A DNA stretch of 64,000 bases from Eubacteriales bacterium (lineage in GTDB: Bacteria > Bacillota > Clostridia > Lachnospirales > Lachnospiraceae): the NCBI GenBank assembly GCA_030536555.1, contig JAUNPU010000016.1, forward strand, positions 1 through 64,000. The letters are read 5' to 3'. This document shows positions 1 to 64,000 of the stretch, in pieces (the stretch's first letter is position 1; the number at the start of each line of letters is the position of its first letter). A program made the position numbers and the translations under genes. The notes under the pieces were generated by a model that searched no databases, was not told the DNA's origin, and saw only the letters and a program-made list of their open reading frames with translations.

Positions 1-36
1 GCAACCGGGCGTCAGCAGGCAACCGGGCGGCAGCCG
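1..36 (+). repeat. 18-bp in-frame tandem repeat in the regulator gene
   Basis: Bases 1-18 and 19-36 are near-identical 18-mers starting GCAACCGGGCG, which add six residues each to the regulator. The array may extend beyond the left edge. It resembles other in-frame expansions in this window. Confidence 0.6.
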
Positions 37-1736
37 GGCTTCCTTCCAGCGGTGAGATTCCCCAGACACCGGGGGCGCGGTGCATCTATATGATCCAGCG
101 GATGCTGTTTGAGACCAGGGAGCTGAATCTGACTGAGGTGCAGAATCAGATCTATATCAGCGATTATTCCATTCAGAATGACCTAAAGCGGATTCGCAGG
201 ATGATCGAGCCCTACCCGGGGCTGGAGCTGGTGCGGAGCCGGGAGTGCATCTCCCTGAAGGGGGATGAGATCGTCAAGCGGAAGTTCTACCGGGATCTTC
301 TGGTGGCGGAGGTGCAGGAGAACTTTCTGAATCTGGACCGGCTGGCGCATCTGTACAAGGATTTTGACCTGATCGAGGTGAAGGATATCTTCGTGGAGGT
401 GCTGGAGGAGTATGATTACTCCATTCACGAGGCCATGTTCTCCATGCTGATCATTCACGCAGGCACCAGCATCGAGCGGATGAATGCCTGCCACTATATC
501 CAGATGAAGGAGACCCAGCAGGGGCTGGAGGATACCATTGAGTACCAGATCTCCAAGACATTTTTCGAGCGGATCTCCAGACGGCTTCATATCAAGGTAC
601 AGGACGGCGAGGTGGGAATGTTCGCCCTGGTGATCATGGGGCGGCGGGCGTCCAACTACGCCAGCGACCATGTGAAGTTCGGGGACCGGTGGCTGAATAC
701 GGGCAAGCTGGTGCAGGGAGCCTTAGAGCGGCTGAAGAAGCTGTTTGGCGTGGACTTTGGCAGCGACGAGGACCTGGTGGCGGGGCTTAAGATGCACCTT
801 CACGGGCTGGTGGAGCGCGCGAAAAATAATGTGGTCATGGAGGATATCTTCCTGGAGGAGATCAAGCAGCGGTATCCGCTGGTATTTGACATGGGTGTCT
901 ATGTGGTAGGATATCTGGAGGAGGTGCTGGAGATCTCCATTGCCGATATGGAGAGCGGCTTTATTGCCCTTCATCTGGGTGCTGCCAGCGAGCGGATGAA
1001 CGCCGCCAGCCGGTACCGGGCGGTGATGATTCTTCCTCATAATCAGGCATTTTCCGACATGTGCGAGAAGAAGATTCTGGACATGTTCCGGGACCGGATG
1101 GAGATCGTGAAGAAGCTCTATTACTTTGAGGAGGAGAAGGTGCGGCAGTTTCAGCCGGATCTGCTGCTGACCACGGTTCCGTTCCAGCATCATCTGGAGA
1201 TTCCTACGGTCAATATCAGCCTCTTTGTGGACCCGGAGACGGAATCCGGCATCCTGCAGGCGCTGAACCGGCTGGACAAGAAGCGGTTCCAGATGGAATT
1301 TGCCTCCCACATCGGACATCTGATCCGGAAGGAGCATTACTACCGGCAGCTGGATGCGAAGACGCCGGAGGAGGTGATTTCCGTGCTGTGCGGCGGCATG
1401 GAGCAGGAGGGAATCATCGATGAGAATTACCGGGAAATCGTGCTGAAGCGGGAGAAGATGACCCCCACTTCTTTTGCCAACGCGCTGGCGATTCCCCATG
1501 CGTTCCGGGCTTACGCCACAAAGTCCACCATCGCCGTGGCGCAGCTGAAGAATCCCGTTCCCTGGGGCGTCTTCGAGGTGCGGCTGGTGATGCTGTTTGC
1601 CATCAATGAGGGAGATCAGCGGATGATCAAGATCTTCTTCGACTGGATCTCCGACATCATCGGCAGTCCGGAGCGGCTGGGGCAGCTGATGGCGGACGCT
1701 TCCTATGAGGAGTTTGTGGAGCGGATCCTGGGGTAG
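1..1736 (+). CDS. BglG/LicR-type PTS regulator, 5' end outside the window
   Basis: The frame is open from base 3, so the gene starts left of the window; the ATG at 90 is internal. Visible order: a winged helix-turn-helix (just after the ATG at 90, around ELNLTEVQNQIYIS), two PRD-type regions, an EIIB-like stretch and a C-terminal EIIA type-2 domain with the phosphorylatable His in AIPHAF. Proteins of this kind (LicR, MtlR, CelR families) activate PTS operons according to phosphorylation by HPr and EII proteins. It lies directly upstream of a lactose/cellobiose-type PTS on the same strand, its probable target. Bases 1-36 are two copies of an 18-bp in-frame repeat in what looks like a linker, which probably continues to the left. 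Family assignment is firm; the inducer is unknown. Confidence 0.88.
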   Translation, partial: NRASAGNRAAAGLPSSGEIPQTPGARCIYMIQRMLFETRELNLTEVQNQIYISDYSIQNDLKRIRRMIEPYPGLELVRSRECISLKGDEIVKRKFYRDLLVAEVQENFLNLDRLAHLYKDFDLIEVKDIFVEVLEEYDYSIHEAMFSMLIIHAGTSIERMNACHYIQMKETQQGLEDTIEYQISKTFFERISRRLHIKVQDGEVGMFALVIMGRRASNYASDHVKFGDRWLNTGKLVQGALERLKKLFGVDFGSDEDLVAGLKMHLHGLVERAKNNVVMEDIFLEEIKQRYPLVFDMGVYVVGYLEEVLEISIADMESGFIALHLGAASERMNAASRYRAVMILPHNQAFSDMCEKKILDMFRDRMEIVKKLYYFEEEKVRQFQPDLLLTTVPFQHHLEIPTVNISLFVDPETESGILQALNRLDKKRFQMEFASHIGHLIRKEHYYRQLDAKTPEEVISVLCGGMEQEGIIDENYREIVLKREKMTPTSFANALAIPHAFRAYATKSTIAVAQLKNPVPWGVFEVRLVMLFAINEGDQRMIKIFFDWISDIIGSPERLGQLMADASYEEFVERILG

Positions 1737-1791
1737 AGACGCGAGAACCATTGTCCAGATGGGATTTCCGTGCTGAAATATGGCGGACCGG

Positions 1792-1850
1792 CATTTCCTA
1801 ACAGCTAGGAAATGTCTTTGCCGCACAAAACTGAATACCTGTCCTATAAT
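1792..1850 (+). promoter_or_regulatory. Candidate activator site and promoter of the first PTS operon
   Basis: A perfect 9-bp inverted repeat, CATTTCCTA (1792-1800) and TAGGAAATG (1806-1814), lies upstream of a consensus -10 TATAAT (1845-1850). No -35 element of matching quality is visible at the right distance. An upstream dyad with a missing -35 fits an activator-dependent promoter, and the neighbouring PRD regulator is the obvious candidate. The link to that regulator is inference. Confidence 0.5.
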
Positions 1851-1931
1851 AAGGACAACCGATTGAGAGATGCAGCAGGTCACGAAGACGGGCTGCATTT
1901 CCATTTAAAAACATAAAAGGAGGACGAAGGT

Positions 1932-2261
1932 ATGGAAGGGTTAGAGATGATCTGCTTTCAGATTATTTCCAGTGTAGGGACCGCAAGATCCAGCTACATT
2001 GAGGCAATCCAGAAAGCGAAGGCAGGGGACTTCGAGGGTGCTGAGGCCTGCATCGCAGAAGGCCAGGAGCAGTTCCTGAAAGGTCACGAGGCTCACTTCG
2101 AGCTGCTGACGAAGGAAGCTCAGGGCATTCCGGTAGGCGGCTCCCTGATCCTGGTTCACGCAGAGGACCAGCTGATGAGCGCTGAGGGGTTCAAGATCAT
2201 TGCTGAGGAAATGATCGCCAGCTACAAGAGAATCACCGAACTGGAAAACAAATTAAAATAA
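1932..2261 (+). CDS. PTS lactose/cellobiose family EIIA
   Basis: A 109-residue soluble EIIA of the lactose/chitobiose class. The phospho-accepting His is in LVHAEDQLM, which also carries the Asp that binds the trimer's metal ion in this family. The start follows an AAAGGAGG site at 1916-1923. It is first in an A-B-C gene order and hands phosphate from HPr to the EIIB encoded 18 bp downstream. The central stretch around SYIEAIQKAKAGDFEG is also found in the second EIIA of this window (63373-63681), so the two systems share a recent ancestor or the same subfamily. Likely substrates are beta-linked disaccharides or related glycosides; the neighbours suggest something amino-linked. Confidence 0.92.
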   Translation: MEGLEMICFQIISSVGTARSSYIEAIQKAKAGDFEGAEACIAEGQEQFLKGHEAHFELLTKEAQGIPVGGSLILVHAEDQLMSAEGFKIIAEEMIASYKRITELENKLK

Positions 2262-2279
2262 TATAAGGGGGATTTTACA

Positions 2280-2600
2280 ATGAAGAAAGTGTACTTATTC
2301 TGCAGCGCAGGAATGTCAACCAGCATGCTGGCAAGCAAGATGCAGGGCGTAGCCAACAGCCATGATCTTCCGATCGAGGTTGAGGCGTTTCCGGACGGCA
2401 AGATCGGTCAGATCATCGAGGAGCGTCACCCGGATGTGATCCTGTTAGGACCGCAGGTGAAATACCGCTACCAGGAGATCGTGGACAAGTTCGGCTCCAC
2501 CGGTATTCCGATTCAGGTCATCGACCAGACCGCTTACGGTATGATGGACGGTGAAAAGGTTCTGAAGTCTGCAATCAAGCTGATGAAAGCTGCAAAATAA
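2280..2600 (+). CDS. PTS lactose/cellobiose family EIIB
   Basis: A 106-residue EIIB with the phosphocysteine loop FCSAGMSTSML near the N terminus; Cys8 is the expected phosphorylated residue. It receives phosphate from the EIIA encoded just upstream and passes it to the sugar during transport by EIIC. Spacing of 18 bp upstream and 42 bp downstream indicates one transcript with its partners. The length is normal for the family and no anomalies are visible. Confidence 0.93.
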   Translation: MKKVYLFCSAGMSTSMLASKMQGVANSHDLPIEVEAFPDGKIGQIIEERHPDVILLGPQVKYRYQEIVDKFGSTGIPIQVIDQTAYGMMDGEKVLKSAIKLMKAAK

Positions 2601-2642
2601 AGCCTGACATAGTCAGGAGTAATCTACAGGGGGTATTAAAAC

Positions 2643-3977
2643 ATGTTAAGTAAATTAGAGTCAGTACTGATGCCGCTGGCTGAGAAAATTGGTAGAAACA
2701 AATATCTGATTGCCATCCGTGATGGTTTTCTGTTATCCATGCCGCTGCTGATCGTAGGATCCTTCTTCCTGCTGATCGCCAACTTCCCGATTCCGGGCTG
2801 GACCGAGTTCTGGGCACGGTTCTTCGGTGAGAACTGGGCTTCCTACTTTGCAAAACCGACGGATGCAACTTTCTCCATCATGGCAATCCTGGCTGTCATC
2901 GGTATCGGCTATTCCTTCGCCGGTCAGATGAACGTGGACAAGCTGTTCGGCGCAGGTATTTCCCTGGTATGCTGGTTCCTGATCATGCCGTATGAGATCA
3001 TGTTCCAGGATGCGGTTGTAACCGGTATCCCGTTAGGATGGGTAGGTTCCAAGGGTATTTTCGTAGGTATCATCGTAGCATTTGCAGCCGTACATATCTA
3101 CGCATGGGTAAACAGCAAGGGCTGGGTTATCAAGATGCCGGACGGTGTTCCGCCGACCGTTGAGAAGTCCTTCGCAGCTCTGATTCCGGCAGGTATGGCA
3201 GTTCTGGCGTTCTTCGTACTGAACATCGTATTTGCCATGACTCCTTACGGAAATGCATTTAACTTTGTATTCACCATTTTACAGACTCCGCTGTTAAAGC
3301 TGGGCAACACCTTGCCGGCTATGGTAATCGCGTACATTTTCCTGCACTTCTTCTGGTTTTTCGGCGTAAACGGCGGTTCCGTAGTAGGTGCGGTATTCAA
3401 CCCGATTCTGCAGACTCTGTCCGCAGAGAACCTGGCAGCCATGCAGGCAGGCGAGGCAATTCCGAACATCATCTGCCAGCAGTTCCAGGATCTGTTCGCA
3501 ACCTTCGGCGGTGCAGGCTCCACCCTGTCCCTGCTGATTGCCATGCTGATGTTCTGCCGTTCCAAACGTATCAAGGAGCTTGGTAAGCTGGCTCTGATTC
3601 CGGGCGTATTCGGTATCAACGAGCCGATCATCTTCGGTCTTCCGATTCTGCTGAACCCGATGATGCTGATTCCGTTTATGCTGGTACCGACCATCAACAT
3701 CGTGATTTCCTACTTCTGCATGAGCCTGGGACTGGTTCCTCTGTGCAGCGGCGTGGCAATCCCGTGGACGATGCCGGTAGTCCTGTCCGGATTCCTGGCA
3801 ACCGGATGGCAGGGCGCTGTGCTGCAGCTGTTACTGCTGATTCTGGGTGTATTCATCTACATGCCGTTCATCAAGATGATGGACAAGCAGTACCTGGTTG
3901 ACGAGACCAACAAGAGCGATGACGCAGACGATGATGACGATCTGTCTCTGGATGACCTGTCCTTTGACGACCTGTAA
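2643..3977 (+). CDS. PTS lactose/cellobiose family EIIC permease
   Basis: A 444-residue polytopic membrane protein with the hallmarks of the EIIC cellobiose/lactose family: about ten hydrophobic segments, the HFFWFFGVNGGS loop, and the GINEPIIFGLPILLNP motif that forms the substrate site. The last 25 residues or so are strikingly acidic (runs of Asp with Leu/Ser), which is unusual for EIIC proteins and lies on the cytoplasmic side. It should import the substrate and phosphorylate it with EIIB. Downstream genes (GrdB-like, Ntn hydrolase, M20 peptidase) hint at a glycosylated amino acid or peptide; this is inference from context. Confidence 0.92.
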   Translation: MLSKLESVLMPLAEKIGRNKYLIAIRDGFLLSMPLLIVGSFFLLIANFPIPGWTEFWARFFGENWASYFAKPTDATFSIMAILAVIGIGYSFAGQMNVDKLFGAGISLVCWFLIMPYEIMFQDAVVTGIPLGWVGSKGIFVGIIVAFAAVHIYAWVNSKGWVIKMPDGVPPTVEKSFAALIPAGMAVLAFFVLNIVFAMTPYGNAFNFVFTILQTPLLKLGNTLPAMVIAYIFLHFFWFFGVNGGSVVGAVFNPILQTLSAENLAAMQAGEAIPNIICQQFQDLFATFGGAGSTLSLLIAMLMFCRSKRIKELGKLALIPGVFGINEPIIFGLPILLNPMMLIPFMLVPTINIVISYFCMSLGLVPLCSGVAIPWTMPVVLSGFLATGWQGAVLQLLLLILGVFIYMPFIKMMDKQYLVDETNKSDDADDDDDLSLDDLSFDDL

Positions 3978-3996
3978 TTAGGAGGAAAATGGAATT

Positions 3997-4521
3997 ATGA
4001 AGATTGTAATGATTTTTGACCAGATCCAGTCCGGACTGGGCACCAAAGACGATACCATGGTTCCGCTGACCGGCAAAAAAGAAGCAGTAGGACCGGCAGT
4101 GATGATGCAGCCGTTCTTAAAGGAAGTAGATGGACACGTGATGGCATGCTTATGCTGCGGCAACGGCACCTATCTGGCAGACCCGGATGAGGTCAGCCGC
4201 AAGCTGTGCGCCATGGTCAAGAAGCTGCAGCCGGATGTGGTCATCTGCGGACCGGCATTCAACTTCCTGGACTATGCGGCAATGTCAGCCCGCGTGGCAG
4301 ACGATATCAACAACACCACCGGCGTGAAGGCACTTGCGGCTATGTCCGAGGAAAATGCAGACACCATCCGGGAGTACAAGGACAAAGTCGTGATCGTCAA
4401 GACCCCGAAGAAGGGCGGTCTGGGACTGAACGACGCGCTGAAGAATATCTGCAAGGTTGCGAAAGCAATGGTGGACCATGACGCAGCATTAGAGACATTG
4501 AAAAAGGACGTATGTTACTAA
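3997..4521 (+). CDS. GrdB-like protein, N-terminal half only (glycine/sarcosine reductase B family)
   Basis: A 174-residue protein that matches the N-terminal half of glycine/betaine/sarcosine reductase component B: an opening KIVMIFDQIQSGLGTK segment, the GPAVMM turn, a CLCCGNG stretch in place of the family's ICGDN, and the diagnostic ICGPAFNF motif. The family's C-terminal half, which holds the selenocysteine UGxC centre, is absent; there is no in-frame TGA/SECIS arrangement and the gene ends with a normal stop. It starts 19 bp after the EIIC stop behind GGAGGAAAA, so it belongs to the PTS operon. The reductase chemistry cannot be intact; a role on an amine-bearing PTS substrate is possible but unproven. 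Confidence 0.72.
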   Translation: MKIVMIFDQIQSGLGTKDDTMVPLTGKKEAVGPAVMMQPFLKEVDGHVMACLCCGNGTYLADPDEVSRKLCAMVKKLQPDVVICGPAFNFLDYAAMSARVADDINNTTGVKALAAMSEENADTIREYKDKVVIVKTPKKGGLGLNDALKNICKVAKAMVDHDAALETLKKDVCY

Positions 4522-4552
4522 AGCTCATCGGTTGAGAGGGCTTTGAGTTCAG

Positions 4553-4607
4553 GAAAGCGGCCTGGCAGGCATGAATCAGAATATGATGCGCCGGCCGGGC
4601 TGCTTTT
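4553..4607 (+). terminator. Probable intrinsic terminator or attenuator after the GrdB-like gene
   Basis: AAAGCGGCCTGGC (4554-4566) can pair, with bulges, with the GC-rich GCCGGCCGGGCTGCTTT segment ending near 4606, followed by a run of T. It sits between the PTS/GrdB-like genes and the Ntn hydrolase, so it may lower expression of the downstream genes. The stem is imperfect. Confidence 0.5.
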
Positions 4608-4638
4608 TCTATATAAATAAATGCAGGAGGATAGGATT

Positions 4639-5595
4639 ATGTGGGGTATGATTGCAACCTGGAGAATGGCAGTTGAGGGTGTGACAAAAGGATGTGAGAT
4701 GCTGAAGGAGGGCGGCAATGCAGGCGACGCCATCGAGACAGCAGTTCGTGAGGTGGAGGATTTTCCGTACTACAAGTCGGTAGGCTACGGCGGTCTGCCT
4801 AATGAGGAAATGGAAGTGGAGCTGGACGCGGCATTTATGGATGGCGACACCCTGGATGTGGGCGCTGTGGCAGCCATCAAGGACTATGCGAACCCGGTTT
4901 CCATCGCAAGACGTCTGAGCCACGAGAAGGTCAACAGCATGCTGGTGGCTGAGGGCGCAGAGAAGTTCGCGCACAAGGAAGGCTTTGAGCGCAAGAATAT
5001 GCTGACCGACCGCGCAAAGGCACACTACCGCAAGCGGGTAAAGGAAATCAAGCAGCAGGAGTTAAAGCCCTACTCCGGCCATGACACCGTAGGTATGGTA
5101 TGTCTGGATGCCCACGGCAAAATGACCGCCGCAACCTCCACCAGCGGCCTGTTCATGAAGAAGAAGGGCAGAGTGGGCGATTCTCCGATCGTAGGCTCCG
5201 GATTCTACGCAGACAGCAAGGTAGGCGGCGCAAGCGCAACCGGTCTGGGCGAGGACCTGATGAAGGGCTGCATCTCCTATGAGATTGTCCGCCTGATGAA
5301 GGAAGGCATGCATCCCCAGGCAGCCTGCGAGCTTGCAGTGACCCGGCTGGATCAGGAGTTAAAGGAGCGCCGCGGCGTGGCTGGCGACCTGTCTCTGATC
5401 GCCATGAACACGAAGGGCGAGTGGGGTGTAGCTACCAACATTGAGGGCTTCTCCATCGCCGTTGAGACCGAGGAGCTGGAGCCGACTGTATATCTGGTAA
5501 CCCGTCAGGAAGACGGACACTGCACCTTTGAGGTGGCGTCCCAGGAGTGGATGGAGAACTACATGAAGACCAGAATGGCTCCGATTGAGGAGTAA
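4639..5595 (+). CDS. N4-(beta-N-acetylglucosaminyl)-L-asparaginase-type Ntn hydrolase
   Basis: The protein matches glycosylasparaginase (aspartylglucosaminidase), an Ntn hydrolase that splits the GlcNAc-Asn bond of N-glycan remnants. Autocleavage would occur in GHDTVGMV, freeing Thr150 as N-terminal nucleophile; the substrate-binding RVGDSPIVGSG motif and a GGASATGLGE turn are present. I place the start at the ATG at 4639 (318 residues), because an upstream in-frame ATG at 4621 would put the AGGAGG site (4625-4630) inside the coding region. No signal peptide is visible, so it acts in the cytoplasm, consistent with a substrate imported by the upstream PTS. The family also contains isoaspartyl peptidases; context favours the glycosylasparagine role but does not prove it. 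Confidence 0.85.
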   Translation: MWGMIATWRMAVEGVTKGCEMLKEGGNAGDAIETAVREVEDFPYYKSVGYGGLPNEEMEVELDAAFMDGDTLDVGAVAAIKDYANPVSIARRLSHEKVNSMLVAEGAEKFAHKEGFERKNMLTDRAKAHYRKRVKEIKQQELKPYSGHDTVGMVCLDAHGKMTAATSTSGLFMKKKGRVGDSPIVGSGFYADSKVGGASATGLGEDLMKGCISYEIVRLMKEGMHPQAACELAVTRLDQELKERRGVAGDLSLIAMNTKGEWGVATNIEGFSIAVETEELEPTVYLVTRQEDGHCTFEVASQEWMENYMKTRMAPIEE

Positions 5596-5615
5596 GGAAG
5601 GGGAATTGATAGGTG

Positions 5616-6740
5616 ATGCATACAGAACAGATTGGGGATCAGAAGATCATAGAGCAGATTGAGGGGCTTAAGGACTCTATGATCGAGGGAATCCTGAAGC
5701 TGGTGAAGATCGACAGTGTGGAGGCAGAGGCAGAGCCGGATGCGCCGTTTGGAAGGGGAGTCCGGACGGCGCTTCATCAGGCGCTGGAGATCGGTGCAGC
5801 CATGGGCTTTCGCACGGTAAATGTGGACAATTACATCGGCTACGTGGAGTATGGCGAGGGCGAGGACTACGTCTGCGCCATCGGCCATGTGGACGTGGTG
5901 CCGGTGGGCGACGGCTGGAGACAGCCGCCTTTCAGCGGTTATATCGAGGACGGGACCATATACAGCCGGGGCGTGCTGGACAACAAGGGACCGATCATGA
6001 CCTGTCTCTACGGTCTGTATGCCTTAAAGCAGCTGGGCTATGTGCCGAAGCACCGGATAAGGATCATCTTCGGCTGCGACGAGGAGTCCGGCTTCGAGGA
6101 CCTGAAATACTATCTGCAGCGGGAGCCGGCGCCGGCTTACGGCTTTACGCCGGACTGCAAGTTCCCGGTGGTCTACGCGGAGCGGGGACGTGCCATTGTG
6201 CGGATCGCGGCGCCGGAGAACCAGATGGAGGCATTCTTTGCCTTCGTCACCCAGTATTTTATCGGGGCGAAAAATGACGGAGACCGTCTGGGCATCGACT
6301 TTAAGCATCCGGAGTACGGCATCATGGAGATGCGGAACTATAAGCTGGGCATGGACGGGCAGGCGCCTTACTTTGAGGCATCCTTAAGCTATCCGGCGGG
6401 CCACGGCATCGACGAGATACTGGAGCGGATCCGGGAGAAGGCAGGGGAGCTGCCGGTGACCCTGATGCACAACTACGATCCGGTGGTATTTGAGAAGGAC
6501 AGCCCCATGGTACGTGCCATGCAGGAGAGCTACGAGGCCGTGACCGGAGCAGACGGAACGCCGGTGACCACCACAGGAGGCACTTACGCCAAGGCCATGC
6601 CGGGCATCGTGCCCTTCGGACCCAGCTTTCCGGGACAGAAGGGCATCGGTCACAACCCCAATGAGTGGATGAAGATCGATGATCTGATGGCAAATGCGAA
6701 GATCTACGGGCTGGCGCTGTACCGGCTTGGTATGTTATAA
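5616..6740 (+). CDS. M20 family dipeptidase (PepV/Sapep-like), short form
   Basis: A metallopeptidase with the M20 di-zinc set: GHVDVVPVG (His91, Asp93), SRGVLDNKG (Asp122), DEESGFED (Glu156/157) and a late GHNPNEW His (about residue 346). The length of about 374 residues is well below the roughly 460 usual for PepV, because the lid/dimerisation insert is reduced. ATG 5616 is preferred over the adjacent GTG 5613; GGAAGGGG lies about 12 bp upstream. It follows the Ntn hydrolase by 20 bp and would release amino acids from small peptides, supporting a peptide or amino-acid side of the pathway. Confidence 0.85.
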   Translation: MHTEQIGDQKIIEQIEGLKDSMIEGILKLVKIDSVEAEAEPDAPFGRGVRTALHQALEIGAAMGFRTVNVDNYIGYVEYGEGEDYVCAIGHVDVVPVGDGWRQPPFSGYIEDGTIYSRGVLDNKGPIMTCLYGLYALKQLGYVPKHRIRIIFGCDEESGFEDLKYYLQREPAPAYGFTPDCKFPVVYAERGRAIVRIAAPENQMEAFFAFVTQYFIGAKNDGDRLGIDFKHPEYGIMEMRNYKLGMDGQAPYFEASLSYPAGHGIDEILERIREKAGELPVTLMHNYDPVVFEKDSPMVRAMQESYEAVTGADGTPVTTTGGTYAKAMPGIVPFGPSFPGQKGIGHNPNEWMKIDDLMANAKIYGLALYRLGML

Positions 6741-6804
6741 TAGCAGGGACGTATGCGGGTTTATCTGCCGGGCCTGCTGTAACTGCAGGGGAGTATGTCA
6801 GTGT

Positions 6805-6839
6805 TGCCTGCCCGGGGCAGAGGTGAGTCCCGGCAGGCA
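6805..6839 (+). promoter_or_regulatory. Stem-loop in the leader of cutC
   Basis: TGCCTGCC (6805-6812) pairs with GGCAGGCA (6832-6839), extended by GGG/CCC after a one-base bulge. There is no T-run, so it is not a typical terminator; it ends shortly before the cutC ribosome binding site. It may affect mRNA stability or translation. Confidence 0.4.
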
Positions 6840-6852
6840 GAGGGAGAAGAAT

Positions 6853-7620
6853 ATGGAACAGAGAGAAAATAAGTATATTGTGGAGGTCTGCTGCGGAAGC
6901 TATTATGACGCGAAGCAGGCAGCCCTGGGCGGAGCGGAGCGGATCGAGCTGAATTCCGCCCTGATGTTAGGAGGGCTGACCCCCACGGTGGCGACCCTTC
7001 GCCTGGTGAAGGAGCAGTTCCCGCAGCTGAAGGTGGTAGCCATGGTGCGTCCCCGGGGCGCAGGCTTCTGCTACACGGAGGAAGAATTCCAGGTGATGGA
7101 GGAGGAGTGCCGGGATCTTTTGGAGAACGGTGCCGACGGCATTGCCTTTGGATGTCTGCATGCAGATGCGACTCTGGACGAGGAGAAGAATCAGCGGCTG
7201 CTGGCAATCATCAAGGGAATGGGCAGAGAAGCGGTGTTCCACCGGGCCTTTGACTGCTCGGCAGACCCCTTTGCCACCATGGAGCGGCTGATCGAGCTTG
7301 GGGTGGACCGGGTGCTGACCAGCGGCTTAAAGCCAAAGGCCATGGACGGCGCAGACCTGATCGCACAGCTTCAGGCACGGTTCGGAGACCGGATTGAGAT
7401 TCTGGCAGGCAGCGGCATCAATGTGACCAATGCCATGGAGATGATCGAGCGGACCGGCATCCGTCAGGTCCACAGCTCCTGCAAGGCATGGCTCACGGAT
7501 CCGACCACCGTGCAGAACGGCGTGTCCTACAGCATTGCTTCCGGAGATCAGGAATATCAGTATGATGTGGTGTCTGAGGAGCTGGTACGCGGACTGGTGC
7601 AGCGGGTATACGGCGCCTGA
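6853..7620 (+). CDS. cutC: CutC family protein
   Basis: A 255-residue TIM-barrel protein of the CutC family, with the typical VEVCCGSYYDAKQAALGGA opening, the VMVRPRGAGFCYT motif, VFHRAFDC and the ILAGSGIN strand. CutC was named for copper tolerance, but its enzymatic role is unsettled. I start it at ATG 6853 behind GGGAGAAGA; the frame is open upstream, but that part is a Cys/Arg-rich translation of the intergenic hairpin region. It is probably co-transcribed with the M20 peptidase. Confidence 0.9.
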   Translation: MEQRENKYIVEVCCGSYYDAKQAALGGAERIELNSALMLGGLTPTVATLRLVKEQFPQLKVVAMVRPRGAGFCYTEEEFQVMEEECRDLLENGADGIAFGCLHADATLDEEKNQRLLAIIKGMGREAVFHRAFDCSADPFATMERLIELGVDRVLTSGLKPKAMDGADLIAQLQARFGDRIEILAGSGINVTNAMEMIERTGIRQVHSSCKAWLTDPTTVQNGVSYSIASGDQEYQYDVVSEELVRGLVQRVYGA

Positions 7621-7637
7621 GAAAACGAGGTTATGAC

Positions 7638-8510
7638 ATGTTAGGAAAATACAAACACAACGTTATGGTACGGCGGATCATCACGATCCTGGCGGTGGTG
7701 GCATCAGCGCTTTTGCAGACCTTTGTCATCCAGGCATTTATCCGCCCGTCTCATCTTCTGTCCAGCGGCTTTACGGGGGTGGCGATCCTGATCGACAACA
7801 TTGCCTCCCTGTACGGGCGGAGCTTTTCCACGTCCCTGGGCATGCTGGCGTTAAATATCCCGGTTGCCATCCTGTGCAGCCGGAGCATCAGCATGCGGTT
7901 TACCTTCTATTCCATGATGCAGGTAGCCCTTGCCAGCTTTTTTCTGAAGGTCTGTCACTTCCAGCCGGTATTTGACGACCTGATGCTGAATGTGATATTC
8001 GGCGGCTTCCTGTACGGAATCGCCATCGCCATCGCCCTGCGTGGCAACGCCTCCACCGGCGGCACGGACTTCATCGCCCTCTATGTGTCCAACAAGACCG
8101 GGCGGTCCATCTGGGAGTATGTATTTGCGGGAAATGTGGTGATTCTGTGCATCTTCGGATACATGTTCGGATGGATGTATGCAGGATACTCCATCCTGTT
8201 CCAGTTTGTGTCCACCAAGGCGATTTCCGCCTTCCATCACCGGTACGAGCGTGTGACTCTGCAGGTGACCACCTCCGATGCGGAAGCAATCATCAGGGCG
8301 TATGTGAGCCAGTACCGCCACGGCATCTCCTGTGTGGACGCGGTGGGCGGATACAGCCACAGGAAAATGTATCTGCTCCACACGGTGGTGTCCTCCTATG
8401 AGGTGCCGGATATTGTGGCGCTGATGCGGGCACAGGATCCTCATGTTATTGTGAATATGGTGAAGACGGAGAACTTCTTCGGAGGATTTTATCAGGCACC
8501 GCTGGAATAG
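7638..8510 (+). CDS. YitT family membrane protein (DUF161/DUF2179)
   Basis: A 290-residue protein with about five hydrophobic segments in the first 200 residues, including the STGGTDFIALYVSNKTGRS motif of YitT proteins, followed by a soluble C-terminal DUF2179-type ferredoxin-like domain (residues about 200-285, RYERVTLQVTTSDAEAI ... VNMVKTENFFGGFY). Transported substrates of this family are unknown. It follows cutC by 17 bp and ends the cluster at a strong terminator. Confidence 0.88.
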   Translation: MLGKYKHNVMVRRIITILAVVASALLQTFVIQAFIRPSHLLSSGFTGVAILIDNIASLYGRSFSTSLGMLALNIPVAILCSRSISMRFTFYSMMQVALASFFLKVCHFQPVFDDLMLNVIFGGFLYGIAIAIALRGNASTGGTDFIALYVSNKTGRSIWEYVFAGNVVILCIFGYMFGWMYAGYSILFQFVSTKAISAFHHRYERVTLQVTTSDAEAIIRAYVSQYRHGISCVDAVGGYSHRKMYLLHTVVSSYEVPDIVALMRAQDPHVIVNMVKTENFFGGFYQAPLE

Positions 8511-8532
8511 GGTACTGTAACGGAAGTGGGAT

Positions 8533-8580
8533 ATCATGCCGCGGCAACCGATGTGCAGGTTGCTGTGGCATGATTTTTTA
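8533..8580 (+). terminator. Strong intrinsic terminator
   Basis: A 17-bp stem (8533-8549 with 8558-8574, two G-U pairs) with an 8-base loop is followed by TTTTTT. It closes the transcript ending with the YitT gene and insulates the HTH/kinase operon. Confidence 0.9.
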
Positions 8581-8587
8581 GCACTTT

Positions 8588-8634
8588 TGTCAAAAAATTA
8601 ATTTATTGACACTTTCGACGAGGTTTGGTATGAT
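8588..8634 (+). promoter_or_regulatory. Promoter with a 24-bp palindromic operator, HTH/kinase operon
   Basis: Consensus -35 TTGACA (8606-8611), 17-bp spacer and extended -10 TGGTATGAT (TATGAT 8629-8634). The right arm of a 24-bp palindrome (8588-8611, TGTCAA ... TTGACA, 22 of 24 positions symmetric) contains the whole -35 element. A repressor bound here would block RNA polymerase; the HTH protein encoded first in the operon is the natural candidate. Confidence 0.85.
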
Positions 8635-8681
8635 GGAAGAAAGAAGTACGCAGTACGATGGAGCAGAGAGGAGGGATTTCC

Positions 8682-9335
8682 ATGAAACCCTGTCAGGCAC
8701 AACCAGAAGGAATACGGAATCTGTGCCGTGATATTTTCGGCACGGACAATCCGGATGAGCTGCGCAGGATTGCCCGCAAAGCGGCGGAGTACGACCGGAT
8801 GATGAATCAGGGGCATCCGGTGAATCTTCGGGGAGCGGGACGCAGACAGCAGTTTGCGCAGCAGGATATGGATTATCTGATCGAACTCTACCATCAGGGG
8901 AAGAAGGTTACCTGGCTGGCGGAGTTTTTCGGCATCAGCAGGCAGACCATCTACAACTATCTGAAGTCCGAACTGCGGTTTGAGAAGGACCCGGCGATCA
9001 CCATGCGGATGATCTTCATGGACCGGGAGAAGGAGTGCACGGTGATCGATGTGGATTTTCTCCACAGGCGGATCTACATCCGGAATAAGACCCGGGATAT
9101 CCTGCATCGCGCTTTCGGCGTGGTGGAGGAGCCGACCTGGGAGGATTTTGAGGAGTTCCTTAAGAGCCGGTGCTTCCCGGTGACCCGGGCGAACTTAAAG
9201 CTGGTGCTGCGGGATCTGGGACTGCAGTACTATGATCCGCTGCAGATCATCGAGAAGACTCAGGGTCGGATGGCGGAAGACCACCAGTGGATTCGAGTAC
9301 TGTATCGGGAGGAGGTGCTGAAGCAGTGGAAGTGA
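8682..9335 (+). CDS. HTH protein, first gene of an HTH/HipA-like kinase operon
   Basis: A 217-residue protein. Residues about 61-96 form a helix-turn-helix (WLAEFFGISRQTIYNYLKSE). Residues about 150-204 form a separate C-terminal module with the signature FLKSRCFP, LRDLGL, YYDPLQII and KTQGRMAEDHQWI. The N-terminal 50 residues are charged and helical. I start at ATG 8682 behind AGGAGGGA (8669-8676), rather than the ATG at 8658 that precedes this site. The stop overlaps the kinase start. By analogy with HipB it would autorepress through the palindrome at 8588-8611 and restrain the kinase, perhaps through the C-terminal module. I do not recognise a named family for the whole protein. Confidence 0.75.
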   Translation: MKPCQAQPEGIRNLCRDIFGTDNPDELRRIARKAAEYDRMMNQGHPVNLRGAGRRQQFAQQDMDYLIELYHQGKKVTWLAEFFGISRQTIYNYLKSELRFEKDPAITMRMIFMDREKECTVIDVDFLHRRIYIRNKTRDILHRAFGVVEEPTWEDFEEFLKSRCFPVTRANLKLVLRDLGLQYYDPLQIIEKTQGRMAEDHQWIRVLYREEVLKQWK

Positions 9336-10273
9336 TCGATCTGAATCAGGCAGTGCGCTGTGAGACGGCAGGACATTCCTCCAAGGGGAATCAGCTGAAG
9401 TGGAGGCTGGGTGACTACTGGTATAAGGCGGACTATATGGGATATGAAGGGCTGGCGGAGGTTGTGGTGTCCCGGCTGCTTGCCAGATGCAGAGCCAGGC
9501 GTGACGGGAACTGCGGAGACGGATGCGAAGTCAGGCGTGATGTAGACTGCGGGGACCGATGTGAAGTCAGGCGTGATGCAGCAGACTGCGGGGACCGGAG
9601 CGAACTTGCGTATGATGAGGACTGCGGTGTGCCGGGGCTGGTGGAGTATGAGCCGGTCCGGATCGCGTATCGCGAGAGCGTATTTCGCGGCTGTAAGAGC
9701 CGGAACTTCTTACATCCGGAGGAGGAGCTGGTTACGGTTGACCGCCTGCTGCGGCAGTATACCGGCCGGAGCGTCAGCACGGAGCTGGGGCGGATTACTC
9801 AGGTGAAGGAGCGGATCCAGTATCTGGTGGAGAATGTGACGGAGATTACGGGGCTGAGGAACTTTGGCGGGTATCTGACGGCTGCGCTGGAGATGGATGC
9901 GGTGTTTCTCAATGAGGACCGTCATGTGAACAATATTGCGGTGATCTACCGGGGAGAGCAGGAGGGATACCGGCTCTGCCCTTACTTCGATTATGGACTG
10001 TCTCTGTATGCGGATACGACTGTAGACTTCAAGCTGGGGGTGCCCTTAGAGGAGTGCAGGCGCAGAATCGAAGCCAAGCCTTTCTGCCGGGACTTTGATG
10101 AACAGCTGGATGCGGCGGAGGAGCTGTACGGAAAGCAGCTGCGGTTCGGATTTGACGAGCGCGATATCTGGCAGGAGCTTGAGAAGCTGCAGGGGGTATA
10201 TGAGGAAGCGGAGCTTCGCCGGGTCGGGCAGGTGCTGAACTGGCAGCGGGGGAAGTACGGGTATCTGTTCTGA
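9326..10273 (+). CDS. HipA-like kinase, second gene of the operon
   Basis: A 315-residue protein beginning at GTG 9326, 10 bp after GGAGG (9311-9315), and overlapping the end of the HTH gene by 10 bp. A candidate ATP-binding Lys34 lies in WYKADYMGYEGLAE. The catalytic loop LNEDRHVNN (Asp198, Asn202/203) and the metal-binding PYFDYG (Asp222) match the HipA/PI4K-like kinase fold. The canonical HipA N-subdomain is missing, so it is a compact form comparable in plan to HipT. Residues about 58-95 are a 12-residue, Cys-rich tandem repeat inserted between the N lobe and the rest. The tight coupling suggests a toxin-antitoxin or signalling pair; the target is unknown. Confidence 0.7.
   Translation: MEVIDLNQAVRCETAGHSSKGNQLKWRLGDYWYKADYMGYEGLAEVVVSRLLARCRARRDGNCGDGCEVRRDVDCGDRCEVRRDAADCGDRSELAYDEDCGVPGLVEYEPVRIAYRESVFRGCKSRNFLHPEEELVTVDRLLRQYTGRSVSTELGRITQVKERIQYLVENVTEITGLRNFGGYLTAALEMDAVFLNEDRHVNNIAVIYRGEQEGYRLCPYFDYGLSLYADTTVDFKLGVPLEECRRRIEAKPFCRDFDEQLDAAEELYGKQLRFGFDERDIWQELEKLQGVYEEAELRRVGQVLNWQRGKYGYLF
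9497..9607 (+). repeat. 36-bp in-frame tandem repeat in the kinase gene
   Basis: Units starting AGGCGTGA at 9497, 9533 and 9569 repeat with a period of 36 bp, then a degenerate fourth begins near 9608. They encode RRD-x-DCGDRCEV-like units with paired cysteines. The period is 12 codons, so changes in copy number keep the frame. Confidence 0.8.
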
Positions 10274-10463
10274 CAGACCGGACAGAAGATCAGGCACAGG
10301 TATCTGTTCCGGGGGGTACCGACACCTTTCCGAACACACAAATTCCGGGATTTCCCCTGCAATCTGCCCGAAATCATTGACTTTCCATCAAAAAAGAAGT
10401 AAAAGTAAAAGTGAAAAAACGGGATACAGCATAAAATAAACAGATAAAAAGGATGGAAGAACT

Positions 10464-11843
10464 ATGTATCAGATAGATTTTAAGAAGCCACAGGCGATTC
10501 ACTTTATCGGTATCGGCGGCATCAGCATGAGCGGTCTGGCGGAGATTCTGCTGGACGAGGGGTTCAAGGTAAGTGGCTCTGACGCCCACGAGAGTCCCCT
10601 GACGGACCGGCTGGAGGCGAAGGGGGCGAAGATCGCCTACGGTCAGCGGGCGGAGAATATCACAGACGAGATGGAGCTGGTGGTGTACACGGCGGCTGTC
10701 CATGCGGACAATCCGGAGTATGCGGAGGTAGTCAGAAGGGGCATTCCCATGCTGACCCGCGCGGAGCTTCTGGGGCAGATGATGAAGAACTACGGGCACG
10801 CGGTTGCCATTGCGGGAACCCACGGCAAGACCACCACCACTTCCATGGTGACGGAGATTCTGCTGGCGGCGGAGGCGGACCCGACCATTTCCGTGGGCGG
10901 TATCCTGCATTCCATCGGAGGCAACATCCGGGTGGGAAGCTCGGACCTGTTCGTGACGGAGGCCTGTGAGTATACCAACAGCTTCCTGTCTTTCTTCCCG
11001 ACCATGGAGGTGATCCTGAACATTGAGGCGGATCATCTGGACTTCTTTAAGGACTTGGACGACATCCGTCATTCCTTCCGGCTGTTTGCCGAGAAGCTGG
11101 ATGAGAACGGCATTCTGGTGATCAGCAGCGATATCCGTGATTATCAGGAGATCTGCCAGGGACTTCCCTGCAAGGTGATCACCGTGGGCATGGCGGCAGG
11201 CAGCGATTACCGTGCGGAGGACATCCGGTATGACACCTTTGCAAGACCTACCTTTACCCTGATGCAGGGGGATCAGTCGCTGGGGCAGGTGACTCTGGGC
11301 GTGCCGGGTGAGCACAATGTATACAATGCTCTGGCAGCCATTGCGGCGGCGAAGGAGCTGGGGATTTCCGACGATGCGATCCGGGCAGGGCTGCTGGCAT
11401 TCGGCGGCACGGAGCGGCGGTTTGAGAAGAAGGGTGAGATCGGCGGCGTGACCATCATCGATGACTATGCTCATCATCCCCAGGAGATCGCGGCAACCCT
11501 GTCTGCGGCGAAGAATTATCCCCATAAGAAGCTGTGGTGCGTCTTCCAGCCTCATACATACACCCGGACGAAGGCATTCCTGGATGAGTTTGCCCAGGCC
11601 CTGTCTGCGGCGGATGAGGTGATTCTGGCGGATATCTTTGCGGCGCGGGAGACCGACAATCTGGGCATCAGCTCCCGGGATATAGCAGAGCGGATCGAGA
11701 AGCTGGGCACCACGGCACACTATTTCCCGACGTTTGATGAGATTGAGACATTTATTTTGGAACATTGCGGCGAAGGTGATTTGTTGATAACTATGGGCGC
11801 CGGAGACATTGTAAAAGTTGGGGAAAGACTGCTTGGACAGTAG
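10464..11843 (+). CDS. murC: UDP-N-acetylmuramate--L-alanine ligase
   Basis: A 459-residue Mur ligase that adds L-Ala to UDP-MurNAc in the cytoplasm, the first amino-acid step of peptidoglycan synthesis. The N-terminal Rossmann motif GIGGISMSGLAEIL, the ATP loop AIAGTHGKTTTTSM, the central NIEADHLDFF and the C-terminal DDYAHHPQE are all present, and the length is normal. It stands between the kinase operon and the DnaA-box array, with GGATGGAAG ahead of the ATG. The 190 bp upstream (10274-10463) hold a TTGACT at 10377 but no convincing -10. Confidence 0.97.
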   Translation: MYQIDFKKPQAIHFIGIGGISMSGLAEILLDEGFKVSGSDAHESPLTDRLEAKGAKIAYGQRAENITDEMELVVYTAAVHADNPEYAEVVRRGIPMLTRAELLGQMMKNYGHAVAIAGTHGKTTTTSMVTEILLAAEADPTISVGGILHSIGGNIRVGSSDLFVTEACEYTNSFLSFFPTMEVILNIEADHLDFFKDLDDIRHSFRLFAEKLDENGILVISSDIRDYQEICQGLPCKVITVGMAAGSDYRAEDIRYDTFARPTFTLMQGDQSLGQVTLGVPGEHNVYNALAAIAAAKELGISDDAIRAGLLAFGGTERRFEKKGEIGGVTIIDDYAHHPQEIAATLSAAKNYPHKKLWCVFQPHTYTRTKAFLDEFAQALSAADEVILADIFAARETDNLGISSRDIAERIEKLGTTAHYFPTFDEIETFILEHCGEGDLLITMGAGDIVKVGERLLGQ

Positions 11844-12042
11844 TTATCCACATTATCCACATAGTTTTCCACTTTTTATGTAAAGGGGCTATGTGGATTT
11901 TTTGATTAACATAAGAAAATGTCTAAAAATTTAAAAAACCTTGAATTTATAAACAATTCGACCGTTTTCGACAGGAATTTCCGGAGGATACGAAGAAGTT
12001 ATCCACGTTATCCACATTATCCACAATCAAATCTGTGGATAA
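11844..12042 (+). promoter_or_regulatory. DnaA-box array, two clusters flanking an AT-rich segment
   Basis: Perfect TTATCCACA boxes occur at 11844-11852, 11853-11861, 12008-12016 and 12017-12025, with an inverted one (TGTGGATAA) at 12034-12042 and a one-mismatch box TTATCCACG at 11999-12007. Neighbouring boxes abut with a 9-bp period. The 130 bp between the clusters are very AT-rich. The array lies immediately upstream of a DnaD-like/DnaC-like operon and has no dnaA gene beside it. It could control that operon by DnaA, titrate DnaA, or act as an accessory origin. Confidence 0.85.
11855..11903 (+). terminator. murC terminator overlapping the DnaA boxes
   Basis: ATCCACATAG (11855-11864) pairs with CTATGTGGAT (11889-11898), followed by TTTTTT (11898-11903). 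The long AT-rich loop is unusual; the left arm is part of the second DnaA box. Confidence 0.65.
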
Positions 12043-12139
12043 ACCAGCCTATTTTCTTTTTCCTGCGAATATGTTACACTGTATTTACGATGAATGCCCC
12101 GGAGAATCGGCGTTCACAGCTTGGAGAGGATGAGGATTG

Positions 12140-13384
12140 ATGGATGTAACGTGCAGTTTTCAGGTGAATGCGACGGTGGTCGCCAATGATTTTATTGACC
12201 GCTACATGGCAGCTGCCAACGGAGAATATGTGAAGGTCTATCTGTATATGCTGCGTCACCAGCAGGAGCGGCTGGATGTAAGCGGCATTGCGGATGCGCT
12301 GAACCACACGGAGTCGGATGTAAGGCGGGCGCTGGCATACTGGGAGAAGCTGGGGGCCCTGCGGACCGAGGCGGCGGGGCAGAGGATGCCGGAGAACCGG
12401 GCAGGGGCCGGCATAGCCGGAGCGGATATAAGCAGAAGCGGAATGCCCGGAGCCGGAGTGTCCGGAATGGATATGTCCGGAGCCGGCATATCGGAATCGG
12501 TATCGGCAGCCGGACAGGGTGTCCAGAGTCCGGTCTTTGACAGACTGGCGGAGCAGGAGGCGGCTCAGGCAGCCCGGGCGGAGAGCGGAGCTGTTCAGGC
12601 AGTCCGGTCGGAGTACAGCGGAGTTGCTCAGGCAGTCCGGTCGGAGCACGGTGTGGCAGTTCAGGCAGCCCGGTCAGAGTCCGGCACAGCAGCCCGGACG
12701 GCTTCTTCCCGCCCCGTATACAGTCAGGACCAGGTCAACCGGCTGGCGGGCGACGAGGACTTCACGCAGCTTCTCTACATAGCCCAGAAGTACATGAACA
12801 AGGTGTTCACACCCCGAGAGTGCGAGGTATTTGCCTATCTGTACGACGGGCTTCATATGACGGCGGAGCTTCTGGAATATCTGGTGGAGTACTGTGTCCA
12901 GGGCGGACATACCAGCATCCGCTACATCGAGACCGTGGCGCTGAACTGGCACGAGAAGGGGCTTAAGACCGTGGAGGAGGCCAAGTCCTACTCCAGCTGC
13001 TTTACGAAGGATTCCTTTGCGGTGATGCGTGCCTTCGGCCTGACGGACCGGAAGCCGGGGGATGCGGAGAAGGAGCTGATCGAGCGCTGGTTCGGAATCT
13101 ATGGCTTTGCCAGAGATCTGGTGCTGGAGGCATGCAACCGGACTCTGGAGGCGACCCATGCGCCCAGCTTCCGCTATGCGGACAAGATCCTGACCGAGTG
13201 GCGGAAGGCAGGGGTGAAGAGCCTTCAGGACGTGGCGGTGCTGGATCAGAAGCGGAAGGGCAGGCAGAATGCAGCCCGGACCCCGGGAAAGAAGACCAAC
13301 CAGTTCCACAATTTTGAGCAGCGGGATACGGACTACGATTCCATTATGATGGATCAGGTAAAGTCCTGGATCAGGGAGTCATAA
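12140..13384 (+). CDS. DnaD-domain replication protein
   Basis: A 414-residue protein with an N-terminal DnaD/DnaB winged-helix region (ANDFIDRYMAAANGEYVKVYLYMLRH) and two C-terminal DnaB_2/DnaD-type modules (residues about 205-275 and 290-370, the latter with the WRKAG-containing end). DnaD-type proteins help load the replicative helicase in Firmicutes. The start is ATG 12140 behind GGAGAGGA; a TTG lies one codon upstream. Residues about 85-195 between the domains are low complexity: Gly/Ser/Met repeats, then 10-11-residue QAVRSE-type repeats. The DnaC-like ATPase follows 52 bp later and DnaA boxes precede it, so the operon is a helicase-loading unit. Confidence 0.88.
   Translation: MDVTCSFQVNATVVANDFIDRYMAAANGEYVKVYLYMLRHQQERLDVSGIADALNHTESDVRRALAYWEKLGALRTEAAGQRMPENRAGAGIAGADISRSGMPGAGVSGMDMSGAGISESVSAAGQGVQSPVFDRLAEQEAAQAARAESGAVQAVRSEYSGVAQAVRSEHGVAVQAARSESGTAARTASSRPVYSQDQVNRLAGDEDFTQLLYIAQKYMNKVFTPRECEVFAYLYDGLHMTAELLEYLVEYCVQGGHTSIRYIETVALNWHEKGLKTVEEAKSYSSCFTKDSFAVMRAFGLTDRKPGDAEKELIERWFGIYGFARDLVLEACNRTLEATHAPSFRYADKILTEWRKAGVKSLQDVAVLDQKRKGRQNAARTPGKKTNQFHNFEQRDTDYDSIMMDQVKSWIRES
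12405..12690 (+). repeat. In-frame tandem repeats in the DnaD-like linker
   Basis: The first part encodes GAG-x-SG-M/I-type units; the second has TCAGGCAG(T/C)CCGG units at 12564, 12594, 12627 and 12660 (periods 30, 33, 33 bp). All periods are multiples of three, and the repeats fall between the conserved domains. Confidence 0.75.
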
Positions 13385-13436
13385 ATAAGCGGCCGGCAGG
13401 GACAGACCGCACAGAGCAGAGAAGGAGAAGGTAAGG

Positions 13437-14432
13437 ATGGCACTGAGCAATTCCCAGTACAACGCAGTGATGCGGGAGTATGAGCAGCAGCAGCTGGCGG
13501 ACCGCCACGACAGAGAACGGCGGGTGGCGGAGGTCTACAGGCGGATTCCGCAGATCGAGACGCTGGATCAGACCATCAGCACCCGGGCGGCAGCCTGCGC
13601 CAGGAGAGTGCTGGACGGAGACACGGAAGCCAGAGGACGGCTGAAGGCGGAACTGGCGGATCTGCGGGAGCAGAAGCAGGTCCTTTTAAAGGCGGCGGGG
13701 TATCCCGCAGACTATATGGAGCTTCGCTACCGCTGTCCGGACTGTAAGGACACCGGATACCGGGACGGGAAGCGGTGCCACTGCTTCGAGCGTGCCAGAA
13801 TCCAGATCCTCTACGCCCAGTCCAACATTCAGGAGGTGCTGAGGCGGGAGAACTTTGACACCTTCTCCTACGACTACTTTGACGACCGGACGGTGCTGCC
13901 GGGGCTTGGAATGACCGAGCTTGCCTACATGCGGCTGGTGGTGAAGCGGTGCCGGGAGTTCGCCGACGGATATCCGGAGAACGGGAGGAACCTGCTGTTT
14001 ACGGGAAGCACCGGCGTGGGCAAGACCTTCCTGACCAACTGCATCGCCAGGGAGCTGATCGACCGGTATGTGTCGGTGATCTATCTGTCTTCCCACGATC
14101 TGTTTGAGATCTTTTCCAAGTACAAGTTCAGCCGGGAGGCGGAGGAGGATGTGGAGGAGACCTACCGCCACATTTTGGAGTGCGAGATGCTGATCATCGA
14201 CGATCTGGGCACGGAGGTGAACAATACCTTTGTGTCCTCCCAGCTCTTCTACTGCATCAACGAGCGCATCAACCGGGAGAATGGGACGATCATTTCCACC
14301 AACCTCTCCATGGACATGCTGCGGGACACCTATTCCGACCGGGTGACCTCCCGCATTATGAGCCAGTACACGACGATTCCCCTCTGCGGCGGGGATATCC
14401 GCATGAAGAAACGTCAAAAATCCCGCGATTAA
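13437..14432 (+). CDS. DnaC/DnaI-like helicase loader ATPase
   Basis: A 331-residue AAA+ protein. An N-terminal helical region is followed by a Cys cluster (CPDCKDTGY ... CHCF, residues about 98-115) like the zinc-binding part of DnaI. The ATPase has Walker A GSTGVGKT, Walker B MLIIDDLGTE and an arginine-finger region near the C terminus. It would load the DnaB-type helicase with the DnaD-like protein encoded just upstream. The arrangement corresponds to the Bacillus dnaB-dnaI pair. Confidence 0.92.
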   Translation: MALSNSQYNAVMREYEQQQLADRHDRERRVAEVYRRIPQIETLDQTISTRAAACARRVLDGDTEARGRLKAELADLREQKQVLLKAAGYPADYMELRYRCPDCKDTGYRDGKRCHCFERARIQILYAQSNIQEVLRRENFDTFSYDYFDDRTVLPGLGMTELAYMRLVVKRCREFADGYPENGRNLLFTGSTGVGKTFLTNCIARELIDRYVSVIYLSSHDLFEIFSKYKFSREAEEDVEETYRHILECEMLIIDDLGTEVNNTFVSSQLFYCINERINRENGTIISTNLSMDMLRDTYSDRVTSRIMSQYTTIPLCGGDIRMKKRQKSRD

Positions 14433-14433
14433 C

Positions 14434-14462
14434 TTGACTTAAGCGGTGCATAATGATATAAA
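14434..14462 (+). promoter_or_regulatory. prs promoter
   Basis: TTGACT (14434-14439), exact 17-bp spacer, TATAAA (14457-14462). It begins just after the stop of the DnaC-like gene. Confidence 0.75.
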
Positions 14463-14513
14463 GGATACGTTGAAACCAAAGCATCATTTAATATATACAC
14501 ATTGGAGGATAAG

Positions 14514-15701
14514 ATGATTTACGAAGAGAAGACCATTGAAACCATTCCGGTGGGCCCACTGGGACTGATTCCGTTAAAGAGCTGTGCCGATTTGGGATCG
14601 AAAGTCAACGACTGGCTGGTAGAGTGGAGAAAAGAGCGCGAGAGCGAGCACAAGTCCACCATCGCATTTTCCGGCTATCAGAGAGATTCCTATATCGTGA
14701 ATGCCAAGACCCCGCGTTTCGGTTCCGGCGAAGGCAAGGGAACCATTGAGGAGTCTGTGCGCGGCGATGACCTGTATGTGATGGTAGACGTCTGCAACTA
14801 CAGCCTGACCTACTCCCTGTGCGGTATGACCAACCATATGTCCCCGGATGACCATTTTCAGGATCTGAAGCGTGTGATCGCGGCAGCGGCAGGAAAAGCC
14901 CGCCGGATCAATGTCATCATGCCGTTCTTATATGAGAGCCGTCAGCACAAGCGTTCCAGCCGTGAGTCCTTAGACTGCGCACTGGCACTGCAGGAGCTGA
15001 CCAACATGGGTGTTGAGAATATCATCACCTTTGACGCTCATGACCCGCGTGTACAGAATGCGATCCCGTTAAAGGGCTTCGAGACCGTACAGCCGATCTA
15101 CCAGTTCATCAAGTACCTGTTAAAGACGGAGACGGAGCTGGACATCGACAGTGACCACATGATGGTCATCAGCCCGGACGAAGGCGGCATGGGCCGTGCA
15201 GTCTACTTTGCCAACGTGCTGGGTCTGGATATGGGTATGTTCTACAAGCGCCGCGACTACACCCGCATTGTGGACGGACGCAACCCGATCGTGGCACATG
15301 AGTTCCTTGGCTCCAGCGTGGAGGGCAAGGATGTGATCATCGTGGACGATATGATCTCCTCCGGCGAGAGTATGCTGGATGTTGCAAAGGAATTAAAGCG
15401 CAGAAAAGCAAGAAAGGTATTCATCTGCTCCACCTTCGGCCTGTTCACCAACGGTCTCGCCAAGTTCGACGAGTACTATGAGAACGGACTGATCGACCGG
15501 ATTCTGACCACCAACCTGGTATATCAGACTCCGGAGCTGCTGGCAAAGCCGTACTACATCAACGTAGATATGAGCAAGTATATCGCCCTGATCATTGACA
15601 ATCTGAATCATGACGATTCCTTAAGCGAGCTGCTGAACCCGACCAGAAGAATCAACAAGCTTCTGGATCGCTACAGAGCAGCCAGAGGCGAGCAGAAGTA
15701 G
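14514..15701 (+). CDS. prs: Ribose-phosphate pyrophosphokinase
   Basis: PRPP synthetase, making the precursor of purines, pyrimidines, NAD, His and Trp from ribose-5-phosphate and ATP. The flexible-loop sequence ESRQHKRSSRES, the metal/ATP motif TFDAHDPRVQN and the PRPP-binding loop DVIIVDDMISSGESM are visible. It is about 395 residues, longer than the classic 310-320 form, as in a Clostridia subgroup with an N-terminal extension. ATG 14514 is chosen because GGAGG (14504-14508) lies just upstream, while an in-frame TTG at 14502 precedes that site. Confidence 0.95.
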   Translation: MIYEEKTIETIPVGPLGLIPLKSCADLGSKVNDWLVEWRKERESEHKSTIAFSGYQRDSYIVNAKTPRFGSGEGKGTIEESVRGDDLYVMVDVCNYSLTYSLCGMTNHMSPDDHFQDLKRVIAAAAGKARRINVIMPFLYESRQHKRSSRESLDCALALQELTNMGVENIITFDAHDPRVQNAIPLKGFETVQPIYQFIKYLLKTETELDIDSDHMMVISPDEGGMGRAVYFANVLGLDMGMFYKRRDYTRIVDGRNPIVAHEFLGSSVEGKDVIIVDDMISSGESMLDVAKELKRRKARKVFICSTFGLFTNGLAKFDEYYENGLIDRILTTNLVYQTPELLAKPYYINVDMSKYIALIIDNLNHDDSLSELLNPTRRINKLLDRYRAARGEQK

Positions 15702-15757
15702 TTTTATCACAACGTGCGGATACGGAAGCAATGCGCAGAAATGAAGGCGGAGTTAGA

Positions 15758-16402
15758 ATGAGTGAAGAATTAAGACAGACAGGGAAGCCTGAGAGTGTCG
15801 ATACGGCAGACAGAGCATCGTCTGCGCAGGTCGATCACGCTGCGAACCGGGACGGCTGGCAGGTTCCGCATGAGAAGAAGCCAGACTGGAAGAAAGAGGT
15901 CTGGGAGTGGGTGAAGATCATCGTGTCGGCGGCGCTGATCGCGTTCGTGCTGAACACGTTCATCATCGCCAACAGTGAGGTGCCCAGCGGTTCCATGGAG
16001 AATACGATCATGACCGGCGACCGGGTGATCGGATCGCGGCTCACTTACCGGTTTGACGACCCGGAGCGGGGAGACATTGCGATCTTCCGGTTCCCGGACA
16101 ATGAGAAGATATTTTATGTAAAGCGTATCATCGGTCTGCCGGGAGAGACGGTGGATATTGTGGACGGCAAGGTCTACATTGACGGAGCCGAGACGCCTCT
16201 TGAGGAGCCATATCTGCGGGAGCCGATGATCCCGGAGCAGCCGATGCACTTTGAGGTGCCGGAGGACTGCTACTTTATGATGGGCGACAACCGGAACTAT
16301 TCCTCCGATGCGAGAAGATGGAAGAATACCTATGTAAAGCGCGAGAAGATCATCGCCAAGGTGCTGTTCCGCTACTTCCCGAAGCCCGGCAAAATCGAAT
16401 AA
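15758..16402 (+). CDS. lepB: Signal peptidase I
   Basis: A 214-residue type I leader peptidase with one N-terminal membrane segment (VKIIVSAALIAFVLNTFII), the catalytic Ser in PSGSMENTI, the catalytic Lys in YVKRIIGLPGE, and the conserved MGDNRNYSSDARRW box. It cleaves signal peptides on the outer face of the membrane. ATG 15758 follows AAGGCGGAG; the frame is open to an ATG at 15731 without a good ribosome site. Confidence 0.95.
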   Translation: MSEELRQTGKPESVDTADRASSAQVDHAANRDGWQVPHEKKPDWKKEVWEWVKIIVSAALIAFVLNTFIIANSEVPSGSMENTIMTGDRVIGSRLTYRFDDPERGDIAIFRFPDNEKIFYVKRIIGLPGETVDIVDGKVYIDGAETPLEEPYLREPMIPEQPMHFEVPEDCYFMMGDNRNYSSDARRWKNTYVKREKIIAKVLFRYFPKPGKIE

Positions 16403-16416
16403 TAAAGTATGTCCGG

Positions 16417-16441
16417 AAAAGCAGGCTAAGACCTGCTTTTC
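16417..16441 (+). terminator. Bidirectional intrinsic terminator
   Basis: AAAAGCAGG (16417-16425) pairs with CCTGCTTTT (16432-16440) around a 6-base loop, with T-runs on both strands. Confidence 0.8.
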
Positions 16442-16523
16442 TTGCGTTTTGGGGCGCAGTGTGATATAGTTTAAATTAGATTACTATCGAAAATACTGGG
16501 GACAATAAGGAGCAAATCAAGTC

Positions 16524-17447
16524 ATGAGAGATACGACACTGGTCATTATGGCAGCAGGAATCGGCAGCCGCTTCGGCGGCGGGATCAAACAGTTGGAACC
16601 GGTGGGACCGGGCGGCGAGATTATCATGGATTATTCCATTCACGACGCGCTGGAGGCCGGATTTAATAAGGTGGTATTTATCATTCGCAGAGATCTGGAA
16701 GCAGATTTCCGAGAGATTATCGGCAACCGCATTGAGAAGATCGCCAATGTAGCCTATGCATTTCAGGAGCTGGACGCGCTTCCGGCAGGCTACTCGGTGC
16801 CGGAGGGCAGAAAGAAGCCGTGGGGCACCGGACAGGCTGTGCTGACCATCAGGGGGCTTGTACATGAGCCGTTTCTGGTGATCAATGCCGATGACTATTA
16901 CGGCAAGGAAGGCTTTAAGAAGATTCATGACTATATGGTAAGTGAGATGGATACAGAGGCGGACACCTATGACATGTGCATGGGCGGCTTCATCCTCAAC
17001 AACACCCTCAGTGACAATGGCACCGTGACCCGCGGTGTCTGCCAGCTGAATGAGGACGGCACCCTGAAGGATGTGACGGAGACCTTCGACATCCAGTGGA
17101 AGGGCGATGCTCTGGCTGCCAATGACGAGGAGGGACATCCCGTGCAGGTAAGCCCGGAGCAGCACGTATCCATGAACATGTGGGGACTGCCGCCGAAGTT
17201 CTTAGACGAGCTGGAAGCAGGATTTCCGGAGTTTTTGGATCACGTGAAGGAAGGAGATCTGAAGGCTGAGTATCTGCTTCCGCGGATCATCGACAACCTG
17301 ATCAAGAGCGGCAAGGCACAGGTGAAGGTGTTGGAGACCCGGGACAAGTGGTTCGGCGTCACCTACAAGGAGGACAAGGAAGCCGTGGTTGCAGCCATTG
17401 GCAGGCTGATTGCAGACGGCGTGTACAAGGAGAGCTTATATGACTAA
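16524..17447 (+). CDS. Sugar-phosphate nucleotidyltransferase family protein
   Basis: A 307-residue protein of the NTP-transferase (GT-A-like) fold with the N-terminal [19 protein letters not shown] loop and the metal-binding INADDYYG. No acyltransferase or hexapeptide domain follows. The family includes GalU-like UTP-sugar pyrophosphorylases, but the substrate cannot be read from the sequence. It overlaps the exonuclease III gene by 8 bp, indicating translational coupling. Confidence 0.85.
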
Positions 17448-18195
17448 GATGATTTCCTGGAATGTCAACGGGCTGCGTGCCTGTGTGGGCAAGGGATTTC
17501 TGGATTATTTTCATGAGATGGACGCGGACATCTTCTGCCTGCAGGAGACGAAGCTTCAGGAGGGGCAGATCGAGCTGGACCTGCCCGGGTATCACCAGTA
17601 CTGGAACTACGCGGAGAAGAAGGGCTACTCCGGCACGGCGCTGTTTACGAAGGAGGAGCCGCTGGCGGTGACTCTGGGGCTTGGTATCCCGGAGCATGAC
17701 CGGGAAGGGCGGGTCATTACGGCGGAGTATCCCGAATATTACGTTATCACCTGTTATACGCCCAATTCGCAGAATGAGCTGGCAAGGCTTGACTACCGGA
17801 TGACCTGGGAGGACGCCTGGCGTGCCTACTTAAAGGGGCTGGAGCAGAAGAAGCCGGTGATCATCTGCGGCGACTTCAATGTGGCGCATCAGGAGATCGA
17901 CTTGAAGAACCCGAAGACCAACCGGAAGAATGCGGGCTTCACCGACGAGGAGCGGGGGAAGTTTACGGAGCTTCTGGAGGCGGGATTTATCGATACCTAC
18001 CGTTACTTCTATCCGGATCAGGAGGGCGTGTACTCCTGGTGGTCCTACCGGTTCAAAGCCCGGGAGAAGAATGCAGGGTGGCGGATCGACTATTTCTGCG
18101 TGTCAGAGAGTCTGAAGGATCGGTTGACAGGCGCGGCGATCCACACGGAGATAACCGGGTCCGATCACTGTCCGGTGGAGCTTACGCTGGCATAG
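17440..18195 (+). CDS. xth: Exodeoxyribonuclease III / AP endonuclease
   Basis: A 251-residue ExoIII-family enzyme for base-excision repair: [10 protein letters not shown] with the active-site Asn, CLQETKL with the metal-binding Glu, [12 protein letters not shown] and the closing GSDHCPVEL with the catalytic Asp-His. The start at ATG 17440 follows AAGGAGAG (17427-17434) inside the end of the upstream gene. Confidence 0.95.
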
Positions 18196-18300
18196 AGGCA
18201 GGAGCCGGGATGTCAGAAGGACAGATGGAACGATTCAGCGGGACTGCGTCTGATCAGCGGTGCCCGTGTGAACATAAAACATAAGAAAGGTGGGTACAGG

Positions 18301-20373
18301 ATGAGACAGTATGAGATCGACATCAGGGACGACAGGGAATATCCGATTGGACTCACAAGGACCATGGAAGGCATCCATGTTTCGGTGGTGGCTGCGGCGA
18401 AGACCTGCAGCCTGCTTCTCTTTTTGCCGGAGACCGGGCGTTCGGGGAAGAACGGGCGGGTCAGAGAACCGGTCCGGATTCCGTTTCCGGAAGAGAGCCG
18501 GATGGGTGACGTGTGGGAGATGACCGTGCGCGGAGAGGATTTTGAGCGGTACGAGTATGCGTTTGAGGCGGACGGGGAGCTGTTTTCAGACCCCCGGGGA
18601 CGGCTGTTCCACGGGCGGGAGCAGTGGGGCAGACCGGAGCAGGTGCGCACCCTGCTTAAGACGCCGATCCGCCAGGATACCTTTGACTGGGAGGGAGACA
18701 GGCCGCTGCGCATTCCCTATGAGGACTGTGTGGCGTACTGCGCCCATGTGCGGGGGCTGACGAAGCACGGGTCCTCCGGTGTGTCCGAGAAGGGGACATT
18801 TCACGGAGTGATCGAGAAAATCCCGTATCTGAAGGAGCTGGGGATCACCACCCTGGAGCTTCTGCCGGTGGCGGAGTTTCAGGAGGTGATGATGCCGGAG
18901 CATCCCGACGGCAATCCCTACGGGGAGGACGAGCCCACGGGACAGCTGAACTACTGGGGCTATGCCCCGGCGCTGCTGTTTGCGCCCAAGGCGTCCTATG
19001 CGGGACGCAGGAAGAACCCGGTGCAGGAGCTTAAGAGCCTGGTAAAGGCGCTGCATCAGGCAGGCATTGAGCTGGTGCTGCAGTTCTACTTTAACGGTAA
19101 GGAAGCGCCTTCCATGGTGCTGGAAGCGGTCCGGTACTGGGTGCGGGAGTATCACCTGGACGGCGTGCATCTGCAGGGGCAGGCACCGGCCTGGCTGCTG
19201 GCACAGGATCCTTATCTGGCGCAGACCAAGCTGTGGGCGACCTCCTGGGACGGTGTGCCGGTACCGGCGGGACGTCCGAAGCATCTGGGCGAGTACAATG
19301 ACGGCTTTCTGGTGGACATGCGCCGGGTGCTGAAGGGCGATGAGGAGCAGATGAACAATCTGATCTTCCGCAACAAGCGGAATCCGGCAGCCTGGGGTGT
19401 GCTCAACTACATTGCCGGAACCAACGGATTTACCATGATGGACATGGTCTCCTATGAGCTGAAGCACAACGAGGCCAACGGGGAGAACAACCGGGACGGC
19501 AACGACTACAACTATTCCTGGAACTGTGGAGTGGAAGGACCGGTCCGCAAGCGCAAGCTGGTGGAGCTGCGCAGGAAGCAGCTGCGCAATGCCCTGCTCC
19601 TGGTGTTCTTAAGTCAGGGAACACCGCTTCTGCTGGCGGGCGATGAGTTCGGCAACACCCAGAACGGCAACAACAACGCCTACTGCCAGGACAATGAGAT
19701 CTCCTGGCTCAACTGGAACCAGCTGAAGACCAACCACAGCCTCCACGAGTTCGTGAAGTACGTGATCGCATTCCGCAAGGCGCATCCCGTATTCCATATG
19801 AGCAAGGAGCCGCGGGTGATGGATTATCTGGTCTGCGGTCACCCGGATATTTCCTATCACGGTGTGAAGGCCTGGTGCCCGGAATTTGACAACTTCCGCC
19901 GGCAGATGGGCATCATGTACTGCGGCGATTACGGCGTGCGACCGGACGGAAGCAGGGATGATTATTTCTTTGTGACATATAATATGCATTGGGAGCCTCA
20001 TGAATTCGCACTGCCCAACCTGCCGAAGGGACGGGTGTGGCATATGGCATTCAATACGGATGACGCCGCCGTGAACGGCTACTACGAGCCGGGACAGGAG
20101 CCGGAGCTGGAGAACCAGAAGCAGTATATGGTTCCGCCGCGGACGATCCTGGTGCTGATTGGAAAGCAGAAGGAAGGCTGGGTGCCGGAAGAGGAGCAGA
20201 AGGAGAGGAAGAGCCGGAAGCGCAGGAAGGTGCTGGCGGCGGTACGGGTGGAGCCGGAGAGCCAGGCAGAATCGGAAGTTCAGGCAGAGCCGAAAGCTCA
20301 GGCAGAGCTGGAAAGCCAGGTAGAGCCGGAGAGTTCGAAACACATGGAGGAGGCACATCATGCACACATTTGA
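18301..20373 (+). CDS. GlgX/isoamylase-like GH13 protein lacking all catalytic residues
   Basis: A 690-residue homologue of glycogen-debranching GH13 enzymes: N-terminal CBM48-like region, barrel with NPYGEDEPTGQLNYWGY and KHNEANGENNRDG, and a C-terminal beta domain. Every catalytic position is replaced. Region I has VLQFYFNGK where DxxxNH is expected (Gln261, Gly266). Region II has DGVHLQGQ (Gln292 for the nucleophile Asp). Region III has LWATSWD (Thr314 for the acid/base Glu). Region IV has AGTNGF (Thr374, Asn375 for His-Asp). The reading frame is intact and the fold motifs well kept, so this is a pseudoenzyme, perhaps glycan-binding, not a decayed gene. The C terminus carries an 18-bp repeat tail. 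ATG 18301 follows AAAGGTGGG. It overlaps mazG by 14 bp. Confidence 0.85.
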   Translation: MRQYEIDIRDDREYPIGLTRTMEGIHVSVVAAAKTCSLLLFLPETGRSGKNGRVREPVRIPFPEESRMGDVWEMTVRGEDFERYEYAFEADGELFSDPRGRLFHGREQWGRPEQVRTLLKTPIRQDTFDWEGDRPLRIPYEDCVAYCAHVRGLTKHGSSGVSEKGTFHGVIEKIPYLKELGITTLELLPVAEFQEVMMPEHPDGNPYGEDEPTGQLNYWGYAPALLFAPKASYAGRRKNPVQELKSLVKALHQAGIELVLQFYFNGKEAPSMVLEAVRYWVREYHLDGVHLQGQAPAWLLAQDPYLAQTKLWATSWDGVPVPAGRPKHLGEYNDGFLVDMRRVLKGDEEQMNNLIFRNKRNPAAWGVLNYIAGTNGFTMMDMVSYELKHNEANGENNRDGNDYNYSWNCGVEGPVRKRKLVELRRKQLRNALLLVFLSQGTPLLLAGDEFGNTQNGNNNAYCQDNEISWLNWNQLKTNHSLHEFVKYVIAFRKAHPVFHMSKEPRVMDYLVCGHPDISYHGVKAWCPEFDNFRRQMGIMYCGDYGVRPDGSRDDYFFVTYNMHWEPHEFALPNLPKGRVWHMAFNTDDAAVNGYYEPGQEPELENQKQYMVPPRTILVLIGKQKEGWVPEEEQKERKSRKRRKVLAAVRVEPESQAESEVQAEPKAQAELESQVEPESSKHMEEAHHAHI
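20262..20335 (+). repeat. 18-bp in-frame tandem repeat at the GH13-like C terminus
   Basis: CAGGCAG-type units at 20263, 20281, 20299 and 20317 (period 18 bp) encode an Ala/Glu/Gln-rich six-residue repeat after the last conserved domain. Confidence 0.75.
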
Positions 20374-20740
20374 GGAGCTGAAATCGGTGATTGCCGAACT
20401 GCGGTCAGAGCATGGCTGTCCCTGGGACCGGGAGCAGACCTTCGAGAGTCTGAAGTCCTGTCTGCTGGAGGAAAGCGGTGAAGTGATCCAGGCAATCGAT
20501 CATCAGGATATGGAAAATCTCTGTGAAGAGCTGGGGGATGTGCTCATGCAGGTGCTGATGTACAGCCAGATTGCCGGTGAAAAAGGACTGTTTACGCTGG
20601 ATGATGTGGTGGACGGCGTATGCGGGAAGCTGATCCGCAGACACCCTCATGTGTTCGGCGACGCGAAGGCTCTTACACCGGAGGAAAGTCTCGCTCTGTG
20701 GAACGAGATTAAAAAGCAGGAAAAAAGCAAAAAACCTTGA
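20360..20740 (+). CDS. mazG: MazG-type nucleotide pyrophosphohydrolase
   Basis: A 126-residue, single-domain MazG with the opening LRSEHGCPWDREQTFESL, and the metal-binding EESGEVIQAI and EELGDVLMQV motifs. It is about half the length of two-domain MazG and lacks the N-terminal methylase-like YabN part seen in Bacillus. It removes pyrophosphate from non-canonical or excess NTPs. It begins inside the GH13-like gene behind GGAGGAGG. Confidence 0.92.
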   Translation: MHTFEELKSVIAELRSEHGCPWDREQTFESLKSCLLEESGEVIQAIDHQDMENLCEELGDVLMQVLMYSQIAGEKGLFTLDDVVDGVCGKLIRRHPHVFGDAKALTPEESLALWNEIKKQEKSKKP

Positions 20741-20765
20741 CAATTTATAGCAAAACAGATATAAA
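20737..20765 (+). promoter_or_regulatory. hup promoter
   Basis: TTGACA (20737-20742), exact 17-bp spacer, TATAAA (20760-20765), overlapping the mazG stop. A leader of about 80 bp precedes hup. Confidence 0.85.
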
Positions 20766-20851
20766 TGTTAGAGTACGTTTTTATGCGATATGTAACTGTT
20801 CGATGGCCATGGCGCTATGGAGCAAACATCATGATCTAGGAGGAAATTATA

Positions 20852-21127
20852 ATGAACAAGACAGAATTAATTGCAGCAGTAGCTGAGCAGGCAGGCCTGT
20901 CCAAGAAAGATGCAGAGGCTGCTGTTAAGGCATTTACCGATGTTATTTCCAGTGAATTAAAGAAAGGTGAGAAAATCCAGTTAGTTGGTTTTGGTACCTT
21001 CGAGGTATCCGAGAGAGCTGCAAGAGAGGGCAGAAACCCGAAGACCGGCGAGACCATGCCGATCGCTGCATGCAAGACTCCGAAGTTCAAAGCCGGCAAG
21101 GCACTGAAGGATTTAGTAAACGACTAA
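20852..21127 (+). CDS. hup: HU family DNA-binding protein
   Basis: A 91-residue HU with the dimerisation helices [22 protein letters not shown] and the arm segment [13 protein letters not shown] nucleoid protein, expected to be highly expressed, in keeping with the consensus promoter and the AGGAGGAAA site. Gene order mazG-hup-rqcP matches many Clostridia. Confidence 0.97.
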
Positions 21128-21130
21128 TTT

Positions 21131-21370
21131 ATGAGATTAGATAAGTATTTAAAGGTATCCCGTCTGATCAAGCGCAGAACCGTTGCCAACGAGGCGTGTG
21201 ATGCCGGACGTGTGCTGGTGAATGAGAAGCCGGCGAAAGCGTCTGTGAACGTAAAAGTTGGGGATATAATTGAGATTCAGTTCGGTACCAGCTCCGTAAA
21301 GGTGGAGGTTCTGGATGTCCAGGAGACAGTCAGAAAGGACGACGCCAGGGAACTGTACCGGTATCTGTAA
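21131..21370 (+). CDS. rqcP: S4-domain RNA-binding protein RqcP
   Basis: A 79-residue S4 protein (MRLDKYLKVSRLIKRRTVANE, then a basic C terminus). The Bacillus orthologue YabO/RqcP binds stalled 50S subunits with RqcH in ribosome quality control. It starts three bases after the hup stop, so it is co-translated with hup. The order rqcP-yabP-yabQ-divIC supports the assignment. Confidence 0.92.
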   Translation: MRLDKYLKVSRLIKRRTVANEACDAGRVLVNEKPAKASVNVKVGDIIEIQFGTSSVKVEVLDVQETVRKDDARELYRYL

Positions 21371-21387
21371 GAAATCGTATAATGGAT

Positions 21388-21438
21388 AAGACCTTCTCAT
21401 ATACTGAACCAGGTGTTCGTATAGCGGGGAGGTCTTTT
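21388..21438 (+). terminator. Terminator-like hairpin containing the yabP ribosome binding site
   Basis: AAGACCTTCTC-A-TATAC (21388-21404) pairs with GTATA-GC-GGGGAGGTCTT (21419-21436); an inner GAAC/GTTC extends the stem, and TTTT follows. The yabP Shine-Dalgarno GGGGAGG lies inside the 3' arm and the ATG is at 21441. The structure can both end the hup-rqcP transcript and hide the yabP start in read-through RNA. A TATAAT is at 21378-21383. Confidence 0.8.
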
Positions 21439-21440
21439 GT

Positions 21441-21725
21441 ATGGACGAGAAAACAGGAATCCGCCCTCACACCTGTCTGCTTCAGGACCGTGCCAGTGTG
21501 AGTCTGACCGGGGTGCGGGAGGTGGTGTCTTTTGACGAGAATCAGGTGGTCATGGATACGGATCTGGGACTGATGACGCTCAAAGGCAAGGAACTGCATG
21601 TAAGCCGCCTGACGGTGGAGCGGGGCGAGGTGGATGTGGAGGGAACCATTGACAGTCTGGCCTATTCTTCCAATGAGGCGTATCGGAAGGCGGGACAGTC
21701 GGTATTTGCAAGATTATTCAAGTAA
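21441..21725 (+). CDS. yabP: Sporulation protein YabP
   Basis: A 94-residue YabP homologue, needed for spore cortex formation and made in the mother cell in Bacillus. Recognised from ENQVVMDTDLGLMTLKGKELHVSRL and from its position before yabQ. Its ribosome binding site is buried in a hairpin (21388-21438). Confidence 0.9.
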   Translation: MDEKTGIRPHTCLLQDRASVSLTGVREVVSFDENQVVMDTDLGLMTLKGKELHVSRLTVERGEVDVEGTIDSLAYSSNEAYRKAGQSVFARLFK

Positions 21726-21751
21726 TACCGGGGCAGGGGCTCCGGAGGACT

Positions 21752-21872
21752 TTGGCAGGATGGTGCAGACAGGTCCAGGAGAACGTTGGCAGGATGGTGC
21801 AGACAGGTTCCGGGGCGCTTTGGCAGGATGGTGCAGACAGATTCCGGAGAGCTTTGGGAAGGCGGTGGCAGA
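21752..21872 (+). repeat. 34-bp intergenic tandem repeat between yabP and yabQ
   Basis: TTGGCAGGATGGTGCAGACA occurs at 21752, 21786 and 21820, with a degenerate fourth unit at 21854 that runs into the yabQ ribosome site. The period of 34 bp is not a multiple of three. Translations of it upstream of yabQ are therefore not coding. Confidence 0.85.
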
Positions 21873-22217
21873 ATGAGTCCGAATATTCAGATTGAGGCGC
21901 GGCTGCTGGCGCTGAGTCTTGTGACCGGCGCGGGCCTGATGATACTCTACGATGTGCTCCGGGTGTTTCGCCTGCTGGTGCGCCACGGATGGCTGTGGAC
22001 GGGGGTGGAGGACCTGCTGTACTGGATTTTTGCGGGCTTTGCAACCTTCTACCTTCTGTACCGGGAAAATGACGGAGCGCTCCGCTTCTATGTCATCGGA
22101 TCGGTGCTGCTTGCCATGGTGATCTACGACCGGACAATCAGCGCAATTTTCTTAAAGTGGTTGAAAAAGGCGGGAAGATGCATTAGAATGAAGTTAACTG
22201 GAAAGAAGCGAATGTAA
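21873..22217 (+). CDS. yabQ: Spore cortex protein YabQ
   Basis: A 114-residue membrane protein with three or four hydrophobic segments (LLALSLVTGAGLMILYDVLRV; LLYWIFAGFATFYLLYR; FYVIGSVLLAMVIYDRT). The YabQ family localises to the forespore membrane and is needed for cortex. The start is ATG 21873 after GGGAAGGCGG; the longer in-frame start at 21786 would only translate the tandem repeat. Confidence 0.9.
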   Translation: MSPNIQIEARLLALSLVTGAGLMILYDVLRVFRLLVRHGWLWTGVEDLLYWIFAGFATFYLLYRENDGALRFYVIGSVLLAMVIYDRTISAIFLKWLKKAGRCIRMKLTGKKRM

Positions 22218-22297
22218 CAGATCGGAACGCGGCTGCAGAGCAGCTGGCACGCAACAAGGAACAGCCCGCAGAAGCGGGAGATGTAAAGCTGGTGGTA

Positions 22298-22624
22298 ATG
22301 ATGAAAGTGTGGGGAAGGACCCGAAGAAAGAAGAAGGACCGGTGGGGCAACCGGCTGGCGATTATCGGAATCTCGGTTGTAGTTGTCAGTCTTGGTGTGG
22401 TGGTCAATCTGAAGAGTGCATCCATGAAGAAGAAGGACCTGGAATACCAGGCGCGGGAAGAGACGCTGATGAAGCAGGTGGAACAGGAAGAGAGCCGGGC
22501 TGCAGAGCTGGAAGAGTACCGGGTCTATGTTCAGACTAAGCAGTATATTGAAGAAGTGGCCAAGCAGAAGCTGGGGCTGGTGATGCCGGACGAGATTTTG
22601 TTAAAGCCGGTTCCGAAGAACTGA
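22298..22624 (+). CDS. divIC: Septum formation initiator DivIC (FtsB-like)
   Basis: A bitopic division protein of about 108 residues: basic cytoplasmic N terminus, one membrane segment (RLAIIGISVVVVSLGVVV), a coiled coil, and the closing YIEEVAKQKLGLVMPDEILL typical of the family. The start is uncertain among GTG 22292, ATG 22298 and ATG 22301; no good Shine-Dalgarno is visible and the frame stays open upstream to 22187 without another usual start codon. Confidence 0.88.
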   Translation: MMKVWGRTRRKKKDRWGNRLAIIGISVVVVSLGVVVNLKSASMKKKDLEYQAREETLMKQVEQEESRAAELEEYRVYVQTKQYIEEVAKQKLGLVMPDEILLKPVPKN

Positions 22625-22639
22625 GATGAGGCATACGAT

Positions 22640-22680
22640 CCTCTCCTGCCGCATATAATGTGGCTTAGGAGGGGATTTTT
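22640..22680 (+). terminator. Terminator-like hairpin containing the spoIIE ribosome binding site
   Basis: CCTCTCCTGCCGCA (22640-22653) pairs with TGTGGC-TT-AGGAGGGG (22659-22674), with a 2-base bulge and a 5-base loop, then TTTTT and the GTG start at 22681. The spoIIE Shine-Dalgarno AGGAGGGG (22667-22674) is entirely in the 3' arm. It repeats the plan seen upstream of yabP. Confidence 0.8.
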
Positions 22681-24093
22681 GTGTTGAGACGAGGAAAACG
22701 CCGGGATATGGCGGATGTGAATGTATATACAGCCAGACGGCTGAATGAAATGGCCCAGTCCCTGGGACTTCTGGCCAGGTCCTGCATGGATGCGGCAGGA
22801 CAGGAGCGGGGGCTGACCCGGGAGGACGCCCTGGCTGCCATGCAGATGGCAGGCGCGATGGTGTGCGGCGACTGCAGCAAATGCAATCTGTACCGGGACA
22901 ATGAGAAGGAAGACAGCTATTATCTCTACTACCTGCTGCGGGCTTTTGAACAGAAGGGTCATGTGGAGTATGAGGACATGCCCCGGTTTTTTCTGGAGAC
23001 CTGCAGGAATAAGGAAGATTATGTGGGCCAGCTGAACCGGAATCTGGGACGGGCTACCATGAATCTGGAGTGGAAGAACCGGTTCCTGGAGAGCCGGGAT
23101 ACGGTCATGGTGCAGTTTCGGGAGCTGGCGCTGATTCTGGAGGAATTTGCCGCCCAGATGGAGGCGGCGAAGGATATTACCGGGCTTCGCGGAGAGGTGG
23201 TGAAGCGGGTATTTCGGGCAAATCATATGGTGGTGGAAAATATGCTGCTGCTGGAATACGGAAATCATCACCGGGAAGCCTATCTGACCGTGCGGACGAC
23301 AGGAAACCGGTGCATGACGGCAAAAGAGGCAGCGGAGATTCTGGGACATGCACTGGGAGGGACGGAGTGGTATGCGCCGCGGGATACCCGGGCGCTGGTG
23401 ACCAGACAGGCTGCGACAATCCGGTTCTCGGAGGCGGGAAGCTACCGGATGGGATATGGCGTGGCGCGGCTGGGAAAGCAGGGAGAACCGGTATCCGGGG
23501 ACAATTACATTTATTCCGGCAATACGCCCGGCCAGATTGTCATGAGCCTGTCTGACGGCATGGGAAGCGGCGAGCTGGCATTTCAGGAGAGCGAGCAGGT
23601 GGTGGAGCTGACCAGGCAGCTGCTGGAGACCGGCTTCTCATCGCGGGCAGCTCTCAAGATGGTAAATACAATCCTGCTTCTTCACGGCACTCAGCAGCAT
23701 CCTGCCACCCTGGATCTGGCCTGCGTAGATCTGTATACTGGCGTGCTGGAGGCGATGAAGCTGGGCGCTGTGGCAACGTTTATTGTGGGGCGGGACGGCG
23801 TGGAGCTTCTGGAAGCAGGGGAGGTGCCGGCCGGAGTGGTGAACCAGGTAGAGCCGCTGCTGCTCTCCCGCAAGCTCTGGGACGATGACCGCATCGTGAT
23901 GATGACCGACGGCGTGCTGGACGCCTGCCCAGGGGAAGACAAGGAGGCCGGCATGAAGGAATACATGGAGAGCATGCCGGTGAAAAGTCCCCAGGATATG
24001 GCTGAGCGGATTCTCCGGTTCGCCTGCTACGGAAGCATCGCAGCCCGGGATGACATGACGGTACTGGTAGCCGGAATCTGGAAGCGCGGATGA
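22681..24093 (+). CDS. spoIIE: SpoIIE-type PP2C phosphatase without membrane domain
   Basis: A 470-residue protein matching the central regulatory part and C-terminal PP2C phosphatase of SpoIIE: the CGDCSKCNLYRDNE cysteine cluster, VSGDNYIYS, SLSDGMGSGELAFQES and the closing ARDDMTVLVAGIW. SpoIIE dephosphorylates SpoIIAA to activate sigma F in the forespore. The ten-helix N-terminal membrane domain of the roughly 800-residue Bacillus protein is absent: divIC ends only 57 bp upstream. Either this lineage uses a soluble SpoIIE or it is a paralogue. Start GTG 22681 behind AGGAGGGG; TTG 22684 is an alternative. Confidence 0.85.
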   Translation: MLRRGKRRDMADVNVYTARRLNEMAQSLGLLARSCMDAAGQERGLTREDALAAMQMAGAMVCGDCSKCNLYRDNEKEDSYYLYYLLRAFEQKGHVEYEDMPRFFLETCRNKEDYVGQLNRNLGRATMNLEWKNRFLESRDTVMVQFRELALILEEFAAQMEAAKDITGLRGEVVKRVFRANHMVVENMLLLEYGNHHREAYLTVRTTGNRCMTAKEAAEILGHALGGTEWYAPRDTRALVTRQAATIRFSEAGSYRMGYGVARLGKQGEPVSGDNYIYSGNTPGQIVMSLSDGMGSGELAFQESEQVVELTRQLLETGFSSRAALKMVNTILLLHGTQQHPATLDLACVDLYTGVLEAMKLGAVATFIVGRDGVELLEAGEVPAGVVNQVEPLLLSRKLWDDDRIVMMTDGVLDACPGEDKEAGMKEYMESMPVKSPQDMAERILRFACYGSIAARDDMTVLVAGIWKRG

Positions 24094-24169
24094 AGAGGTT
24101 TTGGCTGTCGGGGAGTTGGGCGCGGAGAAAGTGGTCTCGGCTGCCGCTGCGGGTGTTGCCTGAATTTCC

Positions 24170-24198
24170 TTGCAACAGCAGGAAAAGTCAGGTATAGT
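24170..24198 (+). promoter_or_regulatory. Promoter reading into hairpin-array element 1
   Basis: TTGCAA (24170-24175), exact 17-bp spacer, TATAGT (24193-24198). The predicted start near 24205 lies just before the first hairpin of the repeat element, so the element would be transcribed as RNA, either separately or as the leader of tilS. Confidence 0.55.
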
Positions 24199-24215
24199 GT
24201 AACTGTCGGAGCCTG

Positions 24216-24483
24216 GTTTTGGACAATTTTGAGATAAATTCCTGAAAATTGTCCAAAGAGATATGGAAAATCCGGATTTCAGGTTGAAAAAGCGATGGAA
24301 ACGCGGCTGTTTGGACAATAAACACGGATTTCAAGGAAAATTATCCAAAAATCCGGAAATTTTGGATAATGAAAGGCGGATTTGAAGATAATTGTCCAAA
24401 ATATGCTTTATGTCAACTTTAAAATGCTCAAAACTGCCTGCGATTGGACAATTAACCCCTGAAATGGCATTTTATTGTCCAAT
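24216..24483 (+). repeat. Hairpin-array element, copy 1 (four TTGGACAA/TTGTCCAA stem-loops)
   Basis: Eight copies of one octamer alternate in orientation at 24219, 24249, 24311, 24341, 24362, 24392, 24444 and 24475 (TTATCCAA at 24341 and TTGGATAA at 24362 are one-base variants). Within each inverted pair the spacing is 30-31 bp. Stems reach 13 bp (first) and 11 bp (last), and flanking bases change together: TTT...AAA in most pairs, GAT...ATC in the last. The same architecture recurs at 42166-42444. No protein is encoded. It fills most of the 546 bp between spoIIE and tilS. Confidence 0.88.
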
Positions 24484-24494
24484 CGGACATGATG

Positions 24495-24582
24495 GCAGGA
24501 AGAATGGCGGTTGACGCTGCAGGAAGAATGGCGGTTGGCATCGCAGGAAGAACAGCGGCTGATGCCGCAGGAAGAATCTTAA
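24495..24582 (+). repeat. 24-bp tandem repeat upstream of tilS
   Basis: GCAGGAAGAA starts units at 24495, 24519, 24543 and 24567, exactly 24 bp apart. Copy 2 of the hairpin element is followed by a single GCAGGAAGAATC at 42448, so this looks like an expanded tail of the same element. Confidence 0.85.
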
Positions 24583-24639
24583 GTGGCAGACGGAGAAAGA
24601 AAAGATACAGAACCGGCGCTTGCCGGGGCGGAGAATATC

Positions 24640-26337
24640 ATGTGGAAGAAAGTAAGAAACTTTATTCGGGAATACGGGCTGCTGGAATCGGGAGATCGGG
24701 TGATTGTGGCAGTGTCAGGCGGGGCAGATTCAGTCTGCCTTTTGTCTGTTTTATGCCGGATTGCAGCAGAAGGCGGCAGCCAGATCCGGCTGCAGGCAGT
24801 TCACGTTCATCATGGCCTCAGGGGATCGGAGGCGGACAGGGATGAGGCATTTGTGCGGAAACTGTGTGACGGATTTGGTGTTCCGCTGACTGTGGTACAT
24901 CGGAATGTGGCGGAATATGCAAGAGAGCATGGGCTTTCCACAGAGGAAGCCGGACGGATTCTGCGCTATGAAGCCTTTGAGGAAGCGGCTATTCGGTGGA
25001 AGCAGGAAGAAACTCAGCCCTCCGGTCCGGCTGCATCCCCTGACCTGACGGTCTCCACAGCATCTGTAAAAATAGCGATTGCCCATCATCAGGACGACAG
25101 CGCAGAGACAATCTTGTACCACCTGGTGCGAGGCAGTGGCCTGAAGGGACTTGCGGGAATCCGCCCGGTGCAGGGCGACCGAATCCGACCGCTGCTGTGC
25201 GTGAACCGGGGGGAGATACTGGATTATCTGCGGGCGGAAAATCTGAGCTGGTGTGAGGATTCCACCAATGCTTCCGGAGATTATACAAGAAACCGGATCC
25301 GGAATCAGATTCTCCCGATGCTGAAGGAGGAAGTGAATCACCGTGCTGTGGAAAATATTCTTCATGCAGGGGAAATCTTTGCTCAGGCGGACAGCTATCT
25401 GGAGCAGCAGGCAGAACGAATCTGGGAAGCAGCCGGGCAGAGCAGCCGGGATCACAGGAACGTATCGGAGGCAGTTGAAACGACGGCAATCCCAGGTCGT
25501 CCGCCGGTCCTCGTTCGCCAGCCCTCCACCGCCCTCACTGCCGAGATTCGTCTCGATGTGCTTCGCGCACAGCCGGTCATCCTCAGAACCTATGTGATTC
25601 GTCGGATGATCGACCAGGTGACACCGGGGTGGAAGGATATCACATTCCGCCATTTTCAGCAGATTGCGGAACTGGCGGACCGCAGGACAGGCAGCCGCAT
25701 CGATCTTCCATGGGGCATGCAGGCAGTGCGGGAATACGAGATTCTGCGAATCGAGAGAAAACCGGATTTTCAGACAGATCCGGCGAACTCGTCCACCGAT
25801 AAACCGACTGCATCAGCAAGCCTGGTGAGCTCGTCCGCCGACCAGCCGACTTCGCCGGCAGACCCGGCAACCGACTTCGCCGACCAGCCGACTTCGCCGG
25901 CAGATCCGGCAACCGACTTTACCGACCAACCGGCTCCGCTCCCCGTCCAAATCCCTCTGCCGCTTCCCGGCGGCCCGGCGATTCAGGCGGGCGGGCTGGT
26001 GCTGCGGGCATTTTCAAGAAAAAAACAGCAGGAAATCCCCAAAAACCAGTATACGAAATGGTTCGACTATGATAAAATTAAAGATACGCTATCCGTAAGG
26101 TGTCGGCAGACCGGCGACTACCTGATGCTGCCTGGCGGCGGAAGGAAAGCTGTGACCCGTTATATGATCGATGAGAAGATTCCGAGAAGCCTCAGGGAAG
26201 AGATCCCGGTGCTGGCGGAGCGCGATCATGTTCTCTGGGTGATCGGCTACCGGATCAGCGAATATTATAAGATTACCACTACTACCGAGACAATCTTACA
26301 GGTAAGTAACTGCGCAGAAGAAGGGCTGCACGGGTAA
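24640..26337 (+). CDS. tilS: tRNA(Ile)-lysidine synthetase
   Basis: TilS makes lysidine at C34 of the AUA-reading tRNA-Ile. The PP-loop ATPase motif VAVSGGADSVCLL, the VHHGLRG and AHHQDDSAET motifs, and the C-terminal domain are present. At about 565 residues it is longer than the usual 450-480, because of two low-complexity inserts, one around residues 275-310 and one Pro/Thr/Asp-rich near residues 380-440. Start ATG 24640 behind GGGCGGAG; a GTG at 24583 is less likely. The tilS-hpt-ftsH order is as in Bacillus. Confidence 0.92.
   Translation: MWKKVRNFIREYGLLESGDRVIVAVSGGADSVCLLSVLCRIAAEGGSQIRLQAVHVHHGLRGSEADRDEAFVRKLCDGFGVPLTVVHRNVAEYAREHGLSTEEAGRILRYEAFEEAAIRWKQEETQPSGPAASPDLTVSTASVKIAIAHHQDDSAETILYHLVRGSGLKGLAGIRPVQGDRIRPLLCVNRGEILDYLRAENLSWCEDSTNASGDYTRNRIRNQILPMLKEEVNHRAVENILHAGEIFAQADSYLEQQAERIWEAAGQSSRDHRNVSEAVETTAIPGRPPVLVRQPSTALTAEIRLDVLRAQPVILRTYVIRRMIDQVTPGWKDITFRHFQQIAELADRRTGSRIDLPWGMQAVREYEILRIERKPDFQTDPANSSTDKPTASASLVSSSADQPTSPADPATDFADQPTSPADPATDFTDQPAPLPVQIPLPLPGGPAIQAGGLVLRAFSRKKQQEIPKNQYTKWFDYDKIKDTLSVRCRQTGDYLMLPGGGRKAVTRYMIDEKIPRSLREEIPVLAERDHVLWVIGYRISEYYKITTTTETILQVSNCAEEGLHG
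25837..25930 (+). repeat. 42-bp in-frame tandem repeat in tilS
   Basis: GCCGACCAGCCGACTTCGCC begins units at 25837 and 25879, nearly identical over 42 bp, with a third partial unit from 25921. They encode a 14-residue ADQPTSPADPATDF unit between TilS domains. Confidence 0.85.
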
Positions 26338-26361
26338 AATGCGAACGGAGGAAAAGAGAAC

Positions 26362-26886
26362 ATGGCAGATAAGATTCGAGTATTGTTATCCGAAGAAGAA
26401 GTTAACAGGAGAATCAGCGAGGTGGCTGAGGTCATCAGCAAAGATTACGAGGGCAAGGAGATTCACCTGATCTGTATTTTAAAGGGAGGTGTATTCTTCA
26501 CCTGTGAGCTTGCAAAGCGTCTGAACGTACCGGTATCTCTGGACTTCATGTCCGTGTCCAGTTACGGCGATGATACCAAGTCCAGCGGTGTGGTCCGCAT
26601 TCTGAAGGATCTGGATGAGCCGCTCGAAGGCAAGGAAGTGCTGATCGTGGAGGACATCATTGACTCCGGTCGTACACTGGCATATCTGATCGAGGTGTTA
26701 AAGCAGCGGGGACCGAAGAGCATCCGTCTGTGCACCCTGCTTGACAAGCCGGAGCGCCGTGTGAAGAAACAGGTGAAGGTAGATTATACCTGCTTTACCA
26801 TTCCGGATGAATTTGTCGTAGGTTACGGTCTGGATTATGCGCAGAAGTACCGCAACTTACCATATATTGGAGTAGTAGAGCAGTAA
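26362..26886 (+). CDS. hpt: Hypoxanthine phosphoribosyltransferase
   Basis: A 174-residue purine salvage enzyme with the PRPP-binding loop VLIVEDIIDSGRTL and an early SVSSYGDDTKSSG flexible loop. It lies 24 bp after tilS with AACGGAGG ahead, and 12 bp before ftsH. In Bacillus HprT also binds TilS at the same locus. Confidence 0.96.
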   Translation: MADKIRVLLSEEEVNRRISEVAEVISKDYEGKEIHLICILKGGVFFTCELAKRLNVPVSLDFMSVSSYGDDTKSSGVVRILKDLDEPLEGKEVLIVEDIIDSGRTLAYLIEVLKQRGPKSIRLCTLLDKPERRVKKQVKVDYTCFTIPDEFVVGYGLDYAQKYRNLPYIGVVEQ

Positions 26887-26898
26887 GGAGGCGTATCA

Positions 26899-28713
26899 GT
26901 GAGACAACAGGTATACAGAAGCTCTGGACTGATGGTGCTGCTTTTGCTGCTGCTTGGACTGTGGCTGTTCGTACCCAACAAGGGTGAGACTCAGATGACG
27001 AACCAGGAGTTTAAGCAGGCGCTGGAGCAGGAGACGATTCAGTATGTGGAGATCAACCCCAATGAGCAGACCCCGACCGGCGAGGTAAGGCTGAAACTCG
27101 AGAATGATGAGAAGAGGCATGTGGTCTATTTTACCGATGTGGAGAAAGCGCAGGAGCTTCTTGACAGCTATGAGATCGACTATAAGGTCAACAACATACC
27201 CCAGAGCACTTACTGGATCAGTGTGATCTTTCCGATCATTCTGTCTGTGGGAACCATGATGCTGTTCATTTTTATGATGAATGCCCGCGCAGGCGGTGGC
27301 GGCGGAACCAATGCCAAGATGATGAACTTTGGCAAGAGCCGTGCCCGCATGACCCACAACAGCAACATTACGTTTAAGAATGTGGCAGGTCTCCGTGAGG
27401 AGAAGGAGGATCTGGAGGAGATGGTGGATTTCCTTCGGAATCCCCACAAGTACACCGAGGTGGGCGCGAGGATTCCCAAGGGTGTGATTCTGGTGGGACC
27501 TCCGGGAACCGGTAAGACCCTGCTTGCAAAGGCAGTGGCAGGCGAGGCGGGTGTGCCGTTCTTCAGCATATCCGGTTCTGACTTCGTGGAGATGTTCGTC
27601 GGTGTCGGCGCATCCCGTGTTCGCGATCTGTTTGAGGATGCGAAGAAGAATGCACCGTGTATTGTATTTATCGATGAGATTGACGCAGTTGCCCGCCGGA
27701 GAGGTACCGGTATGGGCGGCGGTCATGATGAGAGAGAGCAGACCCTGAACCAGCTTCTGGTTGAGATGGATGGTTTCGGCGTCAACGAGGGCATTATTGT
27801 GATGGCTGCCACCAACCGTGTGGATATTCTGGATCCTGCGATCCTGCGTCCGGGCCGCTTCGACCGGAAGGTAGCTGTAGGCAGACCGGATGTGAAGGGC
27901 CGCGAGGAGATCCTGCAGGTACACTGCAAGGCGAAGCCGCTGGCGGAGGATGTAGATCTGCATCGGGTAGCGAAGACCACTTCCGGATTTACCGGAGCGG
28001 ATCTGGAGAACCTGATGAATGAGTCTGCGATTCTGGCAGCAAAGGAGAACCGCACCTTTATCCGTCAGTCTGATATTGACCGTTCCTTCGTGAAGGTCGG
28101 CATCGGCGCGGAGAAGAAGAGCCGCGTGATCTCCGAGAAGGAGAAGCGGATCACCGCTTACCACGAGTCCGGTCATGCCATTCTGTTCCATGTGCTGCCG
28201 GATGTGGGACCGGTCCATACAGTCTCCATTATCCCTACGGGAATCGGTGCAGCAGGCTATACGATGCCGCTGCCGGGGGATGACGAGATGTTCAACACCA
28301 GGGGTAAGATGCTGCAGGACATTATGGTATCTCTGGGCGGACGAATCGCCGAGGAGATCATTTTCGGAGATGTGACCACAGGTGCATCTCAGGATATCAA
28401 GCATGCGACCAAGATTGCCCGGGCGATGGTGACCCAGTATGGTATGTCTGAGAAGGTGGGCATGATTGACTATGGCAGCGACGAGGACGAGGTATTTATC
28501 GGTCGTGATCTGGCTCACGCGAAGGCTTACGGCGAGGCGGTTGCCTCTGCCATTGACAGCGAAGTAAAGCGGATCATTGACGAGTGTTATCAGAAGGCGA
28601 AGGACATTATTCTGCAGCACCGGGATGTGCTGGACAGCTGTACCGCGCTGCTGATCGAGAATGAGAAGATCGGTCAGGAAGAGTTCGAAGCCCTGTTCCA
28701 CCAAGTTGCATAA
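26899..28713 (+). CDS. ftsH: ATP-dependent zinc metalloprotease FtsH
   Basis: A 604-residue membrane AAA protease: N-terminal membrane segment, extracytoplasmic domain, second membrane segment ([19 protein letters not shown]), Walker A GPPGTGKT, Walker [12 protein letters not shown] region with RPGRFDR, and the zinc site HESGH. The start is GTG 26899 behind AAGGAGGCG. It degrades misassembled membrane proteins and regulators. Confidence 0.97.
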
Positions 28714-28763
28714 AAATCATTTCGAAATTCATCAATGTTTGTGCACACTTATTTTGAGGGTTA

Positions 28764-28793
28764 TGCTATTATAATAGACGTAACCCCCCCCCC
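28764..28793 (+). promoter_or_regulatory. TATAAT promoter-like site followed by a run of ten C
   Basis: TATAAT (28770-28775) in a TGCTATTATAAT context stands just before ten consecutive C (28784-28793), placing the homopolymer at or next to the predicted transcription start. No clear -35 is visible. Together with a terminator at 28848 this describes the 262 bp between ftsH and the amylase gene, which contains no gene. Confidence 0.4.
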
Positions 28794-28847
28794 AATACAT
28801 TATATAGTTTTTGCTACACCCCATAAGAAACGAAATACCTTCTCCTG

Positions 28848-28877
28848 AAAGAGCCAGCTACCCCGCTGGCTCTTTCG
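28848..28877 (+). terminator. Intrinsic terminator
   Basis: AAAGAGCCAGC (28848-28858) pairs perfectly with GCTGGCTCTTT (28865-28875) around a 6-base loop. It would end ftsH transcription, or attenuate the short transcript starting near 28782. Confidence 0.8.
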
Positions 28878-28975
28878 CTGTGCGGAAATAAGGCTGCGTG
28901 TGATTGGGGGTTGTATCTGATAACAGAATCAGATAGAATAGAAGTGATAGAGAAATAGGAAGGAACAGACCTGTT

Positions 28976-31045
28976 ATGGCGGAGACAGCAAGTAGAGAGA
29001 TGAACAGACAGGCGCTTTTTGCCGACGAGACTTCAGATTATCGCAGACCGGAAGAACCGGATGCCGGGGAGCGCGTGGTACTCCGGTTTCGGACCGCAAG
29101 AGGGGATGCCGATCGGGTTTCCTATATTGAAGAAGACAAGAATATTGAGGCAGAGATGACCAGACGGTCATCGGATGCTTTGTTTGATTATTATGAATAT
29201 GAGATCGAGGCGGACAGTGAGCCGATGCGGTATTACTTTCAGGTGGTGAAGGGCAGCGAGGTCTGTTATTTCAACCGCCTGGGGGCGACTATGGATATTC
29301 AGAGCTGCTATGCATTCCGCATTACGCCGGGGTTCCACACGCCGGAGTGGGCCAAGGGGGCGGTGATGTACCAGATCTTCGTGGACCGGTTCTGCAATGG
29401 GGATCCGTCCAATGATGTGGAGGAGTGCGAGTACGTCTATATTGGCCGTCCGGTCCACAAGGTGAAGGACTGGAATATGAATCCGGCGTCTATGGATGTG
29501 GGCTGCTTCTACGGAGGCGATCTGCAGGGGGTCTGGAACAAGCTGGATTATCTGCAGCATCTGGGCGTGGAGGTCATTTACTTTAATCCGTTGTTCGTAT
29601 CTCCTTCCAATCACAAGTATGACAGTCAGGATTATGATCATATCGATCCCCATTATGGTGTGATCGTGCACGACGGCGGCGCGCTGGTGGCAGCCAATGC
29701 GCTGACCAATGACAAGGCAGTCCGCTATCGAACCCGCACCGCAGGAAAAGACAATCTGGAAGCCAGCGACCGGCTGTTTGCCCGCTTCATGGAGGAGATT
29801 CACCGGCGCGGGATGAGAGTGATCATTGACGGTGTGTTCAATCACTGCGGTTCCTTTAACAAGTGGCTGGACCGGGAGCGGATCTATGCCAATCAGGGCG
29901 GCTACGAGGAGGGGGCCTATATTTCCGCCAACAGTCCCTACCGCTCCTTCTTTAAGTTTTACAATGAGGATGCATGGCCGTACAATGGCAATTATGACGG
30001 CTGGTGGGGGCACGACACGCTGCCGAAGCTGAATTATGAGGAGTCTGTCAGGCTGCACGATTATATTATGGAGATTGCTGGCAAGTGGGTGTCACCGCCT
30101 TACAGTGTAGATGGCTGGCGGCTGGATGTGGCGGCGGATCTGGGACACAGCAGCGACTACAATCACAGGTTCTGGCGGGAGTTCCGGGATCACGTCAAGC
30201 ACGCGAATCCCGATGCCATTATTCTGGCGGAGCACTACGGGGATCCCAGCAGCTGGCTGCAGGGTGACCAGTGGGATACGGTCATGAACTATGATGCGTT
30301 TATGGAGCCGCTTACCTGGTTTTTGACCGGTATGGAGAAGCACAGCGACGAGTACAACGGTTCTCTGTATGGAGACGGAAGCAGCTTTTTCCGCTCCATG
30401 TACTACCACATGAGCCGCATGCAGACGCAGTCGATGATGGTGGCGATGAATCAGCTGTCCAACCATGACCACAGCCGTTTCCTGACGAGGACCAATCAGA
30501 TCGTGGGGCGGATTGGCACGGCAGGACCGGAGATGGCGAGCTTTGGCATCAATTACGGGGTATTTCGGGAGGCGGTGATGGTGCAGATGACCTGGCCGGG
30601 AGCGCCGACTTTGTATTACGGTGATGAGACCGGTGTCTGCGGCTGGACCGACCCGGATAACCGGCGGACCTATCCGTGGGGACATGAGGACTTCGAGCTG
30701 ATCGAATTCCACCGGTACATGATCAGCCTTCACAAGAGGCTTCCGGCCCTGCGCCGGGGGTCCTTAAAGCAGCTGATCGCGGATCGGCAGCTGATTGCCT
30801 ATGGGCGGATGCGCGGCACCAATAAGTGCGTGGTTGTGGTGAATAACCGGGGAGACAGGCGCACGGTCCAGGTTCCGGTGTGGGAGCTGGGAATAACGGA
30901 CGAGGACGTGCTGCGCCGGGTGATGCTGACTCACAAAGACGGCTACAATGCCGGGGCGGTGGACTATACTGTGGAAGCTGGCATGGTGACTCTGGAGCTT
31001 CCGGGCAACTCCAGCATTCTGCTGACCACAGGCGTGGATATTTGA
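28976..31045 (+). CDS. GH13 alpha-amylase / neopullulanase-like enzyme
   Basis: A 689-residue cytoplasmic glycosidase (no signal peptide): N-terminal beta domain, barrel, C-terminal beta domain. All GH13 sites are intact: region I VIIDGVFNH, region II DGWRLDVA (nucleophile Asp), region III IILAEHYGD (acid/base Glu) and region IV LSNHDHSRF (Asp). The N-terminal domain and MYQIFVDRF motif resemble neopullulanases and maltodextrin-degrading enzymes. Likely acts on maltodextrins or glycogen-derived chains, in contrast to the dead GH13 protein at 18301. Confidence 0.9.
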   Translation: MAETASREMNRQALFADETSDYRRPEEPDAGERVVLRFRTARGDADRVSYIEEDKNIEAEMTRRSSDALFDYYEYEIEADSEPMRYYFQVVKGSEVCYFNRLGATMDIQSCYAFRITPGFHTPEWAKGAVMYQIFVDRFCNGDPSNDVEECEYVYIGRPVHKVKDWNMNPASMDVGCFYGGDLQGVWNKLDYLQHLGVEVIYFNPLFVSPSNHKYDSQDYDHIDPHYGVIVHDGGALVAANALTNDKAVRYRTRTAGKDNLEASDRLFARFMEEIHRRGMRVIIDGVFNHCGSFNKWLDRERIYANQGGYEEGAYISANSPYRSFFKFYNEDAWPYNGNYDGWWGHDTLPKLNYEESVRLHDYIMEIAGKWVSPPYSVDGWRLDVAADLGHSSDYNHRFWREFRDHVKHANPDAIILAEHYGDPSSWLQGDQWDTVMNYDAFMEPLTWFLTGMEKHSDEYNGSLYGDGSSFFRSMYYHMSRMQTQSMMVAMNQLSNHDHSRFLTRTNQIVGRIGTAGPEMASFGINYGVFREAVMVQMTWPGAPTLYYGDETGVCGWTDPDNRRTYPWGHEDFELIEFHRYMISLHKRLPALRRGSLKQLIADRQLIAYGRMRGTNKCVVVVNNRGDRRTVQVPVWELGITDEDVLRRVMLTHKDGYNAGAVDYTVEAGMVTLELPGNSSILLTTGVDI

Positions 31046-31111
31046 GCCGATGTCCGAAGGAATTCGAAAGAAATAATTGAAAGAAAAATTCGAAAAATTG
31101 AAAAAACATCT

Positions 31112-31143
31112 TGATTTTTCGCTTCGGCTGTGATAATATAATT
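31112..31143 (+). promoter_or_regulatory. Promoter of the tRNA cluster
   Basis: TTGATT (31112-31117), 17-bp spacer to TAATAT (31135-31140), which overlaps TATAAT (31138-31143). It lies 22 bp upstream of the first tRNA. Confidence 0.6.
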
Positions 31144-31164
31144 TCTGCTTATCAAAGCCGGTTT

Positions 31165-31246
31165 GGATGGGTTCCCGAGTGGCCAAAGGGGGCAGACTGT
31201 AAATCTGTTAGCTGTGCTTTCGGTGGTTCGAATCCACCTCCATCCA
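31165..31246 (+). tRNA. tRNA-Tyr (GTA)
   Basis: Acceptor GGATGG pairs with CCATCC; anticodon GTA in GACTGTAAATC; T-arm GGTTCGAATCC; a long variable arm of class II type, as bacterial tRNA-Tyr has. The CCA end is not encoded. Confidence 0.95.
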
Positions 31247-31308
31247 TTTACTGAACGCAGCAGATCAGCTGATTCGCGAGAACAGCGGAAGGTCGATGCG
31301 GGCAGAAT

Positions 31309-31394
31309 GCCGCAGTGGCGGAACTGGCAGACGCACAGGACTTAAAATCCTGCGGGACTAATCTCCCGTGCCGGTTCGATTCCGGCCTGCGGCA
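31309..31394 (+). tRNA. tRNA-Leu (TAA)
   Basis: Acceptor GCCGCAG pairs with CTGCGGC, discriminator A. Anticodon TAA in GACTTAAAATC, long variable arm (class II), T-arm GGTTCGATTCC. CCA is not encoded. Confidence 0.95.
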
Positions 31395-31435
31395 TTTGGA
31401 ATATTGGTTTTGATTGGCGACACGAGAAAAAGGCA

Positions 31436-31464
31436 TTGACAAATCTGAAGATATACGATAAACT
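31436..31464 (+). promoter_or_regulatory. Promoter of tRNA-Phe and tRNA-Gly(TCC)
   Basis: TTGACA (31436-31441), exact 17-bp spacer, TAAACT (31459-31464), 20 bp before tRNA-Phe. Confidence 0.65.
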
Positions 31465-31484
31465 AGATGAGTCGGTTTGAGCAA

Positions 31485-31557
<73 letters not shown>

Positions 31558-31560
31558 TCT

Positions 31561-31631
31561 GCGGGTGTAGTTCAATGGTAGAACACCAGCCTTCCAAGCT
31601 GGATACGTGGGTTCGATTCCCATCACCCGCT
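31561..31631 (+). tRNA. tRNA-Gly (TCC)
   Basis: Acceptor GCGGGTG pairs with CACCCGC, discriminator T; anticodon TCC in GCCTTCCAAGC. It begins three bases after tRNA-Phe, so both come from one transcript. Confidence 0.95.
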
Positions 31632-31642
31632 CTGATATGTAC

Positions 31643-31671
31643 TTGACTTTATACATGTGTTGCGCTATAAT
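31643..31671 (+). promoter_or_regulatory. Promoter of tRNA-Gly(GCC)
   Basis: TTGACT (31643-31648), exact 17-bp spacer, TATAAT (31666-31671). It gives the last tRNA its own start. Confidence 0.75.
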
Positions 31672-31712
31672 AGCATGTGTTTAGTACATAAATTGAATAA
31701 GTTTTATTTTAT

Positions 31713-31785
31713 GCGCGAGTGGCTCAGTTGGTGGAGTACGACCTTGCCAAGGTCGGGGTCGCGGGTTCGAGTCCCGTCTCGCGCT
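31713..31785 (+). tRNA. tRNA-Gly (GCC)
   Basis: Acceptor GCGCGAG pairs with CTCGCGC, discriminator T; anticodon GCC in ACCTTGCCAAGGT; T-arm GGGTTCGAGTCCC. Confidence 0.95.
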
Positions 31786-31797
31786 CTTTATTTTTTG

Positions 31798-31827
31798 CGG
31801 GCTCCCGGGTTTGGGTTCCCGTTTTTT
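31798..31827 (+). terminator. Terminator of the tRNA cluster
   Basis: CGGG-CT-CCC-GGGTTT-GGG-TT-CCCG hairpin followed by TTTTTT (31822-31827). Confidence 0.75.
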
Positions 31828-31959
31828 GTTACATCAAGTGAGTTGTTGAATGTTCTGCCGATTGGCTAAAGCTATTTCCCATTATTTGATATTGAGTTAC
31901 AGAATGAAAAAGAATCCTCATTTATTGAAGGATTGCGTATAGTAATCGCGAATATAGTA

Positions 31960-31968
31960 TGTTATAAT
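31960..31968 (+). promoter_or_regulatory. Extended -10 promoter
   Basis: TG-T-TATAAT (31960-31968) is an extended -10 with no clear -35, upstream of the hypothetical gene at 32011. Confidence 0.45.
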
Positions 31969-32010
31969 AATCACATGATATATGTACAATACAACGAAGG
32001 GGGTGACATC

Positions 32011-32511
32011 ATGGATATCAACAGTGCGGCGGAGCAGGGCGAAGGATTGCAGGAGCGGCAGGGATTTGTTCGTGCGGGTGCGATGCTGGTGTGTCTGCAG
32101 GGACAGGATGAGACAGGACTGTACGGGAAGATTGTCAATCGGAATCTGGAGGATGCTGTTTCATTTCATGGTATTGATGAGCTGATCCTGTATCTGGACG
32201 AGATCTGCGACTGGATCGGACTTCCGCAGCGGACAGCCGAATTGCGGTTCATGAACAGCCAGCTGCAGCAGAAGTTTCGTGAACAGCAGGACAATCATCC
32301 GAAGGTGTCGGAAAGCGGACGCATTGGAGGCGTGGAGCTGGAGACTTACGTGGAGACACTGCGGGCGCAGGAAGTAGTTAAGGTGAACATTGACTACCGG
32401 CAGAATGCCAGCATGCAGGGAACCGTATGCGGGAAGATCACAGAGGAGCAGCACGTGGCATTTCGCAGTGCTCTGGAGCTGATGCATATGTTCCGCATGA
32501 TTTCTTTGTAG
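32011..32511 (+). CDS. Hypothetical protein
   Basis: A 166-residue acidic protein that I do not recognise. There is no signal peptide or membrane segment. The middle (SFHGIDELILYLDEICDWIGLPQ) looks helical, followed by a Gln-rich patch and a C-terminal sheet-like part (VVKVNIDYRQNASMQGTVCG). Start ATG 32011 behind GAAGGGGGTG. It precedes sbcD by about 210 bp. The 212 bp between them hold no gene that I can support. Confidence 0.6.
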   Translation: MDINSAAEQGEGLQERQGFVRAGAMLVCLQGQDETGLYGKIVNRNLEDAVSFHGIDELILYLDEICDWIGLPQRTAELRFMNSQLQQKFREQQDNHPKVSESGRIGGVELETYVETLRAQEVVKVNIDYRQNASMQGTVCGKITEEQHVAFRSALELMHMFRMISL

Positions 32512-32723
32512 GTTTCGGAGATGACCGAGAGCAGAACGGATGCGGCGGAAGGGGGTATGACGATGGTGATGCCCCTGTTTTGCTGAATAAGATTGAAATG
32601 AAATACGGCAGGTTGTTCAGGAACTTTGGACTGGACAGGCTGCCGTTTGCTGACTGTAAATATCTGATGGAGAAGAGTGTATGCCGCATCGCATCAGAGG
32701 GTTGTGGAAAGGAAGGATGCCAT

Positions 32724-33962
32724 ATGAAGTTGATTCATCTTTCGGATCTTCATATTGGAAAGCGGGTGAATGAGTTTTCCATGCTGGAGGATCAGAGGTA
32801 TATTCTGGGGCAGATTTTGTCCATTGTGAAGCAGGAACAGGCAGACGGCGTGATTCTGGCAGGTGATATTTATGATAAGCCGGTGCCGCCGGCGGAGGCG
32901 GTGCAGGTGTTTGACGGGTTTCTGACGAGTCTGGCCGAGATGGCGTGCCCGGTATTTGTAATCAGCGGCAATCATGATTCGGCGGAGCGGCTGGCGTTTG
33001 GTGCACGTCTGATGAGCGGGCGTGGAATCTATCTGTCTCCGGTGTATGACGGGGAGGTGCAGACGGTGACGCTGCGGGATGAATACGGCGAGGTGGTCAT
33101 TTACCTGCTTCCGTTCGTGAAACCGGCGGTGGTGCGCCATGCGCTGCAGGACCGGCAGGGGGAGAATCCTGATGTGGCGGAAACTGCGGAGGATATGGCG
33201 GCAGATGAAGATACGGCAGGTGATATCGATGGGGAGAAGCCAGGCGGACAGGCTGTGATTCAGACGTATCAGGATGCAGTGCAGGCGGCGGTGAGTCGCA
33301 TGCGGCTCGATCTGCAGAAGCGAAATGTACTGGTGGCCCATCAGTTTGTGACGGGGGCGTCGCGGTGTGAATCGGAGGAAGTTATGGTGGGCGGTCTGGA
33401 TCAGGTGGATGCGGCGCTGTTTGACGGATTTGATTATGTGGCACTGGGGCATATTCACAGTCCGCAGCATGTGGTGCGGGATACGGTGCGGTACTGCGGG
33501 ACGCCGTTAAAATATTCATTTTCCGAGGTGAACCAGCAGAAGACGGTGACGGTGGTGGAGCTTCTGGAGAAGGGGAGCGTAAAGATATCGGAGATTCCCT
33601 TAGAGCCGCTGCGGGATATGCGGAAAGTGCGGGGAACTTATCTGGAGGTGACGGCGAAGTCATTTTATGAGGGAACCAACAGGTCGGACTATATTCAGGT
33701 GACGCTGACGGACGAGGAGGACATTCCGGACGGGATGCAGAAGCTGCGGATCATTTATCCGAATCTGATGCGGCTGGAGTATGACAACCGGCGGACGCGG
33801 GAGATCCGGATGATTGACGGCGCGGATGCGGTGGAGAAGAAGTCGGAGCTGGAGCTGTTTGGGGAGTTTTATGAGCTGCAGAATAATCAGGAGATGAGTG
33901 AAGCGCAGGAGACATTTGTGCGGAAGTTGATCGAGGAGCTGCAGGGGAGAGACAGATTATGA
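32724..33962 (+). CDS. sbcD: Exonuclease SbcCD subunit D
   Basis: A 412-residue Mre11-type nuclease with the phosphoesterase motifs LSDLHIGK, GDIYDKP, SGNHDSAERL, LVAHQFV and GHIHSPQ. An acidic insert (about residues 150-175) is specific to this protein. ATG 32724 follows AAAGGAAGGA; the frame is open far upstream but that part is not conserved-looking. The last bases overlap sbcC by 4 bp (ATGA), a coupled pair that cuts hairpin and blocked DNA ends. Confidence 0.95.
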   Translation: MKLIHLSDLHIGKRVNEFSMLEDQRYILGQILSIVKQEQADGVILAGDIYDKPVPPAEAVQVFDGFLTSLAEMACPVFVISGNHDSAERLAFGARLMSGRGIYLSPVYDGEVQTVTLRDEYGEVVIYLLPFVKPAVVRHALQDRQGENPDVAETAEDMAADEDTAGDIDGEKPGGQAVIQTYQDAVQAAVSRMRLDLQKRNVLVAHQFVTGASRCESEEVMVGGLDQVDAALFDGFDYVALGHIHSPQHVVRDTVRYCGTPLKYSFSEVNQQKTVTVVELLEKGSVKISEIPLEPLRDMRKVRGTYLEVTAKSFYEGTNRSDYIQVTLTDEEDIPDGMQKLRIIYPNLMRLEYDNRRTREIRMIDGADAVEKKSELELFGEFYELQNNQEMSEAQETFVRKLIEELQGRDRL

Positions 33963-36900
33963 AGCCATTGAGATTGATTATGAGTGCGTTTGGTCCTTAT
34001 GCGGGGCGGACGGAGGTTGATTTTACAAAGCTGGGGGAACACGGGCTGTACCTGATCACCGGGGATACGGGGGCGGGGAAGACCACGATATTTGACGCCA
34101 TTGCATTTGCGCTGTATGGGGAAGCCAGCGGTGAGGTGCGGGAGACGGGGATGTTCCGCAGCAAATATGCGGCTGCGGAGGTGCCGACCTGTGTGGAGCT
34201 GACATTTTCTTATGGAGAGCAGACGTATGTGGTGAAGCGGAATCCGGAGTATCTGCGTCCGAAGGGGCGCGGGACGGGGATGACACTGCAGAAAAGCGAT
34301 GCGGAGCTGATATTTCCAGACGGGCGGCAGCCGGTGACGAAGACCCGGGAGGTGACCCGGGCGGTGGAGGAGCTGATCGGCTTGAATCATCAGCAGTTTC
34401 GACAGATTGCCATGATTGCCCAGGGGGATTTTCAGAAGCTATTGCTGGCGGGGACGGCGGAGCGGAGCGAGATCTTCCGGCGAATCTTCCACACGGGGCT
34501 GTATCAGGAGGTGCAGAACCGGCTGAAGGATGCGGCGAAGGAGCGGCGCGACGTGTATGATGAGATGCGGCGGAGCATTGCGCAGTATCTGACGGGGGCG
34601 GTCTGCGGGCAGAATCCGGAACTGGAGCAGGAGTTTGCGGAGCTTCGAAAGGCGAAGTTCGAGGGGAAGGTCGGTCGTGGTCTGGAACTGCTGGATATGC
34701 TGCTGGAACGGGAGACTGAGGAGCTGAAGGGGCTTGACGGACGGATTGCTGCGCTGGAGACGGAGATTCAGCGGGAGGATCAGCGTCTGGGGCGGCTGCG
34801 GCAGAATCAGCAGATGAAGGTGGAACTGGGGCGAAAGCGGGCAGAGCTTGGTGAGCTGGAGCCGAGGCTTGGGGCTGCGAAGACTGACTGGGAGCAGGCG
34901 AAGGAGGCGGCTGGTGTCTGTGAAGCTTTGGCGGAGCGGATTCGGACAGGACAGGAGAAGCTGGGACAGTATCAGGCGCTGGAGCAGAAGAGAGAGCTTC
35001 AAAGACAGGAACATGCCGGAATCGCGGAGGCGGAGCAGTCGCAGAAGGAGCTTGCCGGGAATCGTGAGACCCTTGGGGGAGAGATTCTGGAGCGGAAGCG
35101 TCGGCTGGAGACATTTGGCACCGTTGGTGAGGAGCGGGAGCGGCTGACCCATAAGAAGGAGGAGCTGGAGCAGAGGAGGAGCCGGCTGAAGCAGATGACG
35201 GAGGAGCTGAATGCGGTGGTGAAGCGGCTGGAGCTGCTTCGCGGCTGGGAGCGGAAGAATCAGCTGGAGTCTCTGATTCAGCAGGCGAGGAAGGTGAAGC
35301 AGGACTGGAAGACGTTGGAGAAGAGCCGGGCAGATTACCGGACGGCGCGTCAGGAGCGGGACCGGCTGCGGAGAAGTTATGAGCAGGCGGAGCAGCTGTT
35401 TCTGGATGCGCAGGCGGGTATGCTGGCGGAGCATTTGACGGAAGGGAAGCCCTGTCCGGTGTGCGGAGCGGTCCACCATCCGGAGCCGGCGGTTTTGCCG
35501 GAGCATGCGCCGGGCAAGGCGGATGTGGATGCCTTGAAAAATCAGGTGGAGAAGATGGAGCGGGAGACTCAGCGGTTGAGCATGGAGGCAGGGCGCTGTC
35601 AGGAGCAGCTGGAGCTGGACGAGGCGGCGGTGCTGGAAGCGGGGCGGGCTGTGCTTGCGGGAGAGGCAGTGGTGGTGGAGCCGGGGCGGACTGTGGCTGC
35701 GGGAGAGGCAGAGAAGCAGGCGGTAGAGCTGGAAGTGGGGCGGGTTGCGCTTACGGAGGAGGCAATGGCGATGGAGCAGCGCAAGCGGGCACGTTGTCTC
35801 GAACTGGGGGCGAAGGCGTCCGCAGAGCTGGAGACGCTGAAACTGCTGCTGGCAGGATTTAAGGAGGAGAAAGGACAGACCTCGGATCTGCTGGAAGGCA
35901 GGAGGCAGATATTGATGCGGCAGTTGAACGCGGAGGCAGAGATGCCTGGGGAGCAGCGGACCTCTGGGACGCAGCAGACTTTAAGGCAGCGGCTGGCGGA
36001 TGTCTGGAACGGACTGACAGAGGAACTGCAGGTGGTCAATGAAGCGCTGCGGGAGAATCAGACCAGGCTGGCGCAGAAGTCGGCGTTGGAGCGGGAGATT
36101 CCGGAGCTGGAGCAGCAGGCAGTCGGACTGGACCAGAAGCTCAGTCAGACGGCAGTAAGCCTTGCCAGACTTCATTCGGAGTCGGAGCAGCTTAAGCGGG
36201 AAATCGGGCAGCTGGAGGAGCTGCTGGGGGATCTGCCGCAGGAGGTATTAGAGCAACAGCTGACTGACTGGAAGCAGGAGAAGACATGTCTGGAACAGAG
36301 AGCAGAAGTATGTCAGCAGGCGTACCAGAAGCTGGAACATGAGGTGACGGCGCTTAAGTCGGCGGCAGCTATGCTGGAAAGCCAGCTTCAGGATGCAAAA
36401 GAGTGGGACGAGGAAGGACTGACAGAGCGCAAGGTGCGCCTGACGGATCAAAAGACCGGCCTTACGGGGCAGAGAGACGAATTATATGCGGCTTACCGGA
36501 AGAATCACGAAATCTGCGAGGCGGTCCGCGGCAGGCAGGAGGAGATGGCTGCGGTGGAGCGGGAGTATGTCTGGGTGAAGGCGTTGTCAGATACTGCCAA
36601 CGGGGCATTGGCTGGCAAGCGCAAGATCGAGCTGGAGACTTATATTCAGATGTCATACTTTGACCGGATCATCCGGCGGGCGAATCTGCGGCTTATGACG
36701 ATGAGTGGCGGTCAGTATGAGCTGAAGCGCCAGGAGGACGGGGAGAACCGGAAGGAGAAGGCGGGGCTGGAGCTGAATGTCATCGACCATTTTAATGGTA
36801 CGGAGCGGAGCGTGAAGACCCTGTCCGGCGGCGAGTCATTTCAGGCGTCCCTGTCCCTGGCGCTGGGGCTGTCGGATGAGATCCAGTCCTATGCCGGTGG

Positions 36901-37129
36901 GATCCGTCTGGATACCATGTTTGTGGACGAGGGATTCGGGTCTCTGGATGAGGAAGCTCTGAATCAGGCGATGAATGCCCTTGGCGGGCTGGCTGAGGGG
37001 AACCGGATGGTCGGCATTATTTCCCATGTGGGCGAGCTGAAGGAGCGGATTGAGAATAAGATTCTGGTGACGAAGAACCGGGGACGGGACGGAGTTGGCA
37101 GCAGGGTTGAGGTGATCGGGGGGAGATAG
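33959..37129 (+). CDS. sbcC: Exonuclease SbcCD subunit C
   Basis: A 1056-residue Rad50-type ATPase: Walker A GDTGAGKTT, long coiled coils, the zinc hook CPVC (Cys499, Cys502), second coiled coil, signature LSGGESFQASLSLALGL and Walker B MFVDEGFGSLD. The coiled coil after the hook contains an in-frame Gly/Arg/Ala/Val-rich repeat (about nt 35620-35770). It forms the complex with the SbcD encoded just upstream. Confidence 0.96.
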   Translation: MKPLRLIMSAFGPYAGRTEVDFTKLGEHGLYLITGDTGAGKTTIFDAIAFALYGEASGEVRETGMFRSKYAAAEVPTCVELTFSYGEQTYVVKRNPEYLRPKGRGTGMTLQKSDAELIFPDGRQPVTKTREVTRAVEELIGLNHQQFRQIAMIAQGDFQKLLLAGTAERSEIFRRIFHTGLYQEVQNRLKDAAKERRDVYDEMRRSIAQYLTGAVCGQNPELEQEFAELRKAKFEGKVGRGLELLDMLLERETEELKGLDGRIAALETEIQREDQRLGRLRQNQQMKVELGRKRAELGELEPRLGAAKTDWEQAKEAAGVCEALAERIRTGQEKLGQYQALEQKRELQRQEHAGIAEAEQSQKELAGNRETLGGEILERKRRLETFGTVGEERERLTHKKEELEQRRSRLKQMTEELNAVVKRLELLRGWERKNQLESLIQQARKVKQDWKTLEKSRADYRTARQERDRLRRSYEQAEQLFLDAQAGMLAEHLTEGKPCPVCGAVHHPEPAVLPEHAPGKADVDALKNQVEKMERETQRLSMEAGRCQEQLELDEAAVLEAGRAVLAGEAVVVEPGRTVAAGEAEKQAVELEVGRVALTEEAMAMEQRKRARCLELGAKASAELETLKLLLAGFKEEKGQTSDLLEGRRQILMRQLNAEAEMPGEQRTSGTQQTLRQRLADVWNGLTEELQVVNEALRENQTRLAQKSALEREIPELEQQAVGLDQKLSQTAVSLARLHSESEQLKREIGQLEELLGDLPQEVLEQQLTDWKQEKTCLEQRAEVCQQAYQKLEHEVTALKSAAAMLESQLQDAKEWDEEGLTERKVRLTDQKTGLTGQRDELYAAYRKNHEICEAVRGRQEEMAAVEREYVWVKALSDTANGALAGKRKIELETYIQMSYFDRIIRRANLRLMTMSGGQYELKRQEDGENRKEKAGLELNVIDHFNGTERSVKTLSGGESFQASLSLALGLSDEIQSYAGGIRLDTMFVDEGFGSLDEEALNQAMNALGGLAEGNRMVGIISHVGELKERIENKILVTKNRGRDGVGSRVEVIGGR

Positions 37130-37142
37130 AGAGGAAGTGCAG

Positions 37143-37185
37143 GCAGCTTTTGAGGAGGGAAAGCCTTTTCAGAAGCTGCTTTTTG
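37143..37185 (+). terminator. sbcC terminator
   Basis: GCAGCTTTT (37143-37151) pairs with AGAAGCTGC (37171-37179), then TTTTT. Confidence 0.75.
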
Positions 37186-37195
37186 CAGATTATGA

Positions 37196-37224
37196 TTGAC
37201 ACATTGAGTATTGTACACTATACT
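37196..37224 (+). promoter_or_regulatory. Consensus promoter in front of an Rpn remnant
   Basis: TTGACA (37196-37201), exact 17-bp spacer, TATACT (37219-37224). It reads straight into the truncated nuclease gene nine bases later. Confidence 0.75.
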
Positions 37225-37232
37225 GAATATAA

Positions 37233-37940
37233 GCTTCGCGGGAAATTCATTTCCGCTCCTTTATCATTGGAAGTTATCTGAACCTCTATGAGCAGCAGTC
37301 TACATTCTGCCCGAATATGCCAATCCGCGGGCTGATCTATCTGGTGGATATTTATCAGGCATATATTGAGACACATCGGCTGAATCTGTATGGTCGAACC
37401 CGGATTATGCTGCCAACGCCAAAATATATCGTATTTTATAATGGCACGGAAGAGAGACCGGACCGGGAAGAATGTTCACTGTCGGAGTCATTTACCGAAG
37501 GTGATGGATGCCTGGAATTTACAGCAACCATTTACAATATCAATAAAGGACACAATCAGGAACTGATGGAGCAGTGCAGTACGCTGGCAGGCTATTCGAC
37601 ACTGATTGAGATGGTGCGGAGTTATCAGAAGGATGGACTGGGGCTTGCGGAGGCAGTTGATGCGGCGTGCGTATACTGTATCGAGCACGATATCCTGCGG
37701 GAGTTCCTGCTGAAGAACAGAAACGAGGTGACGAAGGTGCTGTTGACGGAGTATGATGCGAAGAAGCAGCGGAAGATGGATATGCGGGATGCGAGGGCGG
37801 AAGGAAGAGCAGAGGGAGAAGCAAATTTGCTTTTAGTTATCGAAGCCATGACGAAGGACGGAAAGGCAGCCGAGATTCCGAGAATCAGCAGGGAACCGGA
37901 ATTTCTGAAGGCAATGAAAGACAGATATCATATTGAGTGA
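37233..37940 (+). pseudogene. 5'-truncated Rpn/PD-(D/E)XK nuclease family remnant
   Basis: The translation from 37233 contains LNLYEQQSTFCPNMPIRG, then IYLVDIYQAYIE, YIVFYNGT, YNINKGHN and a helical RAEGRAEGEAN tail, which are C-terminal landmarks of the Rpn (recombination-promoting nuclease, transposase-like) family. The N-terminal half with the PD-(D/E)XK active site is missing, and the homology begins before the first ATG at 37317, right after a stop codon. A short product from 37317 (207 residues) is still possible. Rpn genes are often decayed; the remnant keeps a consensus promoter, either fortuitous or captured. Confidence 0.72.
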
Positions 37941-37953
37941 GGAACATAAAGTG

Positions 37954-38005
37954 AAAACAGCAGGTATTACTGAGGACTGGTGTCCCCGGGAGTATCTGCT
38001 GTTTT
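37954..38005 (+). terminator. Hairpin, probable terminator
   Basis: AAAACAGCAG (37954-37963) pairs with CTGCTGTTTT (37996-38005), flanking a GC-rich loop. It separates the Rpn remnant from the LRR operon. Confidence 0.6.
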
Positions 38006-38154
38006 ATATGTGCGCGATTGCTGACAGCAGAATCAGACCATATTGATTTTGCCTATCAGTCATGGTATTATGTTAGGGTTGGATTTTTGCCTGGAACGGT
38101 GAAGGCATTGAACCGTTTCGATTTGGGAAGGATAGCGGACAGAGAGGTGCTTCT

Positions 38155-39162
38155 ATGGAGTTTGTATATACCGTGATGGATCAGGGCGTGCGGATTGACA
38201 AGGTGGAGGAGCCGGAGGCTGTGGTGATGATTCCGGAGAGCCTGGAAGGGTATCCGGTGGTGGAACTGGGGGCGTATGTGCTTTCGGGCAGCGGGGTGGA
38301 GGAAGTGTATCTGCCGTCCCGTCTGGGGAAAATCGGCGCCTACGGGTTCTACGGGTGCCAGCGGCTGAAGCGAATCTACTGCTACGGGCGGACGCTGGAT
38401 CTGGGGGCAGGACTGTTTGCAGATGCGGGAAATGTGGAGTATCTGGATCTCACGCTGTTTGCTGGTGAGAAATCCTGCTTTCGGGAAATGCTGTCGGAGC
38501 TGAGGCAGACGCTGCGGGTGCGGGTGCACATGGCGGAAGCATCGGTGGACGGGGCAGAAGACGGAACAAAAGACAGGGCGGAAGCGAGGCTGATCTTCCC
38601 GGAGTATTATGAGGAGTCGGTGGAAAATACGCCGGCGCGGATTCTGTTCATTGAGACCCACGGCTGTGGGCACCGGTACCGGTATTGCTTTGCCAACCGG
38701 GAGTTTCAGTACCGGGGCTATGACGAGGTATTTCCTCATGTGAAGGTGCAGGAGTCTGAGGAGCTGGTGACAGAGCTGGCGCTGGGGCGGATTCTGTATC
38801 CTTATGAGCTGTCGGAGCGGCATGAGCTTATGTACCGGGAGTACGTGAAGGAGCACTGGAAGACAGCGGGGCGGCTGCTGATCGAGGCGGACAGCTGGAA
38901 GCGGGATATGGTTACGAATCTGGAGCCGGGAGGAATCGGCTGGCTGGCGGAGGAATTCCTTGAGACGGCGCAGCAGGTGAAGGAACTGACAGAGCTGGCG
39001 CAGCAGGCGGGTGATACGGAGGCGGTCAGCAGACTGATGGACTTCCGACATCGGAGGTTTGGCGGGACTGGAAGGCAGTATTCAGAGCAGTCTTCAGAGC
39101 AAAAGGAAGAAATGCAGGAGTCCACAGGCACGCGGCGCAGAACACGCCGGTTTGAATTGTAA
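38155..39162 (+). CDS. BspA-type leucine-rich repeat protein, first gene of an LRR/VWA/MoxR operon
   Basis: A 335-residue protein without signal peptide. Residues about 20-105 are LRR_5 (BspA-like) repeats (VVMIPESLEGYPVVELGAY; VEEVYLPSRLGKIGAYGFYG). The remainder is mainly helical and acidic, not recognised, and ends in a basic RRRTRRF tail. It sits 14 bp before the VWA-type gene. Cytoplasmic LRR proteins are unusual, since BspA repeats are common on cell surfaces; here it may be a scaffold or substrate for the AAA/VWA pair. Confidence 0.7.
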   Translation: MEFVYTVMDQGVRIDKVEEPEAVVMIPESLEGYPVVELGAYVLSGSGVEEVYLPSRLGKIGAYGFYGCQRLKRIYCYGRTLDLGAGLFADAGNVEYLDLTLFAGEKSCFREMLSELRQTLRVRVHMAEASVDGAEDGTKDRAEARLIFPEYYEESVENTPARILFIETHGCGHRYRYCFANREFQYRGYDEVFPHVKVQESEELVTELALGRILYPYELSERHELMYREYVKEHWKTAGRLLIEADSWKRDMVTNLEPGGIGWLAEEFLETAQQVKELTELAQQAGDTEAVSRLMDFRHRRFGGTGRQYSEQSSEQKEEMQESTGTRRRTRRFEL

Positions 39163-39176
39163 AGGAGCAGGATATT

Positions 39177-40589
39177 ATGATCGATCCCACCAGGCAGAGG
39201 CAGCTGCAGGAACTGAATATGGTGGAGCTTTGTACCAGAATCTGGCAGAATTCCAGAAATGAGCTGTATCTGAATATGCGGTATCTGGATCTGTCTCTGA
39301 GCAGCCTGGGGTTCGAGGCGGACCCGGCGTGCCGGGGCGTGGGGACAGACGGATTTGTGATTTATTATCATCCGGAATATTTCTGTGATCTGTACCGACG
39401 GGGGCGGGTGCTGGTGAACCGTTCCTACCTTCATATGGTGCTTCACTGTCTGTTCTGTCACATGGATACCCGCGGCAACCGGGACCCGGTTTACTGGAAT
39501 CTGGCGTGTGATATTGCCATCGAGTCGGTGATTGACGGGCTGTATCTGAAGTGTGTACATGTGCCGGTGTCGGCATTTCGGCGGGACTGGTACGGGCGGC
39601 TGGGAAAGAAGCTTGCGGTGCTGAATGCCGAGGGCATTTACCGGATGCTGCGGGATATGCAGCTGGAGGAGCGCCAGCTGGAGCGGATCGCGGCGGAGTA
39701 TTATGTGGATGACCATTCGTACTGGGAGCTGCCGGAGGACACGCCGAAGACCAGCATTGTGCGGCAGAATCAGTGGAGCGACAACCGGCATAAGGTTCAG
39801 ACGGAAATGGAGACCATGGGCAATCAGCAGGATGAGGAGACGAAGAGTCTGCTGGAGCAGGTGCAGGTGGAGAACCGGGAACGGTATGATTATAAGCGAT
39901 TTCTGCGGAAGTTTTCCGTGCTGCGGGAGACGATGCAGGTGGACGAGGACTCATTTGACTACGTATTTTACACCTACGGGCTGTCCCTGTATGGCAATAT
40001 GCCGCTGGTGGAGCCGATGGAATCGAAGGAAATCAACCGGATCGAGGACTTTGTGATCGTGATTGACACGTCCATGTCCTGCTCCGGGGATCTGGTGAGG
40101 CGGTTTCTGGAGGAGACCTGCGATGTGCTGTGTGAGACGGACACTTATTTTAAAAAGACTAATATCCACATTATCCAGTGTGATGAGGCGGTGCAGCAGG
40201 ATGTGCAGATTACCAGCCGGGAAGAGTTGGAGCAGTATATGGAGCATTTTACTATCATAGGACAGGGCGGGACGGACTTCCGACCGGCATTTGAGCATGT
40301 GAATCAGATGGTGGGGCGGGGGGAGTTCCATAAGCTGAAGGGACTTTTGTATTTTACGGACGGCGAGGGAATCTATCCGGTGAAGCGTCCGGTGTATGAT
40401 ACGGCATTCGTGTTCGTGAAGGACCAGTATACGGATATTTCGGTGCCGGCCTGGGCGATGAAGGTGATACTGGAGCCGGAGCAGATACTGGAGTCGGGGC
40501 AGATGCCGGAGCTGGGACGAATGATGGCGACAGGGCAGGCAGCATCGGAAGGCGGCTGGCAGAGTCAGGCAGAAAGGGAGATAACATGA
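39177..40589 (+). CDS. VWA-like protein with degenerate metallopeptidase-like domain (DUF2201-type)
   Basis: A 470-residue protein. The N-terminal part (HMVLHCLFCHM around residue 87) resembles the putative metallopeptidase region of DUF2201 proteins but lacks the Glu of HEXXH. The C-terminal VWA-like domain has the MIDAS-type IDTSMSCSG and the IIGQGGTDFRPAF loop. Such proteins pair with MoxR AAA ATPases, and the MoxR gene overlaps this one by 4 bp. The tail after residue 440 is Met/Gly/Gln-rich low complexity. Confidence 0.82.
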   Translation: MIDPTRQRQLQELNMVELCTRIWQNSRNELYLNMRYLDLSLSSLGFEADPACRGVGTDGFVIYYHPEYFCDLYRRGRVLVNRSYLHMVLHCLFCHMDTRGNRDPVYWNLACDIAIESVIDGLYLKCVHVPVSAFRRDWYGRLGKKLAVLNAEGIYRMLRDMQLEERQLERIAAEYYVDDHSYWELPEDTPKTSIVRQNQWSDNRHKVQTEMETMGNQQDEETKSLLEQVQVENRERYDYKRFLRKFSVLRETMQVDEDSFDYVFYTYGLSLYGNMPLVEPMESKEINRIEDFVIVIDTSMSCSGDLVRRFLEETCDVLCETDTYFKKTNIHIIQCDEAVQQDVQITSREELEQYMEHFTIIGQGGTDFRPAFEHVNQMVGRGEFHKLKGLLYFTDGEGIYPVKRPVYDTAFVFVKDQYTDISVPAWAMKVILEPEQILESGQMPELGRMMATGQAASEGGWQSQAEREIT

Positions 40590-42124
40590 ATATCAAGCGT
40601 GCAAAACAGGAAATCAAGGATACGATTGCGGCGTATCTGCTGAAGGACGAATACGGGTCCTATGTGATTCCGGCCATCCGGCAGCGCCCGATTCTGCTGA
40701 TCGGACCGCCGGGAGTGGGTAAGACGCAGATTATGGAGCAGATCTCGCAGGAATGCCAGATCGGGCTGGTGTCCTACACCATCACCCATCACACTCGGCA
40801 GAGCGCCATCGGACTGCCCTTCATCGAGCATAAAATGTTCGGCGGACGGGAGTATGCGGTGACGGAGTATACCATGAGTGAAATCGTGGCGGCGGTGTAT
40901 GAGAAGATTGAGCAGACCGGGATGTCGGAGGGAATTCTGTTTATCGATGAGATCAACTGCGTGTCCGAGACGCTGGCGCCGACCATGCTTCAGTTTCTGC
41001 AGGGCAAGACCTTCGGCAATCACAAGATTCCCGAGGGCTGGATCATCGTGGCGGCGGGGAATCCGCCGGAGTACAATAAGTCCGTCCGGGAGTTTGACAT
41101 CGTCACTCTGGACCGAATCCGCAGCATTCAGGTGGAGCCGGACTTTGGCGCCTGGAAGGAGTATGCGGTGCAGGTGGGCATTCATCCTGCGATTCAGTCC
41201 TACTTAAATATCCGGCGGCAGCACTTCTGTCAGATCGAGACGACGGTGGACGGGAAGCTGTTTGCCACGCCCCGTGGCTGGGAGGATCTGTCACAGCTGA
41301 TTGGAGTCTATGAGACCCTGGGACAGAAGGTGGACCGGGATGTGGCGATGGAATACATCCAGTTTCCGAAGATTGCCAGGGACTTTGCCAACTATCTGGA
41401 GCTGTACTACAAGTACCAGAATGACTATCAGGTGGAGGAAATCCTGGCAGGCAGACCGGTGACCGGCGTGTACGAGAAGCTGGAGAAGGCAGCATTTGAC
41501 GAGCGGATCAGTGTGGTCGGCCTGCTGCTTTCGGGCCTTCAGGAGAAGTTCCGTGAAGTCTGTCGGATGGAGGATATGCTGGAGCTGCGGATGAAGAAGC
41601 TTCGGGAGCTGCACGGGATGGGGGTATTTGGAGATGCTGGAATGACGAGTGACAGCGCCACGGTGGCATCTGCTATTCAGACTTTTTCGGACATGCTGGA
41701 AGACTTTCAGGAAGAGCAGGGCAGGAAGCAGGAGAGCGGTCTTCTCTCACGCCTGGAGCTGCGGCGGATGCGGGAGGTGACGGCAAGGCTGGAGCAGGAT
41801 CTGCAGACCATCCGCAAGGAAGATTTTTCCGATGCTGCGGCGGTCTGGGATCGCCTGCGGGAGCTGTTTGCCGCTGACAGCGACCAGTACGAGGACCTTG
41901 TGGACGAGGCGGGGGAGATGCTGGAGCATGCATTCGACTTTATGGAAGCGGCATTTGGCGGCAGCCAGGAGATGGTGCTGTTCGTGACGGAGCTGAACAC
42001 CGGATTCTACAGCGTGCATTTCCTGCAGGATTACGAGTGCGAGCGGTATTACCGCTACAACAAGGAGCTGCTGTTCTCGGACGAGGAGCAGGAGATTGGG
42101 CGGATTCTGGATCAGGTGAGGTAG
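40586..42124 (+). CDS. MoxR-family AAA ATPase
   Basis: A 512-residue AAA+ protein with Walker A LIGPPGVGKTQ, Walker B ILFIDEIN, sensor 1 VAAGNPPEYN and an arginine-finger region before the C-terminal helical extension. MoxR ATPases act as chaperones that load metals or remodel complexes with VWA partners. The stop is followed within 45 bp by the hairpin-array element. Confidence 0.9.
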   Translation: MNIKRAKQEIKDTIAAYLLKDEYGSYVIPAIRQRPILLIGPPGVGKTQIMEQISQECQIGLVSYTITHHTRQSAIGLPFIEHKMFGGREYAVTEYTMSEIVAAVYEKIEQTGMSEGILFIDEINCVSETLAPTMLQFLQGKTFGNHKIPEGWIIVAAGNPPEYNKSVREFDIVTLDRIRSIQVEPDFGAWKEYAVQVGIHPAIQSYLNIRRQHFCQIETTVDGKLFATPRGWEDLSQLIGVYETLGQKVDRDVAMEYIQFPKIARDFANYLELYYKYQNDYQVEEILAGRPVTGVYEKLEKAAFDERISVVGLLLSGLQEKFREVCRMEDMLELRMKKLRELHGMGVFGDAGMTSDSATVASAIQTFSDMLEDFQEEQGRKQESGLLSRLELRRMREVTARLEQDLQTIRKEDFSDAAAVWDRLRELFAADSDQYEDLVDEAGEMLEHAFDFMEAAFGGSQEMVLFVTELNTGFYSVHFLQDYECERYYRYNKELLFSDEEQEIGRILDQVR

Positions 42125-42165
42125 AGGAGCGGGCGGATTGCTGAGCGGGCTGAGTTCGCGGTGGA

Positions 42166-42444
42166 TTTTGGATAATAAATGGCGAAAACTTAAAAAATTG
42201 TCCAAACCCTGGGAACGGAGGTCGATTTTGGGCTGAAAAACAGGGGGTGGCGAAGGGGTTTGGACAATAAAAGCCTGATTCCATGAAAAATTGTCCAAAA
42301 ATCCGGGAGTTTTGGACAATTAGAGGCAGGTTAGAGGAAAAATTGTCCAAAACAAGCTTTATGTCAACCGATTTAAGCCTATAATCGTTGCTTGCGAGGA
42401 CGGGTTGGACAATTTTTGGATATTATCTAATTAATTGTCCAAAA
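42166..42444 (+). repeat. Hairpin-array element, copy 2
   Basis: Octamers at 42168 (TTGGATAA), 42198, 42260, 42291, 42312, 42343, 42405 and 42435 alternate TTGGACAA and TTGTCCAA with pair spacings of 30, 31, 31 and 30 bp, as in copy 1. Between the pairs the spacings (62, 21, 62) match copy 1 (62, 21, 52). The segments TTTGGACAATAAA, TCCAAAAATCCGG and GCTTTATGTCAAC occur in both copies at the same places. It fills most of the 427 bp between the MoxR gene and mscS, which hold no gene. Confidence 0.88.
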
Positions 42445-42551
42445 TCAGCAGGAAGAATCTGAGACGGGGCAGTTGGCGCATTGCGACTGCCGCGAGACCA
42501 AGATTTCACAGCAAAGAATAACAGAAACATTACAACAAGAGGAGAGATAAG

Positions 42552-43571
42552 ATGACAGGAAGTTTGATACAGATGGCAGGCGGAGTGCTGAGATTTACCA
42601 GTGATGCGGCGGCTGCCACAAAGGCAATGGCAGAGACAGCGGCAGAAGCAGCAACCACAGCGGCAGAAACAGAAGCCGCCGGTCTGGTTCTGGAGACCCA
42701 GGCGGTGGCAGTGGAGCTGCAGCAGGATCTGCAGCAGCTGCAGCCCAATGTGATGCTGGAGACCATCAAGAGCTGGACGCCGGGGCTTTTAGGTTTTGGA
42801 TACCGGCTGCTGATTGCGGCGCTGATCATATTTGTGGGAAGCAGGATTGTGAAGGTGACCCGCCGGCTGCTGAAGCGGACCTTTGAGCGTATGGGCATAG
42901 ACTTGAGTGTGAGCAAGTTCCTGACTTCGGTGGTGGACGCCGGAATCTATGCGCTGACGATCTTCATTGCGGCAGACAAGATCGGCATTCCGTCGGCATC
43001 CATCATTGCACTGCTGGGTTCCGCAGGTCTGGCAATCGGCCTTTCTCTGCAGGGAAGTCTTGAGAATGTGGCAGGCGGTATCCTGATCATGCTGACCCGC
43101 CCGTTCGGAATTCATGATTACATTGTGTGCAACGGCATGGAAGGAACGGTTCAGAATATCGGTCTGACCTACACCACAATGGTGACGGTGGACAACAAGA
43201 AGATTATCATTCCCAACGGCAGCATTTCCAACAGCACCATTGTCAATGTAACTGCACAGGAGAAGCGTCGTGTGGATGTGGAGGTTGGGATCGGCTATTC
43301 TGCCGATATGAAGGCAGCCAAGGACATTATCCGCAGGGTTTACGAGAATCATCCGCTGGTGCTGGCGGAGGATGGAATCACGGTTTACGTGGGTGAGCTG
43401 GCAGACAGCGCCGTGATGATCGGCGGCCGCGGCTGGACGAAGACAGAGAACTACTGGACGGTCCGCTGGGATGTGCTGGAGCAGATCAAGGAAGCCTTTG
43501 ATCAGGCGGGAATCGAGATTCCATTTAACCAGATGGATGTGAATATCCGGACGATGCCGGAAGGAAAATAA
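42552..43571 (+). CDS. MscS-family mechanosensitive channel
   Basis: A 339-residue small-conductance channel protein. An Ala/Thr/Glu-rich N-terminal stretch of about 60 residues precedes three membrane segments; the pore helix LGSAGLAIGLSLQGSLENVAGG and the following beta domain (GTVQNIGLTYTTMVTVDNKK) are typical. It releases solutes on hypo-osmotic shock. The start follows AAGAGGAGAG. Confidence 0.93.
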   Translation: MTGSLIQMAGGVLRFTSDAAAATKAMAETAAEAATTAAETEAAGLVLETQAVAVELQQDLQQLQPNVMLETIKSWTPGLLGFGYRLLIAALIIFVGSRIVKVTRRLLKRTFERMGIDLSVSKFLTSVVDAGIYALTIFIAADKIGIPSASIIALLGSAGLAIGLSLQGSLENVAGGILIMLTRPFGIHDYIVCNGMEGTVQNIGLTYTTMVTVDNKKIIIPNGSISNSTIVNVTAQEKRRVDVEVGIGYSADMKAAKDIIRRVYENHPLVLAEDGITVYVGELADSAVMIGGRGWTKTENYWTVRWDVLEQIKEAFDQAGIEIPFNQMDVNIRTMPEGK

Positions 43572-43575
43572 TACA

Positions 43576-43621
43576 AAAATCCGGGCTGACCGATGGGATC
43601 ACTGGTCAGCCCGGATTTTTG
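43576..43621. terminator. Bidirectional terminator between mscS and the convergent ATPase gene
   Basis: A 12-bp GC-rich stem (43581-43592 with 43605-43616) is flanked by AAAA and TTTTT, so it serves both converging transcripts. Confidence 0.92.
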
Positions 43622-43630
43622 TATGCATGT

Positions 43631-45502
43631 TTATATCTCAATCAGATGATAGGGAACCCGATTGGCGGTCAGCATCTGCGCCTCCCGCTGGTGGCAGGTA
43701 AATACGATAATCTGGCCGTCATAGGCTTTTGCCAGCCACTTGAGCGCCGTTCGCAGCCGGTCGTCGTCGTAGAGCACAAAGCTGTCATCGAAGATCAGCG
43801 GCATCTGGTCGTGGCCCTCCTGAATCAGCCGGGCGGCGGCCAGCCGCAGTGCCAGATAGATCTGGTCCATGGTTCCGCTGCTGACCTGGTCCACGGGCAC
43901 CAGCTTGGTGTGGGTGTTCATGAATACGTTCAGGTTCTCATCCACGCTCATGCTGCTGTAGATACCGCCGGTGATCCCGGCAATCAGGTCTGACGCGGTC
44001 TTATTTAAGTAGAGACCGAAGGAGTCCCGGATGGTGGCGGACAGCTCCGTCATGGTATCCAGCGCCAGGTCGATGGCGGAAATCTCCTCACGAATGCGCT
44101 CGTTCTCAGCCAGCACCTGCTTCAGCCCTTCAATCTGGTCCTTGCAGTGTGCCAGATGGTCCAGCTTCTTCTCTAATTCCCACTGGGTCCGCTGCTGCTG
44201 GGAGATCACATCGTCGCAGGAGGTCTCCCGCGCCTGCAGCGCCTCAATCTCGGCTGCCTGTTCCTTCACCGACTGCTCGGACTTCTCCAGTACCTGACTT
44301 AAGCGGATGAACTCCTCCATCCGTGCCTCAAAGGCAGCCATGGCCTCGTCAGAGATCGTGGAATCGCCTAAATGACGGGAAAATACCTCCTGCAGCAGCT
44401 TCCCCGTATAGGCAAGCTCCCGCTTGCGGCGCTTCTGATTCATCAGCAGGAAGGTGCCAGCTACAGCAAAGAGCAGGGTCAGAAGACCGGATGCAGCAAT
44501 CAGAGCGGAAGAAGCGCTTCCTCCGGGCAAGCCCGGCACTCCGCTCAGCATGCCGGAGGTTGCCGCCGCCACAAGTCCGGTACCCACCCCCGCCGCCACC
44601 GCCAGAATCCAGAGCAGCACCGTAAGCACCGTTCGGGACTTCTTCTCACAGGCAGCCCTGGCAAACTGGTATTCCGTGTAGGTGCCCTTGGTCTCATCCC
44701 GGTAGGAGGTGATGGAAGCCTCGTCTGTGAACTGGGCGCCGTCCAGCGCCTGCCGTCCCGTGGCAATCTTCTGCAGCAGCGTCTCCCGCTCCTCCTGCTT
44801 CTCCGCCAGCAGGCTTCGCACCTGTTCCCGCATGTGCTGGTAGGACTGCAGCTGATTCTCGTACTCCGGAGCGGAGATCTCCCGCTCGATATTTCGAATC
44901 TCCCCGGTCAGGGAAGCGTAACTGCGCGCTGCCTCCGGGTCCAGCTGCCGCTCGAACTCCTTGCGGCGGGACTTTAAGCAGGTGGTGGCTTTGGTGATGT
45001 TCAGCGCCATGCTGCCGGTGGTGTTCATATTGGCAATATAGTTGCGAAGCTCCGCCACCATGCCGCCGTCGGTGGCGCTTTTTAACTGTCCGATGCTGAT
45101 GGTATTGTTGTAGGAGATCTCGTTGAGCCCGCAGAGCAGCTTGTCCATAAATGCCTTCGTAGGCTCAATCTCCCGTCCAAGGGTCTCATTGATGATGGTC
45201 AGGGACTTCTTGTCCTTCTGGAAGTTCCGCTCGATGCGGTATATGGTGCCTTCCTGCTCGATGCGGAGCCGCCCGCCGTAGGCAGCCCGGTCCTCCCAGG
45301 GCTCGCAGCGGGTGTACAGATCATTTTTCGAGGCACGTCCCCGCCCCCGCTCCAGACCGAACAGCATGCTGCGGATGAAGGTGTGCAGGGTGGACTTGCC
45401 GGCTTCATTTTTGCCGTATACAATATTCAGACCATCCTCGAAGGTTAAGTCGCGGTCGTGAAATTTACCGAATCCGCTGATATGTAAATCCAGCAATTTC
45501 AT
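43631..45502 (-). CDS. SbcC/YhaN-like AAA ATPase with membrane hairpin
   Basis: A 623-residue SMC-like ATPase: Walker A GKNEAGKST (about residue 30), coiled coils, signature VSSGTMDQIYLALRLAA and Walker B MPLIFDDSF. The middle holds two hydrophobic segments (VLTVLLWILAVAAGVGTGLV and LIAASGLLTLLFAVAGTFLL) as in YhaN-type proteins, so the coiled-coil arm is probably membrane-anchored. No zinc hook is seen. It lies 3 bp downstream of the phosphoesterase gene. Confidence 0.85.
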   Translation of the reverse strand: MKLLDLHISGFGKFHDRDLTFEDGLNIVYGKNEAGKSTLHTFIRSMLFGLERGRGRASKNDLYTRCEPWEDRAAYGGRLRIEQEGTIYRIERNFQKDKKSLTIINETLGREIEPTKAFMDKLLCGLNEISYNNTISIGQLKSATDGGMVAELRNYIANMNTTGSMALNITKATTCLKSRRKEFERQLDPEAARSYASLTGEIRNIEREISAPEYENQLQSYQHMREQVRSLLAEKQEERETLLQKIATGRQALDGAQFTDEASITSYRDETKGTYTEYQFARAACEKKSRTVLTVLLWILAVAAGVGTGLVAAATSGMLSGVPGLPGGSASSALIAASGLLTLLFAVAGTFLLMNQKRRKRELAYTGKLLQEVFSRHLGDSTISDEAMAAFEARMEEFIRLSQVLEKSEQSVKEQAAEIEALQARETSCDDVISQQQRTQWELEKKLDHLAHCKDQIEGLKQVLAENERIREEISAIDLALDTMTELSATIRDSFGLYLNKTASDLIAGITGGIYSSMSVDENLNVFMNTHTKLVPVDQVSSGTMDQIYLALRLAAARLIQEGHDQMPLIFDDSFVLYDDDRLRTALKWLAKAYDGQIIVFTCHQREAQMLTANRVPYHLIEI

Positions 45503-45505
45503 GGG

Positions 45506-46576
45506 CTAACTCCTCTCGTCGGTGGTGCGAAGCAGCGCGTCGATGCCGTAGTACAGCGCTTTCTTCTCCACCGGACTCATGTTCTCTTTCTGTAATGCGC
45601 GGATGTAGAAGCCGATCATATCGCTGGGATGGTCGGCGAACAGCTGGCTGAAGTCATACTGGGGCTCGGACTCGTCGATAATCTCCGTCACCTGCAGCCG
45701 GTGGGACAGAGATTCCAGATCAAATACAATGTCCGGGTCCCGCATGCCGCGGATGCGGAAGCGGTAAATGTGCTGCAGTCCCCGCTTCTGAATGACCTCC
45801 GTGATGCGGTCTGTCAGCTCTCCGCTGGTGGTCGCCGGCGTCACATGGACCACCAGCGGCACATACTGCACCTGCGCCAAGGGCACGAACTTTAAGGAGG
45901 TCACCTGGCGGGACACGGGGCTGATCTCCCCCACAATGATGCCGTGCTGACCGGTCTCGGTCTTGTCCAAAGGCTCTAAGGAGCCGGGATAGGCGTAGGA
46001 GAGATCCGGCGCCAGCTCCGGCTTGTGGATGTGTCCCAGCGCCACGTAGGAAAAGCCCGAGGAAGCCAGAAGCTTCTTGTCCAGAGGCAGGTGGGCAGCG
46101 TCGCCGCCGTGTGCCAGCAGCACGTGGATATGAGGAGAATCCGGTGCCTGGACATTGTTCAGGCGCGACTCAGTGATCTCCGCCGTGTGGTAGCTGAAGC
46201 CGTGGACCTCCGTGTTCAGGTCCTCAAAGTAGACGGAGCTTAGCTCCTCATCCATCAGCCAGGTCACATTGGGACACCAGTCGAAGCTCATCATGGCAGA
46301 GTTGGAGCGGATCCGGTCGTGATTGCCGGCAATGATGACCACCCGCACGCCGGGGATGGTGGAAAACAGATAATTCAGTTCTTTCAGATCCCGAAGCAGG
46401 GGCTGGCGGTGAAACAGGTCGCCGGCGATAAACAGACAGTCTATATCGCGGGCCTTTGCCTGGCGGATGACCTCAGCGAAGGTATCCCGGATCGCCTGCG
46501 CCCGGTCGCGGCTCCACGTCTTGTCACTGTCCGGGTTCATGCCCCAGTGAATGTCGGCGGTGTGGATGAATTTCAT
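45506..46576 (-). CDS. SbcD/YhaO-like metallophosphoesterase
   Basis: A 356-residue DNA-repair exonuclease-type phosphoesterase: FIHTADIHWG, AGDLFHRQ, IAGNHDRIRS, LLAHGGD and GHIHKPEL. The start is the ATG complementing 46574-46576 behind AAAGGAG; an upstream in-frame ATG (46594) would contain that ribosome site. It forms an operon with the YhaN-like ATPase, a second SbcCD-like pair in this window. Confidence 0.88.
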   Translation of the reverse strand: MKFIHTADIHWGMNPDSDKTWSRDRAQAIRDTFAEVIRQAKARDIDCLFIAGDLFHRQPLLRDLKELNYLFSTIPGVRVVIIAGNHDRIRSNSAMMSFDWCPNVTWLMDEELSSVYFEDLNTEVHGFSYHTAEITESRLNNVQAPDSPHIHVLLAHGGDAAHLPLDKKLLASSGFSYVALGHIHKPELAPDLSYAYPGSLEPLDKTETGQHGIIVGEISPVSRQVTSLKFVPLAQVQYVPLVVHVTPATTSGELTDRITEVIQKRGLQHIYRFRIRGMRDPDIVFDLESLSHRLQVTEIIDESEPQYDFSQLFADHPSDMIGFYIRALQKENMSPVEKKALYYGIDALLRTTDERS

Positions 46577-46648
46577 AGGCGGGCTCCTTTGCAATATGAT
46601 TGGAAGCCGGTACGCAGTGCGCCCGGCTTCACGAAAATATCTTACAGA

Positions 46649-48040
46649 TTACAGTTCACAGTTGTTGACGGTTCTCGGGAACGGGATGACGTCGCGGATG
46701 TTGCCCATACCGGTCAGGTACATAACGCAGCGCTCGAATCCCAGACCGAAGCCTGCGTGGCGGGCGGAACCGTACTTACGAAGATCCAGATAGAACTGGT
46801 AGTCCTCCTCCTTCAGTCCCATCTCCTGCATACGTGCCACCAGCTTGCCGTAGTCGTCCTCACGCTGGCTGCCGCCGATGATCTCACCGATGCCCGGTAC
46901 CAGACAGTCTACCGCAGCAACGGTCTTGCCGTCCGGATTCATCTTCATATAGAATGCCTTGATCTCCTTCGGATAGTCGGTCACAAATACCGGCTTCTTG
47001 AAGATCTCCTCGGTTAAGTAGCGCTCGTGCTCGGTCTGCAGGTCGCAGCCCCAGGATACCTTGTAGTCGAACTGGTCGTTGTGCTTCTCCAGGATCTCGA
47101 TGGCCTCGGTGTAGGTCACATGGCCGAACTCGGAGTTCAATACGTTGTTCAGACGGTCTAACAGACCCTTGTCCACGAAGCTGTTGAAAAATGCCATCTC
47201 CTCCGGTGCATGCTCCAACACATAGCGGATGATATACTTTAACATGCCCTCGGCTAACTCCATGTTATCCTGCAGATCGGCAAATGCCATCTCCGGCTCG
47301 ATCATCCAGAACTCGGCTGCATGACGGGTGGTGTTGGAGTTCTCTGCGCGGAAGGTCGGTCCGAAGGTGTAAATGTTGCGGAACGCCATGGCGTAGGTCT
47401 CACCGTTCAGCTGGCCGCTTACGGTTAAGTTGGTCGGCTTGTTGAAGAAGTCGCCGGAGAAGTCCACGGTGCCGTCCTCGTTCTTCGGAACGTTGGCAAG
47501 ATCCAGGGTGGTTACCTGGAACATCTCGCCTGCGCCCTCACAGTCGCTTCCGGTGATCAGCGGAGTGTGCACATACACGAAATCGCGCTCCTGGAAGTAC
47601 TGGTGGATCGCATAGGCGATCAGGGAGCGCACGCGGAATACAGCCTGGAAGGTGTTGGTGCGCGGACGCAGATGGGTGATGGTACGCAGGTACTCTAGGG
47701 TGTGGCGCTTCTTCTGCAGCGGATAGTCCGGAGCGGACGGTCCCTCTACCACAACCTCCGTTGCCTGAATCTCGAAAGGCTGCTTCGCCTGCGGGGTGGC
47801 AACCAGGGTACCCTTGACGATGATCGCTGCGCCTACATTCAGACGGCAGATCTCGTCGAAGTTGTCCATGGTGTCATGATATACGACCTGAAGCGGTTCG
47901 AAGTAGGTGCCGTCGCTGACTACGATAAATCCAAATGCCTTGGAATCGCGGACGCTGCGCACCCAGCCGCCGATGCTGATCTCTTTGTCCAGATAGGCTT
48001 CGCGGGCTTTATATAACTCTCTAACTGTTACTAAATCCAT
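46649..48040 (-). CDS. asnS: Asparaginyl-tRNA synthetase
   Basis: A 463-residue class IIb synthetase: N-terminal OB-fold ([20 protein letters not shown]), motif 2 [15 protein letters not shown] and motif 3 [15 protein letters not shown]. It charges tRNA-Asn directly. No T-box is present in its leader on the minus strand. Confidence 0.97.
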
Positions 48041-48122
48041 AATCGTTCTCCTTTGATATGCTTTTCTCTTTTAATGCAGTGCTGATCTGATTCTATGGTG
48101 GTACTGCGCATAGTTATATTGG

Positions 48123-48151
48123 ATTATACCGTATTTTTCCTGTTGATTCAA
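48123..48151 (-). promoter_or_regulatory. asnS promoter
   Basis: On the minus strand TTGAAT (48151-48146), exact 17-bp spacer, TATAAT (48128-48123). The leader to the ATG is about 75 bases. Confidence 0.75.
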
Positions 48152-48292
48152 GGGTAAGCGTGGTATTTCAGTGAGAATTTTCCTTCGGTTGTGGATAAAA
48201 TTTCCACGAACACCATATATAGACAAAAAATCCAGATTTGTGAAAAATGTCGAAAAATACACAATAAAGTCAAAGATTGTTTCTAAAATTTA

Positions 48293-48321
48293 TTCACTAT
48301 TTTGTAAATATGTGCTATAAT
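48293..48321 (+). promoter_or_regulatory. glgCD promoter
   Basis: TTCACT (48293-48298), 17-bp spacer, extended -10 TG-C-TATAAT (TATAAT 48316-48321). It overlaps the first possible ATG of glgC (48320), which therefore cannot be the start. The rest of the 318-bp divergent region holds a single DnaA-box-like TGTGGATAA near 48190. Confidence 0.75.
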
Positions 48322-48358
48322 GAAAAAACACAAGAAAAAACTACAGCGAGGTGATAAC

Positions 48359-49629
<1,271 letters not shown>

Positions 49630-49633
<4 letters not shown>

Positions 49634-50751
49634 GAGCGATTGGTATAGTATTAGCTGGCGGTAACAGTAAGAGAATGCGGGAATTATCCAACAAGCGTGC
49701 AATCGCCGCTATGCCGGTTGCAGGAAGCTACCGCAGCATTGACTTTGCACTGAGCAACATGACCAATTCCCATATCCAGAATGTGGCAGTATTTACCCAG
49801 TACAACTCCCGTTCCTTAAACGAGCACTTAAGCTCCTCCAAATGGTGGGACTTCGGAAGAAAGCAGGGCGGCTTATATGTATTTACACCGACCATCACCG
49901 CCCAGAACAGTGACTGGTACCGGGGCACGGCAGATGCACTGTATCAGAACCTGACCTTCTTAAAGAACAGCCATGAGCCCTATGTGGTGATCGCATCCGG
50001 CGACGGTGTGTACAAGCTGGACTTCAACAAGGTTCTGGAGTATCACATCGAGAAGAAGGCTGACATCACCGTAGTCTGCAAGACCATGGGAGATGACGAG
50101 GATATGACCCGCTTCGGTCAGGTGAAGCTGAACGACGACGGACGGATCATCGAGTTCGAGGAGAAGCCCATGGTGGCAACCTCCAATCTGGTATCCTGCG
50201 GTATCTATGTGATTCGCAGACGCCAGCTGATCGAGCTGATCGAGCGCTGTGCAGCTGAGGACCGGGTAGAGTTCGTGCGTGATATCCTGATCCGCTACAA
50301 GAACTTAAAGCGTATCTATGCGTATAAGATGGACAGCTACTGGAGCAACATCGCTTCCGTAGAGTCCTATTATAAGACCAACATGGATTTCCTGAAGCCG
50401 GAAGTGCGCAACTACTTCTTCAGACAGTATCCGGATATCTACTCCAAGGTGGACGATCTTCCGCCGGCCAAGTACAATCCGGGCGCACTGGTGAAGAACA
50501 GCCTGATTTCCAGCGGTTCCATCATCAACGGTACCGTGGAGAACTCCGTTCTGTTTAAGAAAGCTTATGTAGGCAATAACTGTGTGATCAAGAACTCCAT
50601 TATCCTGAACGATGTTTACATCGGTGATAATACCGTGATTGAGAACTGCATCGTAGAGAGCCGCGATACGATCCGTGCGAACACCACCTATATCGGTACG
50701 CCGGAGGAGATCAAGGTGGTAGTGGAGAAGAACGAGCGCTACACACTGTAA
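49630..50751 (+). CDS. glgD: Glucose-1-phosphate adenylyltransferase, GlgD subunit
   Basis: A 373-residue GlgC paralogue with changed nucleotide loop ([14 protein letters not shown]) and [12 protein letters not shown]. In Bacillus GlgD modulates GlgC in a heteromer and has little activity alone. Coupled to glgC by ATGA overlap. Confidence 0.95.
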
Positions 50752-50835
50752 CGCCGCCGTGGCTGCTCCCACAGGGACAGCAACTGGTCTACAGCATCAG
50801 AATGACATAAGATGGTACGGGGAGGGTTTACCAGC

Positions 50836-51117
50836 ATGCAGATAACTGACGTAAGAGTGAGACGCATTGAAAAAGAAGGCAAGATGAGAGCAATCGTATC
50901 GATTACCCTGGACAATGAATTTGTGATTCATGACATCAAGGTGATCGAAGGGGAGAAGGGATTGTTCATCGCCATGCCGAGCCGCAAGGCAGCAGATGGG
51001 GAATATCGGGACATCGCGCATCCGATCAACTCGGACACCCGCGACATGATCCAGAGAGTGATTTTGAATAAGTACGAAACTACGGCACTGGAGAGCATGG
51101 AAGCTGATTATATGTAA
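50836..51117 (+). CDS. spoVG: SpoVG family regulator
   Basis: A 93-residue SpoVG with the conserved [20 protein letters not shown] start and [20 protein letters not shown]. It is a nucleic-acid-binding regulator of sporulation and division. ATG 50836 follows GGAGGG (50821-50826); the GTG at 50812 is upstream of that site. Confidence 0.96.
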
Positions 51118-51127
51118 GTAAGAAGAA

Positions 51128-51181
51128 GGGAGACCACCTGACAGACGGAAGAGTCTGACGGGGGTCTCCCTTATTTTTTTA
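51128..51181 (+). terminator. spoVG terminator
   Basis: GGGAGACC (51128-51135) pairs with GGTCTCCC (51163-51170), followed by TTATTTTTTT. It overlaps the 3' end of the convergent MATE gene. Confidence 0.9.
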
Positions 51182-52585
51182 ATGCTCTTTCCAGCGACCG
51201 CTTTTCAGCCGCCAGATACACAGCAGCATGCGGATGAAGCAGTCGATGGCAATGGCGATCCATACACCGACCACGCCCAGCTGAAGGGGGCGGGTGGCGA
51301 GATAGACCAGTCCGATCCGCAGTCCCCACATGCCGATGACGCTGACAAGGAGAGAGAAGCGGACATCTCCGGCTCCGCGGCAGATGCCGCAGACAATGAC
51401 GAAAAAGCTGAAGAACAGCTCAGTGGCAGCAGCGATAGCCAGAGTCTTTGTGCCCAGTGCCACAACCTGCGGGTCATTGCTGAACAGGCGAATAATGGGA
51501 CCGGACAGAAGGGTGACCGGAATGCAGGCTGCCACGATCACGGCGGAGCCGATCACACAGGTCCAGATGGCGTATTTGTCAGCCAGATCCTTCCGTCTGG
51601 CACCAAGCGCCTGCCCCACCAGGGCGGTGGCTGTGTAGGAGAATCCGTAAGCCGGAAGATACAAAAGTCCCTCCGTCTGGTTGGTCAGATAGTGAGCAGC
51701 CAACGGAATCGTACCCAGGGTGGAAATCATGGCGGTCAGGGCAAGCTGGCCGCTGGTCAGTGTCAGCCGTTCCAGAAGTACCGGAAAGCTGATGTGCCAC
51801 ATCTGGAGAAACAGCGGCTTCTGGATACGGTAATGCTTCTTCAGCAGCGGAATCTTCACCGGTGTGTCGCTCTTAGTCAGCAGGCAGAGCAGAATGGCTG
51901 CCAGCAGATACTGGGAGGCGGAGGTGGAGATGGCGGCGCCGGCAGTGCCAAGACCGGCACCCCACATGGGCAGGGTCATGCCGCCGATGGTAAGAGTCCT
52001 TGCCGGATAGATCAGCAGAAAATTGCCGATCACATTGGCGGCATTGGCGGTCAGATTCGCCGCCAGAGGAATCCGGGTATTGCCGGCAGAGCGAAATACG
52101 GAGGACAGCACCACAGAAAGCGTCTGTGGAATCAGTCCCAGTCCGATGATCTGCATGTAGCGCTGTGCGTGGGGGACCACATCCGGAGCCGCCCCGAGCC
52201 AGATCGGAAGCGGATCACAGATCAGTTCTACGCCAAAAGTCAGCAGGACACCCAGCCCCAGCGAGCAGGTGATGGACTGAGCGGTAATGCTGCGCGTCTT
52301 GTCCGGGTCCCCTTCGCCTACCGCATGGGCAATCAGAAAAGAGAAACCGGCGCTGAGCGCTGTAATAAACCCATTGATCAGCCACACGGAGGAAATATTG
52401 ACCGCCACCGCGGCAGTGGCAACGGCTCCGATGGAACCGACCATGGCGGTATCCATCAGCGTCGCCATGCAGACCAGAAACTGTTCCAGAATCGCCGGCC
52501 AGGCAAGCTTCATGATCGTGGCGGGAATGTGCTGGCCGGAGTCTGAAGATGAAATCAGGTCAGAAGCTGTTTGTGTGGAACTCAT
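51179..52585 (-). CDS. MATE family efflux transporter
   Basis: A 468-residue, twelve-helix MATE transporter of the NorM/DinF type, with PATIMKLAWPAILEQFLVCMATLMDTAMVG at the start and MWHISFPVLLERLTLTSGQ opening the second half. It exports cationic drugs or metabolites using Na+ or H+. GGAGGATAAG precedes the ATG. Transcription is from a TTGACT/TATAAT promoter at 52657-52630. Confidence 0.92.
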   Translation of the reverse strand: MSSTQTASDLISSSDSGQHIPATIMKLAWPAILEQFLVCMATLMDTAMVGSIGAVATAAVAVNISSVWLINGFITALSAGFSFLIAHAVGEGDPDKTRSITAQSITCSLGLGVLLTFGVELICDPLPIWLGAAPDVVPHAQRYMQIIGLGLIPQTLSVVLSSVFRSAGNTRIPLAANLTANAANVIGNFLLIYPARTLTIGGMTLPMWGAGLGTAGAAISTSASQYLLAAILLCLLTKSDTPVKIPLLKKHYRIQKPLFLQMWHISFPVLLERLTLTSGQLALTAMISTLGTIPLAAHYLTNQTEGLLYLPAYGFSYTATALVGQALGARRKDLADKYAIWTCVIGSAVIVAACIPVTLLSGPIIRLFSNDPQVVALGTKTLAIAAATELFFSFFVIVCGICRGAGDVRFSLLVSVIGMWGLRIGLVYLATRPLQLGVVGVWIAIAIDCFIRMLLCIWRLKSGRWKEH

Positions 52586-52629
52586 AGTAACTTATCCTCC
52601 GAAGATTTCTTTAAGCATTTTTTATAACG

Positions 52630-52657
52630 ATTATATCATGGAGGAAAAAGAAGTCAA
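52630..52657 (-). promoter_or_regulatory. Promoter of the MATE gene
   Basis: Minus strand TTGACT (52657-52652), 16-bp spacer, TATAAT (52635-52630). Confidence 0.7.
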
Positions 52658-52756
52658 GTAAGGAACAAATCGGCAATCTGGGGGATTGAAAGATTGCTTC
52701 TTCCATGATAAAAATGCGCATATTTGCATGATTATTTGCTGAGGAGAAATTGTATT

Positions 52757-53082
52757 ATGAAGAAACTGGCACTGGCAGTCAGTTCAATGCTGGCTATCGG
52801 AATGCTGACCGGATGCGGCAGCAAGGCAGACGCCTATCCGGGAAAGCTTTTCGGAGGACAGAAGCAGCGTATCGCCATCGCGCTGGCGCTGGCGCTGGAG
52901 TTGCAGATCATGCCGGCATTACCATGGCGCTGGTTACCCATGAGATGGGATTTGCCAGAGAGGTGGCAGACCGGATCTGCTTCATCGATGGCGGACAGAT
53001 TCTGGAAGATGCGCCACCGGAAGAATTTTTCTCCAATCCGAAGACGGAGCGGGCGAAGAGCTTTCTGGAGAAGGTGCTGTAA
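52757..53082 (+). pseudogene. Collapsed amino-acid ABC transporter: SBP signal peptide joined to ATPase C terminus
   Basis: The first 26 codons after GAGGAGAAAT encode a lipoprotein signal (MKKLALAVSSMLAIGMLTGC) of a substrate-binding protein. The frame then runs into YPGKLFGGQKQRIAIALALA, the ABC signature region of a GlnQ-type ATPase. After that the reading frame shifts, and VTHEMGFAREVADRICFIDG continues in another frame to a stop at 53082. The body of the binding protein, the permease, the ATPase N terminus and its Walker B are missing. At least two deletions fused and broke the operon. Confidence 0.85.
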
Positions 53083-53134
53083 GTGCATAGAGAGTCAGAA
53101 ACCATGTTTTTACCTGTCTGGTCCTCAGAACAGA

Positions 53135-54427
53135 TTACCACCATTTTGCCAGTGGTTGATTCCATTCAATCGTAAAGACGGAGGAGTCTTTGACTTCCTG
53201 GTAGGCTTTCTCTCGAAATGTTCGCTGGGTGGAATTGGAGGACCAGACGCGAAAGGCTTCCATATAGGAATCAAAGTAATCGTCCCAAGAGGTAAAGCCC
53301 TGCTGAATAAATGGTGCGATGGCAAGCTGCATATCAACCTGCTCCGCCTTTGTAATCCAGTTCATCTGCTCCATGCTTTCGCAGAGCAGCATTGCACGGC
53401 AGAGATCCCAGGCTTTTGCTGATTTACTGCTGTTGTTTTTGCCGGATTCCGTCAGGGACTGGATGACTGCAAGCCCCTGTTCCTTATTGCTGATGCCCCA
53501 GTCGCGCCGAAGGAGCTCAGCCAGCTCCGGCGGTTTTACATTCTGTATCTGGGCAGCCAGATCAGCGTAATGCTGGCTCTGGGTGTAGATGTAGTAGGTC
53601 CGCTTACACCACTTGTGAGCATTTGAGTTCAGCATCTTCTCCTCTGTACTTGCCATGGCTGTCTCGGTGCCGATTCCTTCCGAGTCAAACACGTACTTTT
53701 TGTCATTGTAGTAGATGGAAGTGTCCTGCCATGCGATACCGGCATGGGAGAAGTAGGAAAGCTTCCCGTCGATAAAGCGTGGACCACGGCACATAAGCCC
53801 GTTTTCGTCTACATAGTAGCGGTCATATCCGTCAATCAGCCACTCGCTGGTCACTTTCTCACCATTGCGCAGGTAGTACCAGTTGTCTCCATCTTTAACC
53901 CAGCCCTCAGTACCGCCGTTTTCCGCATTTTTCAGCCCGGAAGCCTTTTCCGAGGTGCCGTCGCTGTTGAAGGCATAGAGGATACCATCGCGCTCTGCGG
54001 TTCCGGAGGTCTGCATGTATCCTGTCACAGGATCCAGATAGTAATATTGCTGATTGATTCGAATCCAGTCGGTGCGCATGCTGCCGCCGTCAAAGTATCT
54101 CCATCTTCCGTCTTCAAACTGCTGCCAGCCACGGACACCCTTTCCGTCTTCCCCGAAGTAAGACCACGGGAACATTACGTCACCGGGAAAATAAATCCAT
54201 TGATTACGAACCCGTTCGCCACCAATCTTGAAATAGGTTGCGGAATCCTTGCCCATGCCATATTCCAGATCTCCGGATACCTGCTGACCCGGATTGCCGG
54301 GAGTGCCCAGATAAGCGACATCAAAGTGCGCTGTGCCGTAGGCAAAGACGGGAATCGCAAATGCCAGGGTAAACAGTACGGCCAGACTGGTTCTTAGAAA
54401 ATGTGCTGACTTAGTCGAATGCTTCAT
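53135..54427 (-). CDS. Secreted cell-wall-binding repeat protein with DUF1266-like domain
   Basis: A 430-residue protein with a Sec signal peptide (SLAVLFTLAFAIPVFAYG). Residues about 90-260 are choline/cell-wall-binding repeats (GWQQFEDGRWRYFDGGSM; GWVKDGDNWYYLRNGE; DGYDRYYVDENGLM). Residues about 290-420 match DUF1266: LLRRDWGISNKEQGLAVIQS, AWDLCRAMLL, SWDDYFDSYMEAFRVW. The repeats attach it to the envelope; the DUF1266 function is unknown. GGAAGGAGA precedes the start. No terminator is seen between it and the convergent pseudogene. Confidence 0.8.
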   Translation of the reverse strand: MKHSTKSAHFLRTSLAVLFTLAFAIPVFAYGTAHFDVAYLGTPGNPGQQVSGDLEYGMGKDSATYFKIGGERVRNQWIYFPGDVMFPWSYFGEDGKGVRGWQQFEDGRWRYFDGGSMRTDWIRINQQYYYLDPVTGYMQTSGTAERDGILYAFNSDGTSEKASGLKNAENGGTEGWVKDGDNWYYLRNGEKVTSEWLIDGYDRYYVDENGLMCRGPRFIDGKLSYFSHAGIAWQDTSIYYNDKKYVFDSEGIGTETAMASTEEKMLNSNAHKWCKRTYYIYTQSQHYADLAAQIQNVKPPELAELLRRDWGISNKEQGLAVIQSLTESGKNNSSKSAKAWDLCRAMLLCESMEQMNWITKAEQVDMQLAIAPFIQQGFTSWDDYFDSYMEAFRVWSSNSTQRTFREKAYQEVKDSSVFTIEWNQPLAKWW

Positions 54428-54507
54428 AAAATCTCTCCTTCCCGATGTTGATATATCATAACTTTATCATGATTGCAGGAGGAATTAAAGTATTTGTTGA
54501 TTTTTGT

Positions 54508-54536
54508 TTGTGAAGGCAATCTGTCTATGATATAAT
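54508..54536 (+). promoter_or_regulatory. Promoter of the small toxin gene
   Basis: TTGTGA (54508-54513), exact 17-bp spacer, extended -10 TG-A-TATAAT (TATAAT 54531-54536). Confidence 0.75.
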
Positions 54537-54608
54537 TAATCCATGGAGCAATCGCGTCACTGCAAGGGCGTTGGCCTTCCATCCTACAAAAGATGGGAGG
54601 TGGTGCTG

Positions 54609-54692
54609 ATGGATTTTGATTTCAAAGACCTTATGGCATTTGGAATGTTTATTCTGGCACTGCTTACTTTTATTAATAGTAATCGTAAGTAG
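54609..54692 (+). CDS. Holin-like type I toxin peptide
   Basis: A 27-residue peptide, MDFDFKDLMAFGMFILALLT followed by FINSNRK: short polar start, one membrane helix, basic tail. This is the pattern of the putative holin-like toxins of Firmicutes type I toxin-antitoxin loci. GGGAGG (54595-54600) is 8 bp upstream and a consensus promoter precedes it. A divergent-in-sense, convergent RNA gene lies downstream (54724-54829). The 5' leader segment GGGCGTTGGCC (54567-54577) can pair with GGCCAACCCC near 54787-54796, a long-range interaction seen in such mRNAs. Confidence 0.75.
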   Translation: MDFDFKDLMAFGMFILALLTFINSNRK

Positions 54693-54723
54693 CGTTTTTC
54701 TTTAAAATCCCGGAGACGGGTAT

Positions 54724-54818
54724 AGAAAAACCACCCTTGTAAACTTGGCAGTCAAAGAGGGTGGTGATTCTATCACTTTTATTGAGGCCAACCCCTTGTG
54801 GGCGGTTGTTCCTTTATA
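54724..54818 (-). ncRNA. Candidate antitoxin RNA
   Basis: A minus-strand extended -10 TG-T-TATAAT (TATAAT at 54829-54824) with TTTACT at 54851-54846 predicts a start near 54817. A terminator hairpin (ACCACCCT ... AGGGTGGT, then TTTTT, 54765-54726) would end an RNA of about 90 bases that overlaps the 3' part of the toxin transcript. Its ACCACC segment is also complementary to the toxin Shine-Dalgarno GGTGGT. Prediction only. Confidence 0.6.
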
Positions 54819-54936
54819 TTTTCATTATAACATACAAATTTGGAAAGTAAATAGAAAATGCGCTTTTCAGAGACATTTACTTTACAACCTCTCCCCAACC
54901 TGCTAAAATAAGAAAACCAGAAGAATAATCATCACG

Positions 54937-54981
54937 AGCGTTAGTTTTCACCCCCCCAGGGGAAGAAAATTAACGCTTTTG
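54937..54981 (+). terminator. Hairpin upstream of pth
   Basis: AGCGTTAGTTTTC (54937-54949) pairs with GAAAATTAACGCT (54965-54977) with one mismatch, then TTTT. The loop contains seven C and four G that can pair. A second small hairpin GCGCC/GGCGC is at 54998-55010. Together they form the pth leader; either attenuation or termination of the upstream transcript is possible. Confidence 0.6.
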
Positions 54982-55053
54982 GTGCGTTGATGGAAAGGCG
55001 CCACTGGCGCGGGAAAAACCGTTTGATTTTTAGAAAGTAGAGGAAATAAACAT

Positions 55054-55632
55054 ATGTATCTGATAGCAGGACTCGGAAATCCCACAAGGGAATATGATAA
55101 AACAAGGCATAATGCAGGTTTTTGCGTGATCGATGTGCTGGCGGACAAGTACCGCATTGATGTGAGTGAGAAGAAGCACAAGGGACTGTGCGGCAAAGGT
55201 GTGATCGAGGGGCAGAAGGTGATTCTGGTGAAGCCGCAGACCTATATGAATTTAAGCGGCGAATGCCTTCGGGAAGTGGCTGATTACTATAAGATTGACC
55301 CGGAAGACATCATTGTGATCTATGACGATATCAGTCTGGACCCGGGGCAGCTGCGCATCCGGCTGAAGGGAAGCGCAGGCGGGCATAATGGAATCAAGAA
55401 TATCATCGCCCAGCTTGGCACCCAGGAGTTCCCGCGGGTGAAGGTGGGCGTGGGGGCGAAGCCGCCGCGGATGGATCTGGCGGACTATGTGCTGAGCCGG
55501 TTCTCTGCGGAGGATCAGAAAATTATGGATGAGGCATACCGGGAAGCGGCTGACGCGGTGGGCGTGATGATGACCGATGGCGCGGAGCGTGCCATGAACC
55601 ATTACAACGCAAAGAAGAAGACGGAAGAATAG
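55054..55632 (+). CDS. pth: Peptidyl-tRNA hydrolase
   Basis: A 192-residue Pth with LIAGLGNPTREYDKTRHNAGF (catalytic His and Asn), KPQTYMNLSG and GSAGGHNGIKNI. It frees tRNA from dropped-off peptides. Orthologue of Bacillus spoVC; the pth-mfd order is conserved. Confidence 0.97.
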   Translation: MYLIAGLGNPTREYDKTRHNAGFCVIDVLADKYRIDVSEKKHKGLCGKGVIEGQKVILVKPQTYMNLSGECLREVADYYKIDPEDIIVIYDDISLDPGQLRIRLKGSAGGHNGIKNIIAQLGTQEFPRVKVGVGAKPPRMDLADYVLSRFSAEDQKIMDEAYREAADAVGVMMTDGAERAMNHYNAKKKTEE

Positions 55633-55705
55633 AGCGCAGGAAGAATCGTGTGCCGGATGTCAGGCTGACGCAGGCACGGGCGATATGGAGGTGACGGAGC
55701 AGACC

Positions 55706-58700
55706 ATGAGCAGAGTATTTGCAAATCCTTTGACGGAACTGATTGAATATGTAGACTTAAATGAGGACTTAAAGCGCGGCAAGGGTCCGGTCCAGGTCAG
55801 CGGCACCCTGGATTCCCAGAAGGTTCACCTGATGCAGGAGGTACAGGACGGGGTGCCGTGGAAGCTGGTGGTGACCTATGACGATTCCCGGGCGAAGGAA
55901 ATCTATGACGATTTCGGCTGCTTCCGCTCCGATGTCTGGCTGTATCCGGCAAAGGACCTTCTGTTTTACAGTGCGGATATTCACGGCAATCTGATGACCA
56001 GGCAGCGTCTGCAGGTGCTGCGGCATCTGATGGAGGATGAGTCTGGCGTGGTGGTGACCACTCTGGACGGGCTGATGGACCATCTGCTGCCCCTGGTGCA
56101 GATGCGCAGCCGGATCCTGCATGTGGAAGTGGGGCAGGAGCTGGACTTAAATGAATGGAAGGAGCAGCTGACGGAGCTGGGCTATGAGCGTCTGCCCCAG
56201 GTGGACGGCATGGGACAGTTCTCCGTGCGCGGCGGAATTCTGGATATTTTCCCGCTGACGGAGGAGCAGCCGATCCGGATTGAACTGTGGGATACGGAGG
56301 TGGACTCCATCCGCAGCTTTGATCTGGAAAGCCAGCGTTCCATCGAGCAGCTGGACGAGATCGACATTTATCCGGCTACAGAGATCGTGCTGTCGAAGAA
56401 GCAGCTGGTGGATGGCGTGAAGAAGCTGCGCAAGGAGGCGGCAAACTGTGAAAAGACCTTCCGGGATCAGATGAAGACGGAGGAAGGACACCGGATTGCC
56501 AGCATCATCAAGGAGCTGACGGAGGGCATCGAGGAGGGCTGGAAGCAGACCGGGCTGGATGCGTATCTGTCCTACTTCAGCGGCGAGACTGTGTCATTTC
56601 TGGATTACTTTGCGCCGGAGAGCAGTATGATCCTTCTGGATGAGCCGGCACGGCTGAAGGAGAAGGGCGAGGCGGTGGAGCTGGAATTCCGGGAGAGCAT
56701 GATGCACCGGCTGGAGAAGGGGTATCTGCTGCCGGGGCAGACCGGACTTTTATATTCTGCGAAGGAGGTTCTGGCGCGGGCGCAGCGGAATAACACCCTG
56801 TATCTGACCGGGCTGGAGCAGAAGCTGACCGGCTTGACCGTGGAGAAGAAGTACAGCATCAATGCGAAAAATGTCAATTCCTACCAGAGCAGCTTTGAGA
56901 TTCTGATCAAGGACCTGCAGCGGTGGAAGCGGGAGAAGTACCGGGTGATTCTGCTGTCCGGTTCCAGAACCCGTGCCAGCCGTCTGGCGGGAGATTTAAG
57001 AGAATATGAGCTTTCTGCCTTCTGCCCGGACAGTGAGGAGCGGCAGGTGCAGCCGGGGGAGATTCTGGTCACCTACGGCAAGCTCCATCGCGGCTTCGAG
57101 TACCCCCAGATCAAGTTCGTGGTCATCACGGAAAGTGATATGTTCGGCGCGGAGAAAAAGAAGCGGAAGCGCCGTAAGACCACCTACGAGGGAACGAAGA
57201 TTCAGAGCTTTTCCGAGCTGTCCGTGGGGGATTATGTGGTGCATGAGGATCACGGCCTTGGCATCTACCGGGGAATCGAGAAGATTGAGCGGGATAAGGT
57301 GGTCAAGGATTACTTAAAGATTGAGTATGCGGACGGCGGCAATCTCTATCTGCCGGCGACACGGCTGGACGGCATCCAAAAGTATGCCGGTTCGGATGCA
57401 AAGGTGACGAAGCTCAACAAGCTGGGAGGCGAGCAGTGGAACCGGACCAAGGCGAAGGTCAAGAGCGCGGTCAAGGACATTGCCCGGGATTTAGTGGAGC
57501 TTTACGCGGCCAGACAGGAGACCAACGGCTTCCAGTACGGACCGGATACGGTGTGGCAGAGGGAATTTGAGGAGCTGTTCCCCTACGATGAGACCGACGA
57601 TCAGTTAGATGCCATCGAGGCGACCAAGCGGGATATGGAGAGCCGGAAGATCATGGACCGGCTGATCTGCGGGGACGTGGGCTACGGCAAGACGGAGATT
57701 GCGCTGCGGGCGGCATTTAAGGCAATCCAGGAGGGCAAGCAGGTGGTGTATCTGGTGCCGACCACGATTCTGGCGCAGCAGCATTACAATACCTTTGTGC
57801 AGCGAATGAAGGATTTTCCGGTGAGGGTGGACCTGATGTCCCGGTTCCGCACACCGACGGAGATCAAAAAGACCATCGAGGACCTGAAAAAAGGACTGGT
57901 GGATGTGGTCATCGGCACCCACCGGGTGCTGTCCAAGGACGTGAAGTTCAAGGATCTGGGTATGCTGATCATCGACGAGGAGCAGCGATTCGGCGTTGCT
58001 CACAAGGAGAAGATCAAGAAGCTGAAGGAAAATGTGGACGTGCTGACGCTGACGGCGACCCCGATTCCCCGTACGCTTCACATGAGTCTGGTGGGCATTC
58101 GGGATATGAGCGTGCTGGAAGAGCCACCGGTGGACCGGATTCCGATTCAGACCTATGTCATGGAGTTCAATGACGAGATGGTCCGCGAGGCGATCAACCG
58201 GGAAATGGCGCGGGGCGGACAGGTGTACTATGTATACAATCGAGTCAAGGACATCGAGGAGGTGGCTTCCCACGTACAGGAGCTGTGTCCCGATGCGACG
58301 GTGGTATTTGCCCACGGACAGATGCGGGAGCATCAGCTGGAGAAGATCATGTTCGACTTTATCAGCGGGGAGATCGATGTGCTGGTGTCCACCACCATCA
58401 TCGAGACCGGGCTGGACATCGCCAATGCCAATACCATGATCATTCACGACGCGGACCGGATGGGTCTGTCTCAGCTCTATCAGCTGCGGGGCCGCGTGGG
58501 CCGCTCCAACCGGACCTCTTATGCATTTCTCATGTATAAGCGGGATAAGCTTCTGAAGGAAGAGGCGGAGAAGCGCCTGCAGGCGATCCGGGAATTTACG
58601 GAGCTGGGCTCCGGCATCAAGATTGCCATGCGTGACCTGGAGATCCGCGGCGCCGGCAATGTGCTGGGCGCAGAGCAGCACGGGCACATGGAGGCGGTGG

Positions 58701-59242
58701 GCTACGACCTCTACTGCAAGCTCTTGAATCAGGCGGTCCAGGCGCTGCGGGGCCAGCGGACCGAGGAGGAGGACTTCGAGAGCGTGGTGGAGTGCGATAT
58801 CGATGCCTACATTCCTGCGACTTATATTAAAAATGAATATCAGAAGCTGGATATCTACAAGCGTATTTCTTCTATTGAAAATGACGAAGAGTACATGGAT
58901 ATGCAGGATGAGCTTCTTGACCGGTTTGGCGATATACCGAAAGCGGTGGAGAACCTGCTGACGGTGGCTGCCCTGAAGGCGCTGGCACACCGGGCTTATG
59001 TGACGGAGGTGAAGGTGAACCGTCAGGAGGTGCGGCTGACCATGTACCAGAAGGCGAAGCTGGACACCGCCGGGATTCCGGGACTGGTTGAGAGGTATAA
59101 GGGAGCGCTGAAGTTCCAGATGACGGATACGCCGTATTTTCTGTATGCGGACCGGAGAAATAAGAACAAGGACTGCGGTGCGATGATGGATATGGCGAAG
59201 GAGCTACTGGACGGGCTGGCGGCACTGCGTGGCGATGCTTGA
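55706..59242 (+). CDS. mfd: Transcription-repair coupling factor
   Basis: A protein of about 1178 residues: UvrB-homology modules, RNA polymerase-interaction domain (SVGDYVVHEDHGLGIYRG), RecG-like helicase motor with Walker A GDVGYGKTE and DEEQRFG (DEEQ box), and C-terminal TRCF domain. It removes stalled polymerase and recruits UvrA. I prefer ATG 55706, because GGAGGTGA (55687-55694) precedes it and would otherwise be coding; ATG 55685 is the alternative. The 52-bp gap after pth contains a GCAGGAAGAATC (55635) also found near both hairpin elements. Confidence 0.97.
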   Translation: MSRVFANPLTELIEYVDLNEDLKRGKGPVQVSGTLDSQKVHLMQEVQDGVPWKLVVTYDDSRAKEIYDDFGCFRSDVWLYPAKDLLFYSADIHGNLMTRQRLQVLRHLMEDESGVVVTTLDGLMDHLLPLVQMRSRILHVEVGQELDLNEWKEQLTELGYERLPQVDGMGQFSVRGGILDIFPLTEEQPIRIELWDTEVDSIRSFDLESQRSIEQLDEIDIYPATEIVLSKKQLVDGVKKLRKEAANCEKTFRDQMKTEEGHRIASIIKELTEGIEEGWKQTGLDAYLSYFSGETVSFLDYFAPESSMILLDEPARLKEKGEAVELEFRESMMHRLEKGYLLPGQTGLLYSAKEVLARAQRNNTLYLTGLEQKLTGLTVEKKYSINAKNVNSYQSSFEILIKDLQRWKREKYRVILLSGSRTRASRLAGDLREYELSAFCPDSEERQVQPGEILVTYGKLHRGFEYPQIKFVVITESDMFGAEKKKRKRRKTTYEGTKIQSFSELSVGDYVVHEDHGLGIYRGIEKIERDKVVKDYLKIEYADGGNLYLPATRLDGIQKYAGSDAKVTKLNKLGGEQWNRTKAKVKSAVKDIARDLVELYAARQETNGFQYGPDTVWQREFEELFPYDETDDQLDAIEATKRDMESRKIMDRLICGDVGYGKTEIALRAAFKAIQEGKQVVYLVPTTILAQQHYNTFVQRMKDFPVRVDLMSRFRTPTEIKKTIEDLKKGLVDVVIGTHRVLSKDVKFKDLGMLIIDEEQRFGVAHKEKIKKLKENVDVLTLTATPIPRTLHMSLVGIRDMSVLEEPPVDRIPIQTYVMEFNDEMVREAINREMARGGQVYYVYNRVKDIEEVASHVQELCPDATVVFAHGQMREHQLEKIMFDFISGEIDVLVSTTIIETGLDIANANTMIIHDADRMGLSQLYQLRGRVGRSNRTSYAFLMYKRDKLLKEEAEKRLQAIREFTELGSGIKIAMRDLEIRGAGNVLGAEQHGHMEAVGYDLYCKLLNQAVQALRGQRTEEEDFESVVECDIDAYIPATYIKNEYQKLDIYKRISSIENDEEYMDMQDELLDRFGDIPKAVENLLTVAALKALAHRAYVTEVKVNRQEVRLTMYQKAKLDTAGIPGLVERYKGALKFQMTDTPYFLYADRRNKNKDCGAMMDMAKELLDGLAALRGDA

Positions 59243-59289
59243 TTTTCATACCTGAATAAGCTATAATGAAAAAAATAAATGACATAACA
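59239..59289 (+). promoter_or_regulatory. gntR promoter with candidate operator
   Basis: TTGATT (59239-59244), 17-bp spacer, TATAAT (59262-59267), overlapping the mfd stop. TGACATAACA (59280-59289) just downstream resembles TGTCATAACA at 60208 before the GH1 gene, a plausible shared operator. Confidence 0.65.
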
Positions 59290-59308
59290 AATTCAGGAGA
59301 AGACTTTA

Positions 59309-60028
59309 ATGTATAAATATGAAATTATAGCAGAAGACATTCAGAACAAGATTCAGGCAGGTGTTTACCGCGCAGATGAGAAGCTTCCGCAGGAGATGGA
59401 GCTGTGCCGGCAATATGACGCCAGTCGGATTACAATCCGGGAGGCAATGGAACTTTTGGTAAATCGTGGATTGATTACGAAGCGGCGTGGGGCAGGCACT
59501 TTCGTGAAAGCGATTTCTGGCGGAACTGCAGATACGGAAGGCTTTACCCGGTCACAGCAGTTTGGAGGCTTCAGCAGAGATCAGGAGGGAAGAAACGTGA
59601 CTTCAGATGTTCATGCCTTTGAACTGGTGAAGGCGTCTGCTGATATAGCGGAGAAATTGCAGATTGCGGAAGGCGTATTTATCTGCTACATTTGCAGAAC
59701 TCGTCTGGTGGACAGAATGCCGTATGTGGTAGAGTATACTTATATGCCTACAGATTTTATCACGGGGATGACGGAGGATGTGGTAAAAAGCTCAATTTAT
59801 ACCTATCTGGAGCAGGAATTGAAGCTGAAAATCAAGAGTGCACATCGAATTGTACGGGCAGATATGCCGACTGAAGAGGAACGTGACTGGCTGGCAATCG
59901 GTGAGAAACAGATTCCTGTTCTGGAGGTGGAGCAGGTAGCGTATCTGGACGATGGAAGGATATTTGAGTATTCCAAATCCCGTCATCGGGCAGACTGCTT
60001 TGAACTGCGAAGCGTGAGCGTTCGGTAA
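59309..60028 (+). CDS. GntR/HutC-family regulator (UTRA domain)
   Basis: A 239-residue repressor with an N-terminal GntR winged helix (LPQEMELCRQYDASRITIREAM) and a C-terminal UTRA ligand domain. In this position such proteins repress beta-glucoside PTS operons and respond to a phosphosugar. AGGAGA precedes the ATG. Confidence 0.92.
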   Translation: MYKYEIIAEDIQNKIQAGVYRADEKLPQEMELCRQYDASRITIREAMELLVNRGLITKRRGAGTFVKAISGGTADTEGFTRSQQFGGFSRDQEGRNVTSDVHAFELVKASADIAEKLQIAEGVFICYICRTRLVDRMPYVVEYTYMPTDFITGMTEDVVKSSIYTYLEQELKLKIKSAHRIVRADMPTEEERDWLAIGEKQIPVLEVEQVAYLDDGRIFEYSKSRHRADCFELRSVSVR

Positions 60029-60059
60029 TCATGCATAAAAACTGAATATATCTTTTGTG

Positions 60060-60105
60060 AAAAGTGTCGGTACACATGGAAACATGGACCGGCACTTTTG
60101 CTGTT
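60060..60105 (+). terminator. gntR terminator
   Basis: AAAAGTG-CGGT ... CATG pairs around a GAAA tetraloop (60079-60082) with CATG ... CCGGCACTTTT (60083-60099). The T-run is short. Confidence 0.75.
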
Positions 60106-60172
60106 TTAATCAGGGAAAGCCGGTGCTTGCCGGTATGAATAAAAAATTCCTGCAAAAAAGTGAAAAAAGTGC

Positions 60173-60217
60173 TTGCTTTTTTGAAAAAGTATACTATAAT
60201 AAAAATATGTCATAACA
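60173..60217 (+). promoter_or_regulatory. Promoter and operator of the beta-glucoside operon
   Basis: TTGCTT (60173-60178), 16-bp spacer, TATAAT (60195-60200). The short dyad TGT-CATA-ACA (60208-60217) lies at the predicted start and matches the site before gntR. Confidence 0.6.
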
Positions 60218-60258
60218 ACTTATAAATAAAACATAACATAAAGAAAAAGGAGAAAAGT

Positions 60259-61665
60259 ATGGTGTTGCAAGTTCCAAAAAACTTTTTTATAGGCGCAGCA
60301 ATGTCTGGTCCACAGACCGAGGGAGCCTATAAGACAGGAGGACGGCTGGAGAGTATCTGGGATACCTGGTCGGATGAGTCCATTTCAGATTTCTACAACA
60401 AGGTGGGGAGCTATGTGGGCAACAATTTTTATGAGAAATATGAGGACGATATCAAACTGATGAAAAGCCTTCATCTGGATTCATTCCGGACCTCGATTCA
60501 GTGGAGCCGGTTGATGGATGAGCACGAGCAGTTGAACGAAAAGGGCGCGGCATTTTACCACAGGGTATGTGCCTGTGCAAAGGAAAATCAGATTGAGCTG
60601 TTCATGAATCTGTATCATTTTGATATGCCTGCCTACCTGTTTCAAAAGGGTGGATGGGAGAACCGGGAGGTGGTTGAGGCGTATGTCAACTATGCGCGGA
60701 CTGCATTCCGTGAGTTTGGCAGGGAGATTCGCTGCTGGTTTACCTTTAACGAGCCGATTGTAGAGCCGGATCAGCGTTATCGCAATGGGGTATGGTATCC
60801 GTTCCTGAAGGATGCAAAACGCGGTATGCTGGTGCAGTACAACATTTCTCTGGCGCATGCGCTGGCTGTTCGTGAATTCAGAAAGGCGAAAGCAGAAGGG
60901 CTGATGCGTCCCGATGCACAGATAGGACTGATTAACTGCTTTGCACCACCGTATACTCCGGAGAATCCTACACCAGAGGATTTGGAAGCACTTCGCATGG
61001 AGGATGGAATCAACAACCGATGGTGGCTGGATCTGGTGACGGAAGGCAGGCTGCCGGAAGATGTGCTTGAGACGCTCGAAAACTGCGGTCTGATGCCGGA
61101 GATGAGACCGGGCGATGTGGAAATCTTAAAAGAGGGTAAGGTAGACTGGCTGGGCTTTAATTACTATCATCCGTCCAGAATCCAGGCACCGAAAGAGAAG
61201 CTGGACGAGAATGGTTATCCGAAGTTCTCTGATCCGTATGTATGGCCGGAGGCAAAGATGAATATTTACCGCGGCTGGGAAATCTATCCGAAAGGAATCT
61301 ATGATTTCGGCATGAAAATGAAGCAGGAATACCCGAATCTGAAGTTCTTCGTGTCAGAGAATGGCATGGGAGTGGAGCATGAGGAGCGTTTCAAAAATGA
61401 AGCCGGAGAGATTCAGGATGATTATCGGATTGAGTTCGTAACGGAGCATCTGGAGTGGATATTTAAATCCATCAAAGATGGAGCACAGTGCATGGGGTAT
61501 CATTACTGGGGGTTGATTGATAACTGGTCCTGGAACAATGCATTTAAGAACCGTTACGGCATGGTCGAAGTGGATATGATGGGCAATTATGCCCGAAGAT
61601 GCAAGAAGTCTGCCGCATGGCTGAAGGCGCTGATCGAGGAGCGCGATGCTGCAGACAGGAAATAG
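60259..61665 (+). CDS. GH1 6-phospho-beta-glucosidase
   Basis: A 468-residue family 1 glycosidase: acid/base Glu in WFTFNEPI and nucleophile Glu in FFVSENGMG. Together with the PTS genes it hydrolyses phosphorylated beta-glucosides in the cytoplasm. AAGGAG precedes ATG 60259. The S-x-K/Y phosphate-binding region was not checked residue by residue; the PTS context supports the 6-phospho specificity. Confidence 0.92.
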   Translation: MVLQVPKNFFIGAAMSGPQTEGAYKTGGRLESIWDTWSDESISDFYNKVGSYVGNNFYEKYEDDIKLMKSLHLDSFRTSIQWSRLMDEHEQLNEKGAAFYHRVCACAKENQIELFMNLYHFDMPAYLFQKGGWENREVVEAYVNYARTAFREFGREIRCWFTFNEPIVEPDQRYRNGVWYPFLKDAKRGMLVQYNISLAHALAVREFRKAKAEGLMRPDAQIGLINCFAPPYTPENPTPEDLEALRMEDGINNRWWLDLVTEGRLPEDVLETLENCGLMPEMRPGDVEILKEGKVDWLGFNYYHPSRIQAPKEKLDENGYPKFSDPYVWPEAKMNIYRGWEIYPKGIYDFGMKMKQEYPNLKFFVSENGMGVEHEERFKNEAGEIQDDYRIEFVTEHLEWIFKSIKDGAQCMGYHYWGLIDNWSWNNAFKNRYGMVEVDMMGNYARRCKKSAAWLKALIEERDAADRK

Positions 61666-61708
61666 AAACAGACAAATGGAAAGAAGATAAACGATAAGGA
61701 GAATGAGT

Positions 61709-63025
61709 ATGAAAGGAATATCATTGCAGGATTCAAAATTTGTTGACAAGTTTACAATGTTTGCTTCCAGGATGGGCAACGAGATTCACCTGCGTTCATT
61801 GCGTGACGCATTTGCCACAATCATGCCGCTGTATATTCTGGCGGGTCTGGCAGTATTGATCAACAACACCGTATTTTTATGGCTTTTATCTGGAGAGACA
61901 CTGGCAAGTGCGCAGTATTGGGGCACATTGATTGTGAATGGTACGCTGAATATCAGTTCCCTGTTGATTGCTCCGCTGGTAGGTTACTCACTGTCCCGCA
62001 ACAAAGGATTTGATAATCCTCTTGCAGCGGCATTGATTTCTCTGGCAACTCTGATTGTGATGATGCCGAACACGGTGAGTGTGGTTCCGACAGGCGCGAC
62101 TGAGAGTGTGATGGTTCAGGGGGTTCTGAGCTTTGGCAATGTGGGAACACAGGCGATGTTTGCAGGTGTCATCATTGGCCTCGTGGCAACGGAGCTCTTT
62201 GTGTGGATATCCGGTATCAAACGGCTTCAGATCAACCTGGGTGACAGCATTCCACCGTCAGTAGGAAAATCCTTCAATGTGCTGATTCCGTTTATCCTTG
62301 TTATGTCCGGATTTGCACTGGTATCTGCTGTACTGAACAATGTGTTTGATACAAATCTGATTGCAATGATTACAACCTTGATTCAGGAGCCGCTGCGCAC
62401 GGTAACGACCGGTCTGGCGGGGTGCGTGATTCTGTATAGCCTGGGTAATCTTTTGTGGCTGTTCGGTATTCATCAGTCTGTTATTTACAGCTCTATTCTG
62501 GAACCGCTTCTGATTGTGAACATGACACAGAATATGGCGGCATATGCAGCAGGTGAGGCAATTCCGAATATCATCAATGTGGCAATGGTGCCGGCGTTTG
62601 GTCTGATGGGCGGCTCTGGCTCCACGATTTGTCTGTTGATTGCAACCTTCCTGGTAGGTCGCAACAAAGCGACGAGAAGTGTAGCACAGATGTCCTTCGT
62701 TCCGGGACTGTTCAACATCAATGAACCGGTTATTTTTGGATATTCCATCGTGTACAACATCAGCCTGATCATTCCGTTCATTCTGACTCCGGCGCTGGGG
62801 ATTATCATTGCATATGCAGCCACCGCGATGAACTTTATGAACGAATGCGTTGTTTACATCCCGTGGACTACTCCGCCGTTACTGAGCGGATATCTGGCAA
62901 CCGCAGGCGACTGGCGTGCAGTTGTGGTACAGGCACTGATCCTGATACTGGGTGTGCTTCTCTACATTCCGTTTGTCAGAATCAATGATATAGTTATGGC
63001 AAAGACTGCAGGAGAGGAAGCATAA
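61709..63025 (+). CDS. PTS lactose/cellobiose family EIIC permease (second system)
   Basis: A 438-residue EIIC with the same landmarks as the first system (NLLWLFGIHQS, GSGSTICLLIA, FNINEPVIFGYSIVYN) but without the acidic tail. ATG 61709 is preferred: AAGGAG (61696-61701) is 7 bp upstream, but only 1 bp from ATG 61703. Confidence 0.93.
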   Translation: MKGISLQDSKFVDKFTMFASRMGNEIHLRSLRDAFATIMPLYILAGLAVLINNTVFLWLLSGETLASAQYWGTLIVNGTLNISSLLIAPLVGYSLSRNKGFDNPLAAALISLATLIVMMPNTVSVVPTGATESVMVQGVLSFGNVGTQAMFAGVIIGLVATELFVWISGIKRLQINLGDSIPPSVGKSFNVLIPFILVMSGFALVSAVLNNVFDTNLIAMITTLIQEPLRTVTTGLAGCVILYSLGNLLWLFGIHQSVIYSSILEPLLIVNMTQNMAAYAAGEAIPNIINVAMVPAFGLMGGSGSTICLLIATFLVGRNKATRSVAQMSFVPGLFNINEPVIFGYSIVYNISLIIPFILTPALGIIIAYAATAMNFMNECVVYIPWTTPPLLSGYLATAGDWRAVVVQALILILGVLLYIPFVRINDIVMAKTAGEEA

Positions 63026-63073
63026 CGAAGCTGGCTGTTAAACAGAAAAAACAAATATAAGGAGAAAGATATC

Positions 63074-63373
63074 ATGAAGAAGATTTTATTGGTGTGTAAT
63101 GCGGGAATGTCAACCAGCATGCTGGTTACAAAAATGAAAAAGGCTGCAGAAGAGGGGGGAGTTGAGGTTTCTATTGAAGCTAAATCTCTGTCTGAGGCAA
63201 AGACGCAGATTGAAGAGGCCGATATAGTACTGCTTGGACCTCAGATCCGCTATGAACTTGCCAATGTCAAGAAGATTGCAGGCAGTGTTCCAGTAGAAGC
63301 GATTGACATGAAGGACTACGGAATGATGAACGGAGCGAAAGTGCTGAAGCATGCATTGGAGGTGATTGACTGA
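63074..63373 (+). CDS. PTS lactose/cellobiose family EIIB (second system)
   Basis: A 99-residue EIIB with the phosphocysteine loop LVCNAGMSTSML (Cys8). The stop codon overlaps the start of the EIIA gene by one base. Confidence 0.93.
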   Translation: MKKILLVCNAGMSTSMLVTKMKKAAEEGGVEVSIEAKSLSEAKTQIEEADIVLLGPQIRYELANVKKIAGSVPVEAIDMKDYGMMNGAKVLKHALEVID

Positions 63374-63681
63374 TGGATGAACAGGCAGTTCTGATCTGTA
63401 TGCAGATTATTACCAATACAGGGAGTGCGAAGTCTTCTTATATTGAAGCCATTCAGAAGGCGAAAGCCGGTGATTTTGAGGGCGCAGAGCAGAAGATTCA
63501 GGAAGGTGATGAGTTCTATCACGAGGCACATGAAGTACATACTACATTGATTCAGCAGGAGGCATCTGGAAAGAAAACGGAATTTTCCCTGATTCTGATG
63601 CATGCAGAGGACCAGATGGCAGGTACGGAAATGGCGAGGGTCATGGCAACGGAATTGATTGAATTATATCAGAAAAAATGA
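63373..63681 (+). CDS. PTS lactose/cellobiose family EIIA (second system)
   Basis: A 102-residue EIIA with phosphohistidine motif LILMHAEDQM. The gene order C-B-A is the reverse of the first system. Confidence 0.93.
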   Translation: MDEQAVLICMQIITNTGSAKSSYIEAIQKAKAGDFEGAEQKIQEGDEFYHEAHEVHTTLIQQEASGKKTEFSLILMHAEDQMAGTEMARVMATELIELYQKK

Positions 63682-63697
63682 TAAACTAGATTCAGGG

Positions 63698-63727
63698 AAA
63701 GGGGGCTGGAATTCCGGTCCCCTTTCG
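63698..63727 (+). terminator. Operon terminator
   Basis: AAAGGGG (63698-63704) pairs with CCCCTTT (63719-63725); the loop holds the palindrome GGAATTCC. The T-run is weak. Confidence 0.65.
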
Positions 63728-63804
63728 TTGCTTAACATATCAGGGGAAGATCTGGCAGATTGTCATCCTGAGTGTTTTGGCATGTTGAAGCGAGGAGGAA
63801 CGCA

Positions 63805-64000
63805 ATGAGAGAATTACTATTCATGGAACCCTGTTTTAAGCCGATGATCTGGGGTGGACACAAGATGCGCGAGAAATACGGCTATCCGATTCCCTGTGAC
63901 GAGACCGGTGAGGCGTGGGTAGTCAGCGGCCACCAGAATGGAAAGAGTACGGTAAAGGGCGGCAGCTTTGACGGATGGAAGTTAGACGAGCTGTGGAGCC
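63805..64000 (+). CDS. manA: Type I mannose-6-phosphate isomerase, 3' end outside the window
   Basis: The first 65 codons, MRELLFMEPCFKPMIWGGHK ... GEAWVVSGHQNG, match the N terminus of class I phosphomannose isomerases (cupin fold). GAGGAGG lies 6 bp upstream. It would connect mannose-6-phosphate and fructose-6-phosphate. The rest lies beyond the right edge. Confidence 0.88.
   Translation, partial: MRELLFMEPCFKPMIWGGHKMREKYGYPIPCDETGEAWVVSGHQNGKSTVKGGSFDGWKLDELWS

Follow-up and report, generated by a model that had tools for sequence, protein, structure and literature searches.

The intergenic element found at two places in the window (the whole 64-kb stretch of DNA analyzed here) is, judging from its sequence, very probably a protein-binding array that works as double-stranded DNA. 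Among the three readings offered by the first-pass annotation, namely a structured non-coding RNA, a mobile non-coding repeat, and an array for a DNA-binding protein with sites three helical turns apart, the last is the best supported, and every spacing in the element corresponds to whole turns of the helix.

Element copies in the window and in the source genome

Copy 1 (24218-24483, plus strand) is located between spoIIE (22681-24093) and tilS (24583-26337), and copy 2 (42167-42443, plus strand) lies between genes for an AAA+ ATPase (40586-42124) and an MscS-type channel (42552-43571). Each copy contains four octamer pairs. In copy 1, pair P1 (24219-24256) is composed of TTGGACAA at 24219-24226 and TTGTCCAA at 24249-24256; pair P2 (24311-24348) of TTGGACAA at 24311-24318 and the degenerate TTATCCAA at 24341-24348; pair P3 (24362-24399) of the degenerate TTGGATAA at 24362-24369 and TTGTCCAA at 24392-24399; and pair P4 (24444-24482) of TTGGACAA at 24444-24451 and TTGTCCAA at 24475-24482, with the outer flanks GAT and ATC. 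A centre of 13 bp (24349-24361) separates octamers 4 and 5. The pairs of copy 2 are P1 (42168-42205; the degenerate TTGGATAA at 42168-42175 and TTGTCCAA at 42198-42205), P2 (42260-42298), P3 (42312-42350), and P4 (42405-42442). A second conserved motif, TTATGTCAAC (GTTGACATAA on the reverse strand), occurs on the plus strand at 24408-24417 in copy 1 and at 42359-42368 in copy 2.

The strict alternation of octamers described earlier was confirmed in both copies, as were the within-pair spacing of 30-31 bp (30/30/30/31 in copy 1 and 30/31/31/30 in copy 2) and the inter-pair spacings of 62/21/52 and 62/21/62, respectively. The eight octamers reported for each copy are present, but three of the 16 are inexact (TTATCCAA at 24341, and TTGGATAA at 24362 and 42168). 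TTGGACAA was seen 14 times in the window against 1.7 expected, and none of 100 shuffles reached 14. A detector blind to the octamer, which calls inverted pairs of any 8-mer that recur with the same geometry, returned exactly copy 1 and copy 2 in the window and zero calls in a Markov-resampled window. The window also contains three tandem 24-bp repeats (GCAGGAAGAATGGCGG...) at 24492-24577, directly after copy 1, and a cluster of five tRNA genes (Rfam RF00005) at 31165-31785.

The element had been regarded as present twice, which turned out to be a large undercount. A profile built on the central half of the element (model R1) identified at least 93 distinct elements in the source genome (3.59 Mb, 59 contigs); this number is a lower bound because all 150 candidates scored matched, and a minimum because many copies lie close to the ends of contigs. 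The exact pair TTGGACAA-N18..40-TTGTCCAA occurred 150 times in this genome, compared with 0 occurrences of the reversed-pattern control, and 327 pairs were found when TTGGAYAA was allowed. For layout analysis, 81 complete four-pair elements were extracted from stretches of the source genome, with start-to-start spacings searched within limits of 24-37 bp for pairs, 12-34 bp for the centre, and 30-100 bp for the outer gaps. The element consists of four TTGGAYAA/TTRTCCAA pairs and is 250-285 bp in length. The 324 within-pair spacings were 31 bp (179), 30 bp (142), 29 bp (2), or 32 bp (1), and octamers 4 and 5 were 21 bp apart, start to start, in all 81 copies. The outer gaps measured 50-52 bp (103), 61-62 bp (58), or 72 bp (1) with no intermediate values, so that the outer arms change by steps of 10-11 bp gained or lost; the two gaps vary separately (51/62, 51/52, 62/62, 62/51, and others). 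The element is mirror symmetric, in that P4 and P3, once reverse complemented, resemble P1 and P2, respectively, and the half-arrays P1-P2 and P3-P4 flank the fixed 21-bp centre.

The consensus of the 648 pooled half-sites was (T)TTGGA(C72/T28)AAT(T/A)(A/T), with near 2 bits of information at positions 1-5 and 7 and C or T at position 6. The T variant of the octamer is concentrated in the two central octamers (52% and 65%). The conserved block ends 1 bp beyond the outer octamers in the 81 copies, with T before and A after. Spacers of equal length shared a mean identity of 49% (maximum, 86%), and the octamers were nearly invariant. Judged by the divergence of the spacers, the copies are old or fast-changing, and the near-invariance of octamers amid such spacers is most simply read as purifying selection. 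A small subset of copies carries symmetric changes flanking the centre (CATGTCCAA/TTGGACATG; columns 33-63 and 34-62), and this symmetry may be kept for some reason. One array of the source genome (L027:3084-3735) is extended by tandem pairs with a 93-bp period and lies beside an N run, indicating that some arrays expand and break assemblies.

Helical phase and relatives in other genomes

Seven spacing classes (21, 30.5, 41, 51.5, 53, 61.9, and 72 bp), drawn from the source genome, the congener G010, and the Bacillaceae group described below, are each no more than 0.1 turn away from a whole number of helical turns of 10.4 bp (Monte Carlo P, 8e-5). Part of the spacing regularity is inherited, so the 81 copies do not amount to 81 independent tests and only the distinct classes are independent. 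Since the spacings follow whole turns of B-DNA, the rule belongs to double-stranded DNA. Pairs in which both octamers are weak were depleted within class (10 seen vs. 18.6 expected, P = 0.0025), which is consistent with cooperative binding in which a strong site helps a weak partner.

When model R1 was searched over 23 congeners, clear relatives were detected only in G010 (58 rows; best E value, 2.8e-9); G008 gave two weak matches near 1e-3, and the remaining congeners gave none. The layout in G010 is rearranged (e.g., < 41 > 31 < 53 < 72 <) and the phase is kept (Rayleigh resultant 0.84 at 10.4 bp). An element of G010, L159:5228, combines the layout of the source genome, 82-52-82/92, with a different core, TTTTGGTA. 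No array of any octamer was found at the orthologous spoIIE-tilS loci of siblings, and octamer-blind scans of 280 kb of the sibling G018 and of smaller samples of four others called none. Viral contigs gave no match, and surveys of the family and the phylum (397 and 398 genomes) revealed elsewhere isolated single pairs only, at about the chance level. The array-free congeners G012, G019, G020, and G005 (L208-L222) carry a different interspersed repeat, a tandem series (about 95 bp) of perfect hairpins linked through TATAACTTATC and CTATAATATAACTTATC boxes.

Screening the GTDB representative genomes for three octamers next to one another yielded ten loci, hosted by Neobacillus drentensis, N. 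novalis, Bacillus sp., Ureibacillus manganicus, Lederbergia panacisoli, and Phocicoccus schoeneichii. These arrays share the octamer and pair geometry of the elements in the source genome. They differ in being simple tandem, alternating arrays (30-31/21-22 bp) at few loci per genome that lack the mirrored 51/62-bp arms, and no published name was found for them. The arrays of the Bacillaceae group are in phase (Rayleigh resultant 0.82 at 10.3 bp), but the Bacillaceae and Phocicoccus arrays are weaker evidence because some of their units are near-identical tandem copies, and tandem duplication explains much of the regularity within them. The 51-bp period (17 codons) of the Bacillaceae arrays opens spurious repetitive reading frames (L050:1958-2305, L051:4606-5148, and L049:3883-4155), which may be annotated as proteins.

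Alternative readings and known repeat systems

A structured non-coding RNA or an array of RNA hairpins is very improbable. The inverted pairs are able to pair over 8-10 bp, and the minimum free energy of both window copies was below that of shuffled sequences (z -4.7 and -5.4); however, low folding energy is expected of inverted repeats whatever their function. Stems would need a C-to-T change in one arm to be matched by G-to-A in the other, and the compensating U-A pair at the variable octamer position was rarer than chance (10 vs. 18.6 expected); this depletion of the double change is the opposite of base-pair compensation. C.A mismatches were present in 78 of the 324 pairs on the plus strand and 83 of 324 on the minus strand, and covariation was within the shuffle range (475 of 500 shuffles as high, with 38 central segments). 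The GAT/ATC double change in pair 4 of copy 1, which the first-pass annotation had taken as a sign of selection on base pairing, is real, but no general covariation was observed across copies. Furthermore, the loops are fixed at 22/23 nt, the spacings follow the DNA turn, no orientation bias was seen among copies, and Rfam has no family for the element, only tRNAs being detected in the window at gathering thresholds. A promoter-like sequence proposed upstream of copy 1 (24170-24198) does match (9/12), but no conserved promoter was found at the element flanks, and a strong match (≥10/12) within 80 bp on either side was present in 0% of copies. The RNA reading was thus rejected on shuffles, pair counts, and an RNAalifold analysis. 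The same annotation had named a lack of further copies or homologues, and of covariation, as outcomes that would count against the element; copies and relatives were found, whereas the lack of covariation that was observed removes the RNA reading only.

The second conserved motif, TTATGTMAAC (reverse, GTTKACATAA), follows octamer 6 at a fixed distance of 7-8 nt in about 60 of the 81 copies, and 17 to 19 copies have a match to it in the opposite arm, for the most part at the mirror-image position. It was enriched 82-fold over surrounding DNA in a sample, and it resembles the XerD half-site of dif, which we take to be a resemblance only. The motif also reads as a -35 box (TTGACA/TTTACA) with a possible AATTAT -10 box over octamer 6. 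The arrays might accordingly be read as operators, in which an octamer-binding protein would block an internal promoter made up of TTGACA(TAA), a 16-17-nt spacer, and the AATTAT overlapping octamer 6, but this is improbable. The fixed offset of the block agrees with such an arrangement, as do a promoter match of 10/12 at 24416-24388 in copy 1 and the occurrence of AATTAT in 28 of 58 copies with the block compared with 3 of 23 without it. On the other hand, the block is missing from about a quarter of the copies, the conserved TAA past the -35 box is left unexplained, the promoter scan of copy 2 gave no such match, and the downstream genes differ, with none common to the arrays. The neighboring genes are unrelated, being co-directional at 44 copies, divergent at 16, and convergent at 14, and element orientation relative to co-directional genes was 25:19. 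The arrays thus show no promoter, terminator, or gene-orientation bias, and this lack of context bias suggests an architectural role at the level of the chromosome, or a role in transposition or recombination at the level of the element, rather than control of neighboring genes.

The strongest alternative, a possibility to be taken seriously even though we hold it to be the less probable side of the question, is that the elements are the remains of non-autonomous mobile elements, the octamers being transposase or recombinase sites and the half-arrays the two ends. As in MITEs or transposon remnants, many dispersed homologous copies with inverted symmetry were found, at least 93 of them in the source genome and mirrored over their whole length. 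The examined arrays of G010 share no positions with those of the source genome, and since the copies are homologous, past spread by transposition is likely. The exchange of the core for TTTTGGTA in an unchanged layout fits co-evolution of a transposase with its ends, and in G068 two octamer pairs lie within a longer inverted repeat (L043). However, there was no target-site duplication (longest flank repeat, mean 3.41 vs. 3.35 in shuffled sequences), recent identical copies were absent, half-elements were not in surplus, and no recombinase adjoined the arrays in the loci examined. Neither an autonomous partner with the same ends, looked for beside sampled arrays, nor a recurrent transposase or regulator gene beside the arrays was found. 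In addition, octamers and phase are strongly conserved in old copies, which would not be expected if transposition alone mattered. The earlier suggestion of a mobile repeat therefore holds for the mode of spread, but neither a transposase nor target duplications nor young identical copies were detected. The probabilities that we assign to the alternatives overlap with that of the preferred explanation, a protein-bound array, because the transposon-end and architectural readings are compatible.

The elements were also compared with known systems. REP/BIME sequences with RAYT consist of a contiguous REP hairpin, a conserved foot tetranucleotide, and a RAYT gene. Like these and other interspersed palindromic repeats, the present elements are species-restricted and have many intergenic copies and inverted units, but their units are 8-bp sites in whole-turn register instead of contiguous hairpins, the profile shows single sites of 8-10 bp with no hairpin units, and no RAYT-type gene was noticed close to the copies. 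RUP, BOX, Correia, and bcr1 are MITE-type repeats, which are likewise non-coding, dispersed, of inverted symmetry, and 100-300 bp long; the present elements differ from them in the absence of target duplications and near-identical copies and in the conservation of octamers and spacing in old copies. The sites of ComK and NrdR are also spaced in whole helical turns, but they are single regulatory sites with other motifs and not dispersed repeats. CRISPR arrays are built of direct repeats, about 25-40 bp long, that are separated by unique spacers of comparable size, and the earlier exclusion of a CRISPR was upheld: the 8-bp units alternate in orientation, and the gaps are 13, 22-23, and 42-64 bp. 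A cluster of DnaA boxes (TTATCCACA) was rejected on the consensus ATTRTCCAA(A), in which A replaces C at the penultimate box position. Octameric wrapping regulators such as RemA (DUF370) and the Lrp type offer a parallel in that an eight-fold protein could wrap DNA with its sites on one face (PMC8481266). A RemA operator was nevertheless rejected; RemA binds AT-rich repeats of 7 bp that are poorly conserved and separated by 3 bp (PMC8481266), whereas the present sites are near-invariant, differ in motif, and are spaced 21/30/51/62 bp apart.

SpoIIID as a candidate reader and the proposed role

We infer from the presence of spoIIE and spoIIID that the source is a spore-forming member of the Bacillota. 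The SpoIIID consensus is WWRRACARNY, which was matched by 53% of the 648 sites, and the RRACAR core was found in 69%. SpoIIID may be put forward as the most likely named candidate for the protein that reads the arrays, although the chance that it is the reader is rather low. It is likewise a tentative proposal that the arrays are clustered SpoIIID sites, in which monomers in the mother cell would fill eight phased sites and bend or bridge the chromosome or soak up SpoIIID. The half-site TTGGACAATT contains the GGACAA core of the SpoIIID site TAGGACAAGC, which the protein occupies as a monomer (PMC11180830); monomer binding of this kind is what asymmetric sites in mixed orientation need. Many of the regions to which SpoIIID binds in B. 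subtilis show no regulatory effect, more than one site was present in each of five regions tested, and the protein has been suggested to act architecturally by folding the chromosome of the mother cell (PMC517825). These regions resemble the present elements in their GGACAA core, in having several sites per region, and in their many places without regulatory effect, but no phased eight-site array has been described among them (PMC517825). A spoIIID gene was found in the source genome, in G010, and in 5/5 array-bearing Bacillaceae tested; that of the source genome is intact, and its HTH recognition segment, SKSTVHKD, is identical to that of B. subtilis.

Several observations weigh against SpoIIID. 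A spoIIID match was absent from the array-carrying Phocicoccus (G465, with a six-pair array) and from G068 (two pairs), array-free siblings also carry the gene, 27% of the sites have GGATAA, which is not known as a SpoIIID site, and the TTTTGGTA element of G010 retains the layout without the SpoIIID core. The motif match moreover arose after many regulators had been considered. Both array-carrying species checked have a truncated copy of the 5' part of spoIIID: in contig C48 of the source genome it is 95.7% identical over 161 bp and lies 7 kb from the intact gene (L267:9563-9723 and 2568-2728), and in G010 it is 77.8% identical over 99 bp at a distance of 1.4 kb (L268:3160-3258 and 4565-4663). 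The interval of the duplicate in the source genome contained no recombinase or obvious array-binding gene. In the array-free G012, some 4.2 kb of DNA with a serine-recombinase-like gene interrupts spoIIID near codon 38 (L269:4744-6315, G012:C8), an arrangement reminiscent of a skin-type developmental excision.

In the mechanism that we propose for the protein-binding array, eight monomers of one protein, SpoIIID or else another protein of the lineage, would occupy the eight sites on one face of the helix, a strong site making up for a weak partner. Contacts across the centre and arms would compact the DNA into a nucleoprotein body by bending, wrapping, or bridging it. The elements would have spread as a non-autonomous mobile repeat and then been retained because the array was bound. 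We tentatively suggest, as one possible and still rather unlikely outcome, a chromosome-folding element, in which at least 93 platforms would each hold eight monomers (of a lineage-specific protein or, in the mother cell, of SpoIIID) that wrap or bridge DNA, and distant spore-forming Bacillota would have reused the octamer and the phase rule.

Interspersed repeats in bacteria are commonly put down to hairpins, terminators, or transposon debris. Selection for the helical face at eight sites sets the present elements apart from the interspersed repeat families that we could name. No published name for the repeat was found in the literature searched, most subscription journals lying outside its scope; searches on the octamer returned primers and unrelated matches only, and those on named Bacillota repeats nothing relevant. 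Across dozens of sites in a single genome, the elements point to selection on where the sites lie around the helix, a constraint to be expected from a protein-DNA complex alone, and the family supplies natural spacing variants (51, 62, and 72 bp). Should SpoIIID prove to be the reader, the suggestion made in 2004 that it folds the chromosome of the mother cell can be tested directly; if it does not, there is a DNA-binding system still to be found.
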